Assembly: GCA_030017835.1 (NCBI GenBank)
Contig: JASEGU010000001.1
Span: forward strand, 88,341 to 152,340
Source: Actinomycetota bacterium
GTDB taxonomy: Bacteria; Actinomycetota; Aquicultoria; UBA3085; Oleimmundimicrobiaceae
Direction of reading: 5' to 3'
DNA length: 64,000 nt
In this document: piece after piece, positions 1 through 64,000 of the stretch
Layout of the letters: every line of letters begins with the position of its first letter
Numbering within the stretch: position 1 is the first letter of the stretch
The notes under the pieces: generated by a model
The model's input: the letters and a program-made list of their open reading frames with translations, nothing else
Database searches by the model: none
What the model was told of the DNA's origin: nothing
Program-made: the position numbers and the translations under genes

Positions 1-529
1 GGGCGATCCGGCTCTGCCTTTTTCCGACGTCTTGACTCGCAACGGCAACGTGGTCAGTCTAAAGCTCAAGAGCCGTTTCAAACCCTTCATCGAGGGGCTA
101 AAATTTAAGGGCTTCACCTTCAAGGGGCTAGGCTTAAATTGGGAGGCCCTGGTGAAACCCGAGGTAACCGTCAAGGCCGTCTTTGAGGCGACCGGCAATA
201 CCCATCTCAACGTGGGCAGCGAGGGCACTTTTAAGAGCGCCTGGTTTGGCGAGCCAGAAATTGACACCATCCAGCCGATGACCATCCTTCCCAAGGGCAA
301 GCGCGAGTTCGACTACCTCTGGGATAAGGCTCCCGCCTTCGGTCCGGCCAGTTTTCACGGCCCCTTCATCTATCCGACCAGCCAGACCGATTTTGCCGAG
401 CTTGAGGTGGAGAGGTCTTTTTGGATAATCCCCTGGACGCTGATAATTCTTACCACTTCGCTTATCGCCCTGATAATTTGGATTTTCACCTCGGTAAAGC
501 GGCGATTAAACGATCGCTTCGGCCGCTGA
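1..529 (+). CDS. DUF916-like membrane-anchored surface protein, C-terminal part (cut by window edge)
   Basis: The reading frame is open to the left edge (it reads G-D-P-A-L-P-F-S-D-V before the first TTG at 32), so only the C-terminal part is present. What remains is a beta-rich extracellular stretch followed by one membrane segment (about residues 130-152 counted from the TTG) and a basic tail ending K-R-R-L-N-D-R-F-G-R. That topology matches the C-terminus of the WxL-associated DUF916/DUF3324 family, and the segment resembles the equivalent part of the complete protein at 3806-4687. It lies directly upstream of a large secreted protein on the same strand, so it probably belongs to a surface complex that holds that protein at the cell envelope. 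The family assignment is by eye; the membrane anchor is clear. Confidence 0.6.
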   Translation, partial: GDPALPFSDVLTRNGNVVSLKLKSRFKPFIEGLKFKGFTFKGLGLNWEALVKPEVTVKAVFEATGNTHLNVGSEGTFKSAWFGEPEIDTIQPMTILPKGKREFDYLWDKAPAFGPASFHGPFIYPTSQTDFAELEVERSFWIIPWTLIILTTSLIALIIWIFTSVKRRLNDRFGR

Positions 530-599
530 GGCGGCCAGTGGGGCAACCAAAAGCTCATAAGTTTAACAGGGTGGATAGATGGGGATTATAGGGGGTTAA

Positions 600-3500
600 A
601 TGTTAATCTTAAAAAGAGATTTTACAAAGCGAATGATCGTTCTGACCACTCTGTTTGGGATGCTCTTTACGATGCTCACCCCCGGCCCAGCTTTTGCGGC
701 AATCTCTTTTGGTTCAACCGCGACAAATCAGAGCGGCCCTAATCCGGTTCTTATTCTTACCATCAGCAGACCGGGCTCAACGGCGTCCGGAGATCTGCTA
801 CTAGCCGGCATCGCCGTGAACGAAGCCGAAACCTCAACGATCACGCCGCCCTCTGGTTGGACTTTTATTCAAAGGATAGACAATGCCAGCGATGTTGGCC
901 TTGCCACTTATTATAAGGTTGCGGGCGCAAGCGAGCCGATATCTTACGACTTCGGCGTCGATAAAGCTGGTAGCGCTATCCGGGCTTCTGGCGGTATCAC
1001 CGCTTATAGTGGGGTTAATACCGTTAGTCCCATAGATGTCATAGGGTCTAATAGCGGGGATAGCTCAATTGCCGTGGCTCCCTCCGTAACCACCACGGCT
1101 GCTGGCGATATGGTCGTTGCCCTCTTTGGCGTAGGCGATAAACCAGAGTTTAGCACGCCGGCGGGCATGACTGAGCGCTATGATATTTTTAATTTGAGCA
1201 CCAGCGGTCCCAATACCGCGCTTGATGATGTGTTGCAAGCGGCCATCGGCGCTAGCGGTACAAAGACCGCCGATATGACTTTTGAGGGACCGCCCCTTTC
1301 AGCAAAATGGGTTGCACAGACCATCGCCCTAAAGGCCAGCATGGTCTCCCAAAACTCCACCACCACCGCGCCGGCCACCGCTGTGGCCGGCGTGACAACC
1401 ATCGCCGTCTCCATGCCTTATTCAGGTGACGACAACGCCAACAATACCTACACGGTAGATTATAAATTATCAGCGGATGTCGAATGGACGAACTGGGTGA
1501 CAAATGCGTCCCACACTGCCTCGCCCTACGAGGCCACCATAACCGGGCTCTTCTCTTCGAGCAGCTATGATGTCAGAGCCACCTATAATGACTCGGACGG
1601 TGTTACCGGAACCAACCCCCAAATGATAACGAATATCGTTACAACTACGGCTGATCCGGCAAACTATGTGGCGCCCGCCGGCACCGATAGGGTTGTCGTT
1701 GTAGCGGCAAGTGCAGAAATTGGAACCGCTATTAACAACGTCCAAATCGGGGGAGTGGCTGCCACCACAATTTCACTTGTCCAAAATAATAATGCTCAAA
1801 TATATACCGGCTATCGGGTGATAGGCAGCTCGGCAACCTCTCAAAATATGGCCGTTACTGCGAATGTGGCAACCACGATCTTTGTAAAGACCTATCAAAA
1901 CATAAATCAGAACACCGGCAATGGTCCCAACAATACGATAAACAGCATCGCAACGGGCACCGCTTCTAACGGTACGACGACCACCAACACCAACGTCTTC
2001 AACGCGCCTTCGGGAGCGGTAACGAATCTAGAGGGCGGCCAGGTTGTCTATGCCATAAACATGAACCTGGGCAGCGCGGACGGACAGGTAGATCTTGCTA
2101 CCTCGACGGCTTGGGCATTTAACGAGCTCTTTGATAGATATGACAACGATGGTGGCAACAGGACGGGGGTGGGTGAAGCTACCACCAAAAATGCAGGCTC
2201 TTCCCTGGTAAGAGTCACCGCAACAACCAACCATAACCGGTCAGCCCTTATCGCGTTTTCGCTCAATCCCATAAGTAAGTTCTCAATTAGCCCTGACAAT
2301 TCCGGTAGCGGCACCGGAGAGACCCCGGTCACCTATACCCACACCATAACCAACTACGGCCCCGTTCCGCTTTCAACCTTGCAAGGCTGGTCTCAACGAT
2401 ATGCTTCAACCAGTTATCCCAGCGGTTCCATAGGCAATTATCCGATATCGGCAGGTTCTAATCGCCTACTGGTGGTGGCCATTTCATCGACTCGGACCTC
2501 GCCAGGCGGCCAAACAGTAAGCAACGTAACCTATGGAGGCCAGTCCCTTACCCTTGCGGCCGGCGATGGCGCCTCGACCGGCACCTGGAATCACACTTAC
2601 CTATATTATTTGAATGAAGCGGGCATACAGGCTGCGACAAGCGCCAGCTTAAACATCACCATTGCCGGCGGGACATCACACTATAATTGGGTCTATGCTT
2701 CAGTTTTTTCAGGCGTGGATCAAACAACGCCACTTACAGACGCAAGAAATTTTAATAGCGGTTCCACCGCCAACAGAGTGGTTGGACCCTTTAATCCGCC
2801 GCTTGCGATAAATGCTGGCGATCAAGCGGCGGAAATCATCAATCTGGCTAGGTCTAACCCTGGTGGTGCTGTGAGGAATATTTCCACCTGGGCTACTGGT
2901 TGGGGGACTAATGGCGGCTCAATCGAAGCTGATATTTTTTATGATACAAAAAACATCAACCCGCATACTTATATAACCAATAGGGCGGCGGTCCCTTCCA
3001 ATATTATCGATGGCTCTGAGCATACGGCAAGCGGCGCCGCCTGGGATTCGATGACGGCCATTAGCATTAAGCCCAGTTATCAAAATAGGATTAACCTCTC
3101 GAAGTCCGATAGCTTGGCGGCTCAGGGCTGGACGTCAGAGATTTGGAATTCAAGCGAAACGACGCAAATATCTTCGGTAACCCTCGCCCCCTATTCGAGC
3201 GTAGACATCAAGGTAAAGGTGTATATTCCCGCAGGCGCGCCAAGCGGCGCTGTCAATACCACCACCATCACCGGCACCTCAACCCATAACGGCTTTACAG
3301 AATCAGCCACCGATACCACAACGGCCAACGCCTCATCGGCCATGATGATAATAGAGGTCTTCAATCCGGAGGCCGCTACGTACGATGCAATTGCGCCTTT
3401 CATCATGAGTTTCGGCGATGTTCTGGCCAACCAGAATTACTATATCGGCCAAGGTGCTTATACTATTGATACCCACGCCGTCAAACTAGAGGCCAGGGTC

Positions 3501-3809
3501 TTCGGCAACAGGTACTCCATCTCCACGATAGCTGACGGCGACTTCATAGCCGATATCGATAAGGGCGAGGTTATCTCGGCTACCAGGCTACAGTATGGTA
3601 TTGATGCCGATCCCTTAACCCCACCCGAGCCCACGAACTGGACCAGTTTTTCATCAACCGTTGAGGCGATAATCTTTGAAGATCAAACGCCTGGTATAAG
3701 AAACCATTATTTGGACTATCGCCTCTGGATAGATTGGGACACCGACCCGCCATCTAGCTTGCCATATTCCACAACCATAATTTATACCCTTACGGCCCTG
3801 CCTCTATGA
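600..3809 (+). CDS. Large secreted multi-domain surface protein
   Basis: A 1069-residue exported protein. Residues 1-33 form a signal peptide (basic start, hydrophobic core, A-F-A cleavage site). The mature part is rich in Thr, Ser, Asn and Gly with almost no Cys, as expected for an adhesin-like protein. By eye I see three related beta-rich modules (about 36-246, 356-557 and 600-830). Each pairs a line like LLLAGIAV / VVVVAASA / LLVVAIS with an end like IALKAS / LIAFSLNP / MTAISIKP. A fibronectin-III-like segment lies at about 250-350. A DUF11/CARDB-like domain is split: its N half is at 560-588, its C half at 830-910, and the third module sits between them. The last 155 residues end in Y-S-T-T-I-I-Y-T-L-T-A, reminiscent of a WxL-type end. 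An AGGGGG Shine-Dalgarno precedes ATG 600. The stop overlaps the next start (ATGA). Function is inferred only as cell-surface binding. Confidence 0.8.
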   Translation: MLILKRDFTKRMIVLTTLFGMLFTMLTPGPAFAAISFGSTATNQSGPNPVLILTISRPGSTASGDLLLAGIAVNEAETSTITPPSGWTFIQRIDNASDVGLATYYKVAGASEPISYDFGVDKAGSAIRASGGITAYSGVNTVSPIDVIGSNSGDSSIAVAPSVTTTAAGDMVVALFGVGDKPEFSTPAGMTERYDIFNLSTSGPNTALDDVLQAAIGASGTKTADMTFEGPPLSAKWVAQTIALKASMVSQNSTTTAPATAVAGVTTIAVSMPYSGDDNANNTYTVDYKLSADVEWTNWVTNASHTASPYEATITGLFSSSSYDVRATYNDSDGVTGTNPQMITNIVTTTADPANYVAPAGTDRVVVVAASAEIGTAINNVQIGGVAATTISLVQNNNAQIYTGYRVIGSSATSQNMAVTANVATTIFVKTYQNINQNTGNGPNNTINSIATGTASNGTTTTNTNVFNAPSGAVTNLEGGQVVYAINMNLGSADGQVDLATSTAWAFNELFDRYDNDGGNRTGVGEATTKNAGSSLVRVTATTNHNRSALIAFSLNPISKFSISPDNSGSGTGETPVTYTHTITNYGPVPLSTLQGWSQRYASTSYPSGSIGNYPISAGSNRLLVVAISSTRTSPGGQTVSNVTYGGQSLTLAAGDGASTGTWNHTYLYYLNEAGIQAATSASLNITIAGGTSHYNWVYASVFSGVDQTTPLTDARNFNSGSTANRVVGPFNPPLAINAGDQAAEIINLARSNPGGAVRNISTWATGWGTNGGSIEADIFYDTKNINPHTYITNRAAVPSNIIDGSEHTASGAAWDSMTAISIKPSYQNRINLSKSDSLAAQGWTSEIWNSSETTQISSVTLAPYSSVDIKVKVYIPAGAPSGAVNTTTITGTSTHNGFTESATDTTTANASSAMMIIEVFNPEAATYDAIAPFIMSFGDVLANQNYYIGQGAYTIDTHAVKLEARVFGNRYSISTIADGDFIADIDKGEVISATRLQYGIDADPLTPPEPTNWTSFSSTVEAIIFEDQTPGIRNHYLDYRLWIDWDTDPPSSLPYSTTIIYTLTALPL

Positions 3810-4687
3810 TCACCAAGATGAAGATCTGGCTCAAAATATCAATACTGTTTATGGTGGCCTCATTCTTGATTACATCTTTTGCTCTTGCTCGGGAGGAATC
3901 AGGCGTGACCGTAAAGCCGACCGAGGTCAATCTCTCCGCACCGCCTGGCTCGGCCATTTCGGGTGAACTGCTTTTGATTGGAGGGGAAAAGGAACGTAAT
4001 CTGAGCATGACCGTGCAGGATATCGTCATCGATGATGGCAGCGTAACCTATAAAAGATTGGATGAGGACGATCCAAGCTCTGTGGCCACCTGGATAGAGC
4101 TGGACAAAACGGCCATAAAGATAAAACCCGGTCAATCCAAGAGGCTCAGCTACCAGATGGAGGTGCCTTACGGCAGCAAGGCCGGCGATCATAAGGTCGT
4201 CGTCTTCATCTCAGATGACACGGCCGCTAAAGGCTCTCAAGGTCTTAATATAGTGGGGCGGGTTGGTGTCACCTTCAATATCAACGTGCTGCCTCTAGTC
4301 AAGGATGAAGTCTCTAAGCTTGATGTGGTCGGCGAATGGTATGGGTGCCCAAAATTCATCATTGTGCTGAAGAACCAGGGCAGCGTAGAAAGCAGTCCAT
4401 CGGGCAGGCTAACCATCATTAAGGAGGGCGGGAGGGCGGCCGCCGTAAATGAAGCATTTCGAAGCCAAGCCATAGCCCCAGGCGAAGAGGCGAGCGTGAC
4501 CATCGGCGACGTCAAAGGGCTTTCCGGTAGATATATAATCAAAGTCAGCCTTGATACTCTGTCGGCAGATACCGCCGAGACGCATTTTTTTGCGCCAAGC
4601 CGCTTAATCATCATCTTGATGATTGCCTCAACCCTCGGTTTACTGGTCTCGCTTTACCTTTTAGCTCGTCTTTTAGCCAAGAGATGA
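3806..4687 (+). CDS. DUF916-like membrane-anchored WxL-associated protein
   Basis: A 293-residue protein with an N-terminal signal peptide (about 1-28), two beta-sandwich-like extracellular regions and one C-terminal membrane segment (about 268-289) followed by a short basic tail. The N-terminal region has the DUF916 pattern: an opening V-x-P-x-E-V-x-L-x-A-P-G line, then I-K-P-G-Q-S-K-R-L-S-Y, P-Y-G-S-K-A-G-D-H and V-V-F-I-S-D, then a G-R-V-G-V-T-F-N-I-N-V strand. In Firmicutes such proteins anchor WxL surface proteins to peptidoglycan and membrane. Its start overlaps the stop of the secreted protein by four bases, so the two are translationally coupled and probably act together. It is about 50-60 residues shorter than typical DUF916-DUF3324 proteins. 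Confidence 0.7.
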   Translation: MITKMKIWLKISILFMVASFLITSFALAREESGVTVKPTEVNLSAPPGSAISGELLLIGGEKERNLSMTVQDIVIDDGSVTYKRLDEDDPSSVATWIELDKTAIKIKPGQSKRLSYQMEVPYGSKAGDHKVVVFISDDTAAKGSQGLNIVGRVGVTFNINVLPLVKDEVSKLDVVGEWYGCPKFIIVLKNQGSVESSPSGRLTIIKEGGRAAAVNEAFRSQAIAPGEEASVTIGDVKGLSGRYIIKVSLDTLSADTAETHFFAPSRLIIILMIASTLGLLVSLYLLARLLAKR

Positions 4688-4742
4688 TCGCTCAAGCCCT
4701 GGCTTTAAGCCTTAAATTTTAGATTAATCCGGTTTCCTCATG

Positions 4743-4771
4743 TTGCCATATCTCTCCCATTTGATTATAGT
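4743..4771 (+). promoter_or_regulatory. Promoter for the 4831-6063 gene
   Basis: TTGCCA (4743-4748) and TATAGT (4766-4771) are separated by 17 bases. Each matches the housekeeping sigma consensus at 5 of 6 positions. The predicted start near 4778 leaves a leader of about 50 bases before the AAAGGAG Shine-Dalgarno and TTG start. This separates the gene from the surface operon. Confidence 0.65.
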
Positions 4772-4830
4772 TGGCTCTGGGAGCGGCCAGAAATTTTTAA
4801 ATTTATAAAGAAAGTGAAAAGGAGTGCAAG

Positions 4831-6063
4831 TTGACCAAGAATTCAAACTCTGAGAGTGAAATCAAAAAATTAAAAGACCAGTTAGAAATGGACGAATTAG
4901 AGCTCAAGATAGTTGAAGCTGAGCGGAAGATCGCAGAGAGCAGGAAAGAGATATTTGAGTCAAAATTGCCCAAGATAGCCGGGGCGCCGTCAAAAGACCG
5001 AGTTTCAGTCGAAGACAAATACCGCCTCGAATCTCGCATCTTAAGTTACAAGGCGATTGCCGAGATAGCCTCTCAAATTGCTCTTGAGGTTGGCAGAATC
5101 GGCAGCGAGCGGGTGATGATCTATTCTGAAAGCCATCTGGAGATGGTCACCTCCTATAGGTCCTTCTTAACTCAAATAAATCTCTTGATAGGAGAGTACG
5201 AGACGGCTTTGAGGGTTGAAGATGAGGCCATCGCTAAAATTATGGGCAGGAAGCATGATGGTCACATCGATGTGAAGGAGTACGCGCATAAGGCTGCTGA
5301 AGAAGAAGCAGCCGATTCACGTCTTCTTACCTCGATGGCGGCCAAAGCGGTCATCTCAACGGTTGCTCCGATAGCCATGAAGTCCTTCATGGATATAGCG
5401 AGTCTCTTCAAAAACGATACCGGCATAACTTTTAGCGAATTTAACCTGGTGGAAGAGGCATTGGTGGCCGAGGTCGCAAATCATCTTAAATACGATGGGG
5501 TAGAGGTGGTCTATCCGAGCGTCATATCCAGGCCGCCCGAACTGATTCTAACGGCTCTTTTCGATCTTCGCACCTTAAAAGATAGGGCCATAGAGAGGCT
5601 TAACGAGCTTAAAGGAAAAGACTCAAACAAGGGTCTGGCCGAACGCCTCAAGGTCTTAAATGCCTATCACGATAGAATAATCTCCATTCTTAATGACAAG
5701 AAGGACGAAGATAGTCAGACCGTCTTCGAGGGGCTGATGAAGGCGGAGGGGATATCTTTCGAGTTAGACAAGGAGGGCACCGATATGCTGGCCTTAAAAC
5801 CGGTTTATGTCGGTGGGAACAGCAGGTTAAAAAGGAGCGTTCTTAAGAGTAGCGCCTCTCATATGGGCGGAGCCATCATCACGTACATCCTTTCCAGTCC
5901 GGATGGCATCGTTAGATCGTCGAAGACTCTATACAACTACACCGGCTACAAGAGGTTCAGAAATCCCAAAAAGCGCGGCGTTGAACTCAATAATTTTGAA
6001 GTTCAATCCGATAAGAAGAAAGGCCTAAAGCTCAACATGGGCAAGGATGATGATTTCATATAG
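4831..6063 (+). CDS. Hypothetical protein with N-terminal coiled coil
   Basis: I do not recognise this 410-residue protein. It has no signal peptide and no obvious membrane helix. Residues 5-50 are a charged heptad-like coiled coil (E-I-K-K-L-K..., E-L-E-L-K-I-V-E-A-E-R-K-I). A largely helical middle (about 60-200) has a small-residue-rich stretch near 170-190 (M-A-A-K-A-V-I-S-T-V-A-P-I). A second helical region around 250-300 is followed by a mixed C-terminus that ends in a lysine-rich tail and D-D-D-F-I. The TTG start has an AAAGGAG Shine-Dalgarno six bases upstream. The gene stands alone between its own promoter and a 343-base non-coding stretch. A cytoplasmic scaffold or regulatory role is possible, but nothing in the sequence fixes a function. 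Confidence 0.75.
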   Translation: MTKNSNSESEIKKLKDQLEMDELELKIVEAERKIAESRKEIFESKLPKIAGAPSKDRVSVEDKYRLESRILSYKAIAEIASQIALEVGRIGSERVMIYSESHLEMVTSYRSFLTQINLLIGEYETALRVEDEAIAKIMGRKHDGHIDVKEYAHKAAEEEAADSRLLTSMAAKAVISTVAPIAMKSFMDIASLFKNDTGITFSEFNLVEEALVAEVANHLKYDGVEVVYPSVISRPPELILTALFDLRTLKDRAIERLNELKGKDSNKGLAERLKVLNAYHDRIISILNDKKDEDSQTVFEGLMKAEGISFELDKEGTDMLALKPVYVGGNSRLKRSVLKSSASHMGGAIITYILSSPDGIVRSSKTLYNYTGYKRFRNPKKRGVELNNFEVQSDKKKGLKLNMGKDDDFI

Positions 6064-6406
6064 GTCTTAACATCTTCAAGTTTTTAGAATTTCGCCGTCA
6101 CATAGGCGAGGTTCACGTTCGGGGTTGAATTAAAAAATGGAAGAATTTGATCACAACGGTTTCAAAGTCAAGGCAATCAAGAGGCACAACTTCGGCATCA
6201 TAAACGAGGAAGACAGAGCCCCGTTTTTTAGCTTCTTTTTTGTGATTTTAGCGGCTGGCTCCGATTGTAGAATAACCTACCAATAATCTACACCCAAAAT
6301 TGATCACACCCATCCATAGCATGAGCTTAAATTGAAGATTGGTCCAATTTCATTTTCCACAGGTCACAAGGCATGTTAAAATTGAATCAATTCGCAAGGA
6401 GGCCTT
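6064..6406. other. Intergenic region of 343 bases upstream of corA
   Basis: This is the only stretch over 300 bases without a supported gene. It holds a weak 6-base-pair hairpin around 6090-6112 with no T-tract. A 49-codon open frame (6137-6286) has no Shine-Dalgarno and no recognisable product. A short inverted repeat, AAATTG...CAATTT, lies around 6330-6350, and the corA promoter lies at the right end. Otherwise I see nothing. It may contain the decayed end of a former gene. Confidence 0.5.
6354..6382 (+). promoter_or_regulatory. corA promoter with extended -10
   Basis: TTTCCA (6354-6359), 17 bases, then TAAAAT (6377-6382) preceded by TGT, giving an extended -10 element (TGTTAAAAT). The same nonamer occurs before yceD. 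Predicted start is near 6389, about 18 bases before the corA start codon. Confidence 0.55.
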
Positions 6407-7366
6407 ATGATTAAAACGCTCATCCATCGTCAGGGTGAAAGCTTAGAAGTCGATGCCAGCGGACTTAAGGGCATTCTAACCGATAATGATGCAGTAGGCT
6501 GGGTAGATCTCTCTTCTCCAACCAAGGAGGAACTCGGCCTCCTAGTGGACTACTTCGGCTTTCACCCCCTGGCCATGGAGGACGCCGAGGCCGAATTTAA
6601 TCTGCCAAAGATCGATACCTACAGCGACCATCTCTTTATAGTTTGGCACAGTCCCCTTGCGGACCAAAGCAGCCAAGAACCCTCATTTAGCGAGGTGGAT
6701 ATCTTCGTTACCTCCAACTTGGTGGTTACCATCCATTACGTCGAGATAAAGAGCCTCTCAAAACTATACGAAAGGGCCAAAGAGTCCAAAAACCTAATGG
6801 GCAAAGGGCCAGGTTTCATCCTGCACGCCGTCATAGATCACATGGTAGATGAATACTACCTTTTGATCGACAAGATAAGCGATGACATCGATCTCTTGGA
6901 GGACGAGATATTCGGCGCCCCAAGCCAGGACCAGCTTAAAAGGCTCTTTGGTTACAGGCGCAAGCTTCTGGCCATAAGAAAGATAGTTGCGCCACAGAGA
7001 GAGGTCATCTCCCTTCTAATCAGGCACGAAAAGTTGATCGGCCAAGACGTCTACCTCTATTTTCAGGATATTTATGACCACTTGGTCAGGATCTTGGATT
7101 TCGTCGATACCTCGAGGGAGGTCATATCGGGGGCCATGGAGATATATCTGAGTCAAGTCTCAAACAAGATGAACGAGGTCATGAAGCGCCTGACGATAGT
7201 CGCGACCATTTTTATGCCGCTCACCTTGATAACGAGTCTTTACGGGATGAATTTTAGAAATATGCCCGAGCTGAATTGGCGCTATGGCTACTTCATCGTC
7301 CTTGCCTTCATGACGATCTTTTCTGTGGTGACCTTCATTGTCTTCAAAAGGAAGCGCTGGTGGTAG
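6407..7366 (+). CDS. corA: Magnesium/cobalt transporter CorA
   Basis: CorA is a homopentameric channel for Mg2+ (and Co2+) uptake in the cytoplasmic membrane. The 319-residue length is normal. The family signature Y-G-M-N is at residues 279-282, at the end of the first C-terminal membrane helix. It is followed by a short acidic-aromatic loop (P-E-L-N-W) and a second helix ending in the basic tail K-R-K-R-W-W, which faces the cytoplasm. The N-terminal 240 residues are the alpha/beta plus long-helix cytoplasmic domain (D-E-Y-Y-L-L-I-D-K-I-S-D-D-I-D-x-L-E-D-E-I). AAGGAGG lies just upstream of the ATG. The 3' end overlaps pgsA by seven bases. The family also includes Zn exporters (ZntB), but the GMN plus N-terminal pattern fits CorA. 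Confidence 0.93.
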   Translation: MIKTLIHRQGESLEVDASGLKGILTDNDAVGWVDLSSPTKEELGLLVDYFGFHPLAMEDAEAEFNLPKIDTYSDHLFIVWHSPLADQSSQEPSFSEVDIFVTSNLVVTIHYVEIKSLSKLYERAKESKNLMGKGPGFILHAVIDHMVDEYYLLIDKISDDIDLLEDEIFGAPSQDQLKRLFGYRRKLLAIRKIVAPQREVISLLIRHEKLIGQDVYLYFQDIYDHLVRILDFVDTSREVISGAMEIYLSQVSNKMNEVMKRLTIVATIFMPLTLITSLYGMNFRNMPELNWRYGYFIVLAFMTIFSVVTFIVFKRKRWW

Positions 7367-7872
7367 CCTTGAGTATCCCGAACCTTGTCACCTTGACCAG
7401 GCTCATATTGGTGCCAGCCATTATAACAGCAGCCTTATCAGGCAAGATTCACCTTGCAGCCCTCCTCTTTGTTTTCGCTGCGGCAACCGATTGGATCGAC
7501 GGATATCTGGCAAGACGCCTGATCAAAATATCAGATCTCGGCAGGCTTCTCGATCCCTTGGTCGATCGAATACTTATAGTATCGGTTTTGGCGATATTTA
7601 TTATTAAGGATTTGCTTCCTTTGTCGATAGTATTAGTGGTGATCTTACGCGATATACTCGTTCTTTTGGGCTCTTGGTTCTTGAAGGCCAAAGGAAGAGA
7701 GATTGAGGTCACATTCTTGGGCAAACTCTCAACGGCCCTCATAATGATTTCGGTGCCGCTGGTCCTGACCGGACATGCCATTGGAGCCTGGACGTTCTAT
7801 ATAGCGGCGCTCTTTTCGGTCATCTCTTTTTTGGATTATCTACTCAAAATTTCGGCTCTCAGTAAATCATGA
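7360..7872 (+). CDS. pgsA: CDP-diacylglycerol-glycerol-3-phosphate 3-phosphatidyltransferase
   Basis: This integral membrane enzyme joins CDP-diacylglycerol and glycerol-3-phosphate to give phosphatidylglycerol phosphate, the committed step to phosphatidylglycerol and cardiolipin. The CDP-alcohol phosphotransferase motif is complete: D-W-I-D-G-Y-L-A-R-R, then G-R-L-L-D-P-L-V-D, supplying the four metal-binding Asp residues. Four to five hydrophobic segments fit the family. I place the start at GTG 7360 because an AAAAGGAAG Shine-Dalgarno is five bases upstream. TTG 7369 would give the more family-like start S-I-P-N-L-V-T-L-T-R but has poor spacing. The product is then 170 residues. The frame is open further upstream inside corA, but that part is not family-like. 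Close relatives such as phosphatidylinositol-phosphate synthase cannot be fully excluded. Confidence 0.88.
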   Translation: MVALSIPNLVTLTRLILVPAIITAALSGKIHLAALLFVFAAATDWIDGYLARRLIKISDLGRLLDPLVDRILIVSVLAIFIIKDLLPLSIVLVVILRDILVLLGSWFLKAKGREIEVTFLGKLSTALIMISVPLVLTGHAIGAWTFYIAALFSVISFLDYLLKISALSKS

Positions 7873-7882
7873 AGGAGGTCAT

Positions 7883-10378
7883 ATGAAAGCTGTACTCATG
7901 GCGGGGGGAGAGGGGACCCGCCTGCGCCCGCTCACCAGCAATCTGCCTAAACCGATGGTCCAAGTAGCCAACAAACCGATAATGGAGCACATCATAGAGC
8001 ATCTTGCCAAACACAAGATAACCGATATCGTGGCCACTCTCCAATATCTTCCCCAGGTCATCAAGAGCTATTTCGCCGAAGGAGAAGAGCTGGGCATAGA
8101 TTTAAGCTACGCGATAGAGGAGTTTCCCCTAGGTACGGCCGGAAGCGTAAAGAATACAGCCGCCTATCTGAACGAGACCTTCGTTGTCATCAGCGGCGAC
8201 GCTCTGACTGATATAGACTTAAATAAGGCTATCGAATTTCATAAGAAGAGGAAGGCGATGGCGACCATCACCCTAAAGAGGGTGGATAATCCCTTAGAGT
8301 TTGGCATCGTCATCACCGAAAAGGATGGACGCATCGTAAGATTTTTGGAGAAGCCATCCTGGGGCGAGGTCTTCAGCGACACCATAAATACCGGTATATA
8401 CATCTTGGAGCCCTCTATTTTCGAGCACATCCCTTCAGACTGCCCCTACGATTTTTCCAAGGAGCTCTTTCCCGATCTTCTGGCTAAAGGTTTTCCCTTA
8501 TACGGCTATGTGGCCGATGGCTACTGGTGCGACATTGGTGACATTGGTCAGTACATTCAGGCTCAACGAGATATTTTGGATGGCAAGGTCAAGGTGAATA
8601 TCCCCGGCATAAAGACCAGGTCCGGCATCTGGGTGGGTGAAGGCGCCTCAATAGATCCAAATTCCAAAATAGAGGGGCCGGCCATCATCGGTCACGACTC
8701 CAAGGTTGAGGCGGGGGCTTCGGTCGGAAAATATAGCGTGATAGGGAACAATGCCATCATCAGAGGGCATGCCAGAATCGACAGAGCACTCGTCGGGGAG
8801 AATACCTATATCGAGAACAATGTCTCATTAAGAGGCTGCATAGTCGGCAAGAACTGCGACATCAGAGGATCGGCCCGCTTGGAAGAGGGAGCGGTTCTTG
8901 GAGATGATTGTTTGGTAGGCGAGAGGGCGGTCATCAACAATAACGTAAAGGTCTATCCCTTCAAGGTAATCGACGGCGGTTCCACCGTCACAAGGAGCGT
9001 CATTTGGGAGTCGAAGGGCACCAGGACGCTCTTTGGCAAAAAGGGCGTAGCAGGGATAATAAATATCGATATCACGCCGGATATGGCCGCAAGGCTCGCC
9101 ATGGCTTACGGAAGCACGCTGGATAAGGGGTCCCAAGTTGCCGTCAGCCGCGATTCCAGCCGGCCATCGCGCATGATAAAGAGGGCGATAGTTGCGGGCC
9201 TAAGTTCGGCCGCCGTTCACTGCCGTGATCTTAGGACCGCCCCAACTCCGATAAACCGCTTCACCGTACGCTCTGGTCGTCTCGACGGCGGCATCCATAT
9301 TCAGGTTTCGCCACTCGAGCCGCAGGTGGTGGAGATAAACTTCTTTGACACCAATGGCGTTGATATATCCGAGAGTGAGCAGCGCAAGATAGAGCGCATC
9401 TACTACCGGGAGGATTTTAGGAGATCCTTCCACAATGAGGTCGGCGAGACGATCTTTCCCACCTTAACCTATGAATATTATGGTCAATCCATCTTAAAGA
9501 AGCTCGATAAGAAGCTGATAAAGAAGAGGAGACACCGGGTCGTCTTGGATTATTTCTATGGTAATGCCTCCTTGGTCTGTCCCCAACTCATCGGAAAGCT
9601 TGGTTGTGAGGTGATATCGCTCAACGCTTTCACCGATGAGGACAGGACGAGCGTCAGCGTAAGCGATTTTGAAGCCTTCATAATGCAGCTCGGCCAGACC
9701 GTAAAGAGCTTCAACGCCGACTTTGGAGCTCTCATCGACTCGACGTGCGAGAGGCTGATCGTCGTCGATGATAAAGGCAAAAGGATCGGTTACGACTATC
9801 TTCTCCTCATCTTGGTCGATCTGATGTGCCGCTTTGGTCAGAAAGGCAAGATAGCGGTGCCGGTTACTGTCTCTACGGCTGTTGAGAAGATTGCTGAAAA
9901 GTACGGCCGCACGGTCCTTAGGACTAGGCTGAACCCGACAGATCTGATGACCACGGCCCTCAAGAAGGATGTCGTCTTTGCCGGCGCTCAAGGCGGAAGG
10001 TTCATTTTTAGCAGGATGAATCCGTTCTATGATGCGATTCAGACTCTAGTCATGCTCATAGAATTCCTCTCCAAGGCAAACGAGCCGATATCTAAGATAG
10101 AAGCCGGTCTGCCCGCCTATCATCTGGCCCAGAGGGACCTATTCTGCGCTTGGGAGAATAAGGGCTTGGTTATGAGAAAGCTTTTAGAGGAGTCGGCCAA
10201 GAAAGAGGTCGATTTGACCGATGGAATTAAGATCTTTGATGAGACGGGCTGGACGCTCTTGATCCCTGATTCAGTCGAGCCGCTCTGCCGCATATTCTCG
10301 GAAGGGGCGAGCAAGAGAGATGCTGAAGTAAAGATAGATAAGTATGCCGGCATGATAGAGGAATTCTTTCCAAAATAA
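7883..10378 (+). CDS. Mannose-1-phosphate guanylyltransferase fused to a degenerate phosphomannomutase domain
   Basis: An 831-residue protein with three parts. Residues 1-235 are a nucleotidyltransferase domain starting M-K-A-V-L-M-A-G-G-E-G-T-R-L-R-P-L-T, the pyrophosphorylase signature, with P-K-P-M for sugar-phosphate binding. Residues about 245-365 are hexapeptide repeats forming a left-handed beta helix. Residues about 385-831 have the fold pattern of an alpha-D-phosphohexomutase. The mutase half looks inactive. The place expected for T-A-S-H-N-P reads I-Q-V-S-P-L (473-478), and the metal loop D-G-D-G-D-R is replaced by D-S-T-C-E-R (619-624). Fusions of this type are known in actinobacteria and Firmicutes. 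AAGGAGG precedes the ATG by four bases. The intact mutase gene follows 10 bases downstream, so the two probably supply GDP-mannose or a related sugar nucleotide for envelope glycans. Confidence 0.85.
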   Translation: MKAVLMAGGEGTRLRPLTSNLPKPMVQVANKPIMEHIIEHLAKHKITDIVATLQYLPQVIKSYFAEGEELGIDLSYAIEEFPLGTAGSVKNTAAYLNETFVVISGDALTDIDLNKAIEFHKKRKAMATITLKRVDNPLEFGIVITEKDGRIVRFLEKPSWGEVFSDTINTGIYILEPSIFEHIPSDCPYDFSKELFPDLLAKGFPLYGYVADGYWCDIGDIGQYIQAQRDILDGKVKVNIPGIKTRSGIWVGEGASIDPNSKIEGPAIIGHDSKVEAGASVGKYSVIGNNAIIRGHARIDRALVGENTYIENNVSLRGCIVGKNCDIRGSARLEEGAVLGDDCLVGERAVINNNVKVYPFKVIDGGSTVTRSVIWESKGTRTLFGKKGVAGIINIDITPDMAARLAMAYGSTLDKGSQVAVSRDSSRPSRMIKRAIVAGLSSAAVHCRDLRTAPTPINRFTVRSGRLDGGIHIQVSPLEPQVVEINFFDTNGVDISESEQRKIERIYYREDFRRSFHNEVGETIFPTLTYEYYGQSILKKLDKKLIKKRRHRVVLDYFYGNASLVCPQLIGKLGCEVISLNAFTDEDRTSVSVSDFEAFIMQLGQTVKSFNADFGALIDSTCERLIVVDDKGKRIGYDYLLLILVDLMCRFGQKGKIAVPVTVSTAVEKIAEKYGRTVLRTRLNPTDLMTTALKKDVVFAGAQGGRFIFSRMNPFYDAIQTLVMLIEFLSKANEPISKIEAGLPAYHLAQRDLFCAWENKGLVMRKLLEESAKKEVDLTDGIKIFDETGWTLLIPDSVEPLCRIFSEGASKRDAEVKIDKYAGMIEEFFPK

Positions 10379-10388
10379 GGGGAGATTA

Positions 10389-11804
10389 GTGAGTAAAACC
10401 ATTAAGTTTGGCACAGACGGTTGGAGAGCCGTCATGTGCGATGAGTTCACCTTCGAAAACGTGAGGCTAGTCGTTTGGGCCATTGCCAATTACTTGAAGG
10501 GCGAGGGCCGAGGCGAAAGGGGCATCGTTATCGGTTACGACAGGCGCTTTCTCTCCGAGGAATTCGCCTCGGTGGCTGCATCCGTCCTCATGGGTAACTC
10601 GATACCCGTCAAGGTTATGGGCGAGCCCGCTCCGACGCCCATGGTGGCCCATGCAATAACACTCCTTAAGGCAGATGGAGCCCTGATGTTTACGGCAAGT
10701 CACAACCCGGCCAAATATAACGGGATAAAGTTCATTCCCGATTATGCCGGTCCGGCCAGCCCAGAAATTACTAAATCCATCGAGGAAGAGCTGGACAAGG
10801 TCGCCTTGAGCGGGGAGGTCTTTCTAAAAGAAGAGAAGGGGCCAGAGCTCTATTCGACCATCGATACGACCACCCAATACATCGAACACATAGCCGGTCT
10901 CATCGATCTTAAGACCATCAAGAAGAGCGGACTGAGATTGGCCTTCGATCCCATGTTCGGAGCCGGAGCAGGTCCAATGAAGCGCCTCCTTGAGATGACT
11001 GGCTCAAAGCTCACCTCAATCCACGAAGAGAGAGATCCCCTATTCGGCTTAAGGCTTCCCGAACCATCAGCTGAAAACCTTCAAGAACTGATATCTCTGG
11101 TTAAGGATAACGGCCTGGATGTGGGACTGGCTTTAGACGGCGACGGCGACCGCTATGGGATAATCGCCGATGATGCCTCATTCATCTCAGCAAACCAGGT
11201 TCTATCCATCTTAACCCTTCACCTTCTTCGTTATCGCCACATGAGGGGGCGGATAGTCAGGACCGTTGCGACCACCCACCTTATTGATGAGATGGCCAAG
11301 AGAGAGGGGGCAGAGGTCACAGAGACCCCGGTCGGTTTCAAATATATCGCCGCCGAGATGCTTAAAGGCGATGTGCTCATCGGCGGCGAGGAGAGTGGGG
11401 GCTTAAGCATTCAAGGCCACATCCCCGAAAAGGACGGCCTTCTGGCTTGCCTCTTGATTCTCGAGCTCTTGGCAAAGAGGGGTAAGCCGCTCTCCAAGAT
11501 CATAGAAGAGGTCCACGATGAATTTGGAGTCTTCAATAATGCTCGGCTCGATCTTTGTATGGACAGGGGCGAGATCCACTCCATACTCGAAGAGCTCAAA
11601 TCGAGTCCGACAAAGGAATTTGCGGGCCAAAAAGTAGAAAAAGTCATACTCTTGGACGGCATAAAACTCATCATGGAAGATGGGTCTTGGGTTCTCCTTA
11701 GGGCGTCCGGGACTGAGCCACTGGTTAGAATCTATATTGAAAGCAGGTTTATAGATTCGTATAATAAGTTAAGAGGCGCAGCTGCTAAGATATTCAAAGC
11801 CTGA
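10389..11804 (+). CDS. Phosphoglucomutase/phosphomannomutase
   Basis: A cytoplasmic alpha-D-phosphohexomutase that interconverts hexose 6- and 1-phosphates through a phosphoserine intermediate. All four family motifs are present: F-G-T-D-G-W-R near the N-terminus, T-A-S-H-N-P with the catalytic Ser, L-D-G-D-G-D-R for Mg2+, and G-E-E-S-G-G with R-A-S-G-T-E-P for sugar and phosphate binding. At 471 residues it is of normal length. Start GTG 10389 has AAGGGGAG just upstream. Glucose versus mannose specificity cannot be read from sequence. Placement directly after the guanylyltransferase fusion favours mannose-1-phosphate supply. Confidence 0.92.
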   Translation: MSKTIKFGTDGWRAVMCDEFTFENVRLVVWAIANYLKGEGRGERGIVIGYDRRFLSEEFASVAASVLMGNSIPVKVMGEPAPTPMVAHAITLLKADGALMFTASHNPAKYNGIKFIPDYAGPASPEITKSIEEELDKVALSGEVFLKEEKGPELYSTIDTTTQYIEHIAGLIDLKTIKKSGLRLAFDPMFGAGAGPMKRLLEMTGSKLTSIHEERDPLFGLRLPEPSAENLQELISLVKDNGLDVGLALDGDGDRYGIIADDASFISANQVLSILTLHLLRYRHMRGRIVRTVATTHLIDEMAKREGAEVTETPVGFKYIAAEMLKGDVLIGGEESGGLSIQGHIPEKDGLLACLLILELLAKRGKPLSKIIEEVHDEFGVFNNARLDLCMDRGEIHSILEELKSSPTKEFAGQKVEKVILLDGIKLIMEDGSWVLLRASGTEPLVRIYIESRFIDSYNKLRGAAAKIFKA

Positions 11805-11817
11805 TGCGGTTTAAAAT

Positions 11818-11846
11818 TTGCTAAATATCTTTTCTTGCGCTAATAT
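11818..11846 (+). promoter_or_regulatory. Possible promoter for the DUF881 operon
   Basis: TTGCTA (11818-11823), 17 bases, TAATAT (11841-11846). Each element matches consensus at 4 of 6 positions, so support is moderate. It sits in the only AT-rich gap between the mutase and the DUF881 gene. Confidence 0.35.
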
Positions 11847-11864
11847 TTTTTAAAAAAGTGGTCT

Positions 11865-12611
11865 TTGGAATTGAAAATAAACATAAGAGAAGAAAAAGCG
11901 AAACTCTCATTAATAGTAGGCTTCTTTCTACTAGGCCTTCTCATCTCGACCTCCTTCTATTCCCAAGAAGCTTTCAAAAGAGGCCTTCCCGATTATCGTA
12001 AGCAGACTCTATTGGACTCCATAAAGGAGCTGGAAAAGGAGAAAGAGGTCTTCAAGGCCAATATTATAAATCTCAGAGATAAGGTAGAGACCTATGAGAG
12101 AGAGGCTGCGGCCACAGGGGGAAGTCTGGCCACTTTCAGCAAGGAGAGCGAAGACCTAAAGGAGGCGGCCGGTCTGACCCTTGTGAGCGGCAGTGGTCTT
12201 GAAATAACTCTGGCCGATAGCCCGAGTTTTCCCGAGTATGAGAATCCCAATAATTACATCATCCATGATTATGACCTTAGGACAGCAGTTAACGCTCTTT
12301 TGAAGGGGAATCCCAAAGGAATTGCCATCAATGACGAGAGATTGGTCGCCACAAGTTCCATCCGCTGCGCCGGCAGTACCATAATGGTAAACTCCACTCG
12401 AATCTCCACTCCCTACACCATCTTTGCGGTAGGCGACCCACAAAGGCTCAAGGAATCACTTGAGCTAGATCTCGCTTTCAGCCAGCTATCAAAGGACTAT
12501 GCAGAGTCATTCGGACTCTTGGTTAATGTAAAGAGGCGGGCTAAGATCACCTTGCCCGCCTATAAAGGCCGCCTTTTATTGGAACATGCCAAAACGAAGG
12601 GTGAGAGCTGA
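11865..12611 (+). CDS. DUF881 family protein (first copy)
   Basis: A 248-residue membrane-anchored protein with one N-terminal membrane segment (about 13-32), a coiled coil (about 45-100) and a C-terminal DUF881 domain. The DUF881 domain shows G-L-T-L-V-S-G-S-G-L-E-I-T-L-x-D, H-D-Y-D-L-R-T-A-V-N-A-L, A-I-N-D-E-R-L-V-A-T-S-S-I-R-C and I-S-T-P-Y-T-I-F-A-V-G-D-P. No biochemical function is established for the family. In actinobacteria it is found in the DUF881-sbp-DUF881 cassette near envelope and division genes. The TTG start at 11865 has no good Shine-Dalgarno, and TTG 11871 is an alternative. The stop overlaps the next start (TGATG). Confidence 0.88.
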   Translation: MELKINIREEKAKLSLIVGFFLLGLLISTSFYSQEAFKRGLPDYRKQTLLDSIKELEKEKEVFKANIINLRDKVETYEREAAATGGSLATFSKESEDLKEAAGLTLVSGSGLEITLADSPSFPEYENPNNYIIHDYDLRTAVNALLKGNPKGIAINDERLVATSSIRCAGSTIMVNSTRISTPYTIFAVGDPQRLKESLELDLAFSQLSKDYAESFGLLVNVKRRAKITLPAYKGRLLLEHAKTKGES

Positions 12612-12946
12612 TGCTGCCATTTTTCGGTCTTTTAGTCGGTATATTTTTGGGTCTTACTCTAAAGATCGCGGTCCCGGCCGCCTACATAAAGTATCTTGGG
12701 GTGGCCACTTTGGCGGCTCTAGACAGCGCATTTGGCGGTATAAAAGCTAGTCTCCACAATGAGTTCAACGACAAATTGTTCATATCCGGCTTTTTTACAA
12801 ATACGATCCTTGCTGCCTTCATCGTCTATTTGGGCGATCGGATGGGGATCGAGCCCCTCTACTACGCGGCCATAGTCGCCTTTGGGGTGCGCCTGTTTCA
12901 GAACCTTGCGGTCATCAGACGCAAAATCTTTAAGAATTGGGAGTGA
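12611..12946 (+). CDS. sbp: Small basic protein (DUF1290/Sbp)
   Basis: A 111-residue membrane protein with about three hydrophobic segments (residues 1-20, 25-45 and 55-75) and a basic C-terminus (R-R-K-I-F-K-N). The pattern G-x-x-x-G-x-x-L, Y-I-K-Y-L-G-V-A-T-L-A-A-L-D-S-x-F-G-G and A-x-x-V-Y-L-G-D-R-x-G-I-x-P-L-Y is that of the Sbp family, found in Bacillus near ftsZ and in actinobacteria between two DUF881 genes, exactly as here. Function is unknown, with a suspected link to division or envelope. Confidence 0.93.
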   Translation: MLPFFGLLVGIFLGLTLKIAVPAAYIKYLGVATLAALDSAFGGIKASLHNEFNDKLFISGFFTNTILAAFIVYLGDRMGIEPLYYAAIVAFGVRLFQNLAVIRRKIFKNWE

Positions 12947-12948
12947 AG

Positions 12949-13641
12949 ATGAGGGGCATCTTCAAGTTAAGCGGTCCCAAGGATCTAATCCAATTCAGAA
13001 GGATGACGGTCATTGCAACCATAGTCGCGCTGATAACCGGCTTCTTGCTGGCAACGCAGCTAAGAGTGCAGCAGAATGTGGCCGAAAATCTCTCGTCGGA
13101 GTCGAAGCAGAATCTTGGTGAGATCATACGCGATCTTGATTTTGAGGTCAGAGCCCTCGCCAAAGAGGAGAGAGATCTTGAGCTAAGGCTTCTCAAGTAC
13201 GAAGACTCCAGGGCGGACAATAACGTGATACTTGAAGAAGCCGCAGCCAATCTTAAGAGCTTGAAGAAATTTGTCGGCTCAGTGGATGTTTATGGGAGCG
13301 GCATTGAGATTGACATCGAGGATAAACTTTCCGTTCTCAACTCCTATGATCTTGCCGAGCTGGTGAACGAGATCAAATCGGGCAGTTCTGAGGCGATTGC
13401 CATAAACGATATCAGAATAGTCGCCAGCACGGCTTTTGCCGATGATTTGGATGGAGGAATATTGATAGGCGGCAAGATGACTTCGGCCCCATTTCATGTT
13501 GAAGCAATCGGCGACCAGGAGACCCTGCTCCAGGTTGTTGGAATGCTCGGGGGAATAAAGTATACTTTCAATTCATATGAGGGAGTAACTTTTGAGGCCC
13601 ACAAGCGGGCCGAGATTGCCATCCCCTCAATAAAAGGATAA
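12949..13641 (+). CDS. DUF881 family protein (second copy)
   Basis: A paralogue of the protein at 11865-12611 with the same plan: N-terminal membrane segment (about 18-38), coiled coil (about 45-105), DUF881 domain (about 105-230) with D-V-Y-G-S-G-I-E-I-D-I-E, Y-D-L-A-E-L-V-N-E-I, A-I-N-D-I-R-I-V-A-S-T and S-A-P-F-H-V-E-A-I-G-D. I choose ATG 12949 as start because GGGAG lies five bases upstream. In-frame TTG 12937 and GTG 12943 would overlap the sbp gene. The product is 230 residues. The pair may form a hetero-oligomer with Sbp; this is inference from conserved gene order. Confidence 0.9.
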   Translation: MRGIFKLSGPKDLIQFRRMTVIATIVALITGFLLATQLRVQQNVAENLSSESKQNLGEIIRDLDFEVRALAKEERDLELRLLKYEDSRADNNVILEEAAANLKSLKKFVGSVDVYGSGIEIDIEDKLSVLNSYDLAELVNEIKSGSSEAIAINDIRIVASTAFADDLDGGILIGGKMTSAPFHVEAIGDQETLLQVVGMLGGIKYTFNSYEGVTFEAHKRAEIAIPSIKG

Positions 13642-13666
13642 TTGAAAGGAAGAGCTGTAGCCTTAG

Positions 13667-15478
13667 ATGGAGATAAGAAATTTTTTTAAGACCGAAGGAA
13701 AGGCAACAATCTATGCGGCTCTGGTCTGTGCGCTTCTAATCACCCTGCCGATAGCAGCGGATGCCGCCGCCACAAACGGAAAGATTCGTCACGGAGTCAA
13801 AATAGGCGGCATCTCCGTTGGGCTGCTTGATGAAGAAGAGGCTAGGCAAAAGATAGAGGGGAGCCTAGAGAGCCTCCAGAAAAAACCGATCATCATCAAG
13901 GGAGAGAAAGGGGTCTGGCAGGTGACGCCAGATGAGATCGAGGCCATGCCTGATCTCGATGAGTCCATAGAGGAGGCCCTGGCATATGGACGAAAGGGCG
14001 GCCTCATAGCGGTCATAAAGGATCGCTTTTTAGCTTGGGTCAGACCTTATAACGTTGCTTTGAAACCATCTTATGATGAGGACAGGCTGAATGCCTTCAT
14101 CAACTCGATAGAAAATGAGGTAAATATAGAACCGGTAAATGCTACGATCACCCTGGACGGTTCCGATATCGATATCTCCAAAAGTGCGCTCGGCATAGTC
14201 GTCGATGAGAATAGATTTAAAACAATGCTTTTAGACATGGTCTACCTGAGCGGTAAAAGAGAGATGCTCCTTCCCAAGATCGATTCAAAACCCTTCGTGA
14301 CCGAGGCCGAACTTTTTACGGTTAAAGAAGACTTTCTTAGGATATTAAAGGACCCCCTCACCTTGAGATTTGAGGATCAGAAACTCACCTTAAGGGGCGA
14401 TTCGCTTAAGGACGTCCTGATATTTAAGGAGTTTGTCGACGAGGCCAAGGGTAAGGGCGGATATTCGATCAAGCTTGGAGTGGACGAGGATAAGCTCCGC
14501 GATATTCTCGATGCGAAGTTCGTTTATGAGGGCGAAAAACCGAAGGATGCCACCTTTCAGATCGACGGCACGAAAGTTACCGTCATGCCGGGATCCATGG
14601 GCATTGGAATAGACTATCTGGCCTGCATCGGTGATATCGAGGAGTCTTTTAGGGGTCTGCCCCCAAGAGAGATCATGCTCGAAATAGGTGAGATTGAGCC
14701 CAAGCTTACAAGCGGGGAAGCTAAAAAGATGGCCATCGAAGAGATGGTGTCAAAATTCACCACCAATTACCCGGCAAATAACCCACCCAGAATAAGCAAT
14801 ATCCATCTGTTGGCTGATGCCCTGGATGGCACCATTGTCGCTCCTGGCGAGGTATTCTCCTTCAATGAAACCATTGGCCCAAGGACGGCTGCCAAGGGCT
14901 ACAAAGAAGCTCCGACGATTGTCGGCGGCAAACTGGTCCCCACAATCGGTGGCGGGGTATGTCAGGTTGGAACGACCATCTGTAACACGGCATTTTTTGC
15001 CGGCTATCCGATTGTGGAACGAATAAACCATAGCTTTTATATAAGCAAGTATCCGATTGGAAGGGATGCCACGGTATCCTACGGAGACAAGGATTTTAAG
15101 TTCAAGAACGACACCGAAGCCCACGTGCTCATAAAGACATCCTACACAGCGACTTCGATAACGGTCGCCTTCTTCAGCACCGATTATGATACCCAGGTCT
15201 CCTATACCACTACGCCCAGGAGCAATCCCAGAACATATGGCGAAGATGTAACCGAGGACCCGAACTTGCCCGCGGGTCAGAGGGTAGTTGAGGAGGCTGG
15301 AATAAGCGGCTTTGACGTGACTGTCTACAGGACTGTCATGAGGGGTGGCAAGACAATCTTAGAGGATAAGTTCTTTAGCCGCTATAGTCCCAAGAATGCT
15401 GTAGTGAGGGTGGGCACCAAGGGGGTCACTCCAGATACTTCCGCTCAACAGACAGTCGATCCGGCGGAAAATCTTTAA
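13667..15478 (+). CDS. VanW family protein with peptidoglycan-binding repeats
   Basis: A 603-residue exported protein. A signal or anchor segment lies at about 13-33. It is followed by two copies of the putative peptidoglycan-binding domain seen before VanW domains (first starting H-G-V-K-I-G-G-I-S-V-G-L). A VanW domain lies at about 370-500 (G-T-I-V-A-P-G-E-V-F-S-F-N-E-T-I-G-P-R, P-T-I-G-G-G-V-C-Q-V-G-T-T-I, V-E-R-I-N-H-S). A C-terminal G5-like stretch follows (V-T-E-D-P-x-L-P-A-G, V-Y-R-T-V). VanW proteins accompany some glycopeptide-resistance clusters, but most, including actinobacterial ones next to DUF881 genes, are general envelope proteins of unknown biochemical role. A GAAAGGAAG sequence is about 15 bases before the ATG. 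Confidence 0.9.
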   Translation: MEIRNFFKTEGKATIYAALVCALLITLPIAADAAATNGKIRHGVKIGGISVGLLDEEEARQKIEGSLESLQKKPIIIKGEKGVWQVTPDEIEAMPDLDESIEEALAYGRKGGLIAVIKDRFLAWVRPYNVALKPSYDEDRLNAFINSIENEVNIEPVNATITLDGSDIDISKSALGIVVDENRFKTMLLDMVYLSGKREMLLPKIDSKPFVTEAELFTVKEDFLRILKDPLTLRFEDQKLTLRGDSLKDVLIFKEFVDEAKGKGGYSIKLGVDEDKLRDILDAKFVYEGEKPKDATFQIDGTKVTVMPGSMGIGIDYLACIGDIEESFRGLPPREIMLEIGEIEPKLTSGEAKKMAIEEMVSKFTTNYPANNPPRISNIHLLADALDGTIVAPGEVFSFNETIGPRTAAKGYKEAPTIVGGKLVPTIGGGVCQVGTTICNTAFFAGYPIVERINHSFYISKYPIGRDATVSYGDKDFKFKNDTEAHVLIKTSYTATSITVAFFSTDYDTQVSYTTTPRSNPRTYGEDVTEDPNLPAGQRVVEEAGISGFDVTVYRTVMRGGKTILEDKFFSRYSPKNAVVRVGTKGVTPDTSAQQTVDPAENL

Positions 15479-15491
15479 AGGGGGATGGTTT

Positions 15492-16077
15492 ATGATTTGG
15501 AACCCAGACTTAGAATGTATGCCAAGAGAAGAAATCAAATCCATCCAACTGGATAGGTTAAAAGTGACTTTAAAGAGAGTAGATTCAAGTGTTGAATTTT
15601 ACAGAAATTCCTTCAAGGATAGCGGCGTAAACATCGATGATGTTAAGAGCTTAAGCAATCTCTCAAGCCTCCCCTTTACCACAAAAGATGACTTAAGAAG
15701 AGACTATCCCTTCAGGCTATTTGCGGCCCCGATGCGAGATATCGTAAGAATACATTCATCATCGGGCACGACCGGACAGGCCACAGTGGTCGGATATACC
15801 AATAGAGAGCGTCCTAATGGATATCGAGGGGACTGAGCCGCATTACCAGATACTCATAAAACGCGAGAACAACCTAGATATCATCGTCGCTTAAGTCGAG
15901 GTTTCAGACGAACTATTCTCCGATGAGGTCAAACAACTCGAAGCCTTAGAGAGGCGGACACAAGAGGCAATGGAGAGCGCTCTAAGCGTCTCAGTCATCG
16001 TCAAGCTGGTTGAGCCAAAGACCATCGAGCGGAGCGAGGGCAAGGCCAAAAGGGTAGTCGACCTAGGAAAGATTTGA
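15492..16077 (+). pseudogene. paaK: Phenylacetate-CoA ligase pseudogene (internal deletion plus stop)
   Basis: The first about 104 codons encode a good N-terminus of a phenylacetate-CoA ligase-type AMP-forming enzyme, including the nucleotide loop S-S-S-G-T-T-G-Q-A-T-V-V-G-Y-T. At about 15800-15804 the sequence jumps to the C-terminal end of the same family in another frame (I-E-S-V-L, then E-G-T-E-P-H-Y-Q-I-L-I). It continues to V-E-P-K-T-I-E-R-S-E-G-K-A-K-R-V-V-D-L at 16077. Roughly the central 230-250 codons of a normal 430-residue enzyme are missing. The joined frame stops at TGA 15834, and the C-terminal remnant has a further in-frame TAA at 15892. Shine-Dalgarno AAAGGGGG remains. The downstream ACT-domain gene, the usual partner of paaK, is intact. 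An assembly error is the main alternative. Confidence 0.85.
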
Positions 16078-16097
16078 TCGATAAAAGGGGGTCAGAA

Positions 16098-16529
16098 ATG
16101 AAGGCTAAACAGATTTCGGTCTTCTTGGAGAACAAGTGGGGGCGTCTGGCTGAGGCGACAAAGATATTGGGTGAAAGCGGCATAAACATAAGGGCTCTCT
16201 CAGTTGCGGATACCGCGGATTATGGGGTCTTAAGGATGATAGTCAATGAACCAGATAGGGCTCATGACGTCCTAAAATCGAAGGGGTTTACCGTTACTGA
16301 GACCGACGTAATAGCGATCGAGGTTTCGGATGAACCGGGTGGCCTTGCAAGGGTTCTTGAGGTCTTGAAGGTCGGCAATATCAATGTGGAATATATTTAT
16401 TGTTTTCTCGAGAAGAAGTCCGAGTCAGCAATCTTGATACTCAGAGTTGAGGACGCCGAAAAGGCAGCTAAGTTCCTGAAAGAGGCGGCCGTCTCGCTGA
16501 TCAAACCCGAAGACCTATACAATATGTAA
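16098..16529 (+). CDS. Tandem ACT-domain protein
   Basis: A 143-residue protein made of two ACT domains (about 1-68 and 72-140). Each begins with a beta strand followed by a G-R-L-A / G-G-L-A ligand-turn (E-N-K-W-G-R-L-A-E-A-T, D-E-P-G-G-L-A-R-V-L). ACT domains bind amino acids. This two-domain type is commonly encoded next to paaK in anaerobic bacteria and archaea and is thought to sense aromatic amino acids. The start is ATG 16098 with AAAAGGGGGT six bases upstream; an in-frame TTG at 16074 would run into the pseudogene. With paaK broken, its present role is unclear. Confidence 0.88.
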   Translation: MKAKQISVFLENKWGRLAEATKILGESGINIRALSVADTADYGVLRMIVNEPDRAHDVLKSKGFTVTETDVIAIEVSDEPGGLARVLEVLKVGNINVEYIYCFLEKKSESAILILRVEDAEKAAKFLKEAAVSLIKPEDLYNM

Positions 16530-16579
16530 GGTTGTTTTATCATTTCCACAAATAAGTTTATGAAGGTTAATTCCCGCTT

Positions 16580-17836
16580 ATGATCACAGAAAAGATTCAG
16601 CGCTTGCGGCTTGCGCGCCGTTTAACGAGGCGAGATAAAAAGCTCAAAGAGGCTAGGGCAGCGAGATCAAAACGGATTAAATGGCCCTGCGACCTTTTCG
16701 TCATCATTCTAACTCTCGCTCTTCTCATCCCAAGCTTGGTTTTTGCCTCGCCGCCGCCGATTATAACTGCTTCATCGGCCATATTGATTGATGCCAAGAC
16801 CGGCCGAACGCTCTGGGAAAAGAACTCTATGGTCCAGCGTCCGGTTGCAAGCACCACCAAGATGATGACTGCGATCCTGGCCATAGAGAATAGCAACCTT
16901 GAAGATATCGCTATCACCAGCCCTCAAGCGGCCGCAGCCGGAGAGGCCGAGATATATCTCGAACCCGGAGAGATGATCACGGTAAGAAACCTCCTTTTGG
17001 GGACGCTGCTCAAATCGGGAAATGATTCGGCAGTAGCTCTGGCCGAGCATACCTCCGGCAGCGTCAAGGATTTCGTGGCCCAGATGAATGAAAAGGCCGT
17101 TGAGATAGGGGCCAAAGATACCGTCTTTAGGAATCCAACAGGCCTCGAAGAGGCTGGCCATAAATCGACGGCCTACGATCTTGGCCTAATTGCAAGATAC
17201 GCCCTTCAGAATGAAACCTTTGCTCAGATGGTCGCGACCAAATCCTGCACCATCCCCTGGCCTAGCAATACGTTTCCAAGATCGCTCACGAACCATAATA
17301 AGCTTCTGCTTAAGTACGAGTATGTAACCGGGGTCAAGACGGGGTATACCAAAGAGGCCGGTCATTGCCTCGTCTCCTCGGCCGTCAAGGGCGATAAAAA
17401 GTTGATAGCCGTGGTCTTAAACTCGATAGGCAGCGAAGAGTGCTACCTCGATTCCGAAGTGGTACTCAATTATGGTTTTGCTAATTTCGATCCAAAGACG
17501 GTCTTAACCGTGGGTGAAGAGTTTGAGGCCATATCTATCTGGGGCAGGCCTCTAAGCAGCTTAACGATGAGGCCTGCCAAAGAGGTTGTCATGCTGATGG
17601 CCGAGGGTGAGAGGTTGACCTTCAAGAAATCGATAGTACTTAGCTATCCAAACAGGGGCATCAAGCGGGGAGAGAAGGTTGGCGAATTGATACTTGGAAA
17701 TGAAGATGACGATTTGACTTCAGTGGACCTAGTGGCTACGAGCGATGTAGACAAGGGTTTTTTCTGGATTCTATGGGATGCCGCCACCGCCCTTTTTGCC
17801 AAGACATCCTCTCTTTTGCAGCAAATTATTAGATAA
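16580..17836 (+). CDS. dacF: D-alanyl-D-alanine carboxypeptidase (DacF/PBP5 type)
   Basis: A low-molecular-mass penicillin-binding protein that trims the terminal D-Ala from peptidoglycan stem peptides outside the membrane. All three catalytic motifs of the S11 family are present: S-T-T-K (S91, K94), S-G-N (146-148) and K-T-G (253-255). A very basic N-terminal tail (about 35 residues) precedes a hydrophobic export segment (about 38-58, ending F-A-S). A C-terminal PBP5-type domain (about 310-390) precedes a weakly amphipathic end (F-F-W-I-L-W-D-A-A-T-A-L-F) that may contact the membrane. The 418-residue length is normal. The gene stands alone between the ACT protein and the rsiG-like operon. 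Confidence 0.93.
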   Translation: MITEKIQRLRLARRLTRRDKKLKEARAARSKRIKWPCDLFVIILTLALLIPSLVFASPPPIITASSAILIDAKTGRTLWEKNSMVQRPVASTTKMMTAILAIENSNLEDIAITSPQAAAAGEAEIYLEPGEMITVRNLLLGTLLKSGNDSAVALAEHTSGSVKDFVAQMNEKAVEIGAKDTVFRNPTGLEEAGHKSTAYDLGLIARYALQNETFAQMVATKSCTIPWPSNTFPRSLTNHNKLLLKYEYVTGVKTGYTKEAGHCLVSSAVKGDKKLIAVVLNSIGSEECYLDSEVVLNYGFANFDPKTVLTVGEEFEAISIWGRPLSSLTMRPAKEVVMLMAEGERLTFKKSIVLSYPNRGIKRGEKVGELILGNEDDDLTSVDLVATSDVDKGFFWILWDAATALFAKTSSLLQQIIR

Positions 17837-17847
17837 GGCACCCAAAT

Positions 17848-17856
17848 TGTTATATA
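17848..17856 (+). promoter_or_regulatory. Extended -10 element before the rsiG-like gene
   Basis: TGTTATATA (17848-17856) follows the TGn-hexamer layout seen at several promoters in this window. No good -35 is visible (TTATTA at 17826, 19 bases away). The start would fall near 17863, giving a very short leader before AAAGGAGG. Confidence 0.4.
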
Positions 17857-17879
17857 CTAACTGATTAAAGGAGGCTTAC

Positions 17880-18128
17880 GTGACTGACGAAGCTGACCTC
17901 AAAGATAATAAACTGATCAACCTCACGAGCAAGAGCTCCGAAGAACTGAGGGCCATTTTAGATGCCCTCTGCAAGGAGGAGGAGGAGCTCTCCTTGAAGC
18001 GCAGGATTTTGCATGGTCGAATAGATCTTATCCGGGCGGAGCTTACCGAAAGGGTTAAGGCAAAGGGAGAATCTTCGCTCAAACTTGATATCGATAAGAT
18101 TAACAAGATCTTGGCCGAGGGCCTCTAA
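17880..18128 (+). CDS. rsiG: RsiG-like cyclic-di-GMP-binding anti-sigma factor
   Basis: An 82-residue helical protein. Residues 34-49 fit the RsiG signature E-x3-S-x2-R-x3-Q-x3-D, with E34, S38, R41, H45 (His in place of Gln) and D49, followed by L-I-R-A-E-L. In Streptomyces, RsiG binds the sigma factor WhiG when loaded with cyclic di-GMP. Shorter actinobacterial homologues carry one motif per subunit and act as dimers, as this one would. A WhiG/FliA-type sigma factor is encoded at 58485-59264. The GTG start has a strong AAAGGAGG. The downstream FHA and MerR genes probably share the transcript. The match is by motif and size only; a generic short coiled-coil protein is the alternative. Confidence 0.7.
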   Translation: MTDEADLKDNKLINLTSKSSEELRAILDALCKEEEELSLKRRILHGRIDLIRAELTERVKAKGESSLKLDIDKINKILAEGL

Positions 18129-18165
18129 AATCTCTTGTTTTTCAAGTCCTACAAAGGTGGTTTAT

Positions 18166-18615
18166 ATGGCGTGCAATAGATGCGGGTATGGCGGGATGAT
18201 CAAGGGCGATATCTGTCCCAAATGTGGTCGGGATGCACGGGGGACTGCTCTTTCGGGCGAGACGAGTTATCTTTCACCGGTGGAGCTCGAAAGCATTAAA
18301 ATGGCTGAGGAACAGGGCGGAGAGACTGAGGGTCCAGCTCTGATTGTAGAAAAGGGGCCGACCATCGGGATGGTATTTCCCCTCGATAAAGAGGAGACGT
18401 CGATAGGAAGACATCTCGGTAGCGACATCTTTTTAGATGACATAACGGTGTCGAGAAAGCATGCCCAAATATCCAAAAAGAGCGATGGATTCATACTGCG
18501 TGATATGGGCAGCTTAAACGGGACTTACGTCAACGAAGACCTGGTCGAAGAGACCTTTTTAAATGGCGGGGACGAGATTCAAATCGGCAGGTTCAAATTG
18601 GTCTTTAAGGCATAG
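18166..18615 (+). CDS. Zinc-ribbon FHA-domain protein
   Basis: A 149-residue protein. Residues 1-22 carry a C-x2-C...C-x2-C zinc ribbon (C-N-R-C-G-Y-G-G and C-P-K-C-G-R). Residues about 55-148 form an FHA phosphothreonine-binding domain with S-I-G-R, V-S-R-K-H-A and S-L-N-G-T-Y-V-N. FHA domains dock onto phosphorylated partners. In mycobacteria the equivalent gene position holds GarA, which regulates 2-oxoglutarate metabolism. Here the N-terminal zinc ribbon replaces the GarA phosphorylation peptide, so equivalence is not certain. The start is ATG 18166 with AAAGGTGG seven bases upstream. Confidence 0.9.
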   Translation: MACNRCGYGGMIKGDICPKCGRDARGTALSGETSYLSPVELESIKMAEEQGGETEGPALIVEKGPTIGMVFPLDKEETSIGRHLGSDIFLDDITVSRKHAQISKKSDGFILRDMGSLNGTYVNEDLVEETFLNGGDEIQIGRFKLVFKA

Positions 18616-18646
18616 ATGGTCATCTACCCAGAAGGTGTGAAAATTG

Positions 18647-19375
18647 ATGCTTGGATCGACGGATAGGGATTACGCAACCATAGGAGAGGTGGTTGAGGAG
18701 TTAAAGCGCGAATTTCCCGCACTTTCGATCAGCAAGATAAGATACCTTGAAGAAGAGGGGTTAATTAATCCCAAGAGGACGAGCGGTGGTTATAGGAAAT
18801 TCAGCACGAAAGATGTCGAAAGAATAAGAACCATTTTGCGCTTACAAAAAGAGAAATTCCTTCCCTTAAGCGTCATCAAGTCTCAACTTAAAGTCTTTTT
18901 GAAAACTGAAAATTACCCCAGAACTCATCCAAAGGTCGAGAAGGCTTTCGATACTGAGATGAGCCTGAAAAAAGCGGCCAAGTCTTTGAATATATCTGAT
19001 CCTGAGATCGAAACCCTTAAAGATTATAAGATAATCCAGCCGGTCGAGACCGAGGAGGGCAATGTCTTGGGCTCCATCGATCTCTCCATAATGAAGCTGG
19101 TAAAAAAATTGGAAAACTACGGCATGGAGCCGCGCCATATAAGGTTTCTGGAGAACACGATCGAGAGGGAGCTCTCCTTCTACCAACAGATATTCCCCTC
19201 CTCTATGATGCAAAAGGGAGATAAGGGAAGGAAGAGGGCCCTTGGCGACTTCTCAAACTTCATTACGATGACCCAGGATTTAAAGGACCTTCTTCTCAAG
19301 AAATCGATCAAGTCGAACTATGGGGCCGATCTCTTAAGAAATGAGGAGGACGGGAGAGGATCGGTCGATCTTTAG
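18647..19375 (+). CDS. MerR family transcriptional regulator
   Basis: A MerR-type winged helix lies at about residues 8-78: the pattern T-I-G-E-V-V-E-E-L, I-S-K-I-R-Y-L-E-E-E-G-L-I-N-P-K-R-T and G-G-Y-R-K-F is characteristic. A long helical C-terminal half (about 105-240) replaces the usual short dimer helix, and no metal-binding cysteines are present. Actinobacteria carry such a MerR gene just after the FHA (GarA) gene, as here. ATG 18647 is preferred, with in-frame TTG 18644 directly before it and GAAGGTG upstream. The target promoters are not evident. Confidence 0.9.
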   Translation: MLGSTDRDYATIGEVVEELKREFPALSISKIRYLEEEGLINPKRTSGGYRKFSTKDVERIRTILRLQKEKFLPLSVIKSQLKVFLKTENYPRTHPKVEKAFDTEMSLKKAAKSLNISDPEIETLKDYKIIQPVETEEGNVLGSIDLSIMKLVKKLENYGMEPRHIRFLENTIERELSFYQQIFPSSMMQKGDKGRKRALGDFSNFITMTQDLKDLLLKKSIKSNYGADLLRNEEDGRGSVDL

Positions 19376-19416
19376 CGAGGCAAATAGCTCCATCGGGCAA
19401 AGAGGGCGGTTGCAAA

Positions 19417-19770
19417 TTGGGTTTTTCACAAGCTGAAGAGATAAACTTCTCTCACCCCAGTGAGAAGGTGTGCGCAAAAATACTCGACTTCTATAAGATC
19501 AATTGGCTTTATGAACCGAAGACATTTCCCATCGAGTGGGATAAGAAGAGAAACGTCATAAAGAGCTTTACCCCAGACTTCTATCTCCCAGACCTCAACC
19601 TCTTTATTGAGCTTACGACCATGAACCAGAGGCTCGTTACAAAGAAGAACTACAAGGTAAAAAGGCTGAAAGATATCTATCCTGAGATAAATATCAAGAT
19701 CTTCTACCAAAAAGATTTCAAGAACCTAATGGCCAAATACGGACTTCCGACAGATCACGGCATGAGATAG
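19417..19770 (+). CDS. Putative PD-(D/E)XK-type nuclease-like protein
   Basis: A 117-residue protein. The core F-T-P-D-F-Y-L-P-D followed by F-I-E-L-T-T, with an upstream acid-rich helix (H-P-S-E-K-V-C-A-K-I-L-D-F-Y), has the layout of a restriction-endonuclease-like fold: Glu in helix 1, P-D, then E-x-T instead of the usual E-x-K. Q and K residues shortly after could complete the site. It is close in size to small nucleases of the Vsr/DUF559 type. It sits between merR and hpt with no methylase nearby, so it is not part of a restriction system here. The TTG start is supported by AGAGGG. Function is unknown; the fold call is inference. Confidence 0.6.
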   Translation: MGFSQAEEINFSHPSEKVCAKILDFYKINWLYEPKTFPIEWDKKRNVIKSFTPDFYLPDLNLFIELTTMNQRLVTKKNYKVKRLKDIYPEINIKIFYQKDFKNLMAKYGLPTDHGMR

Positions 19771-19807
19771 GAGATATCAGGAATCGGTCAGCCTCAAGGA
19801 GAAGCTT

Positions 19808-20356
19808 ATGCGGGATCATGAGGGCGATATTGAAGAGATACTCATCACCAAAGATGAGCTGAAGAAGAGAATAAAGTCGATCGCAAATGAGATAGAGACG
19901 GATTATTCCGATCGCACTCCGCTTCTTGTCAGCGTACTTAAGGGGGGCGTCGTCTTTCTGACCGAACTGATGATGGAGATCAAGGCACCGCTAAACCTAG
20001 ACTTCTTGGCGATATCTAGCTATGGGGCCTCCACACAGGAGACGGGGGCCGTAAAGCTCATAAAGGATCTCGACGAGAGCATAGAGGATAGGGACATAAT
20101 TTTGGTAGAGGACATAATAGATACCGGACTCACCTTGAATTACCTAATCTCAAGTCTTAAGGCCAGAAAGCCCGCCAGTCTCAAGGTCTGCACCTTGCTC
20201 GACAAATCGGTCAGAAGGATAGTCGATATACCCATCGACTATAAGGGCTTTGATGTAGGCGATCTCTTTCTCGTCGGCTTTGGGCTCGACTATCGTCAGA
20301 GATATCGCAATCTTCCATACGTCGGGGTGCTAAAGAAAGAGGTATATTTCGGGTAG
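19808..20356 (+). CDS. hpt: Hypoxanthine phosphoribosyltransferase
   Basis: This cytoplasmic enzyme converts hypoxanthine (and guanine) with PRPP to IMP (GMP). The PRPP-binding motif I-I-L-V-E-D-I-I-D-T-G-L-T-L is at about residues 97-110. The flexible loop S-S-Y-G-A-S-T and the purine-contacting end V-G-F-G-L-D-Y are present. At 182 residues it has standard length. AAGGAGAA precedes the ATG. The stop lies five bases from the end of the convergent Na/Pi cotransporter gene, with no visible terminator between them. It could recycle hypoxanthine produced by the methylthioadenosine genes near the right end. Confidence 0.95.
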   Translation: MRDHEGDIEEILITKDELKKRIKSIANEIETDYSDRTPLLVSVLKGGVVFLTELMMEIKAPLNLDFLAISSYGASTQETGAVKLIKDLDESIEDRDIILVEDIIDTGLTLNYLISSLKARKPASLKVCTLLDKSVRRIVDIPIDYKGFDVGDLFLVGFGLDYRQRYRNLPYVGVLKKEVYFG

Positions 20357-20361
20357 GTCCC

Positions 20362-21975
20362 TTAGAGCTTGGTTATCTCTCCGCGGGTAGCAAATCCCAT
20401 ATTATTTGCAAGATCGCCGATTCTTTCATAATGATTGACCATATCTAGAAAGAGGATTCCCGCTTGCGAAAGGCAGACCCCTTGCTTGAGCCTTTCATGG
20501 TGGCATCGGCGGGCTCTTCTGGCTATCTCATCGATCTGATCTTCAATGTTCTGATACTCTTTAGCCATGGCCGCATCATCGGTCTCGAATGCGATGACGA
20601 TATTTTCAAACATCCTCTTTACATCGGAGTAGAGTTGCCTGATCTCATTATTGGCATCCTTTGAGAAGGGTATCCTCTCATCATTCTTCTCATCGGCTAT
20701 CTGCATTATGTCTTCGGCGTGGTCAGCGGCTCTTTCAATATCGTTTACCACATGCATAAGGATGGTCAATCTTCTCGACTGCTCCGGGCTCATCGAACTC
20801 TGCGATATCTTGGTCAAGTATTTGGTGATCTCGCTGGCGAGGTTGTCGACGGCCTCTTCTCGCTGCTCCACCTGTCTCCTTATCTTCTTGTTGGGTTCAA
20901 ACAAGATCTGTGAGGCAAAATCGAGCATCTCTATGGTTAGGCGGGCCATTCTGGCCAATTCCTTGGAAGCTTGACCCAAAGCGACAGACGGGGTGCTCAT
21001 AAGGTGCTGATCCAAGTAGATTGGCCCTCTCTCCACCACCACATCCTCTCCTGGGACAAGGACGGTTACTATCTTGGTGAAGGCGGCGACAAGGGGAAGC
21101 CCTATCATGGTACAGATAATATTTAACGACGTCTGTGCATTTGCTATCTGTCTTGCTATATTATTCGAGGTCAAGATGGCTGCCTTTATGAAGAGGGGGA
21201 GTATTGATAAGAACAAGACGGTTCCAAAGACGTTGAACAAAAGGTGGGCCACGGCGGCCCTTCGGGCAGCAAGTGAAGTACCGATGCTTGCGATCATGGC
21301 CGTGATGCAGGTGCCGATCTCAGCGCCTAGGACGATCGGTATGGCGGAGTTGATGTTTAGGATGCCCGAAGCGGCTGATGCGATAACCAGACCCATTGTC
21401 GCGCTGCTGCTCTGTATCACGGCCGTGAAAAGCATGCCGGCCATAACGCCAAGCAGCGGTCTGCTTCCGAAGCGATTGACTATATCTAGTAGAGTCTGGC
21501 TCTGTCTTAAAGGTACAACAGATTCCTTCATTAGGGAGAGACCAAAAAATAAGAGGCCAAATCCTAAAATGGACTGGCCTAAAAACTTATATATCTTCCT
21601 CTTGGCAAAGAAGGTGAGAGCAAAACCGACGCCGATAGCCGGAAGAGCATATTTATCGATTTGGAAGGCGATCATCTGGGCGGTTATAGTGGTTCCGATA
21701 TTGGCGCCCATTATGACGCCGATTGCCTGAGTCAAGTTCAAGAGTCCTGCATTTACGAAGCCGACCAGCATAACCGTGGTCGCGCTGCTGCTCTGGATTA
21801 TGGCGGTCACCAAGGCTCCAACCATCGCTCCGATCCAGGTCTTTTTGGTCAATATCTCGAGGATCTTTCTCATTCTGTCGCCGGCTATCTTCTGCAGGCC
21901 ATCCCCCATAACCTGCATGCCATAGATGAATAAGCCTAATCCTCCTAAAAGGTTCATAGTTATACTTGTTGTCAC
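20362..21975 (-). CDS. Na/Pi cotransporter family protein with PhoU-like domain
   Basis: A 537-residue membrane protein of the NptA/YjbB group. The first about 310 residues hold two inverted repeats of the Na/Pi-cotransporter domain, each with the Q-S-S-S-A-T signature (I-I-Q-S-S-S-A-T-T-V, V-I-Q-S-S-S-A-T-M-G), and about eight hydrophobic helices. The cytoplasmic C-terminal about 200 residues are PhoU-like helices (H-V-V-N-D-I-E-R-A-A-D-H-A-E-D, V-N-H-Y-E-R-I-G-D-L-A), carrying the metal-binding E/D-rich repeats. It probably moves phosphate with Na+. I place the start at GTG 21975 because AGGAG lies five bases upstream and the hydrophobic start follows directly. The upstream open frame adds 38 non-family residues. 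Confidence 0.9.
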   Translation of the reverse strand: MTTSITMNLLGGLGLFIYGMQVMGDGLQKIAGDRMRKILEILTKKTWIGAMVGALVTAIIQSSSATTVMLVGFVNAGLLNLTQAIGVIMGANIGTTITAQMIAFQIDKYALPAIGVGFALTFFAKRKIYKFLGQSILGFGLLFFGLSLMKESVVPLRQSQTLLDIVNRFGSRPLLGVMAGMLFTAVIQSSSATMGLVIASAASGILNINSAIPIVLGAEIGTCITAMIASIGTSLAARRAAVAHLLFNVFGTVLFLSILPLFIKAAILTSNNIARQIANAQTSLNIICTMIGLPLVAAFTKIVTVLVPGEDVVVERGPIYLDQHLMSTPSVALGQASKELARMARLTIEMLDFASQILFEPNKKIRRQVEQREEAVDNLASEITKYLTKISQSSMSPEQSRRLTILMHVVNDIERAADHAEDIMQIADEKNDERIPFSKDANNEIRQLYSDVKRMFENIVIAFETDDAAMAKEYQNIEDQIDEIARRARRCHHERLKQGVCLSQAGILFLDMVNHYERIGDLANNMGFATRGEITKL

Positions 21976-22008
21976 GAGGTCTCCTAATTTCTCATCAATA
22001 ACGGGTGA

Positions 22009-22017
22009 ATTATAGCA
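22009..22017 (-). promoter_or_regulatory. Extended -10 promoter of the Na/Pi cotransporter gene
   Basis: On the minus strand TGCTATAAT (22017 to 22009) is a perfect extended -10 element, identical to that before the Asp23 gene. The -35 region is weak. Predicted start is near 22002, 27 bases before the GTG. Confidence 0.6.
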
Positions 22018-22116
22018 CAAAGAAAGGTTTTGAAGACGAATTTGACGTATAGATAGGGGGAGAGATAAAGTTGCGAAAGGACGCTGCATATACTAATATC
22101 TCTTTGATCGACAATT

Positions 22117-23103
22117 TTGGGGGAGATCAAGATTCGTTTCAAGAGATCCATCACACTCTTAACGGTCGCGATATTAACCGTTCCAATCCTAAGCCAACCA
22201 GTTCTTGCCGAACCGGCCGTAAGCCGGGGCAAGAGCGCATCCTCTCTACAATCTGAACTCAATAAGATAGTTGCCGACTTTGATAAGGCCTATGACGAGT
22301 ACGAAGAGACAGCCATCGCCGAAGCCAATATCACAAAGAGGCTAAAGGTGATCGAGGCCGATCTCACCAAGCGCGATAAAGAGTTGACGGCAAGGCTCAT
22401 CGCCATGTATAAGCAGGAGGAACTGACCTACTTCGACGTTGTCTTGGAGTCTGCCGATTTCAATGACTTCATATCCAGAGCCTACATCCTGGAGCGCATA
22501 AGCGCAAAAGATGCCAGAATGATCACCGAATCTAGAGCCCTGCGCCGCGAACTTAAAGCCAAGAAGGAAGAGCTTAGTGTCAAGAAGGCAAAAGAGGAAG
22601 CGCTTCTGCTCAAGCTCAAAAAGAAGCGGGGAGAACTGGCGGAGAAGTTCAACTTGTCCAAAAAGATATTCACAAGTCCTAAGCCCACCATCAGTAACAA
22701 GGTTATCAAGGGCGTCAAAATGAGTTGTTTTCCGGTGGCCAAGATGTATTCCTACCGCGACACCTGGGGTGCTCCAAGGAGGGGCCACCGTCATCGGGGA
22801 ACCGACGTCTTTGCTCCCAGGGGCCAGCCTCTTTATGCGGTGGCAAGTGGAACGGTTAGGGCGACCAGCAGCCGAAATGGCGGGAAGACGATCTATCTGA
22901 CGAGCGATAATGGCGATCTATTCTATTATATGCACCTCAATGCCTACGCGGTCACATCGGGCCACGTGACGGGCGGCCAAGTCATCGGAACGGTCGGAAG
23001 CACAGGAAATGCCAAAGGAGGAACCCCTCACCTTCACTTCGAGGTCCATCCCAAAGGCGGCGGGCCGGTAAATCCCTACCCATATTTAAGAACGCTCGGA
23101 TAG
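22117..23103 (+). CDS. Coiled-coil M23 peptidase (murein hydrolase)
   Basis: An exported peptidoglycan hydrolase or hydrolase activator of about 325 residues. A signal peptide (ending L-A-E-P) is followed by a long coiled coil (about 45-185) of the EnvC/PcsB type, then an M23 LytM domain (about 205-325). The zinc-site motifs H-R-H-R-G-T-D-V and H-L-H-F-E-V-H-P are both complete, so it could be catalytically active. The start is uncertain. TTG 22117 has no Shine-Dalgarno. A GGGGGAG is ideally placed for an ATT codon at 22132, which would give I-R-F-K-R-S-I-T, a textbook signal peptide start. A possible promoter (TTGACG 22042, GATAAA 22064) precedes it. Confidence 0.9.
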   Translation: MGEIKIRFKRSITLLTVAILTVPILSQPVLAEPAVSRGKSASSLQSELNKIVADFDKAYDEYEETAIAEANITKRLKVIEADLTKRDKELTARLIAMYKQEELTYFDVVLESADFNDFISRAYILERISAKDARMITESRALRRELKAKKEELSVKKAKEEALLLKLKKKRGELAEKFNLSKKIFTSPKPTISNKVIKGVKMSCFPVAKMYSYRDTWGAPRRGHRHRGTDVFAPRGQPLYAVASGTVRATSSRNGGKTIYLTSDNGDLFYYMHLNAYAVTSGHVTGGQVIGTVGSTGNAKGGTPHLHFEVHPKGGGPVNPYPYLRTLG

Positions 23104-23108
23104 CGCAG

Positions 23109-23137
23109 TTGACCGAGCGCTAGTTAGGACATATCAT
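23109..23137 (+). promoter_or_regulatory. Promoter of the thiamine operon
   Basis: TTGACC (23109-23114), 17 bases, TATCAT (23132-23137); 5 of 6 consensus positions in each. The start near 23144 places the TPP riboswitch at the very beginning of the transcript. Confidence 0.7.
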
Positions 23138-23156
23138 TTAAACAACCAAATATGAT

Positions 23157-23246
23157 TTTCCGGGGAGCTTAAATGCTGAGAGTTCTTCGCCCCCTAGGCG
23201 CAAGATGACCCGTTGAACCTGTCTGGATAATGCCGGCGTAGGGAGG
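23157..23246 (+). promoter_or_regulatory. TPP riboswitch (THI element)
   Basis: The conserved blocks of the thiamine pyrophosphate aptamer occur in order: GGGGAGC near 23162, CTGAGAG (23176-23182), the pyrophosphate-side block GACCCGTTGAACCTG (from about 23207), and CTGGATAATGCCGGCGTAGGGA (two parts, to 23244). It lies directly between the operon promoter and thiE. The 3' strand of helix P1 (GGAGG) can pair with TTTCC just before the aptamer, so ligand binding would hide a GGAGGAGG Shine-Dalgarno-like run. A terminator-like hairpin follows at 23263-23289. Confidence 0.96.
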
Positions 23247-23262
23247 AGGTATTTCAAGATTT

Positions 23263-23289
23263 GTCCGCAGGCATGCGGACATTTTTTTT
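23263..23289 (+). terminator. Intrinsic terminator hairpin after the TPP riboswitch
   Basis: GTCCGCA (23263-23269) and TGCGGAC (23274-23280) form a perfect 7-base-pair stem with a 4-base loop, followed by eight T (23282-23289). This is a standard rho-independent terminator, placed where a riboswitch expression platform is expected. It lies before the likely thiE ATG. Confidence 0.8.
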
Positions 23290-23293
23290 CAAG

Positions 23294-23932
23294 ATGGATC
23301 CTTCATTCTATGTAGTTACGCAAAATATGAATTCTTCCACTTTGAGCCAGGTTGAGCTGGTTCGCTCGGCTTTAAATGGCGGGGCAACGGTCATCCAGCT
23401 CAGAGAGAAGAAGGCTTCAAATGATGTCATTTTGAAGACCGCAAGAGAGCTCAAAACCCTGACCGACGAATTCGATGTCCCTCTGATAATCAACGATCAG
23501 GTGGATACGGCCATTGCAATAGACGCAGATGGTGTTCATGTGGGAGACGAAGACATGCCGGTTATAAGGGCAAGACGGCTTCTTGGGGATAAAAAGATAA
23601 TTGGAGCCTCCTGCATCGACTTAAGAACAGCCCTCTTGGCCGAGGAGGCGGGGGCCGACTATATTGGCCTCGGCCCAATCTATCAGACCGATACCAAGAA
23701 GTGTAGGATTGCGCCCTTAGGCCCAGCTACCCTATATGAGATAAAAAAAAGGATAAGGATACCGATTGTTGCCATTGGAGGAATAAATGAAGGCAACCTC
23801 AAAGAGGTTCTTCTGGCCGGAGCGGATGGCGTTGCGATGATATCGTTGATTGCCGGAGCACCCGATATCGATGAGGCGATCGCAAGAATTAATAAGCTAA
23901 TCAAAGAGACCAAGGGGGTCAAAGAGAAGTGA
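23294..23932 (+). CDS. thiE: Thiamine-phosphate synthase
   Basis: ThiE joins HMP-pyrophosphate and thiazole phosphate to form thiamine monophosphate. The 212-residue TIM barrel shows G-A-T-V-I-Q-L-R-E-K, the D-G-V-H-V-G-D-E-D phosphate/metal loop, G-A-S-C, Y-I-G-L-G-P-I-Y-Q-T-D-T-K and A-I-G-G-I. The start is ambiguous. ATG 23294 gives the family-like start D-P-S-F-Y-V-V-T but has no Shine-Dalgarno. TTG 23261 lies 11 bases after GGAGGAGG but would put the terminator hairpin inside the coding sequence and add 11 odd residues. The stop overlaps the Thi4 start by four bases (GTGA). Confidence 0.92.
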   Translation: MDPSFYVVTQNMNSSTLSQVELVRSALNGGATVIQLREKKASNDVILKTARELKTLTDEFDVPLIINDQVDTAIAIDADGVHVGDEDMPVIRARRLLGDKKIIGASCIDLRTALLAEEAGADYIGLGPIYQTDTKKCRIAPLGPATLYEIKKRIRIPIVAIGGINEGNLKEVLLAGADGVAMISLIAGAPDIDEAIARINKLIKETKGVKEK

Positions 23933-24705
23933 GTTTGAATGAAGTTCATATAACTAAGGCGATTTTGCAGGAGTTTTTGGAGTTATTCATAGACTCGACC
24001 GAGGTCGATGTGGCTCTTGTGGGAGGCGGGCCTGCCAATCTGGTTGCAGCTACCTACTTGGCAAAAAAAGGTGTTAAAACGGTGATTTTTGAGAAGAAAC
24101 TATCTCTGGGAGGCGGAATCTGGGGTGGCGGCATGATGTTTCCAAGGATAGTCGTGCAAGAGGAGGCCAGGCGGATTCTGGAGGACTTTCAGATTAAACA
24201 CATTGAGAGGGGCACGGGCTACTACCTTGCCGACGCCATCGAGACGGTCGGAAAGATGATAAGCGCAGCCTGTGATGCTGGGGTTAAGATTTTCAACCTT
24301 ATGAGCGTCGAGGACGTGATGATAAGAGAAGAAGACGAGGTAGTCGGCCTGGTTTTAAATTGGACGGCAGTCAATATGGCAAACCTGCATGTAGACCCCA
24401 TGGCTATAGCCGCCAAAGTGGTCGTAGACGGAACGGGACACGATGCCGAAGTTTGCCGGATCGTCGAAAAAAAGATCTCCGGCAAAAGGCTTAAAGTACA
24501 CGGCGAAAAACCGATGTGGGCGGATGTGGGGGAGAGGATCCTTCTCGATACCACCAAAGAGGTATATCCTGGGCTCATAGTTTCTGGAATGGCAGCCAAT
24601 GCGGTGGCAGGAGGCCACAGGATGGGGCCGATCTTCGGCGGCATGATGCTCTCTGGTGAAAAGGCCGCTCAAATTGCCCTTGAAAAGCTGGGAGTGGAGC
24701 ATTAA
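23929..24705 (+). CDS. thi4: Thi4-type thiazole synthase (sulfide-dependent type)
   Basis: This enzyme makes adenosine diphosphate thiazole from NAD and glycine. The 258-residue length, the dinucleotide motif V-G-G-G-P-A-N-L (about 31-38), G-G-G-I-W-G-G-G-M and the C-terminal G-M-A-A-N-A-V-A-G-G-H-R-M-G-P identify the Thi4 family. Yeast Thi4 gives up sulfur from a Cys just before D-P; here that position is His (H154 in N-L-H-V-D-P). That is the state of the archaeal enzymes that use free sulfide and turn over many times. It replaces the ThiG/ThiS/ThiF/ThiH route, none of which is seen here, and suggests a sulfidic anaerobic life. GTG start overlaps thiE. Confidence 0.93.
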   Translation: MSLNEVHITKAILQEFLELFIDSTEVDVALVGGGPANLVAATYLAKKGVKTVIFEKKLSLGGGIWGGGMMFPRIVVQEEARRILEDFQIKHIERGTGYYLADAIETVGKMISAACDAGVKIFNLMSVEDVMIREEDEVVGLVLNWTAVNMANLHVDPMAIAAKVVVDGTGHDAEVCRIVEKKISGKRLKVHGEKPMWADVGERILLDTTKEVYPGLIVSGMAANAVAGGHRMGPIFGGMMLSGEKAAQIALEKLGVEH

Positions 24706-25985
24706 TGACAATAATTTCACAGGTCAAAGCGGGCAATATCCCTGGCGAGGTGGCTCAAGTTGCCAAGGATGAGGGAGTTGAGCTTGACCTTTTACTCAAA
24801 AGGCTCGCCCAGGGCCGGGTGGTTATACCGAGGAATAAGGATCGAGGCCACATTAAGCCGATCGGCATCGGTGAGGGGTTAAAGACCAAAGTTAATGCCA
24901 ATATAGGTACGTCCAAAGGATATCCCTCCCTCGAGGAAGAGCTTAAAAAGCTTGAAACCGTGATCGAAGCCAAGTCGGATACGGTCATGGATCTTAGCAC
25001 CGGAGGCGATATAAACCAGATTCGAAGGGAGATCTTAAAGAGATCAACCATCCCTCTTGGCACGGTCCCCATCTACCAGGCGGCTGTATCAGCCATGGAT
25101 AAGTTTGAGACGGTTGTGGCCATGGATAAAGACCATATGTTTGAGGTCCTAAGGGAGCAGGCCAAAGATGGAGTCGACTTCTTTACCATCCATGCCGGTT
25201 TGAACCTTTCGGCCCTAGAGAGCCTGGATAAGGACAAGAGGCTGATGGACGTGGTCAGCCGCGGCGGGGTCTTTACGATCGGCTGGATGCTTCATAACGA
25301 GAAAGAGAACCCTTTCTACGAGGAGTTCGATGAGGTTTTGGCCATTGCCAAAGAATACGATGTCACCTTGAGCTTGGGAGACGGGCTCCGGCCGGGCTGC
25401 ATAGATGACGCGACGGACCGGCCCCAAATCCAAGAGCTCTTGACCCTCGGCGAGCTCGTCGACAGAGCCAGGGAGGCCGAGGTGCAAGTCATGGTGGAGG
25501 GGCCAGGTCACGTTCCTTTAGACCAGATCGCTCTAAACATACAGCTTCAAAAGGAGGTCTGCAAGGGAGCACCGTTTTATGTTCTCGGTCCTCTGGTCAC
25601 CGATATTGCTCCCGGCTATGACCATATAACCTCGGCGATAGGCGGGGCCTACGCCGCATTTTTGGGAGCGGACTATCTCTGTTACGTTACTCCCCGCGAG
25701 CATCTCGGGCTACCGACGGTCGAAGATGTTGAAGAGGGCGTGATAGCCTCCAGGATCGCAGCTCACGCAGCAGATCTGGCCAAAGGGCAACCCGGAGCTA
25801 GAGAGTGGGATAGAGAGATGGCAAAGGCGAGGAAGGCCCTCGATTGGAGGGCAGAGATCGATATCTCGATAAATCCGAAAAAGACTGCCAAATTTTATGA
25901 TGAGAGAAATCAAGAGCAGGAGGGAACCTGCACAATGTGCGGAGATTTCTGTGCCATAAAGCTCGTTGAATCGTATTTTGAATGA
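24705..25985 (+). CDS. thiC: Phosphomethylpyrimidine synthase
   Basis: ThiC is a radical SAM enzyme that rearranges aminoimidazole ribotide to HMP phosphate. The 426-residue length fits the short (non-extended) form. Core motifs include S-T-G-G-D-I, T-I-H-A-G-L, G-D-G-L-R-P-G-C, E-G-P-G-H-V-P and D-Y-L-C-Y-V-T-P. The iron-sulfur motif is C409-x2-C412-x3-C416, one residue tighter than the CX2CX4C of the E. coli enzyme. The start overlaps the Thi4 stop by one base (TAATG). The paralogue BzaF (benzimidazole synthesis) is an alternative, but the thi neighbours and TPP riboswitch favour ThiC. Confidence 0.93.
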   Translation: MTIISQVKAGNIPGEVAQVAKDEGVELDLLLKRLAQGRVVIPRNKDRGHIKPIGIGEGLKTKVNANIGTSKGYPSLEEELKKLETVIEAKSDTVMDLSTGGDINQIRREILKRSTIPLGTVPIYQAAVSAMDKFETVVAMDKDHMFEVLREQAKDGVDFFTIHAGLNLSALESLDKDKRLMDVVSRGGVFTIGWMLHNEKENPFYEEFDEVLAIAKEYDVTLSLGDGLRPGCIDDATDRPQIQELLTLGELVDRAREAEVQVMVEGPGHVPLDQIALNIQLQKEVCKGAPFYVLGPLVTDIAPGYDHITSAIGGAYAAFLGADYLCYVTPREHLGLPTVEDVEEGVIASRIAAHAADLAKGQPGAREWDREMAKARKALDWRAEIDISINPKKTAKFYDERNQEQEGTCTMCGDFCAIKLVESYFE

Positions 25986-26009
25986 GTTGGACAGGGAGGG
26001 GGAAGCGCC

Positions 26010-27002
26010 ATGTTGATCGGTGATATTGGAGAACTCGGATTTCTAGAGCGGATTTCATCAAGATTCTCGAAAGACTCTGATGACGTCATAATCTCTTTTG
26101 GAGATGACGCGGCTGTCATCGAACCCAAAAAGGATAAATATATCGCCATGACGACCGACATGCTCATCGAGGGCGTTCACTTCGATCTCTCCTTCATGTC
26201 TCCCTTCGATCTTGGACGCAAAGCCATCTTGGTCAATGTCAGCGACATCGCAGCCATGGCCGGGAATCCAGCATACGCCCTTGTTTCATTGGGTTTAACC
26301 AAGGGTTGCGACCTTGAATTCTTAAATCAGCTTTACGATGGTCTCTTTACGGCGGCCAAAGAATACGATCTCAAAATTTTGGGCGGAGATACGGTGAGCT
26401 CGCCAGGTGCTATCACGATCAACGTCACTCTTATCGGCACGGTTGAGCCCGCCCTCTTGACGCGGAGAAGCGGGGCTAAAGTTGGCGATGCGATTCTGGT
26501 GACCGGAACTTTGGGTAATTCCGCGGCCGGCCTTTTCGCCTTAAAGAATAGACTTGATTCTCCCAAGGAGATGATCCTAAGACACATTAAGCCTACCCCC
26601 AGGGTCAAAGAGGCGACTGTGGCCGCATCGGTCGGGATCAACGCCCTTGAGGACATCAGCGATGGGCTGGCCAGCGAGATAAACCACATCTCAAAAGAGA
26701 GTGGCGTTGGGGCCATTCTCTTTGAAGACCTCCTTCCCATAAGCGAAAACTTGAAAAGGTTCTCAAAGGAAAATAATCAGAATGTCATTGACTTTGCCCT
26801 ATATGGCGGGGAGGATTATGAGCTGGTCTTTACGGCTTCTTCAGACCTTGCTGATGAGATCATCGAGGACATCAAGGCGAAGACCAAGACAGATGTGAAC
26901 GTAATCGGCGAAATCGTCGAATCGGCCGAAGGCGTAAACTTGATCACAGTTAAGGGCGAGAAATTTCCCATCAAATTCGGCTACGACCACTTTAAGAAGT
27001 AG
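26010..27002 (+). CDS. thiL: Thiamine-monophosphate kinase
   Basis: ThiL phosphorylates thiamine monophosphate to TPP, the final step and the source of the riboswitch ligand. The 330-residue protein has the N-terminal G-D-D-A-A-V metal/ATP motif, T-T-D-M-L-I-E-G-V-H-F, V-N-V-S-D-I-A-A-M-A-G, G-G-D-T and V-T-G-T-L-G-N-S, all typical of the PurM/ThiL superfamily, and G-G-E-D-Y-E-L near the C-terminus. A GGGAGGGGGAAG run precedes the ATG. The stop overlaps the thiD region by one base. Confidence 0.95.
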   Translation: MLIGDIGELGFLERISSRFSKDSDDVIISFGDDAAVIEPKKDKYIAMTTDMLIEGVHFDLSFMSPFDLGRKAILVNVSDIAAMAGNPAYALVSLGLTKGCDLEFLNQLYDGLFTAAKEYDLKILGGDTVSSPGAITINVTLIGTVEPALLTRRSGAKVGDAILVTGTLGNSAAGLFALKNRLDSPKEMILRHIKPTPRVKEATVAASVGINALEDISDGLASEINHISKESGVGAILFEDLLPISENLKRFSKENNQNVIDFALYGGEDYELVFTASSDLADEIIEDIKAKTKTDVNVIGEIVESAEGVNLITVKGEKFPIKFGYDHFKK

Positions 27003-27004
27003 TG

Positions 27005-27787
27005 ATGGACGTAAAAAAGATCCTATTGATCGGAGGAACCGATCCAAGCGGCGGGGCGGGAGTTGTCCTCGACTCCTTCATAGCGGCTGAGCTTAACGCC
27101 TTTCCCTACGCGGTCGTAACTGCAGTCATAGCCCAAAGCAGCACGGGCGTTTTTGCAATCCAAAAGCTCGATACCGAAATCATAGAAGCTCAACTGGAGG
27201 CAGTCCTCTCAGAGGGCGGAATCGCCGCCGTAAAGAGCGGGGTGCTCCACTCCAAAGAGGCCATATTGGTCCTCTCAACCACCCTTGAGAGACTTTTAGA
27301 TATCCCCTTCGTCCTCGATCCCGTTCTTGTCTCATCCAGCGGAACCAAGCTTCTAAGCGAGGACGGAATCGGTTTTTTAAAAGAGCGCCTCTTCCCCAAG
27401 GCGACCATAGTCACCCCAAACCTTGAAGAAGCCGAGGCCCTTTCCAAGATAAAGATCGACTCACAAGCGGATATCAAGCGGGCGGCGGATATCATATTGG
27501 AATCTGGTCCCAAGTGGGTTCTAGTAAAAGGTGGCCATCTCGAAGGGGATTACGCCTTGGACTACCTTTTTGGCGAGCAAGACGCCGTCTTTGCCTTGCC
27601 AAGAATCGAGAGGGGAGAGGATGTTCGGGGGACCGGTTGCATTTTTGCGACCTCACTTGCGGTAAACCTCCTCAATAGGAAGGAGGTTGCTGAGGCGGTT
27701 CAACTGGCCAAAGAAAACACTTTAAATAAGATACGCTCGGCTCTGCATATCGGTCGAGGCCGCCCGCAGATTTCATTCATTCGCTAA
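27005..27787 (+). CDS. thiD: Hydroxymethylpyrimidine/phosphomethylpyrimidine kinase
   Basis: ThiD phosphorylates HMP phosphate to HMP pyrophosphate, the ThiE substrate. The ribokinase-like fold is marked by G-G-T-D-P-S-G-G-A-G at the N-terminus, V-L-D-P-V-L-V-S-S-S-G-T, T-P-N-L-E-E-A-E-A-L, K-G-G-H-L and the anion-hole D-V-R-G-T-G-C-I-F-A-T near the C-terminus. At 260 residues it is normal. ATG 27005 is chosen; an adjacent GTG 27002 overlaps the thiL stop. Last gene of the operon, closed by the terminator at 27798-27826. No C-terminal ThiE or ThiN fusion is present. Confidence 0.94.
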   Translation: MDVKKILLIGGTDPSGGAGVVLDSFIAAELNAFPYAVVTAVIAQSSTGVFAIQKLDTEIIEAQLEAVLSEGGIAAVKSGVLHSKEAILVLSTTLERLLDIPFVLDPVLVSSSGTKLLSEDGIGFLKERLFPKATIVTPNLEEAEALSKIKIDSQADIKRAADIILESGPKWVLVKGGHLEGDYALDYLFGEQDAVFALPRIERGEDVRGTGCIFATSLAVNLLNRKEVAEAVQLAKENTLNKIRSALHIGRGRPQISFIR

Positions 27788-27797
27788 GGGGCGCAAT

Positions 27798-27826
27798 AAA
27801 AAAACCGGGCAAAAACCCGGCTTTTT
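27798..27826. terminator. Bidirectional terminator between thiD and rpmB
   Basis: A 5-base-pair CCGGG / CCCGG stem (27805-27809, 27816-27820) has seven A before it and five T after it. It can therefore end the thiamine transcript on the + strand and the convergent rpmB transcript on the - strand. Confidence 0.85.
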
Positions 27827-27853
27827 AAGAGCTCTCTTTCAAAAAAAATCGAT

Positions 27854-28042
27854 CTAGGCCTTGGTTACCTTGTTAGCCTTTATGCATTTGGTGCAGACGC
27901 TGGCCTTTTTGGTCCTCTTTCCCTCTACGACATTGATGGTCTGAACGTTAGCTCTCTGGACCTTTAAGGTCTTCTTGTGTGAGTGACTCACATTCTTTCC
28001 AAAAAGCGGGCCCTTGCCGCAAACCTGACACTTCCCAGACAT
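27854..28042 (-). CDS. rpmB: 50S ribosomal protein L28
   Basis: A 62-residue ribosomal protein of the large subunit. It begins M-S-G-K-C-Q-V-C-G-K-G and ends with C-T-K-C-I-K-A-N-K, so it keeps the zinc-binding C+ form with two C-x2-C pairs. The middle S-H-S-H-K-K-T-L-K-V-Q-R-A-N is typical. ATG at 28042 follows GGGAGA; a TTG codon just upstream is in frame but less likely. It is encoded opposite to its neighbours with its own promoter. Confidence 0.96.
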   Translation of the reverse strand: MSGKCQVCGKGPLFGKNVSHSHKKTLKVQRANVQTINVVEGKRTKKASVCTKCIKANKVTKA

Positions 28043-28074
28043 CAAAATCTCCCATCCATATTTTTACCGCAAAA

Positions 28075-28103
28075 ATATTAACACTTAAAGGTTAAGGATG
28101 CAA
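28075..28103 (-). promoter_or_regulatory. rpmB promoter with extended -10
   Basis: On the minus strand TTGCAT (28103-28098), 17 bases, TAATAT (28080-28075) preceded by TGT. The extended -10 (TGTTAATAT) carries most of the support, as the -35 matches only TTG. Confidence 0.5.
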
Positions 28104-28128
28104 GAAAGCAGCCCAAGCTTAAGGCTTA

Positions 28129-28137
28129 TGCTATAAT
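28129..28137 (+). promoter_or_regulatory. Extended -10 promoter of the Asp23-fakA operon
   Basis: TGCTATAAT (28129-28137) is a perfect extended -10. No clear -35 is visible. Start near 28144, about 26 bases before the ATG of the Asp23 gene. It diverges from the rpmB promoter. Confidence 0.6.
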
Positions 28138-28169
28138 TTTTTTGAAGTTGACGATCTTGGTGGGGAAAA

Positions 28170-28520
28170 ATGGATGATGAAATTGTGCCTCTTGGAGGAA
28201 TCAGCGTCTCGAACGACGCGGTAGTGGATATGGTCCATTCGATCATTTCACAGAGCTATGGGGCGGACGGGACGTCGCCTTTAAGGTGGTTTAAGGGGTT
28301 CTTTGGGATGCTCAACACCGACTTCTTTAAAAAGGGGATCCGAGCTAAAACCGTTGGATCCAAAGTGATCATCGATCTTGACCTCGTCATTGAAGAGGGA
28401 GTCAACCCTTCAGAGGTGGCAAGCGCCCTTGCAGATCGGATCGAATATGAGCTTGATAAGTATTTGAGCGTTGACGTCGGCGAGGTAAACATCCACCTCA
28501 AAGATATATCAAGAGACTGA
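28170..28520 (+). CDS. Asp23/Gls24 family envelope stress response protein
   Basis: A 116-residue Asp23 (DUF322) protein. It shows I-S-V-S-N-D-A-V-V-D-M-V at the N-terminus, V-I-I-D-L-D-L-V-I-E-E-G-V-N in the middle and V-G-E-V-N-I-H-L-K-D-I at the end, the classic pattern. In many bacteria this small protein is encoded just before the DAK-type FakA, as here (11 bases apart). It is thought to act at the membrane in envelope homeostasis. No membrane segment is present. Confidence 0.9.
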   Translation: MDDEIVPLGGISVSNDAVVDMVHSIISQSYGADGTSPLRWFKGFFGMLNTDFFKKGIRAKTVGSKVIIDLDLVIEEGVNPSEVASALADRIEYELDKYLSVDVGEVNIHLKDISRD

Positions 28521-28531
28521 TTTGGAGCCCA

Positions 28532-30055
28532 ATGGCAAATAGCAAAGAGGCGACCATTTTGCAGATCGTGGAAGCGGCCTTAAACGCTCTAAGGTGCCAC
28601 GAAGAAGAGGTAAACCTCTTAAACGTCTATCCCGTGCCCGATGGAGATACTGGCAGCAACATGGTCCACACCATGGAATCGGTTTATGAGGGACTTCTCG
28701 TCCTAAAAGAGACCGACAAGGGAGCGGCCTACAAGACCATGATCGAGGCCTCTCTAATGGGGGGCAGGGGCAACTCCGGTGTTATATTATCCCAAATAAT
28801 CAAAGGTTTTTGTGAGGTTCTGGCCGACTCGGAACACCTAGATTCCGCCCTCATCTCAAGGGCCCTTGAGAATTCATCCAAGGTGGCGTTCAAAGCGATA
28901 AAGAAGCCTGCCGAGGGAACCATTTTGACCGTAATCAAGGACATGGCCAAGGCATCTCGCAACCACAAAGGCGATGATATCAATTCGTTCCTCGATTTCA
29001 TAATTGAAGCGGGCCGCAGGTCGGTTGCCAGAGGACCAGAACTTTTGCCCGTCCTGAAGGAAGCAGGCGTCGTCGACGCCGGAGGATGGGGCCTTTTGGT
29101 CATGGCAAGCGCGGTCAGCTCTTTCGTAAAAGGTGAGACCGAGCACGAAGAGCTGATAGGGCGAAGGCTTCCCAAGAGTACGGCCATAGAGACCTCGCTG
29201 ACCTTTACCTACTGCACCGAGCTCATAGTCGAATCCGAGGGGCTGGACGCTTCCGAGCTCGAAGATGTTTTGGCGGGTCTTGGCGACTCCCTGCTTGTGG
29301 TCGGAAGAGAGGGACTCGCTCACGTTCATATCCATACCGATTGCCCCGGCGACGTCTTAAATATCGCCACAAGTGCCGGGACGCTTCTAGAAGTTAAGAT
29401 AAACAATATGGCGAGCGAGGTGAAGGATAGAGCAGACCTCCATGGGCCTGAAGCGGGCGAAATCGGGATAGTTGCCATCTCCAGCGGAGAGGGGATAAAG
29501 AAGATACTGATGAGTCTTGGCGCTCTTTGCGTTATAAGCGGCGGCCAGACCATGAACGTCAGCGTCAAGGATATTCTGGCCGCCGCTAAAGATTTGAATA
29601 ACTCTGCCATCATCATCTTGCCAGGCAATAAGAACATAATTTTGGCAGCCGAAAGGGCCGCTGACATGTGTGAAAAAGAGGCGGGGGTGGTTCCAACAAA
29701 ATCTGCTATCGAGTCATTTTCAGCCCTGCTCTCATTCGATCCCAATCTAAGCCTCAAGGAGAATCTTGCCATGATGACCGATTCCATCTTAGACGTTAGA
29801 ACGGGAGAGTTGACGCGGGCGGTCAGGGAGGCCAAGACGACAGCATGTCTTGTAAAGAAGGGCAATTTCTTGGGTCTGATAGATCAAGAGATCTCTGTGG
29901 TCGGTTCCTCATTCTTGAAGACGGCGCTCGCACTGATCGATGAAATGGTTGATGAGGATAGCGAGAGCATGATCATTCTTTTCGGCCAAGATATAAAGGA
30001 GAAGGAGAGAAAGGTCCTTATAAGAGAGGCGTCAAAGAGGTATAAATCTTTATAG
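28532..30055 (+). CDS. fakA: Fatty acid kinase catalytic subunit FakA (DAK2/YloV family)
   Basis: FakA phosphorylates fatty acids held by FakB, giving acyl phosphate for phospholipid synthesis. The N-terminal DhaL domain (about 1-200) has N-V-Y-P-V-P-D-G-D-T-G-S-N-M with metal-binding Asp at 37 and 39, G-G-R-G-N-S-G-V-I-L-S-Q and G-V-V-D-A-G-G-W-G. The middle and C-terminal parts (H-I-H-T-D-C-P-G-D-V, S-G-G-Q-T-M-N-V) match the FakA FakB-docking region. At 507 residues it is slightly short of the usual 540-550. The degV/fakB gene follows 75 bases downstream. Confidence 0.92.
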   Translation: MANSKEATILQIVEAALNALRCHEEEVNLLNVYPVPDGDTGSNMVHTMESVYEGLLVLKETDKGAAYKTMIEASLMGGRGNSGVILSQIIKGFCEVLADSEHLDSALISRALENSSKVAFKAIKKPAEGTILTVIKDMAKASRNHKGDDINSFLDFIIEAGRRSVARGPELLPVLKEAGVVDAGGWGLLVMASAVSSFVKGETEHEELIGRRLPKSTAIETSLTFTYCTELIVESEGLDASELEDVLAGLGDSLLVVGREGLAHVHIHTDCPGDVLNIATSAGTLLEVKINNMASEVKDRADLHGPEAGEIGIVAISSGEGIKKILMSLGALCVISGGQTMNVSVKDILAAAKDLNNSAIIILPGNKNIILAAERAADMCEKEAGVVPTKSAIESFSALLSFDPNLSLKENLAMMTDSILDVRTGELTRAVREAKTTACLVKKGNFLGLIDQEISVVGSSFLKTALALIDEMVDEDSESMIILFGQDIKEKERKVLIREASKRYKSL

Positions 30056-30130
30056 ATCGAATCGCATGATGGCGGTCAACCGCTATATCACCTTATAGTC
30101 GGAGTCGAGTGAAGCTAAAAGGAGGTCTTT

Positions 30131-30985
30131 ATGGATCAGATTGCCATAGTTACCGATAGCACGGCCGACCTGGGCGAGGGTTATTACCTGGAGCATAACG
30201 TGACGATGGTTCCTCTTTCGGTCCGTTTTGAGAAGGAGTTCTATAAGGACTGGGTGGAAATGGGTCCGGAAGCCTTTTATGCAAAGCTTAAGGCCTCTGA
30301 GGTAATTCCAAAGACCTCTCAACCGACGGTGGCGGAGTTTGAAAAGGTCTTTAAGGAGCTCTCCAAAAATCACGATCGCATCATCTCCATCCATATCTCT
30401 GGAGCCTTAAGCGGGACCACTCAATCGGCTCAAATAGCCGCTGAAAGCGCGCCCGCCCAGGTCTCGGTCATAGATGGCCGCCAAGGGTCGCTCGCCACTG
30501 GACTTCTGGTTGATATCGCTGTCAGGGCGAGAGATGACGGCAAGTGTGCAGATGAGATAGTAGAAATGCTCAAACGCGCGGCGGCTGGCATAACCATACT
30601 TTTCATGGTCGATACCCTAAAATACCTCCATCTCGGCGGCCGGATAGGAAAGGCGAACGCCCTGGCCGGAAGCCTCTTGAATATCAAACCCATTCTGACC
30701 CTAGAGGATGGCGTTGTGACTCCCTTCAAGAAGATGAAGGGAGCAAAGAAGGCTATGGTTGAGATGGTAAGTGAGCTAAAGTCCCAGATAGATCAGCTGA
30801 GACCATACTATCTCATGCTGGCCGACGCCGACGCCTTTGAAAACATCTCATACTTGAAGGGACTCATCGAGTCCGAAAAATTAAGACCAAGCCGCTTCAT
30901 AGAAGGCAAAATAGGTCCGGTTATAGGGACATACGTTGGGCCCGGAGCGGTCGCTCTCGTTTTCTATCAGGAGCCCCAATCATAG
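30131..30985 (+). CDS. fakB: DegV family fatty-acid-binding protein FakB
   Basis: DegV/FakB proteins hold a single fatty acid and present its carboxylate to FakA. The 284-residue protein has V-T-D-S-T-A-D-L near the start, K-T-S-Q-P-T, H-I-S-G-A-L-S-G-T and L-H-L-G-G-R-I-G-K, which line the carboxylate site, and V-G-P-V-I-G-T-Y-V-G-P-G-A at the end. AAAAGGAGG precedes the ATG. Adjacent fakA, and plsX further along (35549), fit a complete exogenous fatty acid route. Chain preference cannot be read from sequence. Confidence 0.93.
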   Translation: MDQIAIVTDSTADLGEGYYLEHNVTMVPLSVRFEKEFYKDWVEMGPEAFYAKLKASEVIPKTSQPTVAEFEKVFKELSKNHDRIISIHISGALSGTTQSAQIAAESAPAQVSVIDGRQGSLATGLLVDIAVRARDDGKCADEIVEMLKRAAAGITILFMVDTLKYLHLGGRIGKANALAGSLLNIKPILTLEDGVVTPFKKMKGAKKAMVEMVSELKSQIDQLRPYYLMLADADAFENISYLKGLIESEKLRPSRFIEGKIGPVIGTYVGPGAVALVFYQEPQS

Positions 30986-31041
30986 ATGAGTGGGATTTGC
31001 ATCAATTATTTTGCTCAACTTTTTAAACCTAAAGATTCAAG

Positions 31042-33165
31042 GTGATCAAAGCGGACAGAGAGACCAAAAAACCACCAAGGCGCCTCCAACTCATGGATCC
31101 GATAACAGATCTTTTAGGCGTCGGAGAAGCGTTGGCCAAAAAGCTTATGAAGCTCGGCATAAATAGAGCATTCGACCTCCTTCATCACTATCCGGCTCGC
31201 TATCTCGACTTCAGCAAGATTCAAAAGATAGATCAGTTACGAGTCGGGGAAGAGGTGACGGTGATCGGGAGAATCAAAGAGATAAACAAAAGCTCCCCCC
31301 GTTTGAATTTGAAAATTTTAAAGGTGGGAATCTTCGATGAGACCGGCTATATCTTTGCTATCTGGTTCAATCAAGACTACATCGCAAAGAGATTGAAAAA
31401 GGAAGACACCATCGCCATAAGCGGCAAGGTTGCAAGCAAGTTTGGAGTTTTGCAGATTCAAAATCCCTACTACGATATAATCGAGGACGATTTTTTATCT
31501 CACAATCCCATAAATACGGCGGCAATAATACCGGTCCACAGCGCCTCGATGGAGATTTCGCCTGCCAGGATAAGGCGCTTGGTGAGCAATCTTTTAAATG
31601 CCTTGGGCAAAATTGATGACTATTTGCCATCAAAGCTAAGGAAACGCTTTGCACTCTGCGGGCTCGATTTTGCGATCAAGGAGATCCATTTTCCCTCCTC
31701 GGCCGAGTCGATAGAGAAGGCGAGAGCAAGGCTCCTCTTCGATGAGCTATTCCTCTTGCAGCTCGGACTCATCTTCAGAAAGAATCGACTCCAAGCGGCA
31801 TCAAAGGGAATCGTCCACAAAATAGATGAGGATTTGCTGCACGATTTTTTCGAAAACCTCCCCTTTACGCTCACAGGAGATCAACTTAAGGCCATTGAAG
31901 AGATCAAAGCAGATATGGCGAGGCCAACTGCCATGAATCGTCTTTTGCAGGGTGAGGTCGGATCGGGCAAAACGATGGTTGCCCTGGCTACCCTCATGGT
32001 CGCGGTCAAAAACGGCTACCAAGGTGCCATGATGGCTCCAACCGAAGTTTTGGCCAAACAACATCATAAGAACCTATCGACAATCCTAAGCGGACTTGGG
32101 ATAAAATCTGACTGTCTTACGGGGAGTCTTAGTTCAAACGAGAAGACGGCATTGAAGGAGGAGATATCCTCCGGGGTCACGGATATCGTCTTTGGGACGC
32201 ACGCCCTAATCCAGGAGGACGTCAGTTTTGCCGCTCTCGGAGCGATAGTCGTAGACGAGCAGCATAGATTCGGGGTCGAGCAGCGTCTGGCGTTGAAAGG
32301 TAAAGGATCTCATCCCGATGTCTTGATAATGACAGCCACCCCGATTCCACGGAGTCTCTCATTAACACTCTATGGCGATCTGGATGTTAGCTCGATAAGG
32401 GAGCGGCCGAAGGGGCGGGCCGTCTCCTCATGTGTAGAGACCTATGTAGTAAGCGAGAGACAAAGGGAGAGAGCTTATAAAAAGATCATCGAAGAGATAA
32501 AGAAGGGAAGCCAAGCCTACATAATCTGTCCTCTCATCGAGGAGTCGGATAAGCTCGCCTTAAAATCCGTCAAAGATGAGGTCGAAAAGCTTAAGAAAGA
32601 TATCTTTTCAGCCTATCGCGTCGGGGTTATTCATGGTCGCCTAAAGCCCCAAGAGAAGGATGGGGTGATGGAGGAGTTTAAAAAGGGTCAGATCGACATT
32701 TTGATATCAACGACCGTCATCGAAGTAGGCATCGACGTTCCAAACGCCACGGTCATCTTGATAGAGGACGCCGATCGCTTTGGTCTTTCTCAGCTCCATC
32801 AACTCAGGGGAAGGATCGGTCGCGGCAAAGAGAAGTCTTTCTGTATCCTATTTGCCAAACTCGATACGGATGAATCCAGAGCCAGGATGAAGGCGATAAA
32901 GGAGCTGACCGACGGCTTTACCCTGGCGGAACAGGATCTTATAATTAGGGGTCAAGGGGAGATATTCGGGACTAGGCAGTCGGGACTGCCCGATCTTAAG
33001 CTCGCCTCGCTTCCTAAAGATTATGAGCTTTTGAAAATGGTTAGAAGCGAAGCCGCCCGGCTCATCAAGGAGGATCCCGCCTTAACCGAATCCGAAAATG
33101 AGCGCATATTGGAGGCAATGAAGCTTAGGTTCTTCGATAAGCTCGCTTGGTTGTTCATAAGTTAG
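31042..33165 (+). CDS. recG: ATP-dependent DNA helicase RecG
   Basis: RecG reverses stalled replication forks and migrates branched DNA. The 707-residue protein has the N-terminal wedge/OB domain (G-V-G-E-A-L-A-K-K-L; then R-V-G-E-E-V-T-V-I-G-R-I), followed by a two-lobed superfamily 2 helicase core. Walker A is G-E-V-G-S-G-K-T (304-311), motif II is D-E-Q-H (405-408), motif III is T-A-T-P-I-P-R-S, and motif VI is Q-L-R-G-R-I-G-R. The C-terminal Q-G-E-I-F-G-T-R-Q-S-G wedge-contact motif is also present. Start GTG 31042 lacks a good Shine-Dalgarno, and ATG 31093 is possible. rsmD follows 13 bases later, as in many bacteria. Confidence 0.95.
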   Translation: MIKADRETKKPPRRLQLMDPITDLLGVGEALAKKLMKLGINRAFDLLHHYPARYLDFSKIQKIDQLRVGEEVTVIGRIKEINKSSPRLNLKILKVGIFDETGYIFAIWFNQDYIAKRLKKEDTIAISGKVASKFGVLQIQNPYYDIIEDDFLSHNPINTAAIIPVHSASMEISPARIRRLVSNLLNALGKIDDYLPSKLRKRFALCGLDFAIKEIHFPSSAESIEKARARLLFDELFLLQLGLIFRKNRLQAASKGIVHKIDEDLLHDFFENLPFTLTGDQLKAIEEIKADMARPTAMNRLLQGEVGSGKTMVALATLMVAVKNGYQGAMMAPTEVLAKQHHKNLSTILSGLGIKSDCLTGSLSSNEKTALKEEISSGVTDIVFGTHALIQEDVSFAALGAIVVDEQHRFGVEQRLALKGKGSHPDVLIMTATPIPRSLSLTLYGDLDVSSIRERPKGRAVSSCVETYVVSERQRERAYKKIIEEIKKGSQAYIICPLIEESDKLALKSVKDEVEKLKKDIFSAYRVGVIHGRLKPQEKDGVMEEFKKGQIDILISTTVIEVGIDVPNATVILIEDADRFGLSQLHQLRGRIGRGKEKSFCILFAKLDTDESRARMKAIKELTDGFTLAEQDLIIRGQGEIFGTRQSGLPDLKLASLPKDYELLKMVRSEAARLIKEDPALTESENERILEAMKLRFFDKLAWLFIS

Positions 33166-33178
33166 AAAAGGGACTTAA

Positions 33179-33736
33179 TTGAGGGTTATATCGGGCACCG
33201 CCAAGGGAAGAAAGCTCTATTCTCCGAAGGGATTGGATATACGCCCAACTTCTGATATGGTCAAAGAGTCCTTGTTCAACATGCTCAACGATAAGGTCCA
33301 AGGCTGCAACGTGTTGGATATCTTTGCAGGCTCGGGCTCTATCGGCATCGAGGCCTTAAGCCGGGGGGCAAATTCTGTTGTCTTCATCGATTCCAGCCAG
33401 GATTCAGTTTCGGCAATAAAAAAGAATCTTGAACTTACCGGCCTTCCGGATAGGGCTAATATCATCAGAGCAGATGCTCTCACCACTTTGTCTAGAAAGG
33501 GTCTTAAGGGCTCTAAGTTCGAATTGATTTTTTTAGACCCTCCTTATAAAATTGACTCCGATGTGCTAAACTCCATATTTATAAGTCTTTTAAACGAAGG
33601 TTTTCTGCGCCAGGGCTCTTTGATCATCTTAGAGCACTCGTCGAAAAGAGATTTCTCTTCGCCTTTGGAGCAGATTGAGCGCAGAGTAGTCAAAAAATAC
33701 GGTGATCAGGCCATAAGCATCTTTGAGGCTATTTGA
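33179..33736 (+). CDS. rsmD: 16S rRNA (guanine(966)-N2)-methyltransferase
   Basis: RsmD methylates G966 of 16S rRNA using SAM. The 185-residue Rossmann protein starts M-R-V-I-S-G-T-A-K-G-R-K-L and carries R-P-T-S-D-M-V-K-E-S-L-F-N-M-L, the SAM-binding V-L-D-I-F-A-G-S-G-S-I-G-I-E-A-L-S-R-G-A and the catalytic D-P-P-Y. The TTG start is preceded by AAAAGGGA. Together with recG and coaD it forms a widely conserved gene string. Confidence 0.95.
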   Translation: MRVISGTAKGRKLYSPKGLDIRPTSDMVKESLFNMLNDKVQGCNVLDIFAGSGSIGIEALSRGANSVVFIDSSQDSVSAIKKNLELTGLPDRANIIRADALTTLSRKGLKGSKFELIFLDPPYKIDSDVLNSIFISLLNEGFLRQGSLIILEHSSKRDFSSPLEQIERRVVKKYGDQAISIFEAI

Positions 33737-33757
33737 CCTGACCTTTAAGGAAAAGGA

Positions 33758-34246
33758 ATGAATATAGCCGTATGTCCGGGCAGCTTTGACCCGGTAACCA
33801 GCGGTCATCTTGATATTATTTCAAGGGCTTCAAGATTATTTGACCGCGTTATAGTGGGCGTTTACACGAACGCCAAGAATGATCCCCTCTTCACCTTGGA
33901 CGAGAGGCTCACCTTCATAAGGCAAGCCATAGAGGGTGATAGGACCTTAAGCAACGTCAAGGTCGAGTCGTTCAACAGTCTTCTGGTAAATTTTGCTCGA
34001 AATCATGGAGCGAGCGCCATAGTCAAAGGTTTAAGGGCCGTCTCTGATTTTGAGCACGAATTTCAGATGGCTCAACTCAACTTGAAGCTGGAGCCCAAGA
34101 TAGAGACGATCTTCATGATGGCGAGCACAAAGTACGCCTATTTGAGCTCGAGCGCCGTGAAAGAGATAGCAAAGTTTTCTGGTTGCGTGGATGGCCTGGT
34201 AACCGAGGAGGTCAAGATTGGTCTTAAGAAGGCTTTTGCCAGTTAA
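33758..34246 (+). CDS. coaD: Phosphopantetheine adenylyltransferase
   Basis: CoaD transfers AMP from ATP to 4'-phosphopantetheine, the penultimate step of coenzyme A synthesis. The 162-residue protein has the nucleotidyltransferase T/H-x-G-H motif as T14-S-G-H17 in P-G-S-F-D-P-V-T-S-G-H, K-G-L-R-A-V-S-D-F-E-H-E and the C-terminal Y-L-S-S-S-A-V-K-E-I-A. Standard size and order (rsmD-coaD). Confidence 0.97.
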   Translation: MNIAVCPGSFDPVTSGHLDIISRASRLFDRVIVGVYTNAKNDPLFTLDERLTFIRQAIEGDRTLSNVKVESFNSLLVNFARNHGASAIVKGLRAVSDFEHEFQMAQLNLKLEPKIETIFMMASTKYAYLSSSAVKEIAKFSGCVDGLVTEEVKIGLKKAFAS

Positions 34247-34262
34247 AAGGAGGTTTTAACCT

Positions 34263-34721
34263 ATGGATATTTCAAATTTAATAGATAGACTTGAAGATAT
34301 GGTGACCACGGCCAAGAAGGTGCCCTTCGGAGCTGGGGTCATCATAAATGAGCAGAGGATATTCGAATTCGTTGATGAGATGAGGGCAAGTCTTCCCGAC
34401 GAACTGAAGGAAGCAAGGTGGATAGTCAAAGAGAAGAATGAGATATTGGCCGAAGCCGAAAAGGAAGCCAATGCGATAATTGATGATGCCAAACGTAGAG
34501 CTCTGGATATGACTTCAGAGACAGAAATAGTCAAACTTTCCGAGGCTCAAGCAAGTGAGATAATTACAAGTGCTAAGGAAAAAGAGAGGGAGATAAGGCT
34601 GGGGGCCGAGGATTATGCCGATGAGATGCTGGCAAATCTCGAAGTCAATCTGGGTAAACTGCTATCGGCCGTACAAAGAGGCAGAGATAGGTTGCAGGGC
34701 AAAACGCAGCCACGAATATAG
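34263..34721 (+). CDS. SepIVA/DivIVA-like coiled-coil protein
   Basis: A 152-residue, highly charged helical protein. A short N-terminal region (D-I-S-N-L-I-D-R-L-E-D-M-V) is followed by K-V-P-F-G-A-G-V-I-I-N, V-D-E-M-R-A-S-L-P-D-E-L-K-E-A and a long coiled coil rich in A, E and K. The same pattern and gene position (coaD, this gene, yceD) define SepIVA, a DivIVA-type septation and envelope regulator in mycobacteria. It may be a cytoskeletal growth-zone protein. AAAAGGAGG precedes the ATG. Resemblance to ATP synthase subunit b reflects only the coiled coil. A terminator follows. Confidence 0.8.
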   Translation: MDISNLIDRLEDMVTTAKKVPFGAGVIINEQRIFEFVDEMRASLPDELKEARWIVKEKNEILAEAEKEANAIIDDAKRRALDMTSETEIVKLSEAQASEIITSAKEKEREIRLGAEDYADEMLANLEVNLGKLLSAVQRGRDRLQGKTQPRI

Positions 34722-34752
34722 CGATTGAGCAGGTTTGCCCCTCATCTTAAAG

Positions 34753-34781
34753 GTTCTTGTGCTTTTACAAGAGCTTTTTTT
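34753..34781 (+). terminator. Intrinsic terminator after the SepIVA-like gene
   Basis: GTTCTTGT (34753-34760) pairs with ACAAGAGC (34767-34774) in an 8-base-pair stem with one T-G pair and a 6-base loop, followed by seven T. It closes the recG to SepIVA unit; a new promoter follows within 20 bases. Confidence 0.8.
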
Positions 34782-34796
34782 GTGAAAACTAATCTG

Positions 34797-34805
34797 TGTT
34801 AAAAT
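34797..34805 (+). promoter_or_regulatory. Extended -10 promoter of the yceD-rpmF-fab operon
   Basis: TGTTAAAAT (34797-34805) directly after a terminator. It is the same nonamer as before corA. No convincing -35. It would start the transcript near 34812, just before the yceD start codon. Confidence 0.5.
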
Positions 34806-34827
34806 ACATGCATTTGAAGTTGGTCGA

Positions 34828-35352
34828 ATGATGGACCCCTTTAAAATCGATATCTCTGCCTTAAGACAGCAGCCGGGAGAGAGCCTAAAATTTAAGATCG
34901 ATGAGGAAACGACCTTAAGCTCTGATAGAGACGGGCTGAGACTTAAAGGTCCACTCAGAGCGGAATTCACGGTCGAGAATATCGGCGGTGATTTTTTGGC
35001 AAGAGGCCAGGCGGAGGCGACGGTGGATTCGGTCTGCGCAAGGTGTCTTAAAGATTTCGGTTATGGATTAAAGGTCGAATTTTTGCAGTTGTTTGTGGAT
35101 GATCATCTAGAGGGAGACGATGAGGCGATCAGCGTCGAAGGAGATGTGATAGATCTAAAGCCCGTGATAGAGGAGGCTCTGATACTGGACCTTCCCTTCA
35201 ACAGGATATGCGATCCAGGTTGCCCAGGCATATGCCCAGTTTGCGGTCAGGACTTAAGCGAGAAGAAGTGCGATTGCAAAAAGAGCGAAATTGATATCAG
35301 GTTCTTAAAATTACTCGATTTAAAGGATAAATTAAATTCAAAGGATGGTTAG
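34828..35352 (+). CDS. yceD: YceD/DUF177 family protein
   Basis: A 174-residue protein with the DUF177 signature C-A-R-C-L-K near the middle and the C-terminal cysteine-rich stretch C-D-P-G-C-P-G-I-C-P-V-C-G and C-D-C, likely a zinc site. The family is linked to 23S rRNA metabolism and is almost always encoded upstream of rpmF, as here. Two adjacent ATG codons (34828 and 34831) could start it. The Shine-Dalgarno is weak. Confidence 0.93.
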   Translation: MMDPFKIDISALRQQPGESLKFKIDEETTLSSDRDGLRLKGPLRAEFTVENIGGDFLARGQAEATVDSVCARCLKDFGYGLKVEFLQLFVDDHLEGDDEAISVEGDVIDLKPVIEEALILDLPFNRICDPGCPGICPVCGQDLSEKKCDCKKSEIDIRFLKLLDLKDKLNSKDG

Positions 35353-35364
35353 GAGGGTTTTTAG

Positions 35365-35541
35365 GTGGCTGTACCAAAAAGGAAAAAATCCAGGGCAAAA
35401 CGCGACTCGAGGCGCTCACAACATAATAACGCTAAGGCTGCTTTGACGATGGAATGTCCACAATGTCATCAGCCGAAGTTGCCGCATCATGTCTGCAAAG
35501 AGTGCGGTTATTATGATGGCAAAAAAGCGATAGAGGTATAG
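35365..35541 (+). CDS. rpmF: 50S ribosomal protein L32
   Basis: A 58-residue ribosomal protein. It begins M-A-V-P-K-R-K-K-S-R-A-K-R-D-S-R-R-S and carries two C-x2-C pairs (C-P-Q-C and C-K-E-C) for zinc before G-Y-Y-D-G-K-K. The GTG start has AGGAGG eight bases upstream. It lies in the conserved yceD-rpmF-plsX-fabH order, which links ribosome and lipid genes. Confidence 0.97.
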   Translation: MAVPKRKKSRAKRDSRRSQHNNAKAALTMECPQCHQPKLPHHVCKECGYYDGKKAIEV

Positions 35542-35548
35542 AGGGCTT

Positions 35549-36538
35549 GTGTCTGACCCAAAGATCAGAATAGCCATAGATGCGATGGGAGGAGATTTTG
35601 CTCCCCTCGAAGTCGTAAAGGGCTCTTTTCTGGCAGCCCTTGAAAGCGACGTTGAAATAATATTAGTCGGCAAAGAAGATGAGCTCAAGGGTGAATTTGA
35701 TAAGTATGACCCCAATCCCGCTCTTATCATCCTAAATGCTTCCTCCACGGTTGAGATGGGTGAATCGCCGGCAGGCGCCATAAAAGCAAAGCCGGATTCT
35801 TCAGTATCTCTTGCAGCCAAACTGGTCTTAGACGGAGGCGCCGATGCCTTCATCTCTTTTGGCAACACCGGCGCGGCCATGAGCGCGGCCTTCCTTCACA
35901 TCGGTCGGATCAGCGGCGTCTTAAGACCGGCCATAGCCGTAACTTTGCCGACGGCCAAGGGAGCTTCGGTTCTTTTGGACGCTGGGGCCAATACCGACTG
36001 TAAGCCGGATGTCTTGAAACAATTTGCCGTCATGGGATCGGCCTATGCGAAAGCTATGCTGGGCCTCAAGAGTCCCACCATCGGTCTCTTGAATGTGGGC
36101 GAGGAGGCCAGCAAGGGAAGCGAGAGGTTAAAGGAGGCCCATGCCCTCATGTCCGGCGTGGAAGGATTTTACGGCAACATCGAGGGAGACGATATAGCTA
36201 AGGGAACCGTCGATGTCATAGTCTGTGACGGTCAGACCGGCAACATCGTCTTGAAACTCATAGAGGGCCTGTCAAGCGAGATATTTTCCAAGTTCAGGAT
36301 AGCTATGTCATCTTCCCTTGCGGCTAGGCTCGCCGGGCTGCTCCTTAAAAAATCTTTCAAAGATCTAAAGAGAGAACTAGATTACGAAGAGTACGGTGGG
36401 GCCATACTTCTTGGCATAAACGGTGTTGCCATAGTGGGCCACGGAAAATCCAAGGCCAAGGCCGTCAAGAACGGTATTTTAGTGGCGGCTAAAATCGCTT
36501 CCAAGAATATGTTAGCCGATATAGAGCAGCACCTTTAG
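35549..36538 (+). CDS. plsX: Phosphate acyltransferase PlsX
   Basis: PlsX converts acyl-ACP and phosphate to acyl phosphate, the donor for glycerol-3-phosphate acylation; it is a peripheral membrane enzyme. The 329-residue protein begins R-I-A-I-D-A-M-G-G-D-F-A-P and has S-F-G-N-T-G-A-A-M, D-A-G-A-N-T-D-C-K-P, N-V-G-E-E-A-S-K-G and V-C-D-G-Q-T-G-N-I-V-L-K, all typical. GTG start seven bases after rpmF, with AGAGGG upstream. FakA/FakB-derived acyl phosphate can also be exchanged onto ACP by PlsX. Confidence 0.96.
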   Translation: MSDPKIRIAIDAMGGDFAPLEVVKGSFLAALESDVEIILVGKEDELKGEFDKYDPNPALIILNASSTVEMGESPAGAIKAKPDSSVSLAAKLVLDGGADAFISFGNTGAAMSAAFLHIGRISGVLRPAIAVTLPTAKGASVLLDAGANTDCKPDVLKQFAVMGSAYAKAMLGLKSPTIGLLNVGEEASKGSERLKEAHALMSGVEGFYGNIEGDDIAKGTVDVIVCDGQTGNIVLKLIEGLSSEIFSKFRIAMSSSLAARLAGLLLKKSFKDLKRELDYEEYGGAILLGINGVAIVGHGKSKAKAVKNGILVAAKIASKNMLADIEQHL

Positions 36539-36562
36539 GAGGAAGAGATAACTGCAAGAAAG

Positions 36563-37549
36563 ATGACGGCAAAGATAATCGGAGTCGGCTCCTACCTTCC
36601 CGAACGGGTCCTTACCAACCAAGACTTGGAGGAGATGGTCGATACCAGCGACGATTGGATAAGGACGAGAACCGGCATTTTGGAGAGGCGGATAATCGAA
36701 GCGGATGAGAATGTCTCCGATCTTGCGGCCAAGGCCTCCTTAAATGCCATCTCAGACGCCGGCTTAAAGGTGAGCGACATCGATCTCATAATCCTTTCAA
36801 CTTGCTCACCCGAGATGATCCTACCCTCTACTGCCTGCTTGGTTCAGCACAAGATTGGAGCCAAAACTACCCCGGCCTTCGATGTGATGGCTGGTTGCAC
36901 GGGCTTTATCTACGCTCTCTCGGTCGCAGCCCAATTTATTGAGACCGGGACATACCGAAACATCCTCGTCATCGGAGCCGATGCCCTCTCTCGTCACATA
37001 GACTGGCAAGACAGAAATACCTGCGTCCTTTTTGGCGATGGGGCTGGAGCGGTCGTTTTGGGTCCCGACCTTAATGGGTTTGGCATCCTTGCCAATTATC
37101 TGGCCTCAACAGGGGCCGGAGCAGGGCTCCTATCCATTCCAGGCGGCGCTTCCGCTGCTCCGGCCCACGCCGACTCGTTTGATAAGACTGAGAATTACCT
37201 TCAAATGAACGGCTCGGAGGTCTTTAAGTTCGCCACAAGGGCTCTTCCCCGGGCCGTAAAGGACGTAACTAGGCGGGCCAACGTGGACTTGAGCGGGATA
37301 GATTATATAATCCCCCATCAGGCAAACTATCGAATAATCGAGACGGCGGCTAGGAAGCTCAATGTGGATTCTGATAGAATCATCAATAACATCGAAAGAC
37401 TCGGCAATACATCGACGGCCTCGATACCCATTGCTCTAGATGAACTATACCGAAGCGGGCGGCTTAAGAGGGGCGATTTGATGATCTTGGTGGGCTTTGG
37501 AGCCGGATTGACCTGGGGGGCCAATTTAATAAAATGGGCGGATCATTAG
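36563..37549 (+). CDS. fabH: 3-oxoacyl-ACP synthase III
   Basis: FabH starts type II fatty acid synthesis by condensing a short acyl-CoA with malonyl-ACP. The catalytic triad is present at C112 (M-A-G-C-T-G), H252 (P-H-Q-A-N) and N282 (L-G-N-T-S), at the positions usual for the E. coli enzyme. The 328-residue length is standard. Primer specificity (acetyl versus branched) cannot be read by eye. It follows plsX, then gives way to an acyl-CoA dehydrogenase/Etf module before fabD. Confidence 0.96.
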   Translation: MTAKIIGVGSYLPERVLTNQDLEEMVDTSDDWIRTRTGILERRIIEADENVSDLAAKASLNAISDAGLKVSDIDLIILSTCSPEMILPSTACLVQHKIGAKTTPAFDVMAGCTGFIYALSVAAQFIETGTYRNILVIGADALSRHIDWQDRNTCVLFGDGAGAVVLGPDLNGFGILANYLASTGAGAGLLSIPGGASAAPAHADSFDKTENYLQMNGSEVFKFATRALPRAVKDVTRRANVDLSGIDYIIPHQANYRIIETAARKLNVDSDRIINNIERLGNTSTASIPIALDELYRSGRLKRGDLMILVGFGAGLTWGANLIKWADH

Positions 37550-37569
37550 ACGATCAAGAGGTGGTTTAA

Positions 37570-38730
37570 TTGAATTATTTCTTCAGTGAAGAGCAGGAAA
37601 TGGTAAGGGATCTGGCAAGGAAGATCGCCCTTGACAAGGTGGTGCCGAGGAGAGCCGAGCTCGACGAGAAGGAAGAGTTCCCCTTCGATATCATGGAAGC
37701 GATAGGCAAAGCCGATCTCTTCGGCCTCTATATCCCCGAAGAATACGGTGGTCTCGGCATGGGTTCCTTCGAAACTCTCTTGGTCGTCGAAGAGCTCAGC
37801 CGGGGCTGCTGCGGAGTTTCGGTAAGTTACGCGGCAAGCGCGCTTGGGGCCTACCCGATCCTGCTCTTCGGCTCGGACGAACAGAAGAAGCGCATCCTTC
37901 CCGGCTTGGCCTCCGGAGAAAAGCTTGGCGCATTTGGATTGACCGAGGCGGGAGCCGGCAGTGATGCTTCGGCCATAAAGATGACGGCCAAAAAGGACGG
38001 AGATAACTACGTCTTAAATGGTACCAAGCAATGGATAACCAACGGCGGCGTGGCTGAGATCTATACGATAATCGCCATGACCGACAAGAATAAGGGAAGC
38101 CGAGGCGCCTCAGCCTTCATAGTCGAGGCGAATACTCCAGGCTTTTCAATCGGCAAGAAAGAGAAGAAGATGGGGATAAGGTCGTCGATAACGACCGAAT
38201 TGATCTTTGAAGACTGCAAGATACCCAGTGATAATTTGATCGGGAAAGAGGGGCTAGGCTTCATCATCACCATGAAGACGCTAGACATGACCCGCCCCGG
38301 GATTGGCGCTCAAGGGGTTGGTCTCGCCCAAGGGGCGCTTGAGGCTGCTTTGGACTTTGCGTCTAAGAGGATACAATTCGATCAATCGATCTTGAATCTT
38401 CAGGCAGTTCAGCATATCTTTGCCGACATGGCGACAGAGATAGAGGCAGCGAGAGCTCTTGTCTATGCGACCGCAAGAACGATCGATGCCGGGGAAAAGA
38501 ATTTTTCTAAAGAGTCGGCTATGGCCAAAAGATTTGCGACCGATGTGGCCATGAAGGTGTCGATTGACGCCGTTCAGATGATGGGTGGCCACGGATATAT
38601 GCGTGAATACCCGGTTGAGAAGATGATGAGGGATGCTAAGGTCTTACAGATATACGAGGGAACCAATCAGATACAGAGGAACGTAATAGCTTCACAGCTC
38701 GTCAAGGAGATCATGATCAACAATCGCTAG
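37570..38730 (+). CDS. Acyl-CoA dehydrogenase (short-chain/butyryl-CoA type)
   Basis: A 386-residue flavoprotein of the acyl-CoA dehydrogenase family, which oxidises acyl-CoA to enoyl-CoA (or runs in reverse in some anaerobes). Motifs include L-T-E-A-G-A-G-S-D, Q-W-I-T-N-G, R-I-Q-F-D, Q-M-M-G-G-H-G-Y and the catalytic E363 in Y-E-G-T-N-Q-I-Q-R, the position of short- and medium-chain enzymes. TTG start. It lies at the head of an acd-etfB-ferredoxin-etfA unit, so EtfAB is its electron partner. It is embedded in the fab cluster, which raises the question whether it acts in fatty acid remodelling. Confidence 0.92.
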   Translation: MNYFFSEEQEMVRDLARKIALDKVVPRRAELDEKEEFPFDIMEAIGKADLFGLYIPEEYGGLGMGSFETLLVVEELSRGCCGVSVSYAASALGAYPILLFGSDEQKKRILPGLASGEKLGAFGLTEAGAGSDASAIKMTAKKDGDNYVLNGTKQWITNGGVAEIYTIIAMTDKNKGSRGASAFIVEANTPGFSIGKKEKKMGIRSSITTELIFEDCKIPSDNLIGKEGLGFIITMKTLDMTRPGIGAQGVGLAQGALEAALDFASKRIQFDQSILNLQAVQHIFADMATEIEAARALVYATARTIDAGEKNFSKESAMAKRFATDVAMKVSIDAVQMMGGHGYMREYPVEKMMRDAKVLQIYEGTNQIQRNVIASQLVKEIMINNR

Positions 38731-38736
38731 ATACCC

Positions 38737-39522
38737 ATGAAGATAATAGTCTGCATAAAACAGGTGCCCGCCTCCACCGAAGTAAGACTGGATCCGGTCA
38801 CCAATAATTTAATAAGAGATGATAGTGAGGGGGTAATAAACCCCTATGATCTGCACGCCATCGAAGAGGGAATCGGGCTCAAAGAGAGCTACGGAGCTGA
38901 ACTGACCGTGATCTCGATGGGTCCTCCAGCGGCTTGCGAATCCTTGCGCGAGGCTCTTGCCATGGGGGCAGACCAAGCCGTCCTTATCTCTGACAGGAGA
39001 TTTGCCGGCTCCGACACCCTGGCGACCGCCTACGTCTTGGCCAAATCAATAGAGAGACTCGGCGGCTGCGATTTAGTAATCTGTGGCAGACAGACCATAG
39101 ACGGGGATACGGCTCAAGTAGGTCCAGAACTTGCCCAAAAACTCGACTTTAACCTTGCCACCAACGTCTCGGGCGTAGAAGAGCTCACCAAAGACCGCGT
39201 CAAGTTAAGAAGGATGGTCGAAGACGGTTACTACCTCTTGCGGATTGGATTGCCGTTATTGATCACCGTTACCAAGGAGATCAACACGCCCAGGACCGCT
39301 TCTTTAAAGGGGATGATGAGGGCGAAGAAAGCAGAAATCTTAAATCTTTCGGCCGATGATATCATGGCGGATCCGGAGAAGATCGGCATAGCCGGCTCCC
39401 CAACCAAGGTTAAAAGGGTCTATAAGCCAAACATTTCAAGGGGTGGTCAGATATTTAAGGGTGACCCCCAAGCGGCTGCCAAAGAGCTTTTTGACAAGCT
39501 AAAGAATGATAAGATTCTATAG
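38737..39522 (+). CDS. etfB: Electron transfer flavoprotein beta subunit
   Basis: EtfB binds a nucleotide or flavin and shuttles electrons to and from acyl-CoA dehydrogenase. The 261-residue protein has the typical start M-K-I-I-V-C-I-K-Q-V-P, the N-P-Y-D-L-H-A-I-E-E stretch, G-R-Q-T-I-D-G-D-T-A-Q-V-G-P and the late P-R-T-A-S-L-K-G-M-M recognition loop that docks on the dehydrogenase. The G-D-T-A-Q-V-G-P line is also present in bifurcating Etf proteins. Six bases after the dehydrogenase gene. Confidence 0.95.
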   Translation: MKIIVCIKQVPASTEVRLDPVTNNLIRDDSEGVINPYDLHAIEEGIGLKESYGAELTVISMGPPAACESLREALAMGADQAVLISDRRFAGSDTLATAYVLAKSIERLGGCDLVICGRQTIDGDTAQVGPELAQKLDFNLATNVSGVEELTKDRVKLRRMVEDGYYLLRIGLPLLITVTKEINTPRTASLKGMMRAKKAEILNLSADDIMADPEKIGIAGSPTKVKRVYKPNISRGGQIFKGDPQAAAKELFDKLKNDKIL

Positions 39523-39548
39523 CCAGATAAGCGGGATCAATTACTTTT

Positions 39549-39755
39549 ATGATAAAGGTCGATTTAGAAATATGCGATGGTTGCGGTCTTTGCGAAAAGG
39601 CCTGCAAATATAGGGCGATAAAATTGATCGATGGCAAGGCTCGAATCGCTCCAAGCTGCAATTCATGTAAAGCATGTTTTACATCCTGTGGCAACAGAGC
39701 TCTGATTGATATGACTTATGAGGTTTTGAGGAAAGAAGGGGAAGAGACCAAGTGA
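39549..39755 (+). CDS. Two-[4Fe-4S] ferredoxin-like protein
   Basis: A 68-residue protein with two cluster motifs, C-D-G-C-G-L-C-E-K-A-C and C-N-S-C-K-A-C-F-T-S-C, both C-x2-C-x2-C-x3-C, so it can hold two [4Fe-4S] clusters. It sits between etfB and etfA and overlaps etfA by four bases (GTGA). A low-potential carrier exactly here is what an electron-bifurcating or confurcating Etf system would need. It could also be an electron entry domain to EtfA, which in some species is fused to a ferredoxin. Confidence 0.92.
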   Translation: MIKVDLEICDGCGLCEKACKYRAIKLIDGKARIAPSCNSCKACFTSCGNRALIDMTYEVLRKEGEETK

Positions 39756-40747
39756 AGTCGATCTGGGTCTTTATCGAGATTAGAAGGGGAAAGATTGCCC
39801 CAGTCTCGCTCGAAATCTTGGGTGAGGCGAGGCGGCTTGCAAACCAATTGGGCGGAAAGCTGGTTGCTCTTGTTTTGGGACAAAATCTCAAGGAGATCTC
39901 CGAAGAGATAGCTACATTTGGACCAGATGAGGTTATTGTTCTGGAGGATGAGGCGTTGACCGAGGCGAGTGAAGATAACTTTGCTCAGGCCTTGGCCGAA
40001 CTGGTCAAACGATACTCACCAGATATTATTCTTGGTGGAGCTACCATTTTTGGCAGAGCCATGATCCCTCGCCTTGCGGCCATGCTCGAGACCGGCCTTA
40101 CAGCCGACTGCCTTGAGCTAGCCATCGATCAAGAGAGCGGTCTGCTTCTTGGTAGTTGCCCAGGCTTCGGCGGCAACGTAATGGCCGAGATCGTCTGTCC
40201 GGACAAACGGCCCCAGATGGCGACGATCAGGCCTAATGTCTTAAAATCACCTGCTCCTGATGGCTCAAAGCCCTGCAAAATATTTTACGAAAAATTGGAG
40301 AAGGGACTGATCTCAAAGAGTGAGATTCTGGAATTCATCGAGACCGAAGGCGATGCGGTCAATCTTGAGGACGCAGAGATAATTGTTGGCTGTGGCCGCG
40401 GAGCGGCCACAGAGAAGAACTTCGAACTAGTAAAAGAGCTGGCGGATCTGCTCGGAGCCAGTCTCGGCGCAACCAGGCCGCTGGTGGATAACGGTCTTGT
40501 CGCCTATCAACAGCAGATCGGTCAGACGGGAAAGACCGTTTCTCCAAAACTCTACATCGCTTGCGGAATTTCTGGGGCAATTCACCACGTGGCTGGAATC
40601 CAGTCGTCCGACTGCATAATCGCCATAGACAAAGATCCGGATGCCCCCATATTCGACGTTGCAACATATGGGATAGTCGGCGATGTTGCGGCCGTTCTTC
40701 CCCATCTCATCGACGAGATCAGACGGAGTGGAAGGGGGCCGGCATGA
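39752..40747 (+). CDS. etfA: Electron transfer flavoprotein alpha subunit
   Basis: A 331-residue EtfA. The N-terminal Rossmann-like half is followed by the FAD-binding C-terminal half with V-G-C-G-R-G-A, G-A-S-L-G-A-T-R-P-L-V-D-N-G, Q-I-G-Q-T-G-K-T-V, G-I-S-G-A-I-H-H and A-I-D-K-D-P-D-A-P-I-F. GTG start overlaps the ferredoxin gene. The stop overlaps the fabD start (ATGA), so the Etf module is translationally joined to the fatty acid genes. Confidence 0.95.
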   Translation: MKSIWVFIEIRRGKIAPVSLEILGEARRLANQLGGKLVALVLGQNLKEISEEIATFGPDEVIVLEDEALTEASEDNFAQALAELVKRYSPDIILGGATIFGRAMIPRLAAMLETGLTADCLELAIDQESGLLLGSCPGFGGNVMAEIVCPDKRPQMATIRPNVLKSPAPDGSKPCKIFYEKLEKGLISKSEILEFIETEGDAVNLEDAEIIVGCGRGAATEKNFELVKELADLLGASLGATRPLVDNGLVAYQQQIGQTGKTVSPKLYIACGISGAIHHVAGIQSSDCIIAIDKDPDAPIFDVATYGIVGDVAAVLPHLIDEIRRSGRGPA

Positions 40748-41688
40748 AACACAAGCTAGCGTTCATCTTCCCTGGTCAAGGCTCCCAATATGTAGGTATG
40801 GCCAAAGATCTTATGGCTCTTGGAGATGAGTACGAGGTCCTCTTCGATCGGGCAAGCGACGTCTTGAAGAGGGACATCAAAGAGATCGCTGTCTCCGGTC
40901 CCGAAGGAGAGCTTTCTAGGACACAAAATACCCAACCGGCCATTTTCATAACCAACCGTATAGCCGAACTCTGTTTGCGGAGAGAGGGGATGGAGCCCAG
41001 CATTGTGGCTGGGCACAGCCTTGGAGAGTATAATGCCCTTCTTTCGGCCGGTGTCTTCGATTTTGAGACAGCGCTAGGCTTGATAGCAGAACGCTCGCTT
41101 ATCATGGAGAGGACGGCGGCCGAATCGCCCGGCAAGATGGTCGCTGTGATCGGCCTGGACGCAAAGACCGTTCAAGAAACGATATTAAACTTGAGCAATG
41201 AGGGCGTGATAGGCATAGCCAATTATAATTCACCCGCTCAAGTGATAGTCTCAGGTGAGAGCGGACTGATCGCTCTGTCCCTTCAGAAACTTAAGGCTGC
41301 CGGCGCAAAGCGGCTGATAGAACTCGAGGTTAGCGGCGCCTTTCACTCCAAGTTGATGGCAACCGCTGCGAAAGAATTCTCGAAAAAAATTGACTCTGTC
41401 AACTTTGCGGAGCCAAAGTGCGCCGTGGTCTCAAACTTGACCGGCAGGGCTTCAAGATCGGCCGACGAATTGAAGAAGGCTCTGATCGGCCAGATGGACT
41501 CATCAGTCCGTTGGGTCGATTCGGTCCTCGAAATGGAGGCCGAGGGCGTTCACACCTTCATAGAACTTGGACCAAAAAAAGTCCTATGTGGCCTGGTCTC
41601 CAAGATACTCCCCGGAGCAACCACACTAAATGTGGAGGATAGCGAGAGTCTAAAAGCGACCATTTCAGCCATTAAGGAGGCAAAATGA
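40744..41688 (+). CDS. fabD: Malonyl-CoA:ACP transacylase
   Basis: FabD loads malonate from CoA onto ACP. The 314-residue protein has F-P-G-Q-G-S-Q at the start and the active-site G-H-S-L-G (Ser92) typical of acyltransferases, plus S-G-A-F-H-S with the catalytic His. I place the start at ATG 40744, which overlaps the etfA stop and has AAGGGGG upstream; the open frame continues upstream inside etfA but is not family-like. The fabG start overlaps the end by four bases. Confidence 0.96.
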   Translation: MKHKLAFIFPGQGSQYVGMAKDLMALGDEYEVLFDRASDVLKRDIKEIAVSGPEGELSRTQNTQPAIFITNRIAELCLRREGMEPSIVAGHSLGEYNALLSAGVFDFETALGLIAERSLIMERTAAESPGKMVAVIGLDAKTVQETILNLSNEGVIGIANYNSPAQVIVSGESGLIALSLQKLKAAGAKRLIELEVSGAFHSKLMATAAKEFSKKIDSVNFAEPKCAVVSNLTGRASRSADELKKALIGQMDSSVRWVDSVLEMEAEGVHTFIELGPKKVLCGLVSKILPGATTLNVEDSESLKATISAIKEAK

Positions 41689-42428
41689 ATCTTTCAAACA
41701 AAGTTGCTCTAGTTACCGGAGGAGCTAAAGGCATAGGCAGAGAGACATGTCTGCGCCTTGCCGAGCTCGGAGCCGATATAGTCATAAACAGCACGTCCAG
41801 CAGTCAAGATGTTCCTTCGCTCATCGAAGAGATCGAGGCTCTGAAGGTTAAGGCGCTTCATCTTCCGGCCGACGTCTCGAAGATGGCGGGAGCCAAGGAA
41901 TTGATCGACAAATCCCTTGAAGCCTTCGAAAGGATCGATATTTTAGTCAATAACGCCGGCATAACCCGCGATAATCTAATTATCAGGATGAAAGAGGACG
42001 AATTTGACGACGTGATTGCCGTGAATTTAAAGGGTGTCTTCAACTGCATTCAGGCCGCTTCAAGAGGGATGCTCAAGCAGAGGAGCGGCTCGATAATAAA
42101 CGTCTCCTCGGTCGTCGGTCTGACCGGAAATATCGGTCAAGCAAACTATGCGGCCTCAAAAGCTGGTATAATTGGTCTGACCAAGACGGTGGCCAGAGAG
42201 TTTGCCTCGAGAGGGATACGGGCTAACGCTGTGGCTCCAGGATTTATCGAGACCAGGATGACAGAAGTTCTACCAGTTGAAACGAGAGAAAAGCTCATCT
42301 CATCGATACCCCTTGGGGTCTTTGGAACTCCAAGAGACGTCGCTAACCTAATAGCCTTCTTGGCCTCGGATGAGGCGTCTTATATAACAGGTCAGGTTAT
42401 AAGTGTTGACGGCGGAATGGTAATGTAA
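41685..42428 (+). CDS. fabG: 3-oxoacyl-ACP reductase
   Basis: FabG reduces 3-oxoacyl-ACP with NADPH. The short-chain dehydrogenase motifs are complete: T-G-G-A-K-G-I-G (cofactor), N-N-A-G, and the catalytic set S142, Y155, K159 with the usual spacing. The R-D-N-L stretch near 100 and the C-terminal D-G-G-M are FabG-like. 247 residues. ATGA overlap with fabD. The 3' end carries a probable promoter for acpP. Confidence 0.96.
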   Translation: MNLSNKVALVTGGAKGIGRETCLRLAELGADIVINSTSSSQDVPSLIEEIEALKVKALHLPADVSKMAGAKELIDKSLEAFERIDILVNNAGITRDNLIIRMKEDEFDDVIAVNLKGVFNCIQAASRGMLKQRSGSIINVSSVVGLTGNIGQANYAASKAGIIGLTKTVAREFASRGIRANAVAPGFIETRMTEVLPVETREKLISSIPLGVFGTPRDVANLIAFLASDEASYITGQVISVDGGMVM

Positions 42429-42436
42429 TGTATAAT
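42406..42436 (+). promoter_or_regulatory. Probable internal promoter for acpP
   Basis: TTGACG (42406-42411) and a perfect TATAAT (42431-42436) separated by 19 bases, in the last codons of fabG and the gap before acpP. The spacing is long but both elements are strong. An extra promoter would suit the high demand for acyl carrier protein. Confidence 0.5.
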
Positions 42437-42464
42437 CCATAAATCAATTTTAAGGAGGAGTTAG

Positions 42465-42701
42465 GTGTCTGAGGAGATTTTTGAGAAGGTCAAGGAGATA
42501 ATAATCGATCAATTGGGGGTTGATGGATCGGCAATAAAGGCCGAGGTATCATTCTTAAATGATTTGGGGGCCGACTCGCTCGACATAGTCGAATTGGTTA
42601 TGGCCTTTGAAGAAGAGTTTAACCTGGAGATATCCGACGAAGATGCCGAGAAGATCTTGACCGTAAACGATGCGGTTGAGTACATAGCCAGCCACTCTTA
42701 A
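42465..42701 (+). CDS. acpP: Acyl carrier protein
   Basis: A 78-residue acidic helical protein that carries growing acyl chains on a phosphopantetheine arm. The attachment site is Ser38 in G-A-D-S-L-D-I-V-E. The following [13 protein letters not shown] is typical of helix II and III. GTG start with AAGGAGG. The other end of the arm pathway, coaD, is also in this window. Confidence 0.97.
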
Positions 42702-42730
42702 TATGCAAATTCATTGTCGGAGATTTATTA

Positions 42731-43717
42731 ATGGAATTTCCTGAACTTAAAATAGGGAAGTTAAAAGCCAAGCTTCCCATAGTACAAGGCGGAATGGCTG
42801 TCAGGATTTCGATGGCACCCTTAGCGGCGGCTGTTGCCAATGAGGGTGGCATCGGTCTGATAGCAGCCTCCGGAATACATCCTGAAGAACTGGTCAAGAC
42901 CATCAGAGAGGCGAGATCTCTCTCTGACGGTATAATCGGCATAAACGTAATGGTTGCCGTGCGAGAGTTCTTGGACCTGGTGCTTGCGGCCGCAAAAGAG
43001 GGCATTGACCTAATCGTCGCCGGCGCTGGTTTTTCGCGGGATCTCTTTGCCATAGGCAAGGAGTACGACGTTCCGATCGTTCCCATTGCCTCATCCGTCA
43101 AGGCGGCTAAGCTGGCTGAAAAATTCGGCGCATCGGCCGTAATCGTCGAAGGCAAGGAGGCCGGTGGTCATCTCGGCACCGATCAGCCGCTATTTTCCAT
43201 TCTTCCCGATATCGTCAAGGCGATAAAGATTCCGGTTATTGCGGCCGGCGGAATACTGCACGGTCAGGACATGACCCGGGCGATATGTATGGGAGCTGAC
43301 GGGGTTCAGATCGGCACCAGATTTGCGGCAAGCGAGGAGAGCGGAGCGGCCGATTCTCTCAAAGAGACCTATGTAAAAGCCAAGGCGAATGACGTGGTTC
43401 TGGTCGAAAGTCCCGTCGGGCTGACGGGAAGGGCGATAAAGACCCAGTTTGTAAAGGACCTTTTCGAAGGGAAGATTCCGTCATTTAAAAACATCAAAAA
43501 ATGCATGGTCTGTCTAAAGCATTGCAACAGAAATTACTGCATCATCGAGGCACTAGAGAGGGCTCAACAGGGCGACATGATCAAAGGGCTAGCATTCTCC
43601 GGCGAGCGGGTTGGTGAGATTTCAAACGTCCTGCCCGTTAAAACGATAATATCCAACCTCATGAAAGAGTTCAAAGAGAGCTTTAAGGGGGGCCAAGGTT
43701 GCAGCGAAGGGTTGTAA
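42731..43717 (+). CDS. fabK: Enoyl-ACP reductase II (FabK) / nitronate monooxygenase family
   Basis: FabK is the FMN-dependent, triclosan-insensitive enoyl-ACP reductase. The 328-residue TIM barrel has P-I-V-Q-G-G-M-A near the start, [17 protein letters not shown] with the conserved His, V-I-A-A-G-G-I and [10 protein letters not shown] for FMN. Its place between acpP and fabF argues for FabK over nitronate monooxygenase. Unlike classical FabK, it carries a cysteine cluster C258-x2-C261-x3-C265-x4-C270 in the C-terminal region, a possible metal or Fe-S site. No fabI homologue is visible here. Confidence 0.88.
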
Positions 43718-44949
43718 TTACGGGTCTCGGTCCGATTGCGCCGACCGGAATCGGCAAGGATAGATTCTGGAATTCGCTGGTTGAAGGGGAATCCGGGATA
43801 GACACCATAACTCTCTTTGACCCGACAGACTACGCCTCAAGGATAGCCGGTGAAGTTACGGATTTCGTGGCGACCGATTATATGGATTTTAAAGAGGCAA
43901 AGCGGATGGACAGGTTCTCGCAGCTTGCCGTAGCCGCGGCTAAGCTGGCCCTTCAAGATGCGTCTCTTGAGATCACGGATTCGATATCGGAGAGGACGGG
44001 CGTAATAGTCGGCTCTGGAATCGGGGGACTTAGGACACTAGAGGATCAGAACCGGATCTTGTTCGAGAAGGGACCGTCAAAGGTCAGCCCCTTCCTTGTG
44101 CCGATGATGATTCCAGACCTAGCTGCGGGCAACATATCGATATTCTTCAACGCCAAGGGCGTAAATTATGCAACCGTTTCGGCCTGTGCCTCGGGAAGTC
44201 ATGCGATTGGCGAGGCCTTCGAGGTGATAAGGCGAGGGGCGGCAGATATCTGCATCGCCGGCGGAAGCGAAGCCCCGGTCACGCCGCTCTCAGTTGCGGG
44301 ATTTGCTTCGGCAAGGGCGCTTTCCACCAGAAATGATGAGCCCAAGAGGGCGAGCCGCCCCTTCGACGCCGAAAGAGATGGATTCGTCATCGCAGAAGGG
44401 GCCGGGATCGTGATACTTGAAACCTTGCAAGGGGCTCTTGAGAGGGGGGCTCACATATATGCTGAGGTATTGGGCTATGGAGCAACCGCCGATGCTTACC
44501 ACATAACAGCACCCGCTCCAAACGGGGAAGGGGCGGCAAGAGCCATGCGAATCGCCCTTGAGCAGTCTGGACTAAATCCTGCCGATATCGGCTACATAAA
44601 TGCTCACGGCACATCCACCTCCCTCAATGATGAGTATGAGACCATGTCCATAAAGGAGGTCTTTTCAAGCTCTGCCGATGATCTTCTAATCAGCTCCACT
44701 AAGTCCATGACGGGTCATGCGCTCGGAGCGGCCGGAGGCATAGAGCTGATAGCCTGCGCAATGGCGATAGAGACCGGCCTCATCCCCCCAACCATTAATT
44801 ACGAGAATCCCGACCCCAAATGCGATCTATTTTATGTTCCAAATACCAAAATGGAGAAGAAGATCTCTTATGCCATGTCCAACTCCCTTGGATTTGGCGG
44901 CCACAACGCGAGCTTGATAGTGGGGGCGGCAACAGAAGAGAAGGGCTAG
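43699..44949 (+). CDS. fabF: 3-oxoacyl-ACP synthase II
   Basis: FabF elongates acyl-ACP by condensation with malonyl-ACP. The catalytic residues are C163 (V-S-A-C-A-S-G), H303 (N-A-H-G-T-S-T) and H340 (G-H-A-L-G-A-A-G-G), as in the family. 416 residues. TTG start overlaps fabK by 19 bases and is preceded by AAGGGGGG. No fabZ dehydratase gene is seen in the window, so that step must be encoded elsewhere. Confidence 0.96.
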
Positions 44950-44968
44950 AATAAGGCGGAAGATTTTT

Positions 44969-45682
44969 TTGAATCAGGAATGCGACCTTGACCTGGCTGA
45001 AGCGGCCATAGGTCTTGAGTTTAACGATAAAAGACTCTTAAGAACCGCACTCACCCACGGCTCTTACTCCGCAGAGAATCAGGCTGAAGATTCAAACGAA
45101 CGCCTCGAATTTCTCGGCGATTCGGTCCTCGAACTCATCGTGACAGAAGAACTTTTTGTCACCAATCCAACCTTGTTGGAGGGGGATTTGGCTAAGATAA
45201 GGGCCAAGGTCGTTAGCTCAGAAAGCCTTGCTTTGGTTGCCAAGAAGATATCCCTTGGCGATCACCTATTTCTTGGCAAGGGGGCCGAGGCCTCAGGAGC
45301 CAAAGATCAGCAGTCCATCTTAGAGAACTCACTTGAGGCCTTAATCGCAGCCGTCTATTTGGATAAAGGCCTGAAGACGGCAGGGCAATTTGTTTTAAAC
45401 TTGTTTAAGGACGTAATTTTAGAGGCGGTTCAAAGCGGCGGAGAACATGACTTAAAAACCACTCTGCAAGAAGCGACCGTCAAGAGATTCAACGAGCTTC
45501 CAGTCTACAGGATCCTTGAGGAGAAGGGCCCAATGCACCAGCGAAGGTTTAAGGCTCAAGTAAGCCTTAAGGATAAGGTCCTTGCAACCGGCGAGGGAAG
45601 TAGCAAAAAGACTGCGGAACAGGCTGCAGCTAAAGAAGCGCTGAATTTAATCAAGGGCGACCACTTTATTTTCGATTATTGA
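44969..45682 (+). CDS. rnc: Ribonuclease III
   Basis: RNase III cuts double-stranded RNA in rRNA processing and decay. The 237-residue protein has the catalytic signature N-E-R-L-E-F-L-G-D-S-V-L-E-L (metal-binding E47 and D51), a second acidic set near E-N-S-L-E-A-L-I-A-A-V-Y-L-D, and a C-terminal dsRNA-binding domain (K-T-T-L-Q-E, G-S-S-K-K-T-A-E-Q-A-A-A-K-E-A-L). TTG start. The fab-rnc-smc-ftsY order is common in Gram-positive bacteria. Confidence 0.96.
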   Translation: MNQECDLDLAEAAIGLEFNDKRLLRTALTHGSYSAENQAEDSNERLEFLGDSVLELIVTEELFVTNPTLLEGDLAKIRAKVVSSESLALVAKKISLGDHLFLGKGAEASGAKDQQSILENSLEALIAAVYLDKGLKTAGQFVLNLFKDVILEAVQSGGEHDLKTTLQEATVKRFNELPVYRILEEKGPMHQRRFKAQVSLKDKVLATGEGSSKKTAEQAAAKEALNLIKGDHFIFDY

Positions 45683-45709
45683 TCATCTTTTAGTTGGGAG
45701 ACGAGTTAG

Positions 45710-48700
45710 TTGTACTTGAAGTCCTTAAACATCAAAGGGTTTAAGTCATTTGCAAAAAAGACCGCCTTGGATTTTGAGCCTGGAGTTACAGTCATCGTTG
45801 GGCCCAATGGAAGCGGTAAGAGCAATCTGACCGATGCTATTCTTTGGGTCTTGGGCGAGCAGAGCCCACGATCACTTCGGGGCTCCCAGATGGAGGACGT
45901 GATATTTACGGGCAGCTCAAGCAAGCCAGCCTCAGGCCTTGCTGAGGTCTCTCTGGTTCTCGATAATTCCGATGGCTATCTGCCTATAGAATTTGCTGAA
46001 GTCACAGTGACCCGAAGGATGTCGCGTTCCGGCGCGAGCGACTACTTCATTAACGGCTCATCCTGCAGGCTGATAGATGTTCAGGATCTCCTTTCGGACA
46101 CCGGGCTTGGCCGAGAGATTCATTGCATAGTCGGCCAGGGGAGAATCGATGAGATTTTGAGTTCCAGGTCGGATGAGAAGAGACTCCTCATTGAAGAGGT
46201 GGCCGGAGTCTTGAAACACCGGAAACGGAAGGAGAGGGCAGTCAAGAAACTCTTTGGCATGGATCAGAATCTTCTTAGGATAAAAGACGTCGCCAAAGAG
46301 GTGGAGAGGCAGCTAAACCCTCTAAAAGAGCAGGCAAAGCTGGCAGAGAAGGCGGCAAAATTAGCAAATCAGATTAAAGAGGTCGAGACTTCAATTATTG
46401 TTTTCGATCTATATAGCCTTCAATCGGAATGGAAGAACACCACGGCCAAGGTTGAATTATTCAAAAGCCAGTTGACCGAGTTGAAAGAGGAACTCTTAAC
46501 TAAAAAGGACGAGATGGATTCGATACAGGTCGAATTGGAGGAGAGGGGCGATTTTGTAGGCGATATCGGGGAGAATAGGCGCGAGTTAAAGGGCATCATC
46601 GAGCGCTTCAATTCCGGCCTTCTACTTTTGGAAGAGAAGGGCAAATACCTGGTAGAAAAGCTGAGCGATCTTAGGATGCAGATATACCGACTAGAGAGCC
46701 TGATAAAAAGCAAGGAGGAAGAGGCGGCTCAATTGAATCACAAGATTGATGTGTTAAAGATCGACGAAGAAGAGCTAGACTCGGTAAATGATGAGAAAGA
46801 GCGCCAGGCAGAGACGCTCAAGAAGAGCTTGGCTAAAGCCCAAAGAGATAGCCTCAAAATTAAGGAAGAACTCACCAAAAAGGCGGACCTGATCAAGGCG
46901 AAAGATGAAGAGCTTGGAGAGATTAATCTAAAGCTGAGTTCGTTAAGGGCCGAAAGCGACATGCTCAAAGGCGGGCTTAAGGCGGCTAAGGAGGGCGAGC
47001 TTCCTACAGCCAAGAATATCGAGAGATTCGAAAAAAATCTTACCAAACTGGAGTTGGAACTTAGGAAGGCCCAGGATGAAACGAAGAGATTGGAGCTCTC
47101 CTCTCTCAACAACGAGAAAGAACTCTTAAGATTGACGCTCCTCAAGCGGAAGGCAAGCGAAGAGCTCTTGGGGTTGGAAGGCAAGATCAACTCCATAGCG
47201 GCCAATTTAGAATCGCTTCTGCTCTATCCGGATTCCATAAAATGGCTACTTTCCGAGGTGATTGGGAGCGAAAAGGGGCAGCTCCTTAGCGAAGTCATGG
47301 ATGTGAAGGAGGGCTATGAAGTTGCCATTGAAGCGGCCCTCGGAGATTTGGTCTATTCACTCCTGGTGGCTGATGTCTCGTCGGTAAAAGAGATCTTAGA
47401 TAGCCTAAAGAATCAGAAGAAGGGCTCGGCGAGCATCATTCCTCTGAAATGGCTCGATTTTGATACTCAAAAAGGGGAGGCGCCCAAGGGCACAGTTTTG
47501 GCCATAGACGTCGCTCTGCCTAAAAAAGGTTTTGAGGGTGCGGTTAAAGCGGTCCTGAGGGGCATCTTGATCGTCAAAGATTTGGATGAGGCTATTCAGA
47601 TGGCTAAGTCCAGATCCAGCCGGTTCGATTTTGTGACGTTGGATGGTGATCTGATAAAAAAGGAAGGAATTATCAAGGGCGGTCTTACAGATCCCAAAAG
47701 TCCAATAGCGTTTAATGCGCAACTAGCCGAACTTAGGAAGAAAAAGTCTCTTCTTAAGAAGGAGATTGATGACTTAGAGTCCGCCATTGAAGAAGCTGAA
47801 AAAGTAGGCGGGAAGATTGATGAAGAGGTCAATCTGTCTAGAGATATTTTAAACGGCAGCCTTCAGAAGAAGAGCGAAGCCGTTCTCATGCTCAGATCAG
47901 AACGTGGACATCTTAAGCAGCGGCAAAAGGAGAGGGGCAGACTTGAGGCGCGTCTTGTTGAGATCGACGAGGCCATAAGGGAAGCTGCTTTAAGCGAAGA
48001 ATCTCATAGTTTCGCAAAAGACGGACTCATAAAAGATTTGACCAGATTGGGAAACGCCTCTTTGGAAAATGAAACAACCCTTTCAGGCCTCGAGAAGGAG
48101 ATCTCTGCTCTCAGCCTTAATCTGAGTGAGCTTAAGGCCAAAAAGGAGGCGGCCAGTGAAAGGCGTGCTTTCTTGAGCGAACAGCTAAGCGCCCTCGAAG
48201 TCGATTTGGCAAGTTTAAGAGAAAATCTTAATGCGGGTTATCAGACAGTTGAGGCGAGAGAAAATTTAAGAGGTAGGATACAGCCGCTTCATCAGCTCTT
48301 TACAGCTCTATTTGCGCGAGCTGTCGAGCTTGATGAGATGCTTAAATCAACGGCCATGGATGAGAAGCTGGATACCAAAAAGTCCAGAGAGAGGCATAAG
48401 CTTCTAACCGACAACTCCTCTTTGATCTTGCGAAAGATCGATCAATTGCAGGAGGAGATCGGCCGGATCGATGTCGAAAGGGGCCAACTCGAACTCAAGG
48501 TCACCGAGCTTACAAAAAGGCTGAACGAGGATTTTAGTATCAGCCTGAAGGTGGCGCTCTCCATGGCACCCAAAAGGTTGAATTTGGATGAGGCTCACGG
48601 AAAGTTGGCTAAACTTAAATTGAACCATTCGAAGATCGGCCCCGTAAACGAAGTGGCCGCCCAAGAGTGTTCCAACCTTGAGGAGCGCCACAAGTTCTTA

Positions 48701-49249
48701 TCCGATCAGATGGCCGATTTGAAACGAAGCCGAAGCTCACTCCAGAAGGTGATCAAGGTCATCGAGCAGAAGATGACCGATAGATTTTACGAGACCTTTG
48801 AGCTAGTAAACAAGCATTTTCAGGATATATTTGCAAGGCTGTTTCCGGGCGGCGAGGCGAGTCTGATCTTGACCGGCGAGGACGACCTCCTCTCTTGTGG
48901 GATAGAGATAGAGGCCAACCCCTTAGGCAAGCGACTCTCCAAAATAACCCTTCTTTCCGGTGGCGAGAGGTCACTCGTTGCCCTGGCACTCCTTTTTGCC
49001 ATTTACCACACCAAGCCAAGCCCATTCTACGTTCTAGATGAGGTTGAGCCCGCCCTGGACGACAACAATCTCGTTCGTTTCCTTGCGCTTCTTCAGGGCG
49101 AAAGGGCAAAGACCCAATTTCTGATAATCAGCCATCAGCGAAGGACAATGGAGATAGCCGATTCCCTCTACGGAGTCTCCATGCAGTCGGATGGCATCTC
49201 TACGGTGATATCTCAGAAATTGGGTCAAATGAGCGACAAGGCCAGTTAA
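45710..49249 (+). CDS. smc: Chromosome segregation protein SMC
   Basis: SMC is the condensin ATPase that compacts and separates chromosomes with ScpA and ScpB (not in this window). The 1179-residue protein has Walker A at 31-38 (G-P-N-G-S-G-K-S), a coiled-coil arm, a hinge at about 513-655, the return coiled coil, the signature L-S-G-G-E (1082-1086) and Walker B ending D1110-E1111 in V-L-D-E-V-E-P-A-L-D-D. TTG start. ftsY follows 12 bases downstream. Confidence 0.97.
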   Translation: MYLKSLNIKGFKSFAKKTALDFEPGVTVIVGPNGSGKSNLTDAILWVLGEQSPRSLRGSQMEDVIFTGSSSKPASGLAEVSLVLDNSDGYLPIEFAEVTVTRRMSRSGASDYFINGSSCRLIDVQDLLSDTGLGREIHCIVGQGRIDEILSSRSDEKRLLIEEVAGVLKHRKRKERAVKKLFGMDQNLLRIKDVAKEVERQLNPLKEQAKLAEKAAKLANQIKEVETSIIVFDLYSLQSEWKNTTAKVELFKSQLTELKEELLTKKDEMDSIQVELEERGDFVGDIGENRRELKGIIERFNSGLLLLEEKGKYLVEKLSDLRMQIYRLESLIKSKEEEAAQLNHKIDVLKIDEEELDSVNDEKERQAETLKKSLAKAQRDSLKIKEELTKKADLIKAKDEELGEINLKLSSLRAESDMLKGGLKAAKEGELPTAKNIERFEKNLTKLELELRKAQDETKRLELSSLNNEKELLRLTLLKRKASEELLGLEGKINSIAANLESLLLYPDSIKWLLSEVIGSEKGQLLSEVMDVKEGYEVAIEAALGDLVYSLLVADVSSVKEILDSLKNQKKGSASIIPLKWLDFDTQKGEAPKGTVLAIDVALPKKGFEGAVKAVLRGILIVKDLDEAIQMAKSRSSRFDFVTLDGDLIKKEGIIKGGLTDPKSPIAFNAQLAELRKKKSLLKKEIDDLESAIEEAEKVGGKIDEEVNLSRDILNGSLQKKSEAVLMLRSERGHLKQRQKERGRLEARLVEIDEAIREAALSEESHSFAKDGLIKDLTRLGNASLENETTLSGLEKEISALSLNLSELKAKKEAASERRAFLSEQLSALEVDLASLRENLNAGYQTVEARENLRGRIQPLHQLFTALFARAVELDEMLKSTAMDEKLDTKKSRERHKLLTDNSSLILRKIDQLQEEIGRIDVERGQLELKVTELTKRLNEDFSISLKVALSMAPKRLNLDEAHGKLAKLKLNHSKIGPVNEVAAQECSNLEERHKFLSDQMADLKRSRSSLQKVIKVIEQKMTDRFYETFELVNKHFQDIFARLFPGGEASLILTGEDDLLSCGIEIEANPLGKRLSKITLLSGGERSLVALALLFAIYHTKPSPFYVLDEVEPALDDNNLVRFLALLQGERAKTQFLIISHQRRTMEIADSLYGVSMQSDGISTVISQKLGQMSDKAS

Positions 49250-49261
49250 TGGAGCAGAAAT

Positions 49262-50164
49262 TTGCTAAATAGATTTAGAGATGGATTAAAGAAAAGCCGA
49301 GACAGCTTTTTGGGACAACTTGGCCGGATATTATCAAAGTCACCTCTTGAGATCGAGTTCTGGGAAGATCTTGAAGAGGCGCTCATATTAACGGACATGG
49401 GAGCAGGCCGGGCCTCGCTGATTTTAGATGATCTGAAAGAGCGGGTGCTCAAGGATAAGGAGTCGACAGGGGAGTCCATAAAGAAGATGCTTGCCGATGA
49501 GATAGCATCAATGTTGGATACCACTCGAGGCGATCTACTCGACGGCAACAACCCTAAGGCCATAATCTTGGTTGGAATAAACGGCACCGGCAAGACTACA
49601 ACGATTGCAAAATTGGCAAACCTCCTAAAAGAACAAGGCAAGAGCGTAGTTTTGGCGGCCGCTGATACATTTAGGGCGGCCGCCACAGAGCAGCTTGCAG
49701 AGTGGGCAAGGCGCTTAAAGGTGGACATAATAGCTCATAAGACGGGCGGAGACCCGGCAGCGGTCGCCTTTGATGCGATAAACGCAGCAAAGGCCAGAGG
49801 CAAGAGGTTTATCCTGATCGATACGGCTGGCCGTCTTCATACAAACCAGAATCTCATGGCTGAGCTCAAGAAGATAAAGCGGGTAGCCATAAGGGAGATG
49901 GGGGAAGAGTCGGTGAAGGTACTCATGATTATCGATGCCATAACGGGTCAGAATGGGATAGCACAGGCAAAGATATTCAACGAGGCGCTCGATCTGGATG
50001 GAATAATCTTGACCAAAATCGACGGCACGGCAAAGGGTGGAGTAGCAGTTGCCGTTTCAAGCGAGCTTGGGGTGCCGATAGTCTACACTGGATCTGGCGA
50101 GGGACTTGTCGATCTGATTGAATTCAACTCAAAAGAGTTTGCGGCCGCCCTTTTGGATATATAG
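49262..50164 (+). CDS. ftsY: Signal recognition particle receptor FtsY
   Basis: FtsY is the SRP receptor GTPase that docks ribosome-SRP complexes at the membrane. The 300-residue protein is the short form without an acidic A domain. It has the N domain (about 10-85) and G domain with G-I-N-G-T-G-K-T (105-112), D-T-A-G-R (187-191), T-K-I-D-G for guanine and the SRP-type insert D-T-F-R-A-A-A. TTG start with GGAG upstream. Its partner ffh is the next gene. Confidence 0.96.
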   Translation: MLNRFRDGLKKSRDSFLGQLGRILSKSPLEIEFWEDLEEALILTDMGAGRASLILDDLKERVLKDKESTGESIKKMLADEIASMLDTTRGDLLDGNNPKAIILVGINGTGKTTTIAKLANLLKEQGKSVVLAAADTFRAAATEQLAEWARRLKVDIIAHKTGGDPAAVAFDAINAAKARGKRFILIDTAGRLHTNQNLMAELKKIKRVAIREMGEESVKVLMIIDAITGQNGIAQAKIFNEALDLDGIILTKIDGTAKGGVAVAVSSELGVPIVYTGSGEGLVDLIEFNSKEFAAALLDI

Positions 50165-50171
50165 TCCTAAA

Positions 50172-50200
50172 TTGACAGAGGGCGCGCGCTTCTGTAATAT
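50172..50200 (+). promoter_or_regulatory. Promoter of the ffh-rpsP-khpA-rimM-trmD operon
   Basis: A perfect TTGACA (50172-50177), 17 bases, TAATAT (50195-50200) with TG directly before it. The spacer is strikingly GC-rich (GGGCGCGCGC). Start near 50207, 35 bases before ffh. Confidence 0.7.
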
Positions 50201-50241
50201 TACCTGGCCATTTAAATCGATCAAATTGCGGAGAAAAGAGA

Positions 50242-51585
50242 ATGTTCGACAACCTTTCAAACAAATTGCAAAACATCTTCGCTAAGCTCAAGGGGCACGG
50301 TCGCCTGAGCGAGGCGAATGTGGACGAAGTTCTTCGAGAGATTAGGATCGCCCTTCTAGAGGCGGACACTAACTTTAAAGCCGTCAAAGAGCTGATCGCA
50401 AGGATAAGAGAGCGCTCGATCGGCGCTGAGGTCATGGAGAGTTTAACCCCTGCCCAGCAGGTTATAAAGATCGTCAAAGAGGAGCTCATAAGTCTTCTTG
50501 GTAAAGATTCGCCCAAAATTAATTTATCCTCGAAATTGCCGACCCTAATCTTTATGGTCGGACTTCAGGGCTCCGGAAAGACCACCTCCTCGGCTAAGCT
50601 GGCTAATCACTTCAAAAAATTGGGGAAGAAGCCGCTTCTCATTGGAGTCGACGTCTACCGGCCAGCCGCCGTAGATCAACTGGAGGCTCTTGCCCAGAAG
50701 ATCGGCGCACTAGTCTATTTTGAGAAGGAAAGCGATAGTCCTTCTGAGATAGTTCGTCGAGGCTTAAAGAGGGCGCTCAGCGAAGCTTGTGAAGTCGTCA
50801 TAGTCGATACGGCAGGCCGTCTCCATATCGACGAGGAGATGATGGACGAACTTAAAGCATTAAGTGACGAGTTTAAACCGGATGAGACGATATTAGTCGT
50901 CGATTCGATGATGGGACAAGATGCAGTCAATATGGCCATCGCCTTCAAAGAGAGGGTCGATTTTACCGGGCTCCTCTTGACAAAGCTAGATGGCGATAGC
51001 AAAGGCGGAGCCGCGCTATCCATAAAAGCGGCAACGGGCGTACCGATAAAGCTAATCAGCACGGGCGAAAAGATGGATAGCCTTGAGTTATTCCACCCGG
51101 ATCGGCTGGTTTCAAGGATGCTTGGACTGGGCGATGTCTTGACCCTCATCGAGAAGGTGGAGGCCAGCTTAGACGCAGAAAATGCTGTCAAGCTGGCTGA
51201 GAAGATAAAGAAGGATGAACTCGACTTAAACGACTTTTTGGCACAAATGCAAGGGATTAGAAAGATGGGCTCCTTCGATCAGATACTCTCAATGATGCCA
51301 AAAATTCCAGGCCTTAAAACCAAGAGTCTCCCTTCGATTGACGATGCCCATTTCAAGAGGATGGAAGCCATTATAGCCTCAATGACCAGAGAGGAGAAAG
51401 AGAACCCAAGGTTGATAAATGGAAGCCGCCGCCAAAGGATCGCAAAGGGAAGCGGGACCAGACCGAGCGATATCAACCAACTCTTAAAACAGTTCAACGA
51501 TACAAAGAAGATGATGAAACAATTTGGAAATCTAAATACACGTGCTAAAATGGGAAAGAAAATTCTACCCCATCTCAATTTCTAA
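50242..51585 (+). CDS. ffh: Signal recognition particle protein Ffh
   Basis: Ffh binds signal peptides and 4.5S RNA and targets nascent membrane proteins to FtsY. The 447-residue protein has the N domain (about 1-90), a GTPase domain with G-L-Q-G-S-G-K-T (107-114), D-V-Y-R-P-A-A, D-T-A-G-R and T-K-L-D-G, and a C-terminal methionine-rich M domain (about 310-447) with the RNA-binding G-S-R-R-Q-R-I-A-K-G-S-G motif. ATG start. First gene of the ribosome operon. Confidence 0.97.
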   Translation: MFDNLSNKLQNIFAKLKGHGRLSEANVDEVLREIRIALLEADTNFKAVKELIARIRERSIGAEVMESLTPAQQVIKIVKEELISLLGKDSPKINLSSKLPTLIFMVGLQGSGKTTSSAKLANHFKKLGKKPLLIGVDVYRPAAVDQLEALAQKIGALVYFEKESDSPSEIVRRGLKRALSEACEVVIVDTAGRLHIDEEMMDELKALSDEFKPDETILVVDSMMGQDAVNMAIAFKERVDFTGLLLTKLDGDSKGGAALSIKAATGVPIKLISTGEKMDSLELFHPDRLVSRMLGLGDVLTLIEKVEASLDAENAVKLAEKIKKDELDLNDFLAQMQGIRKMGSFDQILSMMPKIPGLKTKSLPSIDDAHFKRMEAIIASMTREEKENPRLINGSRRQRIAKGSGTRPSDINQLLKQFNDTKKMMKQFGNLNTRAKMGKKILPHLNF

Positions 51586-51599
51586 GGAGGTGAAAAAGC

Positions 51600-51860
51600 T
51601 TGGCTGTAAAGATACGATTGACTAGGGCCGGCAGCAAGAAAAAGCCGTTTTATCGAATAGTGGCCGCAGATTCCAGAATGCCAAGGGACGGGAGATTCTT
51701 GGAGATAGTCGGAAGGTATGATCCGAAAACCGACCCATCCTTTATAGAGTTCGACAAAGAGAAGGTCTTCAAATGGCTTAGCAACGGCGCGAAGCCGACG
51801 AATACTGTCGAGAAACTGCTCGAAGTGAGCGGCGTCCGCAGCGAATTCGAGACTAGATAG
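51600..51860 (+). CDS. rpsP: 30S ribosomal protein S16
   Basis: An 86-residue small-subunit protein starting [24 protein letters not shown], with R-D-G-R-F-L-E and G-A-K-P-T-N-T-V as expected. TTG start with AAGGAGG nine bases upstream. Confidence 0.97.
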
Positions 51861-51880
51861 GTGAGTTTACGGGAGGAAAG

Positions 51881-52111
51881 ATGAAGGAACTTTTAGAAAC
51901 TCTGGCTCAAGCTCTGGTTGATAACCCCGAAGCGGTTAAGGTGAATCAAATAGACGGTGATAAATCAGTTATCCTTCAACTTCAGGTCGCCCCCGATGAT
52001 ATAGGCAAGGTGATCGGCAAGGAAGGCCGGATTGCCAAAGCCATTAGGACGATCATTAAGGCATCGGCAACCAAAGAAGGCAAGAAGGCGATAGTCGAGA
52101 TACTCGATTGA
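51881..52111 (+). CDS. khpA: KH-domain RNA-binding protein KhpA
   Basis: A 76-residue protein with one KH domain, G-K-V-I-G-K-E-G-R-I-A-K-A-I-R (GxxG loop is G-K-E-G). KhpA binds RNA and, with KhpB, influences growth and septation in Gram-positive bacteria. Its position between rpsP and rimM is conserved. ATG with GGGAGGAAAG upstream. Confidence 0.95.
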   Translation: MKELLETLAQALVDNPEAVKVNQIDGDKSVILQLQVAPDDIGKVIGKEGRIAKAIRTIIKASATKEGKKAIVEILD

Positions 52112-52133
52112 GACTGCCTTAGGTTGGTCTATT

Positions 52134-52646
52134 TTGGAAGAGTCATTGGTTGCTGTAGGAAAAATTGTAAAGGCTCATGGTCTAAAGGGGGAGGTAAATG
52201 TCTTCCCCCTGACGGATTTCAAGGAGCGATTCGCAGAGGGTTCATCCCTAATCCTTACCCCTTCGACCCTCAAGCAAAGCAGACTCGAAGTCAGAGCCGC
52301 AAGGTTTGGCAACAAGTTCATTACCGTAAAATTTAGTGGGGTAGATGAGAGAAGATCTGCCGAAGAGCTGGTGGGCAGCACCCTCTCCATCCCGGCTGAT
52401 CTTAAGATGGAGCTGCCAGATGATAGGTATTGGGTCGATGATCTGATCGGGCTTGCGGTGATTGATGCGGCCAAGAACCCGGTAGGCGAAGTAGTCGAAG
52501 TTCGATCAACTCCATTTAACGATATATATGTGGTCAAATCCAAAGATAAAGAATATCTGATCCCGGCGGTTAAAGAGATAGTCAAGAGGGTAGATGTCGA
52601 GGCGGGGCTTATAATAATTGACCCGCCGATCGGACTTTTGGAGTGA
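52134..52646 (+). CDS. rimM: Ribosome maturation factor RimM
   Basis: RimM helps mature the 3' domain of 16S rRNA and binds S19. The 170-residue protein has V-G-K-I-V-K-A-H-G-L-K-G-E-V near the start, then a PRC-barrel half with Y-W-V-D-D-L-I-G, E-Y-L-I-P-A-V and the C-terminal V-D-P-P type end (I-I-D-P-P-I-G-L-L). TTG start. Five bases from trmD. Confidence 0.95.
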   Translation: MEESLVAVGKIVKAHGLKGEVNVFPLTDFKERFAEGSSLILTPSTLKQSRLEVRAARFGNKFITVKFSGVDERRSAEELVGSTLSIPADLKMELPDDRYWVDDLIGLAVIDAAKNPVGEVVEVRSTPFNDIYVVKSKDKEYLIPAVKEIVKRVDVEAGLIIIDPPIGLLE

Positions 52647-52651
52647 TCTGA

Positions 52652-53395
52652 TTGAAGATAGATATCGTCACCATCTTTCCCGAAATGTTCGAATCGGCCA
52701 CCCAAAGCGGCGTTTTATCCATAGCCCAGAAGAAATCGCTTCTCGAGCTGAATCTGGTCAATCTCAGGGACTTCACCTCCGATAAACACGGCCAGGTTGA
52801 CGATCTCCCTTACGGGGGAGGGCCAGGCATGGTTATGAAGGCTGAGCCCTTTTTCAATGCGGTTGAGTACTTGAAAAAAAAGGGAGGGGCGAAAGAAGGA
52901 CGGGCCAAGGTCATCGCATTCTCTCCTCAAGGTGAACGCTTCGACCAGAATATGGCCTACGATATGGCCAAAGAAAAGCACTTAGTCCTTCTCTGCTGCA
53001 GGTATGAGGGCGTAGACGAGAGAGTCAAAGAGACCCTAATTGACCGGGATATATCGATGGGCGACTATGTGGTCTCGGGCGCTGAATATCCGGCGATGCT
53101 CTTTGCCGACGCCGTTGTTAGGCTTCTGCCCGGTGTCCTTGGCGACGAAGAGTCGCTTCTTGAGGAGTCATTCTCCCCTGGGCTACTTGAGTATCCCCAA
53201 TATACCAGGCCATATGATTTCAGAGGACTCAAGGTTCCAGACGTACTCTTGAGCGGGGATCACGAAAAGATCCGCCTCTGGAGGAGGGCGATGATGCTCA
53301 AGGTAACCGAGCAGAAAAGACCAGATCTCTTCTCAAGGCTCACTCTGAGCGATGAGGATAAACGACTTTTAGAAAAATTTGAGAAAGATAATTAA
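52652..53395 (+). CDS. trmD: tRNA (guanine-N1)-methyltransferase TrmD
   Basis: TrmD makes m1G37 in tRNA and prevents frameshifting. The 247-residue SPOUT-knot protein has I-V-T-I-F-P-E-M-F, D-D-L-P-Y-G-G-G-P-G-M-V-M, the knot C-C-R-Y-E-G-V-D-E-R and the D-Y-V-V-S-G-A-E-Y-P-A-M loop; the E-Y-P-Q-Y-T-R-P line follows. TTG start. Confidence 0.97.
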   Translation: MKIDIVTIFPEMFESATQSGVLSIAQKKSLLELNLVNLRDFTSDKHGQVDDLPYGGGPGMVMKAEPFFNAVEYLKKKGGAKEGRAKVIAFSPQGERFDQNMAYDMAKEKHLVLLCCRYEGVDERVKETLIDRDISMGDYVVSGAEYPAMLFADAVVRLLPGVLGDEESLLEESFSPGLLEYPQYTRPYDFRGLKVPDVLLSGDHEKIRLWRRAMMLKVTEQKRPDLFSRLTLSDEDKRLLEKFEKDN

Positions 53396-53420
53396 ATTCC
53401 TGCTCAAATTGTAATCTCTG

Positions 53421-53429
53421 TGTTATAAT
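53421..53429 (+). promoter_or_regulatory. Extended -10 promoter of rplS
   Basis: TGTTATAAT (53421-53429), a perfect TATAAT with the TGn extension, in the gap after trmD. No good -35. Start near 53436, leaving a leader of about 27 bases with AAGGGGG before the ATG. Confidence 0.6.
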
Positions 53430-53462
53430 TTCTTCTTGTTATCTGAAGGGGGTAAGCAGTTC

Positions 53463-53810
53463 ATGAAAAACATAATAGAGATGATCGAGAGGGAAGAGAT
53501 GAGGAGCGATCTTCCCGAAATAAAGATCGGTGATACCGTCAACGTCCACATCAAGATCATCGAGGGAAGCAAAGAGAGAATTCAGGTTTTCAAAGGGATC
53601 GTTATTCGTCGTCAAGGGGGCGGCGCAACCGAGACCTTCACCGTTAGAAAAATCTCATTTGGAGTCGGCGTCGAGAAGACCTTTCCCATCAATTCTCCCA
53701 AGATTGTCAAGGTAGAAGTGGTCTCTAGCGGGCACGCACGGCGCTCGAAACTCTATTTCCTTCGAGATCGTGTTGGTAAGAAGGCAAAGCTCCGCGAAAA
53801 GAAGAGATAG
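53463..53810 (+). CDS. rplS: 50S ribosomal protein L19
   Basis: A 115-residue large-subunit protein at the 30S-50S interface. It shows [41 protein letters not shown] and the end [12 protein letters not shown] 53463 has AAGGGGG upstream; an in-frame TTG at 53436 is rejected. Confidence 0.97.
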
Positions 53811-53840
53811 GATATAATCCAACAAAACTTAAAGAATATA

Positions 53841-53868
53841 TTGTCAATACAGAAATAATTGATAAACT
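53841..53868 (+). promoter_or_regulatory. Possible promoter upstream of the 53870 hairpin
   Basis: TTGTCA (53841-53846), 16 bases, TAAACT (53863-53868). The predicted start falls within the 5' arm of the hairpin at 53870-53911, so a transcript would begin with that structure and run into rnhB. Support is modest. Confidence 0.35.
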
Positions 53869-53869
53869 A

Positions 53870-53911
53870 AAATACAAGGAATTCCATCGAAAGGTGGAAT
53901 TTCTTGTATTT
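53870..53911 (+). repeat. Long stem-loop between rplS and rnhB
   Basis: The arms 53870-53886 and 53895-53911 pair over 17 positions with a single G-U wobble. Two further pairs (53887/53894 and 53888/53893) close a GAAA tetraloop at 53889-53892, giving a 19-pair stem. No T-tract follows, so it is not a standard terminator. It may be a processing site (RNase III is encoded nearby), an mRNA stabiliser for the rplS transcript, or a 5' leader element of rnhB. Confidence 0.85.
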
Positions 53912-53961
53912 ATATCCACTCATATTCAAAGACTGTTTCTTCTTGGCGTGGAGGGAGGTTT

Positions 53962-54606
53962 TTGAGCCGAAGCGATCCGACCTATGAGTTTGAGCACAAA
54001 CTTTATGAAGCCGGTTTTTTTCATGTTGCCGGGGCAGATGAGGCCGGACGAGGAGCGCTCGCTGGGCCCTTGGTTGCCGCGGCCGTAATCCTTGCAAAAG
54101 ATCCACCCATCTTAGGTCTAAACGATAGCAAGGTTCTGTCTTCCAAGATTCGTCTTAACCTCTCTGAGCAGATTAAAAAGAGCGCCATCTCATACGCCAT
54201 CGTTAGGGTGTCGAAGAATCGGATAGATGAGGCGGGCGTCCACCTAGCCAATCTTGATGCCCTCTCCTTGGCTTTAACAGGCCTTCACATAGAGCCCGAT
54301 TATTGTTTGATCGATGGCTATGAGCCAAGAGGAGTCGAAAAACCATTTCTTACACTAAAGCGAGGAGACTCAAAATCGGTCTCCATCGCTGCAGCCTCAA
54401 TACTTGCCAAGGTTGAGAGGGATCAGATTATGTTGGACCTTCACGATCGTCATCCAGAATACGGGTTCGATCGGCATAAGGGTTACTGCACAAAGGATCA
54501 TCTCGACAAATTGAACAGGTACGGCCCCTTAAAGGAGATTCATAGGTTCTCTTTTTCACCCGTCTCAATGGCGCAAAAGAAAATAATGGGGCGGCGGGTA
54601 GATTGA
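53962..54606 (+). CDS. rnhB: Ribonuclease HII
   Basis: RNase HII removes ribonucleotides from DNA. The 214-residue protein has the catalytic G-A-D-E-A-G-R-G (D26, E27), N-D-S-K-V-L, the D-G-Y-E-P-R segment replacing the usual D-G-N, and D-S-K-S-V-S-I-A-A-A-S-I-L-A-K-V-x-R-D. TTG start with GGAGGGAGG upstream. The stop overlaps the next start (TTGA). Confidence 0.95.
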   Translation: MSRSDPTYEFEHKLYEAGFFHVAGADEAGRGALAGPLVAAAVILAKDPPILGLNDSKVLSSKIRLNLSEQIKKSAISYAIVRVSKNRIDEAGVHLANLDALSLALTGLHIEPDYCLIDGYEPRGVEKPFLTLKRGDSKSVSIAAASILAKVERDQIMLDLHDRHPEYGFDRHKGYCTKDHLDKLNRYGPLKEIHRFSFSPVSMAQKKIMGRRVD

Positions 54607-54947
54607 ATTCCCTTGGCCCAGAAGGCGAAGAATTGGCTAATAAGTTATTGAAGAGAAAAGGCTATGAGATATTAAAAAGAAACTATAAGCTCTCCATCGG
54701 TGAAATCGACATCATAGCCAAGGACGGGGAGTGTCTCGTCTTTGTTGAGGTCAAAACCAGGTTGAATATGCAATTTGGCAAGCCCTTTGAAGCGGTAAAT
54801 GCTGCCAAACAGAAGAAGATTCGGCGACTAGCCGAAGCCTTTTTGCTTCAGAAGGATCTATGCTTTAACGGCGTTCGCTTTGACGTAATATCGATCCTGA
54901 TCGGTCCAGAAAAGACCACCATCGAACATATCAAGAACGCTTTTTAG
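54603..54947 (+). CDS. yraN: YraN/UPF0102 family nuclease-like protein
   Basis: A 114-residue restriction-endonuclease-fold protein. The family core is visible: G-E-E-L-A-x-K-L-L-K-R-K-G-Y-E-I-L-K-R-N-Y, G-E-I-D-I-I-A-K-D-G and V-F-V-E-V-K-T-R, giving the E, D, E-x-K catalytic set. It is linked by gene position to DNA uptake and recombination genes, but its substrate is unknown. TTG start overlaps rnhB by four bases. Confidence 0.94.
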   Translation: MNSLGPEGEELANKLLKRKGYEILKRNYKLSIGEIDIIAKDGECLVFVEVKTRLNMQFGKPFEAVNAAKQKKIRRLAEAFLLQKDLCFNGVRFDVISILIGPEKTTIEHIKNAF

Positions 54948-54955
54948 GAGAGACT

Positions 54956-56488
54956 TTGGTTGCTAGGATCTACAGCTCGGCCCTATATGGAATGGAAGCC
55001 AGTCTGGTCGAAGTCGAGGCGGACCTGATAAACGGTCTGCCCGCTTTCACAATTGTCGGCCTGCCCGATGCGGCCATTCAAGAGTCGAGGGAGAGGGTAA
55101 AACTCTCCATCATAAACTCCGAATACGAATTTCCCTTGAAACGAATAACCGTCAATCTTGCTCCAGCCGATTCCAAGAAGGAAGGGCCCTCTTTCGATCT
55201 TCCGATTGCGGTCGCCATACTGGTGGCCAGCAAGCAGCTCTTAGCAAGTGAGATTGGAGAATATCTTCTTCTGGGGGAGCTCTCGCTAAACGGCGATTTA
55301 AGACCGGTCAGCGGAGTCTTGTCCATGGCTATTTCGGCTAAAGCTAGGGGATTAAAGGGTCTTATCGTACCGAAGGAGAACTCCGATGAGGCCGCGCTGA
55401 TAGGCGGCCTTGAGATCATACCCGCGTCTTCACTCGCTCAAGTTGTTGACTTCTTCGCCAAGCGTCTTACGATAAACCCCCATCACTTTGTCAGCAAGAG
55501 GCGGCCGGCACATGAAAGTCAAGATCGACTCGACTTCTCAGATATCAAGGGTCAAGAGCACGCTAAAAGGGCCATAGAGGTGGCCGTCTCGGGCGGTCAC
55601 AACGTCCTTATGGTCGGTCCGCCCGGCTCCGGAAAGACCATGCTCGCAAAACGGATACCGACCATCCTTCCCACCATGACCTTTGATGAATCGATAGAGA
55701 CGACCAAGATATATAGCATTGCAAATCTTCTTCCTTCCAAGAGCTCTCTGGTAGAGGAGAGACCGCTTCGCTCCCCGCATCATACCATCTCGATGGCAGG
55801 ACTCGTTGGGGGAGGACAATTTCCCCGGCCGGGCGAAATAAGTCTAAGCCACAACGGGGTTCTCTTTTTGGATGAATTTCCCGAGTTCCCAAAAAGCGTC
55901 ATGGAGGTGTTGAGACAACCCTTAGAGGAGGGCTTGGTCACCATATCTAGGGCAGCCTCAACCCTAACCTTTCCCTCTAACTTCATGCTGATTGCCGCCA
56001 TGAACCCTTGTCGATGCGGCTACCTTGGCGATAGAAACAAAGAGTGTAGTTGCAGTTTATCATCGATCCAGCAATATCGCGGACGCATCTCAGGGCCCAT
56101 CTTAGATAGGATTGATATCCAGATAGATGTCCCTCGCCTAACAAGAGAAGACCTGGTTAGCGAGGGGCTCGGCGAACCATCTGCTGATATTCGGGCAAGA
56201 GTAGAAGCGGCCCGAACGATTCAGAGAAATCGCTTTGACGGACAAGGCCTCTCCTCAAATGCCGATTTAAACTCGAGACAGATAAAGAGATTTTGCAAAT
56301 TGACAAAAGAGGCCTCAAGCTTCTTGGAGGGAGCCATCGATAAGCTTGGCTTGAGTGGTCGCGGCTTTGATAAAGTTCTCAAAGTCAGTAGGAGCATTGC
56401 CGATCTAGTCGGGGCGGAGATGATCGATGTGGAACACTTGGCTGAGGCCTGCCAATATCGTTGCACTAGTTTGGCCCAGACCTATTGA
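54956..56488 (+). CDS. comM: YifB/ComM family Mg-chelatase-like AAA+ ATPase
   Basis: ComM-type helicases promote branch migration during transformation. The 510-residue protein has an N-terminal Lon-like ChlI domain (about 1-170; P-D-A-A-I-Q-E-S-R-E-R-V), then an AAA+ core with Walker A G-P-P-G-S-G-K-T (221-228) and Walker B at D306-E307 (L-F-L-D-E-F-P-E-F). A cysteine cluster follows (N-P-C-R-C-G ... C-S-C), then the C-terminal Mg-chelatase domain. TTG start with AGGAGA. dprA is next, supporting a role in DNA uptake or recombination. Confidence 0.95.
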   Translation: MVARIYSSALYGMEASLVEVEADLINGLPAFTIVGLPDAAIQESRERVKLSIINSEYEFPLKRITVNLAPADSKKEGPSFDLPIAVAILVASKQLLASEIGEYLLLGELSLNGDLRPVSGVLSMAISAKARGLKGLIVPKENSDEAALIGGLEIIPASSLAQVVDFFAKRLTINPHHFVSKRRPAHESQDRLDFSDIKGQEHAKRAIEVAVSGGHNVLMVGPPGSGKTMLAKRIPTILPTMTFDESIETTKIYSIANLLPSKSSLVEERPLRSPHHTISMAGLVGGGQFPRPGEISLSHNGVLFLDEFPEFPKSVMEVLRQPLEEGLVTISRAASTLTFPSNFMLIAAMNPCRCGYLGDRNKECSCSLSSIQQYRGRISGPILDRIDIQIDVPRLTREDLVSEGLGEPSADIRARVEAARTIQRNRFDGQGLSSNADLNSRQIKRFCKLTKEASSFLEGAIDKLGLSGRGFDKVLKVSRSIADLVGAEMIDVEHLAEACQYRCTSLAQTY

Positions 56489-56503
56489 GAGGATCAGGAT
56501 CTC

Positions 56504-57577
56504 ATGGATGAGAAGAGATATATTCTGGGCCTGAAGTCCATACCGACCCTAAATAACAGGCTTAACAGGGTTGTGGATCACTTCAGAAGCGCCAAAGCAG
56601 CTTGGCACGGCACGCTCGACGATTACATTAAGATGCCCGGTTTCGATGTAGGGCTGGCCAAGGAGGCGTTAAAATCCCGCGACGACTTGGATTTAGATGA
56701 GCTTCTAAAGCGACTGGCTGACCGGAAGATCTCCGTGATGAGTTTGGACGATCCAGAATATCCCGATTCGCTCAGAAGGATTTTTGATCCTCCACTGCTC
56801 TTATTCTACAGAGGCGATCTCATCAAAGATTATCGGGTCGCCGTATCGGTGGTCGGGGCAAGGGGGGCGAGTCCGTACGGAAGGAGCGTGGCCCAAGAGA
56901 TTGCCGAGGAGCTTTCCAACTGTGGCATCACCGTAATAAGCGGAGTTGCCAGGGGGATCGACTCGGCCGCGCACGCGGGCGCCTTAAAGGGCGAGGGAAA
57001 AACGATCGGTGTTCTAGGCTCGGGACATGACGTCATATACCCACCAGAAAACAAGAATCTCTACTCTTTGATAGCAGAAGAGGGCAGTCTGATATCGGAA
57101 TATCTCTACAACACCCCGCCCCTTAAGTGGAACTTTCCGGCTAGAAACAGGATAATAAGCGGTCTTGCGCAGGCGGTGGTGGTCGTCGAAGCCACGGAGA
57201 AGAGCGGAGCCCTTTTGACAGTCGATTACGCTCTGGAGCAGAATAGGGAGGTCTTTGCGGTCCCAGGAAACGTCAAGAGCAAGCTCAGCCGGGGACCACA
57301 CAACCTTCTTAAGGCAGGTGCTTGCTTGGTCGAAAGCGGAGCCGATATAATCGAAGCGTTGGGGCTCATCCCGGTAAAAAAGGAAAGGGTCGATGCAGAG
57401 CTTGCCCCCCTTGAAAGGGAGGTTCTAGATTTCGTTGGATACGAACCTAGGCACATCGATGAGATAACTGTGAAACTCGGGCTAAGTACCTCCGATATCG
57501 CGGCCCTCCTGACCAAACTTGAGATAATGGGCCACCTCAAGCAAGATATGGGCAAAAATTATTTAAGGATAACATGA
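56504..57577 (+). CDS. dprA: DNA-processing protein DprA
   Basis: DprA binds incoming single-stranded DNA and loads RecA during transformation. The 357-residue protein has a helical N-terminal part (about 1-65), a Rossmann core with V-V-G-A-R-G-A-S, S-G-V-A-R-G-I-D-S-A-A-H and P-A-R-N-R-I-I-S-G-L (about 110-285), and a C-terminal winged helix (about 300-355; H-I-D-E-I-T-V-K-L-G-L). ATG start 15 bases after comM. The pair could serve natural competence, but no comE genes are visible in the window. Confidence 0.95.
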   Translation: MDEKRYILGLKSIPTLNNRLNRVVDHFRSAKAAWHGTLDDYIKMPGFDVGLAKEALKSRDDLDLDELLKRLADRKISVMSLDDPEYPDSLRRIFDPPLLLFYRGDLIKDYRVAVSVVGARGASPYGRSVAQEIAEELSNCGITVISGVARGIDSAAHAGALKGEGKTIGVLGSGHDVIYPPENKNLYSLIAEEGSLISEYLYNTPPLKWNFPARNRIISGLAQAVVVVEATEKSGALLTVDYALEQNREVFAVPGNVKSKLSRGPHNLLKAGACLVESGADIIEALGLIPVKKERVDAELAPLEREVLDFVGYEPRHIDEITVKLGLSTSDIAALLTKLEIMGHLKQDMGKNYLRIT

Positions 57578-57584
57578 GGAAGAC

Positions 57585-58469
57585 ATGGAGAGAGAGATAG
57601 AGGTTTTTTTGAAGTATTTAGCCATCGAGCGGAATATGTCGAAGCATACCATAAAGGCCTATCGCTCCGATCTTCATCAATTTGCTTCATTTGCTCAAAG
57701 GGCCGGACATGATTCTCCCGAAGTAATAGCCTACAGAGACTTAAGGAGCTACCTCTCATACCTTAACACCCTGGGCTATACCCGACGAAGCATTTCAAGA
57801 AAGCTTACTTCGATACGCTCATTCTTCTCTTATCTCCAAAAGGAGTCGCTGCTTTGCGCTAACCCGGCTACCTTGCTCTCCTTTCCAAAGATAGAAAGAC
57901 GCCTTCCCAAGAGTCTTAGCTTAGACCTGGTAAATAAGCTGCTCTCAGCCCCCGACAGCAAGGATGATCTTGGAATTCGTGATGGCGCCTTGCTTGAAAT
58001 CATCTATGGGAGCGGAATCCGGGTTTCAGAAGCCGTTGGTCTCAATCTTTCCGATGTCGATCAGTCTGCGCAGGAGATAAGGGTACTTGGTAAGGGTTCA
58101 AAGGAACGGATATTGCCCTTACATCCCGAGGCTCTGAGGAAGTTAAGAGTATACGTAGAAACGGCGAGAAAACGCCTTTTGGAGAGCGATACCGACGCTC
58201 TCTTTTTAAATGCGCGTGGTGGGCGACTCACCGACGGGTCGGTTAGAAGGATGGTCAAAAAATATATCGATCGGCTTGGGATCGAGATGGATATAACCCC
58301 CCACGTCTTGCGGCATGCCTTTGCGACCCATCTCTTGGAAGCCGGGGCAGACCTTAGGTCCATCCAAGAACTATTGGGCCACGTTGATTTATCCTCGACC
58401 CAAATCTATACTCAACTAAGTAAAGCAAAGCTGAAGGAGATCTACTCCAGAGCTCATCCCCGGGCTTGA
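57585..58469 (+). CDS. xerC: Site-specific tyrosine recombinase XerC/XerD
   Basis: Xer recombinases resolve chromosome dimers at dif. The 294-residue protein has the N-terminal SAM-like core-binding domain and a complete catalytic set: R146, K170, H240, R243, H266 and nucleophile Y275. The gene order dprA-xerC-whiG supports the housekeeping recombinase and not an integrase; no att-like repeats are seen beside it. XerC versus XerD cannot be told by eye. Confidence 0.92.
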   Translation: MEREIEVFLKYLAIERNMSKHTIKAYRSDLHQFASFAQRAGHDSPEVIAYRDLRSYLSYLNTLGYTRRSISRKLTSIRSFFSYLQKESLLCANPATLLSFPKIERRLPKSLSLDLVNKLLSAPDSKDDLGIRDGALLEIIYGSGIRVSEAVGLNLSDVDQSAQEIRVLGKGSKERILPLHPEALRKLRVYVETARKRLLESDTDALFLNARGGRLTDGSVRRMVKKYIDRLGIEMDITPHVLRHAFATHLLEAGADLRSIQELLGHVDLSSTQIYTQLSKAKLKEIYSRAHPRA

Positions 58470-58484
58470 TCAAAAGGAGCAAAA

Positions 58485-59264
58485 TTGGATGATAAAGACG
58501 CCTTAGCGGCGAGGCTTTGGAAGGATTATGCCAGGGAAAAGAGAAGGGTAGTGCGGGATGAGCTGATATTAAACTACGCACCCCTGGTAAAATACGTGGC
58601 CGGCCGAATCTCGGCCGGCCTTCCAAACAATATCGAGCGGGGCGACCTTGTCAGTTACGGCATGTTCGGCCTGATCGATGCCATAGATAAGTTCGATACC
58701 TCAAAGAATATAAAATTTGAGACCTACGCTATATCGAGAATTAGAGGGGCCATAATCGATGAACTTAGGTCGATCGATTGGGTTCCAAGGTCGGTCAGAA
58801 GGAAGGAGCGCGAACTCGAGCGATCCTACGTCGAACTGGAAGCGAAGTATAAACGGGCTCCGACCGACGCAGAGCTTGCTGAAAAACTAGAGATCTCGAT
58901 CGAAGAACTCCATGCTCTATACAATCAATTGAGCTATACGACGACGGTCGCCTTAGAGGAGTTCTGGCACACGGGTGGGGGCAAGGATGATCAGGTAAGC
59001 CTGATCGATACCATCAAGGATACACACGGACCAGAACCTCTCAAAGAGTTCGAAGTAGAAGAGGTCAAAAGGACTCTGGCCAAGAAAATAGAGGATCTAC
59101 CCAAGAGGGAGAAGATGATAATCGCCCTTTACTACTATGAGGGGCTGACCTTAAAAGAGATAGGCCAGGTACTCGGGGTGACAGAGTCAAGGGTATCTCA
59201 GCTTCACACCAAGGCGGTCTTGCGCCTCAAAGCGCACGCCAAGGATTCTCTCTCATTGCTATAA
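58485..59264 (+). CDS. whiG: WhiG/FliA-type RNA polymerase sigma factor
   Basis: A 259-residue group 3 sigma-70 factor with region 2 (E-R-G-D-L-V-S-Y-G-M-F-G-L-I-D-A-I-D-K-F-D, then F-E-T-Y-A-I-S-R-I-R-G-A-I-I-D-E-L-R), region 3 (P-T-D-A-E-L-A-E-K-L) and region 4 (G-L-T-L-K-E-I-G-Q-V-L-G-V-T-E-S-R-V-S-Q-L-H). The R-S-x-D-W-V-P-R-S-V-R line is the FliA/WhiG hallmark. In Streptomyces WhiG starts sporulation; in many other bacteria this class controls motility. The RsiG-like protein at 17880-18128 is its probable c-di-GMP-dependent inhibitor. TTG start. Confidence 0.94.
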   Translation: MDDKDALAARLWKDYAREKRRVVRDELILNYAPLVKYVAGRISAGLPNNIERGDLVSYGMFGLIDAIDKFDTSKNIKFETYAISRIRGAIIDELRSIDWVPRSVRRKERELERSYVELEAKYKRAPTDAELAEKLEISIEELHALYNQLSYTTTVALEEFWHTGGGKDDQVSLIDTIKDTHGPEPLKEFEVEEVKRTLAKKIEDLPKREKMIIALYYYEGLTLKEIGQVLGVTESRVSQLHTKAVLRLKAHAKDSLSLL

Positions 59265-59292
59265 TCTAAAGACCTGCCCCAAGAACTTGAAG

Positions 59293-59322
59293 TTTGCCAT
59301 CATGGGAGAAGTTTGTGGCAAA
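59293..59322 (+). repeat. Inverted repeat in the metK leader
   Basis: TTTGCCA (59293-59299) and TGGCAAA (59316-59322) are perfect 7-base inverted arms 16 bases apart in the 124-base gap before metK. It could be a protein-binding site or a leader hairpin. No SAM riboswitch motif is visible. Confidence 0.4.
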
Positions 59323-59388
59323 GTATGCCGATTAATCGTTCAAGAAAGATTTTTCATGCCCGCTTAAGGGCTAAGGGAGGGAAAAGAT

Positions 59389-60591
59389 TTGAAAAAGAAG
59401 AAGATGCTCTTTACTTCCGAGTCTGTGACGGAAGGTCACCCCGACAAGGTGGCCGATCAAATCTCCGACGCCATACTCGATTCAATGCTGATAAAGGATC
59501 CGATGGCCAGGGTGGCCTGTGAGGTCTTTTTGGTGACCGGTCTTGCCATAATTGGCGGAGAGATAACCACCAGCACCTATGTTGAGATACCAGAGATAGT
59601 CAGAAAAACGATAAGGGATATCGGATACACCAGGGCAAAATATGGCTTCGACGGCGATACTTGCGGCGTTTTGACATCGATCGATCCACAGTCTCCAGAT
59701 ATAGCTCAGGGAGTGGATAGAGCTCTAGAGAGCCGGTGCGGGGCAAATAAGGAGGATGAGTATGCAGCAATGGGAGCCGGCGACCAAGGCATGATGGTCG
59801 GATATGCCTGCACCGAGACCGACGTTCTAATGCCTATGCCGATCATGTTGGCGCATGGCTTGGCTAAAGAGGTGGCCAGAGTCAGAAAAGAGAGGATTAT
59901 TCCTTATCTCAGGCCGGATGGTAAGACGCAGGTCACTTTGGAATACGAGGGCGACAAACCGGTTAGAGTCGAGACGATTGTCATCTCGGCCCAACACAAA
60001 GAGGACGTAGACATAAAGAAAACCATGACCCCCGATCTAATCGAGCATGTGATCAAGCCCATAATTCCACTCCACCTCATCGACTACAAGAAGGTCAACA
60101 TCCTGGTAAATCCGACCGGTAAATTCGTGCGGGGCGGGCCCTTGGCCGACACCGGTCTTACGGGGCGTAAGATAATCGTTGACACCTACGGGGGAGCGGC
60201 CAGGACCGGTGGCGGTTGCTTCTCGGGCAAGGACCCGACCAAAGTCGATCGGTCGGCCCATTATGCTGCGAGATACGTGGCAAAAAACGTTGTGGCTGCC
60301 GGACTGGCCGATAGGTGCGAGGTTCAATTCGCATACGCCATTGGTGTCGCCTGTCCGGTATCAATAATGGTCGAATGCTTCGGTACAGAAAAGATAGATC
60401 CCGCTAAGGTCGAAAGGATCGTGGAGACCTGCTTCGACCTACGACCCGCGGCAATAATTGATAAGCTTGACCTTAGAAGACCAATCTATAAGAAGACGGC
60501 TGCTTACGGTCATTTCGGACGGGAAGATGCCGACTTTACCTGGGAACGAACGGATATGGTCGAAAAGATCAAAAAAGAGGCAGGCATTTAA
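59389..60591 (+). CDS. metK: S-adenosylmethionine synthetase
   Basis: MetK makes SAM from methionine and ATP. The 400-residue protein has the canonical [18 protein letters not shown], the [12 protein letters not shown] hexapeptide region and the [16 protein letters not shown]-loop-like motif. TTG start with GGGAGGG. Downstream genes recycle the SAM by-product methylthioadenosine. Confidence 0.97.
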
Positions 60592-60608
60592 GTCGACCTC
60601 TATAAGCC

Positions 60609-60637
60609 TTGACGTATATTTGTCATCTATCTATATT
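60609..60637 (+). promoter_or_regulatory. Promoter for the winged-helix/mtnP operon
   Basis: TTGACG (60609-60614), exactly 17 bases, TATATT (60632-60637), each 5 of 6 to consensus. Start near 60644, about 20 bases before the GTG. Confidence 0.75.
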
Positions 60638-60663
60638 TAGCTTAACGGGATAGGAGGCTTAAG

Positions 60664-61047
60664 GTGAAAATTTATGAAGAGGTCTTTGGCTCGAAGGCCA
60701 GATCGAAACTCCTCGAGACTATCTTTGCGCATCCCGAAACCGGGTATTATGGAAGGCTGATTCAGCGGGCGACCGGCCTGGACCATAAGGCGGTCTGGAC
60801 CGAGCTCAAGTTCTTGGAAGAGATAGGGATCATCGAATCGGAATTGGACGGCAGGTTGAAGAGGTATAGACTGCGCCAATTCGACGGGCTCGAAGATCTC
60901 TCTAACTTTGTTTTGAAGAATGCAGGCAAGCTAAAAGAGATCGAAAAAACGACAAAGCTTAAGTCAAAGTCGTCGCCGAAGGCTAAGGACAAGTATAGAA
61001 AGTCCCTCTTTGAGGCTCAGCAGCTCATGCTTGAGCTGGACAGTTAA
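60664..61047 (+). CDS. Small winged-helix transcriptional regulator
   Basis: A 127-residue protein. The first about 80 residues have the ArsR-like winged-helix pattern: S-K-A-R-S-K-L-L-E-T-I-F-A-H-P, Y-Y-G-R-L-I-Q-R-A-T-G-L-D-H-K-A-V-W-T-E-L-K-F-L-E-E (split recognition helix), then the wing E-S-E-L-D-G-R-L-K-R-Y-R-L. The C-terminal part is a lysine-rich helix. No metal-binding cysteines. It probably regulates its own operon with the MTA phosphorylase, but the ligand is unknown. GTG start with ATAGGAGG. Confidence 0.8.
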   Translation: MKIYEEVFGSKARSKLLETIFAHPETGYYGRLIQRATGLDHKAVWTELKFLEEIGIIESELDGRLKRYRLRQFDGLEDLSNFVLKNAGKLKEIEKTTKLKSKSSPKAKDKYRKSLFEAQQLMLELDS

Positions 61048-61061
61048 TCTAAAGGAAGATG

Positions 61062-61853
61062 ATGAAGAGATTTGGAATAATTGGCGGAAGCGGTCTGTAT
61101 GATATACCAGGCCTAGATGGCCTTAAGGATGATAATCTGGTGACGCCCCATGGCAAGGTCTTATATGCCATGGGGCGTCATGCTGATAGGGAGGTCATAT
61201 TCATACCAAGACATGGCCGTCACCACGACACGCCACCCCACTTGATAAATTATAAAGCCAACATCATGGCCTTCAAGTTGCTCGGCGTCGAAGCCGTTCT
61301 TGCGACCGCCGCCTCGGGCAGCCTAAATCTTGAGATGGAAGTGGGCGATTTCGTCCTACTCGATCAGTTTATTGATTTTACCAAAAACAGGGAAGAGAGC
61401 TTCTTCAATCGGGAGGGATCCGCCGTTCACATCGATCTTAGCCACCCCTATTGTCCATCACTTAGAGGGCTTATGCTCACAACCGCAAAGGAGTTGGGCG
61501 TCACAATTCATCCAAAAGCCACCTACATATGTACCGAGGGACCTCGCTTTGAGACGGTGGCAGAGATTAATGGATTTAAGGTTTTGGGCGGCGATCTGGT
61601 CGGGATGACAAATTATCCTGAAGTTGCTCTGGCCCGAGAGGCCGAGATTTGCTATGCGACCGTGGCAGTCGTCACGAACATGGCGGCTGGTATTTCAATG
61701 GATAGCCCATCATCAAGTGAGGTATCAAGCGCAATGGCCGCCTCCATTGAGCATCTTTTGGGGCTGCTTCTAAAGACCGTCGAAAAGGTGGAGGGGATAA
61801 ACGACTGCGATTGCAGGAAAGCTTTGAGTGGCTCTAAGATGCGGGCTGTCTGA
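61062..61853 (+). CDS. mtnP: S-methyl-5'-thioadenosine/thioinosine phosphorylase
   Basis: This purine nucleoside phosphorylase splits methylthioadenosine (or methylthioinosine) with phosphate. The 263-residue protein shows I-G-G-S-G-L-Y at the start, R-H-G-R-H-H-x-x-P-P-H, A-T-A-A-S-G-S-L, C-T-E-G-P-R-F-E-T and G-M-T-N-Y-P-E-V-A-L-A-R-E. I prefer ATG 61062 over the adjacent ATG 61059 because AAAGGAA is otherwise too close. The next gene, convergent and overlapping by 20 bases, encodes an MTA/SAH deaminase. Deamination first, then cleavage of methylthioinosine, is therefore possible. A striking 15-base inverted repeat lies in codons 27-40. Confidence 0.93.
   Translation: MKRFGIIGGSGLYDIPGLDGLKDDNLVTPHGKVLYAMGRHADREVIFIPRHGRHHDTPPHLINYKANIMAFKLLGVEAVLATAASGSLNLEMEVGDFVLLDQFIDFTKNREESFFNREGSAVHIDLSHPYCPSLRGLMLTTAKELGVTIHPKATYICTEGPRFETVAEINGFKVLGGDLVGMTNYPEVALAREAEICYATVAVVTNMAAGISMDSPSSSEVSSAMAASIEHLLGLLLKTVEKVEGINDCDCRKALSGSKMRAV
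61141..61180 (+). repeat. Perfect 15-base inverted repeat inside mtnP
   Basis: TGACGCCCCATGGCA (61141-61155) and its exact reverse complement (61166-61180) flank a 10-base loop within the first 120 bases of mtnP. The arms are GC-rich, so the mRNA would fold stably close to the start codon. Coding constraint alone does not explain a perfect match. Confidence 0.9.
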
Positions 61854-63159
61854 TCATTTTTGCAAAACTTTTAGCCTGGCTTAGCACTTCCTCGTGGTCG
61901 TCGACTAAGAGTTGATAGTCTTCGTAGACGATCTCTCCATCGACCATTACCGTTTTGACGTCCGATCCCTTGGCCGAGTAGACAAGCTGAGAATGGATAT
62001 CGTATATCGGCTGCATGTGAGGCTTATCAGTGTCTACCAGGATTATGTCGGCCCTTTTGCCGGCCTCCAGGGAACCAAGCTTATCTGCAAGGCTCAAGAC
62101 CTCAGCTCCACCCAAGGTTGCCATGTAGAGCGCCTCTTTGGCGCTGACCGCTGTCGGATCATTTCTTGATATCTTATGTAGCCTTGCAGCCGTCTCCATC
62201 TCACCAAAGACATCCAGATCGTTGTTGCTGGCAGCTCCATCTGTACCTAGACCGATCTTGATTTTGGCATTAATGAGGTCGGGCACCGGACAAATTCCAG
62301 TTGCAAGCTTCATATTACTCTGAGGATTGTGGGCGATTCCGACTCCGGTCTCCTTCAGGATTTCAATGTCTCCATCAAAAAGCCAATTTACGTGGGCGGC
62401 AATGGTCTTTTTGCCTAGGACGCCGAGGCTATTTAAGTAAGATACGGGGCTCATGTTCTTTTCTGCAAAAATCTTTTCGCTCTCCCACTTCTCCTCAGAG
62501 AGGTGAATCTGGATGGGTTTATCGTACTCCTTAGCGAGCTCTGCCGCCTCCCTCAAGACGCCTTCGGAACAGGTATAAAGTGAGTGAGGTGATATTGCCA
62601 CCTCGATCTTATCATCTCCCTTTAAGAGTTCGATCAGCTTTCTGGTCCGGTCAAAACCCTCCTTGGGCGACTTGCTGACCGGCGTTGGAAAATCGAGAAG
62701 TGGAACGCCGAGCATTGCCTTAAGCCTAAATTTTGAGATCGCCTCTATTGAATGCTCAGGCAAGAAATACATATCGCAAAATAGAGTGGTGCCGCTTCTG
62801 ACCATCTCGTAGAGAGCGAGCCTGGTAGCCGCCTCGATAAAGGCCGGACTGACGAACTTGGCCTCGGCTGGCCAGATGTGATTTTCGAGCCACTCCTTGA
62901 GCGGAAGATCGTCGGCAAGACCCCTTAAAAATACCATGGCTGCATGGGTATGGGCATTTACCAATCCGGGCATTGCAACCAGCCCTTTGGCGTCGATTAT
63001 CCGGCCCGCCGAGTAGGCACCATCAATCTCTTGGCTTGTTGAGACGGCAACTATCCTGCCCTGATCCACGGCGATCCCGCCATCGACAAAAGTCGAAAAT
63101 TTGGAATCAACGGTCACCACGTATGAATTTTTGATGATCAAGTCTATAGTTTTCTTCAA
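61834..63159 (-). CDS. mtaD: 5-methylthioadenosine/S-adenosylhomocysteine deaminase
   Basis: A 441-residue amidohydrolase that deaminates MTA to methylthioinosine and SAH to S-inosylhomocysteine. Metal motifs are present: H-T-H in N-A-H-T-H-A-A-M near residue 70, I-H-L-S-E near 215-220, A-A-H-V-N-W near 255 and G-L-G-T-D-G-A-A-S-N with the catalytic Asp near 310. ATG at 63159 lies eight bases after the end of the RlpA-like gene, so the two form an operon. The 3' end overlaps that of mtnP by 20 bases. Confidence 0.94.
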   Translation of the reverse strand: MKKTIDLIIKNSYVVTVDSKFSTFVDGGIAVDQGRIVAVSTSQEIDGAYSAGRIIDAKGLVAMPGLVNAHTHAAMVFLRGLADDLPLKEWLENHIWPAEAKFVSPAFIEAATRLALYEMVRSGTTLFCDMYFLPEHSIEAISKFRLKAMLGVPLLDFPTPVSKSPKEGFDRTRKLIELLKGDDKIEVAISPHSLYTCSEGVLREAAELAKEYDKPIQIHLSEEKWESEKIFAEKNMSPVSYLNSLGVLGKKTIAAHVNWLFDGDIEILKETGVGIAHNPQSNMKLATGICPVPDLINAKIKIGLGTDGAASNNDLDVFGEMETAARLHKISRNDPTAVSAKEALYMATLGGAEVLSLADKLGSLEAGKRADIILVDTDKPHMQPIYDIHSQLVYSAKGSDVKTVMVDGEIVYEDYQLLVDDHEEVLSQAKSFAKMIRQPAS

Positions 63160-63167
63160 AAGGCGCC

Positions 63168-63992
63168 TTACTTTCCGAGGTTTTCCAGGCTGACGTAACA
63201 GAGTCCCCGGCTGGTTGGAAAGATTTGAGTGAAAGCTACCTTGGACAGGTCGATTACGCGTCCCTTGACATAAGGACCGCGATCAATTATTTTGACGGTC
63301 ACCTGCTTGCCGTTCATTAGATTGGTCACACGGACGTAAGTGCCTTTGGGCAGGGTCTTATGAGCGGCGGTGTTGCCTCGAATAAGATCATACCAACTGG
63401 CCCAACCTCTTTCGAATTCGGTTCCCGTAAGAGGGATTGTAGAATTATTATTTGGGTTATTGACCTTAGGGAGCAAGGTCGCTTCTTCCTTACCGATCTC
63501 CCTTTCTATCGACCGCTTGGTCTCGTTGACTCTTGAGATTATCGTCTGCTGGCTACGGAGAGAATCCTCCATATCCTTTAGCTCTTTCTCCACCTCAAGC
63601 TGTGTCTCCTGAAGGGTGGAGATGATATCGGCGTCTCTTTGAGATCCCCGCTCGAGAGCAAAGAGGTAATAGGTCAGCTCGTGAATGTCTTCGCTATCGA
63701 AGAGGAAGAAGGCTAGCAAGAAGACATCCTGCTTATATAGTTCAACTACCCGCTCATTTAAGTTCTCCATCGAGTTTCCCAGTTTTGTCTCGGCCTCTTT
63801 CAGCTTGGCTTTATTCCGGTTGACCTTGGACTGATAATAGTTCAGCTTATCGTTGGCATTGTTTAATTCGGCGATGGTCTTAGCCAGGTCAATCCGCTTT
63901 CTGTTTAGTGAGTTGTCGGTTACGGCCGGGGCGGCGGCAACAAGCATTGGCAGATTAAGGGTGGCGAAGAGAAGCATGAGATAAATAACCAT
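63168..63992 (-). CDS. Coiled-coil RlpA-like septal ring protein (5' end may lie beyond the window)
   Basis: An exported protein of at least 274 residues. A hydrophobic export segment (about 2-20) is followed by a long coiled coil (about 28-170) and a C-terminal double-psi beta-barrel (about 195-274) with G-W-A-S-W-Y, A-A-H-K-T-L-P-K-G-T, V-R-V-T-N-L and D-R-G-P-Y...R-V-I-D-L-S. RlpA-type proteins act on or bind peptidoglycan at division sites. The apparent ATG at 63992 gives a signal peptide with no basic residues, and the frame stays open upstream (an in-frame Lys codon precedes the ATG), so the true start is probably outside the window. The coiled coil resembles that of the M23 protein at 22117. 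Confidence 0.85.
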   Translation of the reverse strand: MVIYLMLLFATLNLPMLVAAAPAVTDNSLNRKRIDLAKTIAELNNANDKLNYYQSKVNRNKAKLKEAETKLGNSMENLNERVVELYKQDVFLLAFFLFDSEDIHELTYYLFALERGSQRDADIISTLQETQLEVEKELKDMEDSLRSQQTIISRVNETKRSIEREIGKEEATLLPKVNNPNNNSTIPLTGTEFERGWASWYDLIRGNTAAHKTLPKGTYVRVTNLMNGKQVTVKIIDRGPYVKGRVIDLSKVAFTQIFPTSRGLCYVSLENLGK

Positions 63993-64000
63993 TTTGATGT

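What the first reader, a model, noticed from the sequence alone, without database searches (positions are those of the whole stretch)
17880..18128. RsiG-like anti-sigma factor and a WhiG-type sigma factor in the same genome window
The 82-residue protein carries E34-x3-S38-x2-R41-x3-H45-x3-D49, the RsiG cyclic-di-GMP motif with Gln replaced by His. A WhiG/FliA-type sigma factor lies at 58485-59264. Established: RsiG holds WhiG when bound to c-di-GMP, and single-motif forms act as dimers in early-branching actinobacteria. Inference: this deep lineage uses the switch, perhaps for motility or pili. The Gln to His change in a ligand-contacting position is unusual.
Basis: partly seen in the sequence, partly recalled or inferred. 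Interest (0 to 1): 0.65.

Follow-up and report, generated by a model that had tools for sequence, protein, structure and literature searches.

The report
Single-motif RsiG anti-sigma factor with WhiG
The small protein is a real, ordinary-looking member of a known family of anti-sigma factors that hold a sigma factor when the messenger cyclic-di-GMP is plentiful, and this genome also carries the matching sigma factor, the cyclic-di-GMP enzymes and a plausible set of target promoters; the residue change flagged as unusual is in fact the commonest form.

Summary
The 82-aa ORF (17880-18128) hits Pfam RsiG (60.8 bits, cut-off 27) and the solved RsiG structures, with all five c-di-GMP motif residues E34-S38-R41-H45-D49. 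The sigma factor at 58485-59264 passes NCBI's WhiG equivalog cut-off and keeps the K-x3-G-R c-di-GMP contacts. The genome has six GGDEF genes and five HD-GYP matches (no EAL). The "unusual" Gln to His change is wrong: His is in 48 of 56 single-motif RsiGs sampled, and the published Conexibacter woesei RsiG with His binds c-di-GMP. New context: (1) rsiG sits upstream of garA-type FHA and ftsR in 35 of 37 loci of this class and beside one or both genes in other single-motif classes; (2) the genome also encodes FliA with its own FlgM, and all 12 FliA paralogs compared carry Glu where WhiG has the c-di-GMP-contacting Gly; (3) flagellar-type promoters are enriched, and four of 11 c-di-GMP turnover genes have one (p = 3e-4), with weaker matches before a type IV pilin, motA and cheA. 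Most likely a c-di-GMP-gated (RsiG)2-WhiG switch as in Rubrobacter, tuning pili and c-di-GMP enzymes. New member of a known kind. Binding itself was not testable here.

The parts
17880..18128 (+). rsiG: single-motif c-di-GMP-dependent anti-sigma factor, 82 aa, GTG start
   Evidence: Pfam PF22802 60.8 bits; PDB RsiG hits; AlphaFold helix 20-62 with short N- and C-terminal helices
17979..18026 (+). c-di-GMP-binding motif E34-x3-S38-x2-R41-x3-H45-x3-D49
   Evidence: sequence; all five residues invariant in alignment A1
17867..17874 (+). Shine-Dalgarno sequence AAAGGAGG before rsiG
   Evidence: sequence
16580..17836 (+). dacF-type D-Ala-D-Ala carboxypeptidase, conserved upstream neighbour of rsiG in much of the class
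   Evidence: sequence, named by reading; neighbourhood
18166..18615 (+). FHA-domain protein of GarA/OdhI type, downstream neighbour
   Evidence: Pfam FHA 68.3 bits; OdhI model 120.4 bits, below its cut-off of 200
18644..19375 (+). ftsR, MerR-type regulator
   Evidence: NF050798 FtsR 179.5 bits, cut-off 150
58485..59264 (+). whiG: sigma factor, likely partner of RsiG; c-di-GMP-contact residues K36, G40, R41
   Evidence: NF004935 WhiG 368.6 bits; 6pfj_A E = 7.5e-93; contacts; WhiG side of the tree 100/100
56504..57577 (+). dprA, upstream of xerC and whiG
   Evidence: Pfam DNA_processg_A
57585..58469 (+). xerC/D-type recombinase, directly upstream of whiG
   Evidence: Pfam Phage_integrase

Best explanation
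The ORF encodes a single-motif RsiG. Two copies form an antiparallel coiled coil that binds a c-di-GMP dimer through the two E-S-R-H-D motifs; so armed, it clamps the sigma2 and sigma4 domains of WhiG and keeps it off RNA polymerase. When c-di-GMP falls, WhiG is released and transcribes genes with TAAA-N15-GCCGATAA promoters: type IV pilus genes, some c-di-GMP-making and -breaking enzymes (a feedback loop), and perhaps part of the chemotaxis and motor genes shared with the separate FliA/FlgM pair. Shown here: family membership, motif, partner, contact residues, enzymes, promoter enrichment. Inferred: dimerisation, ligand binding, WhiG sequestration, and which sigma factor reads which promoter.
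For: Family hits. All motif residues intact. WhiG equivalog with K36, G40, R41 matching Rubrobacter K53, G57, R58; all 12 FliA paralogs compared, own FliA included, have Glu in place of that Gly. RsiG and a WhiG score of at least 230 bits co-occur: 49 of 52 RsiG-positive genomes against 3 of 8 RsiG-negative, p = 5e-4; one of those three, G001, also lacks the neighbouring ftsR, so its rsiG may be an assembly gap. Six GGDEF genes, five HD-GYP matches, no EAL. Promoters: 8 upstream-of-gene sites with at most 1 mismatch against 1.15 expected, maximum 3 in 20 permuted controls; 4 of 11 c-di-GMP genes have a site (at most 2 mismatches) against 38 of 1210 others, p = 3e-4. Over 36 genomes of the class 214 exact promoters against 62 controls; in 19 without a FliA paralog or flagellin domain, 87 against 32. 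In two such genomes exact sites lie 22 bp before a pilT-like gene and 13 and 27 bp before GGDEF genes.
Against: Rubrobacter contact K243 is Gln228 here, R43 is Glu26, K218 is Glu, so part of the interface differs. The position after the motif Ser is Leu where most relatives have Tyr or Phe. The pilin, motA, cheA and one HD-GYP site have 2 mismatches, a class in which about half the hits are expected by chance. FliA could read the same promoters. Some exact sites in relatives lie inside genes.
Confidence: 0.85

Rival explanations
1. RsiG regulates FliA, the flagellar sigma factor, instead of or as well as WhiG, and so gates flagella directly.
For: Both are sigma-28-type factors with the same promoter code; sites occur near cheA and motA.
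Against: FliA has its own FlgM encoded in the same flagellar cluster; it has Glu where WhiG contacts c-di-GMP with Gly; RsiG persists in 19 class genomes without a FliA paralog or flagellin domain.
Confidence: 0.1
2. The protein is an RsiG homologue that has lost c-di-GMP control and acts as a constitutive or differently gated anti-sigma factor.
For: Short protein, Leu after the motif Ser, some Rubrobacter contacts not conserved.
Against: All five ligand residues conserved; WhiG K-x3-G-R kept; c-di-GMP enzymes present.
Confidence: 0.05
3. A chance coiled-coil ORF that resembles RsiG.
For: Low-complexity helical sequence; the Foldseek search of the model found nothing.
Against: E = 1e-16 to the family; conserved gene order in 35 of 37 loci of the class.
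Confidence: 0.01

Closest known systems
(RsiG)2-(c-di-GMP)2-WhiG of Rubrobacter radiotolerans (PDB 7lq4; PMC8325347)
   Same: Single motif, small protein, WhiG partner, deep-branching actinobacterium, predicted pilus and DGC/PDE promoters
   Different: His instead of Gln; some WhiG contacts differ; a separate FliA/FlgM pair is present in this genome
RsiG of Conexibacter woesei (PMC8325347)
   Same: Single motif with His, reported to bind c-di-GMP (Kd 25 uM; 1.7 uM with WhiG)
   Different: Other class (Thermoleophilia); sequences not compared directly here
RsiG-WhiG of Streptomyces venezuelae (PDB 6pfj)
   Same: Same family; WhiG is the best solved-structure match
   Different: Twin-motif monomer there, controlling sporulation; Streptomyces-type twin-motif genes are not beside garA-ftsR
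FlgM-FliA
   Same: Anti-sigma and sigma-28 pair, same promoter code; present in this genome
   Different: Unrelated anti-sigma family, not a c-di-GMP receptor (own knowledge)

Membership tests
RsiG (PF22802) | Profile match above the curated cut-off | tested here: met
   60.8 bits against 27
RsiG (PF22802) | E(X)3S(X)2R(X)3[Q/H](X)3D motif | tested here: met
   E34, S38, R41, H45, D49
RsiG (PF22802) | Long helix carrying the motif, flanked by N- and C-terminal extensions | tested here: met
   H3-8, H20-62, H65-79, mean pLDDT 85.4
RsiG (PF22802) | Antiparallel homodimer (single-motif form) | not testable with these tools
   no multimer prediction
RsiG (PF22802) | Binds c-di-GMP | not testable with these tools
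   needs a binding assay
RsiG (PF22802) | Cognate WhiG in the genome | tested here: met
   58485-59264; co-occurrence p = 5e-4
WhiG | Equivalog cut-off and c-di-GMP-contact K-x3-G-R | tested here: met
   368.6 against 343; K36, G40, R41
WhiG | Rubrobacter sigma4 contacts T237, R239, K243 | tested here: inconclusive
   T222 kept, K224 a conservative change, Q228 not kept; PMC8325347 reports no sigma4 contacts to c-di-GMP in the Streptomyces complex

The most novel reading that the evidence does not exclude
A two-sigma network in one deep actinobacterium: FliA under FlgM and WhiG under c-di-GMP-armed RsiG read one promoter code, so that c-di-GMP decides between pili, motility and its own turnover. 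A side line: twin-motif RsiG may have arisen a second time within this class, since G009 and G011 carry twin-motif RsiG in the same rsiG-FHA-ftsR locus; a single duplication is not rejected (AU p = 0.21 and 0.54).
Probability: 0.35. Interest if true: 0.55.

Novelty: new member of a known kind. Interest (0 to 1): 0.35.

Why it matters
It carries the only known sigma/anti-sigma pair gated by c-di-GMP (so described in PMC8325347) into a deep actinobacterial class and shows it is very common there: 52 of 60 relatives and 200 of 297 sampled phylum genomes, against 134 of 673 actinobacterial genomes reported in 2021 (the sampling differs). The conserved position upstream of garA-ftsR in single-motif lineages was not mentioned in the two papers checked and suggests an ancestral locus linking c-di-GMP to division and carbon/nitrogen control (inference). 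Having WhiG/RsiG and FliA/FlgM in one genome gives a natural test of how two sigma-28-type factors divide one promoter code.

Tried and rejected
Foldseek of the RsiG model: no match better than E = 3, a single long helix is not distinctive. Pattern TAAA-N13-17-GCCGATA, exact, in the own genome: 13 against 11 in the control, not informative; the full GCCGATAA with spacing 14-16 is. Independent origin of twin-motif RsiG: the tree hints at it, but the AU tests do not reject one origin. Paper search for RsiG with GarA gave only unrelated papers. One Pfam query (protein 10) was aimed at motA with the wrong locus and returned a FliI-type ATPase; motA was then checked.

Full report
Observation. The ORF at 17880-18128 has a good ribosome-binding site and sits between a dacF-type gene and an FHA gene. 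Pfam RsiG scores 60.8 bits against a cut-off of 27, and the solved RsiG proteins of S. venezuelae and R. radiotolerans are the best PDB matches. The motif residues are E34, S38, R41, H45 and D49. AlphaFold predicts a long helix 20-62 with short helices on either side, the plan described for Rubrobacter RsiG in PMC8325347.

Gln to His. PMC8325347 reports that His is frequent in the first motif of twin-motif RsiGs and that the single-motif C. woesei RsiG, with His, binds c-di-GMP with Kd 25 uM, and 1.7 uM with WhiG. In the loci collected here 48 of 56 single-motif proteins have His and 7 Gln; the one left over is a divergent twin-type protein, G041, counted as single because only one motif is strict. 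The change is therefore the rule.

Partner. The ORF 58485-59264 lies after dprA and xerC and passes the WhiG equivalog cut-off. A second sigma-28-type gene lies on contig C8:30611 in a flagellar and chemotaxis cluster that also encodes FlgM (Pfam 55.2 bits), CsrA and FliW. The tree splits WhiG from FliA with 100/100 support. WhiG keeps K36, G40 and R41, matching Rubrobacter K53, G57 and R58; 30 of 33 WhiG rows have the Gly (three have Ser) and all 12 FliA rows have Glu. That favours WhiG as the partner but does not prove it.

Co-occurrence. 49 of 52 RsiG-positive genomes have a WhiG score of at least 230 bits, against 3 of 8 RsiG-negative, Fisher p = 5e-4. The three positives without are G020, G028 and G047, all under 90% complete. 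The genomes are related, so p is optimistic. G001 lacks ftsR too, so its missing rsiG may be an assembly gap.

c-di-GMP enzymes. GGDEF domains in six ORFs (seven matches), one a fragment near a contig end; five HD-GYP matches; no EAL. A PilB-type ATPase carries an MshEN domain, a known c-di-GMP receptor domain (own knowledge), so pili may also be controlled directly.

Promoters. With TAAA-N14-16-GCCGATAA over 1.087 Mb, 42 sites lie upstream of genes with at most two mismatches against 20.8 (SD 8.5) for permuted motifs; with at most one, 8 against 1.15. Sites precede HD-GYP genes at C23:10197, C7:1301 and C15:2291 and a GGDEF gene at C25:10082: 4 of 11 c-di-GMP genes against 38 of 1210 others, p = 3e-4. 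Two-mismatch sites precede a type IV pilin (C5:3892, minus strand), motA (C14:17288, minus strand) and cheA (C8). Gene calls were a simple longest-ORF set, and the site at C25 is 148 bp from the GGDEF start with a doubtful 50-aa ORF between. Across 36 genomes of the class exact promoters number 214 against 62 reversed controls; 87 against 32 in 19 genomes without FliA paralog or flagellin domain, so WhiG alone probably reads them. In G029 and G034 they lie 22 bp before a pilT-like gene and 13 and 27 bp before GGDEF genes. This matches the Rubrobacter regulon reported in PMC8325347.

Gene order. rsiG lies within 2.5 kb of both FHA and ftsR genes in 35 of 37 loci of the class, counting some genomes twice; single-motif loci of other classes have FHA, ftsR or both nearby; of the other-class twin-motif loci only L015 does. 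PMC6683498 reports odhI/garA-ftsR as conserved with a variable upstream region. PMC8325347 does not mention synteny, FHA or ftsR.

Twin-motif forms in the class. G009, G011 and G020 have two motifs; G009 and G011 lie in the usual locus, and in G020 the contig ends. The second repeats form a group (90/93), but neither all first repeats nor all second repeats as one clade is rejected. Independent duplication is open.

Verdict. A sound RsiG/WhiG pair, a new member of a known kind in a poorly known lineage; ligand binding and complex formation remain inferred.

Noticed in passing
window 15492-15836 (+): 114-aa ORF that reads like the N-terminal part of a phenylacetate-CoA ligase, followed closely by an ACT-domain-like ORF; probably a truncated or frameshifted gene. 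Named by reading only.
   Followed up: no
own genome contig C8:37573-39614 and 39679-41720 (locus L170 and L171): Two neighbouring gene pairs with the same lengths (165 and 513 aa) and identical first 70 residues: a recent tandem duplication or an assembly artefact.
   Followed up: no
own genome contig C8 (locus L157): Flagellar cluster with flgK, flgL, flgN, flgM, csrA and fliW, but the only flagellin-domain match in the genome is the FlgL-like gene at C8:3426-4319; flagellin itself was not found.
   Followed up: partly
relatives G009 (L073), G011 (L074), G020 (L075): Twin-motif RsiG in the same class as the single-motif window protein; in G009 and G011 in the same gene neighbourhood.
   Followed up: partly
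own genome contig C5:8072-9757 (locus L154): PilB-type ATPase with an MshEN domain, a possible second point of c-di-GMP control of pili.
   Followed up: partly
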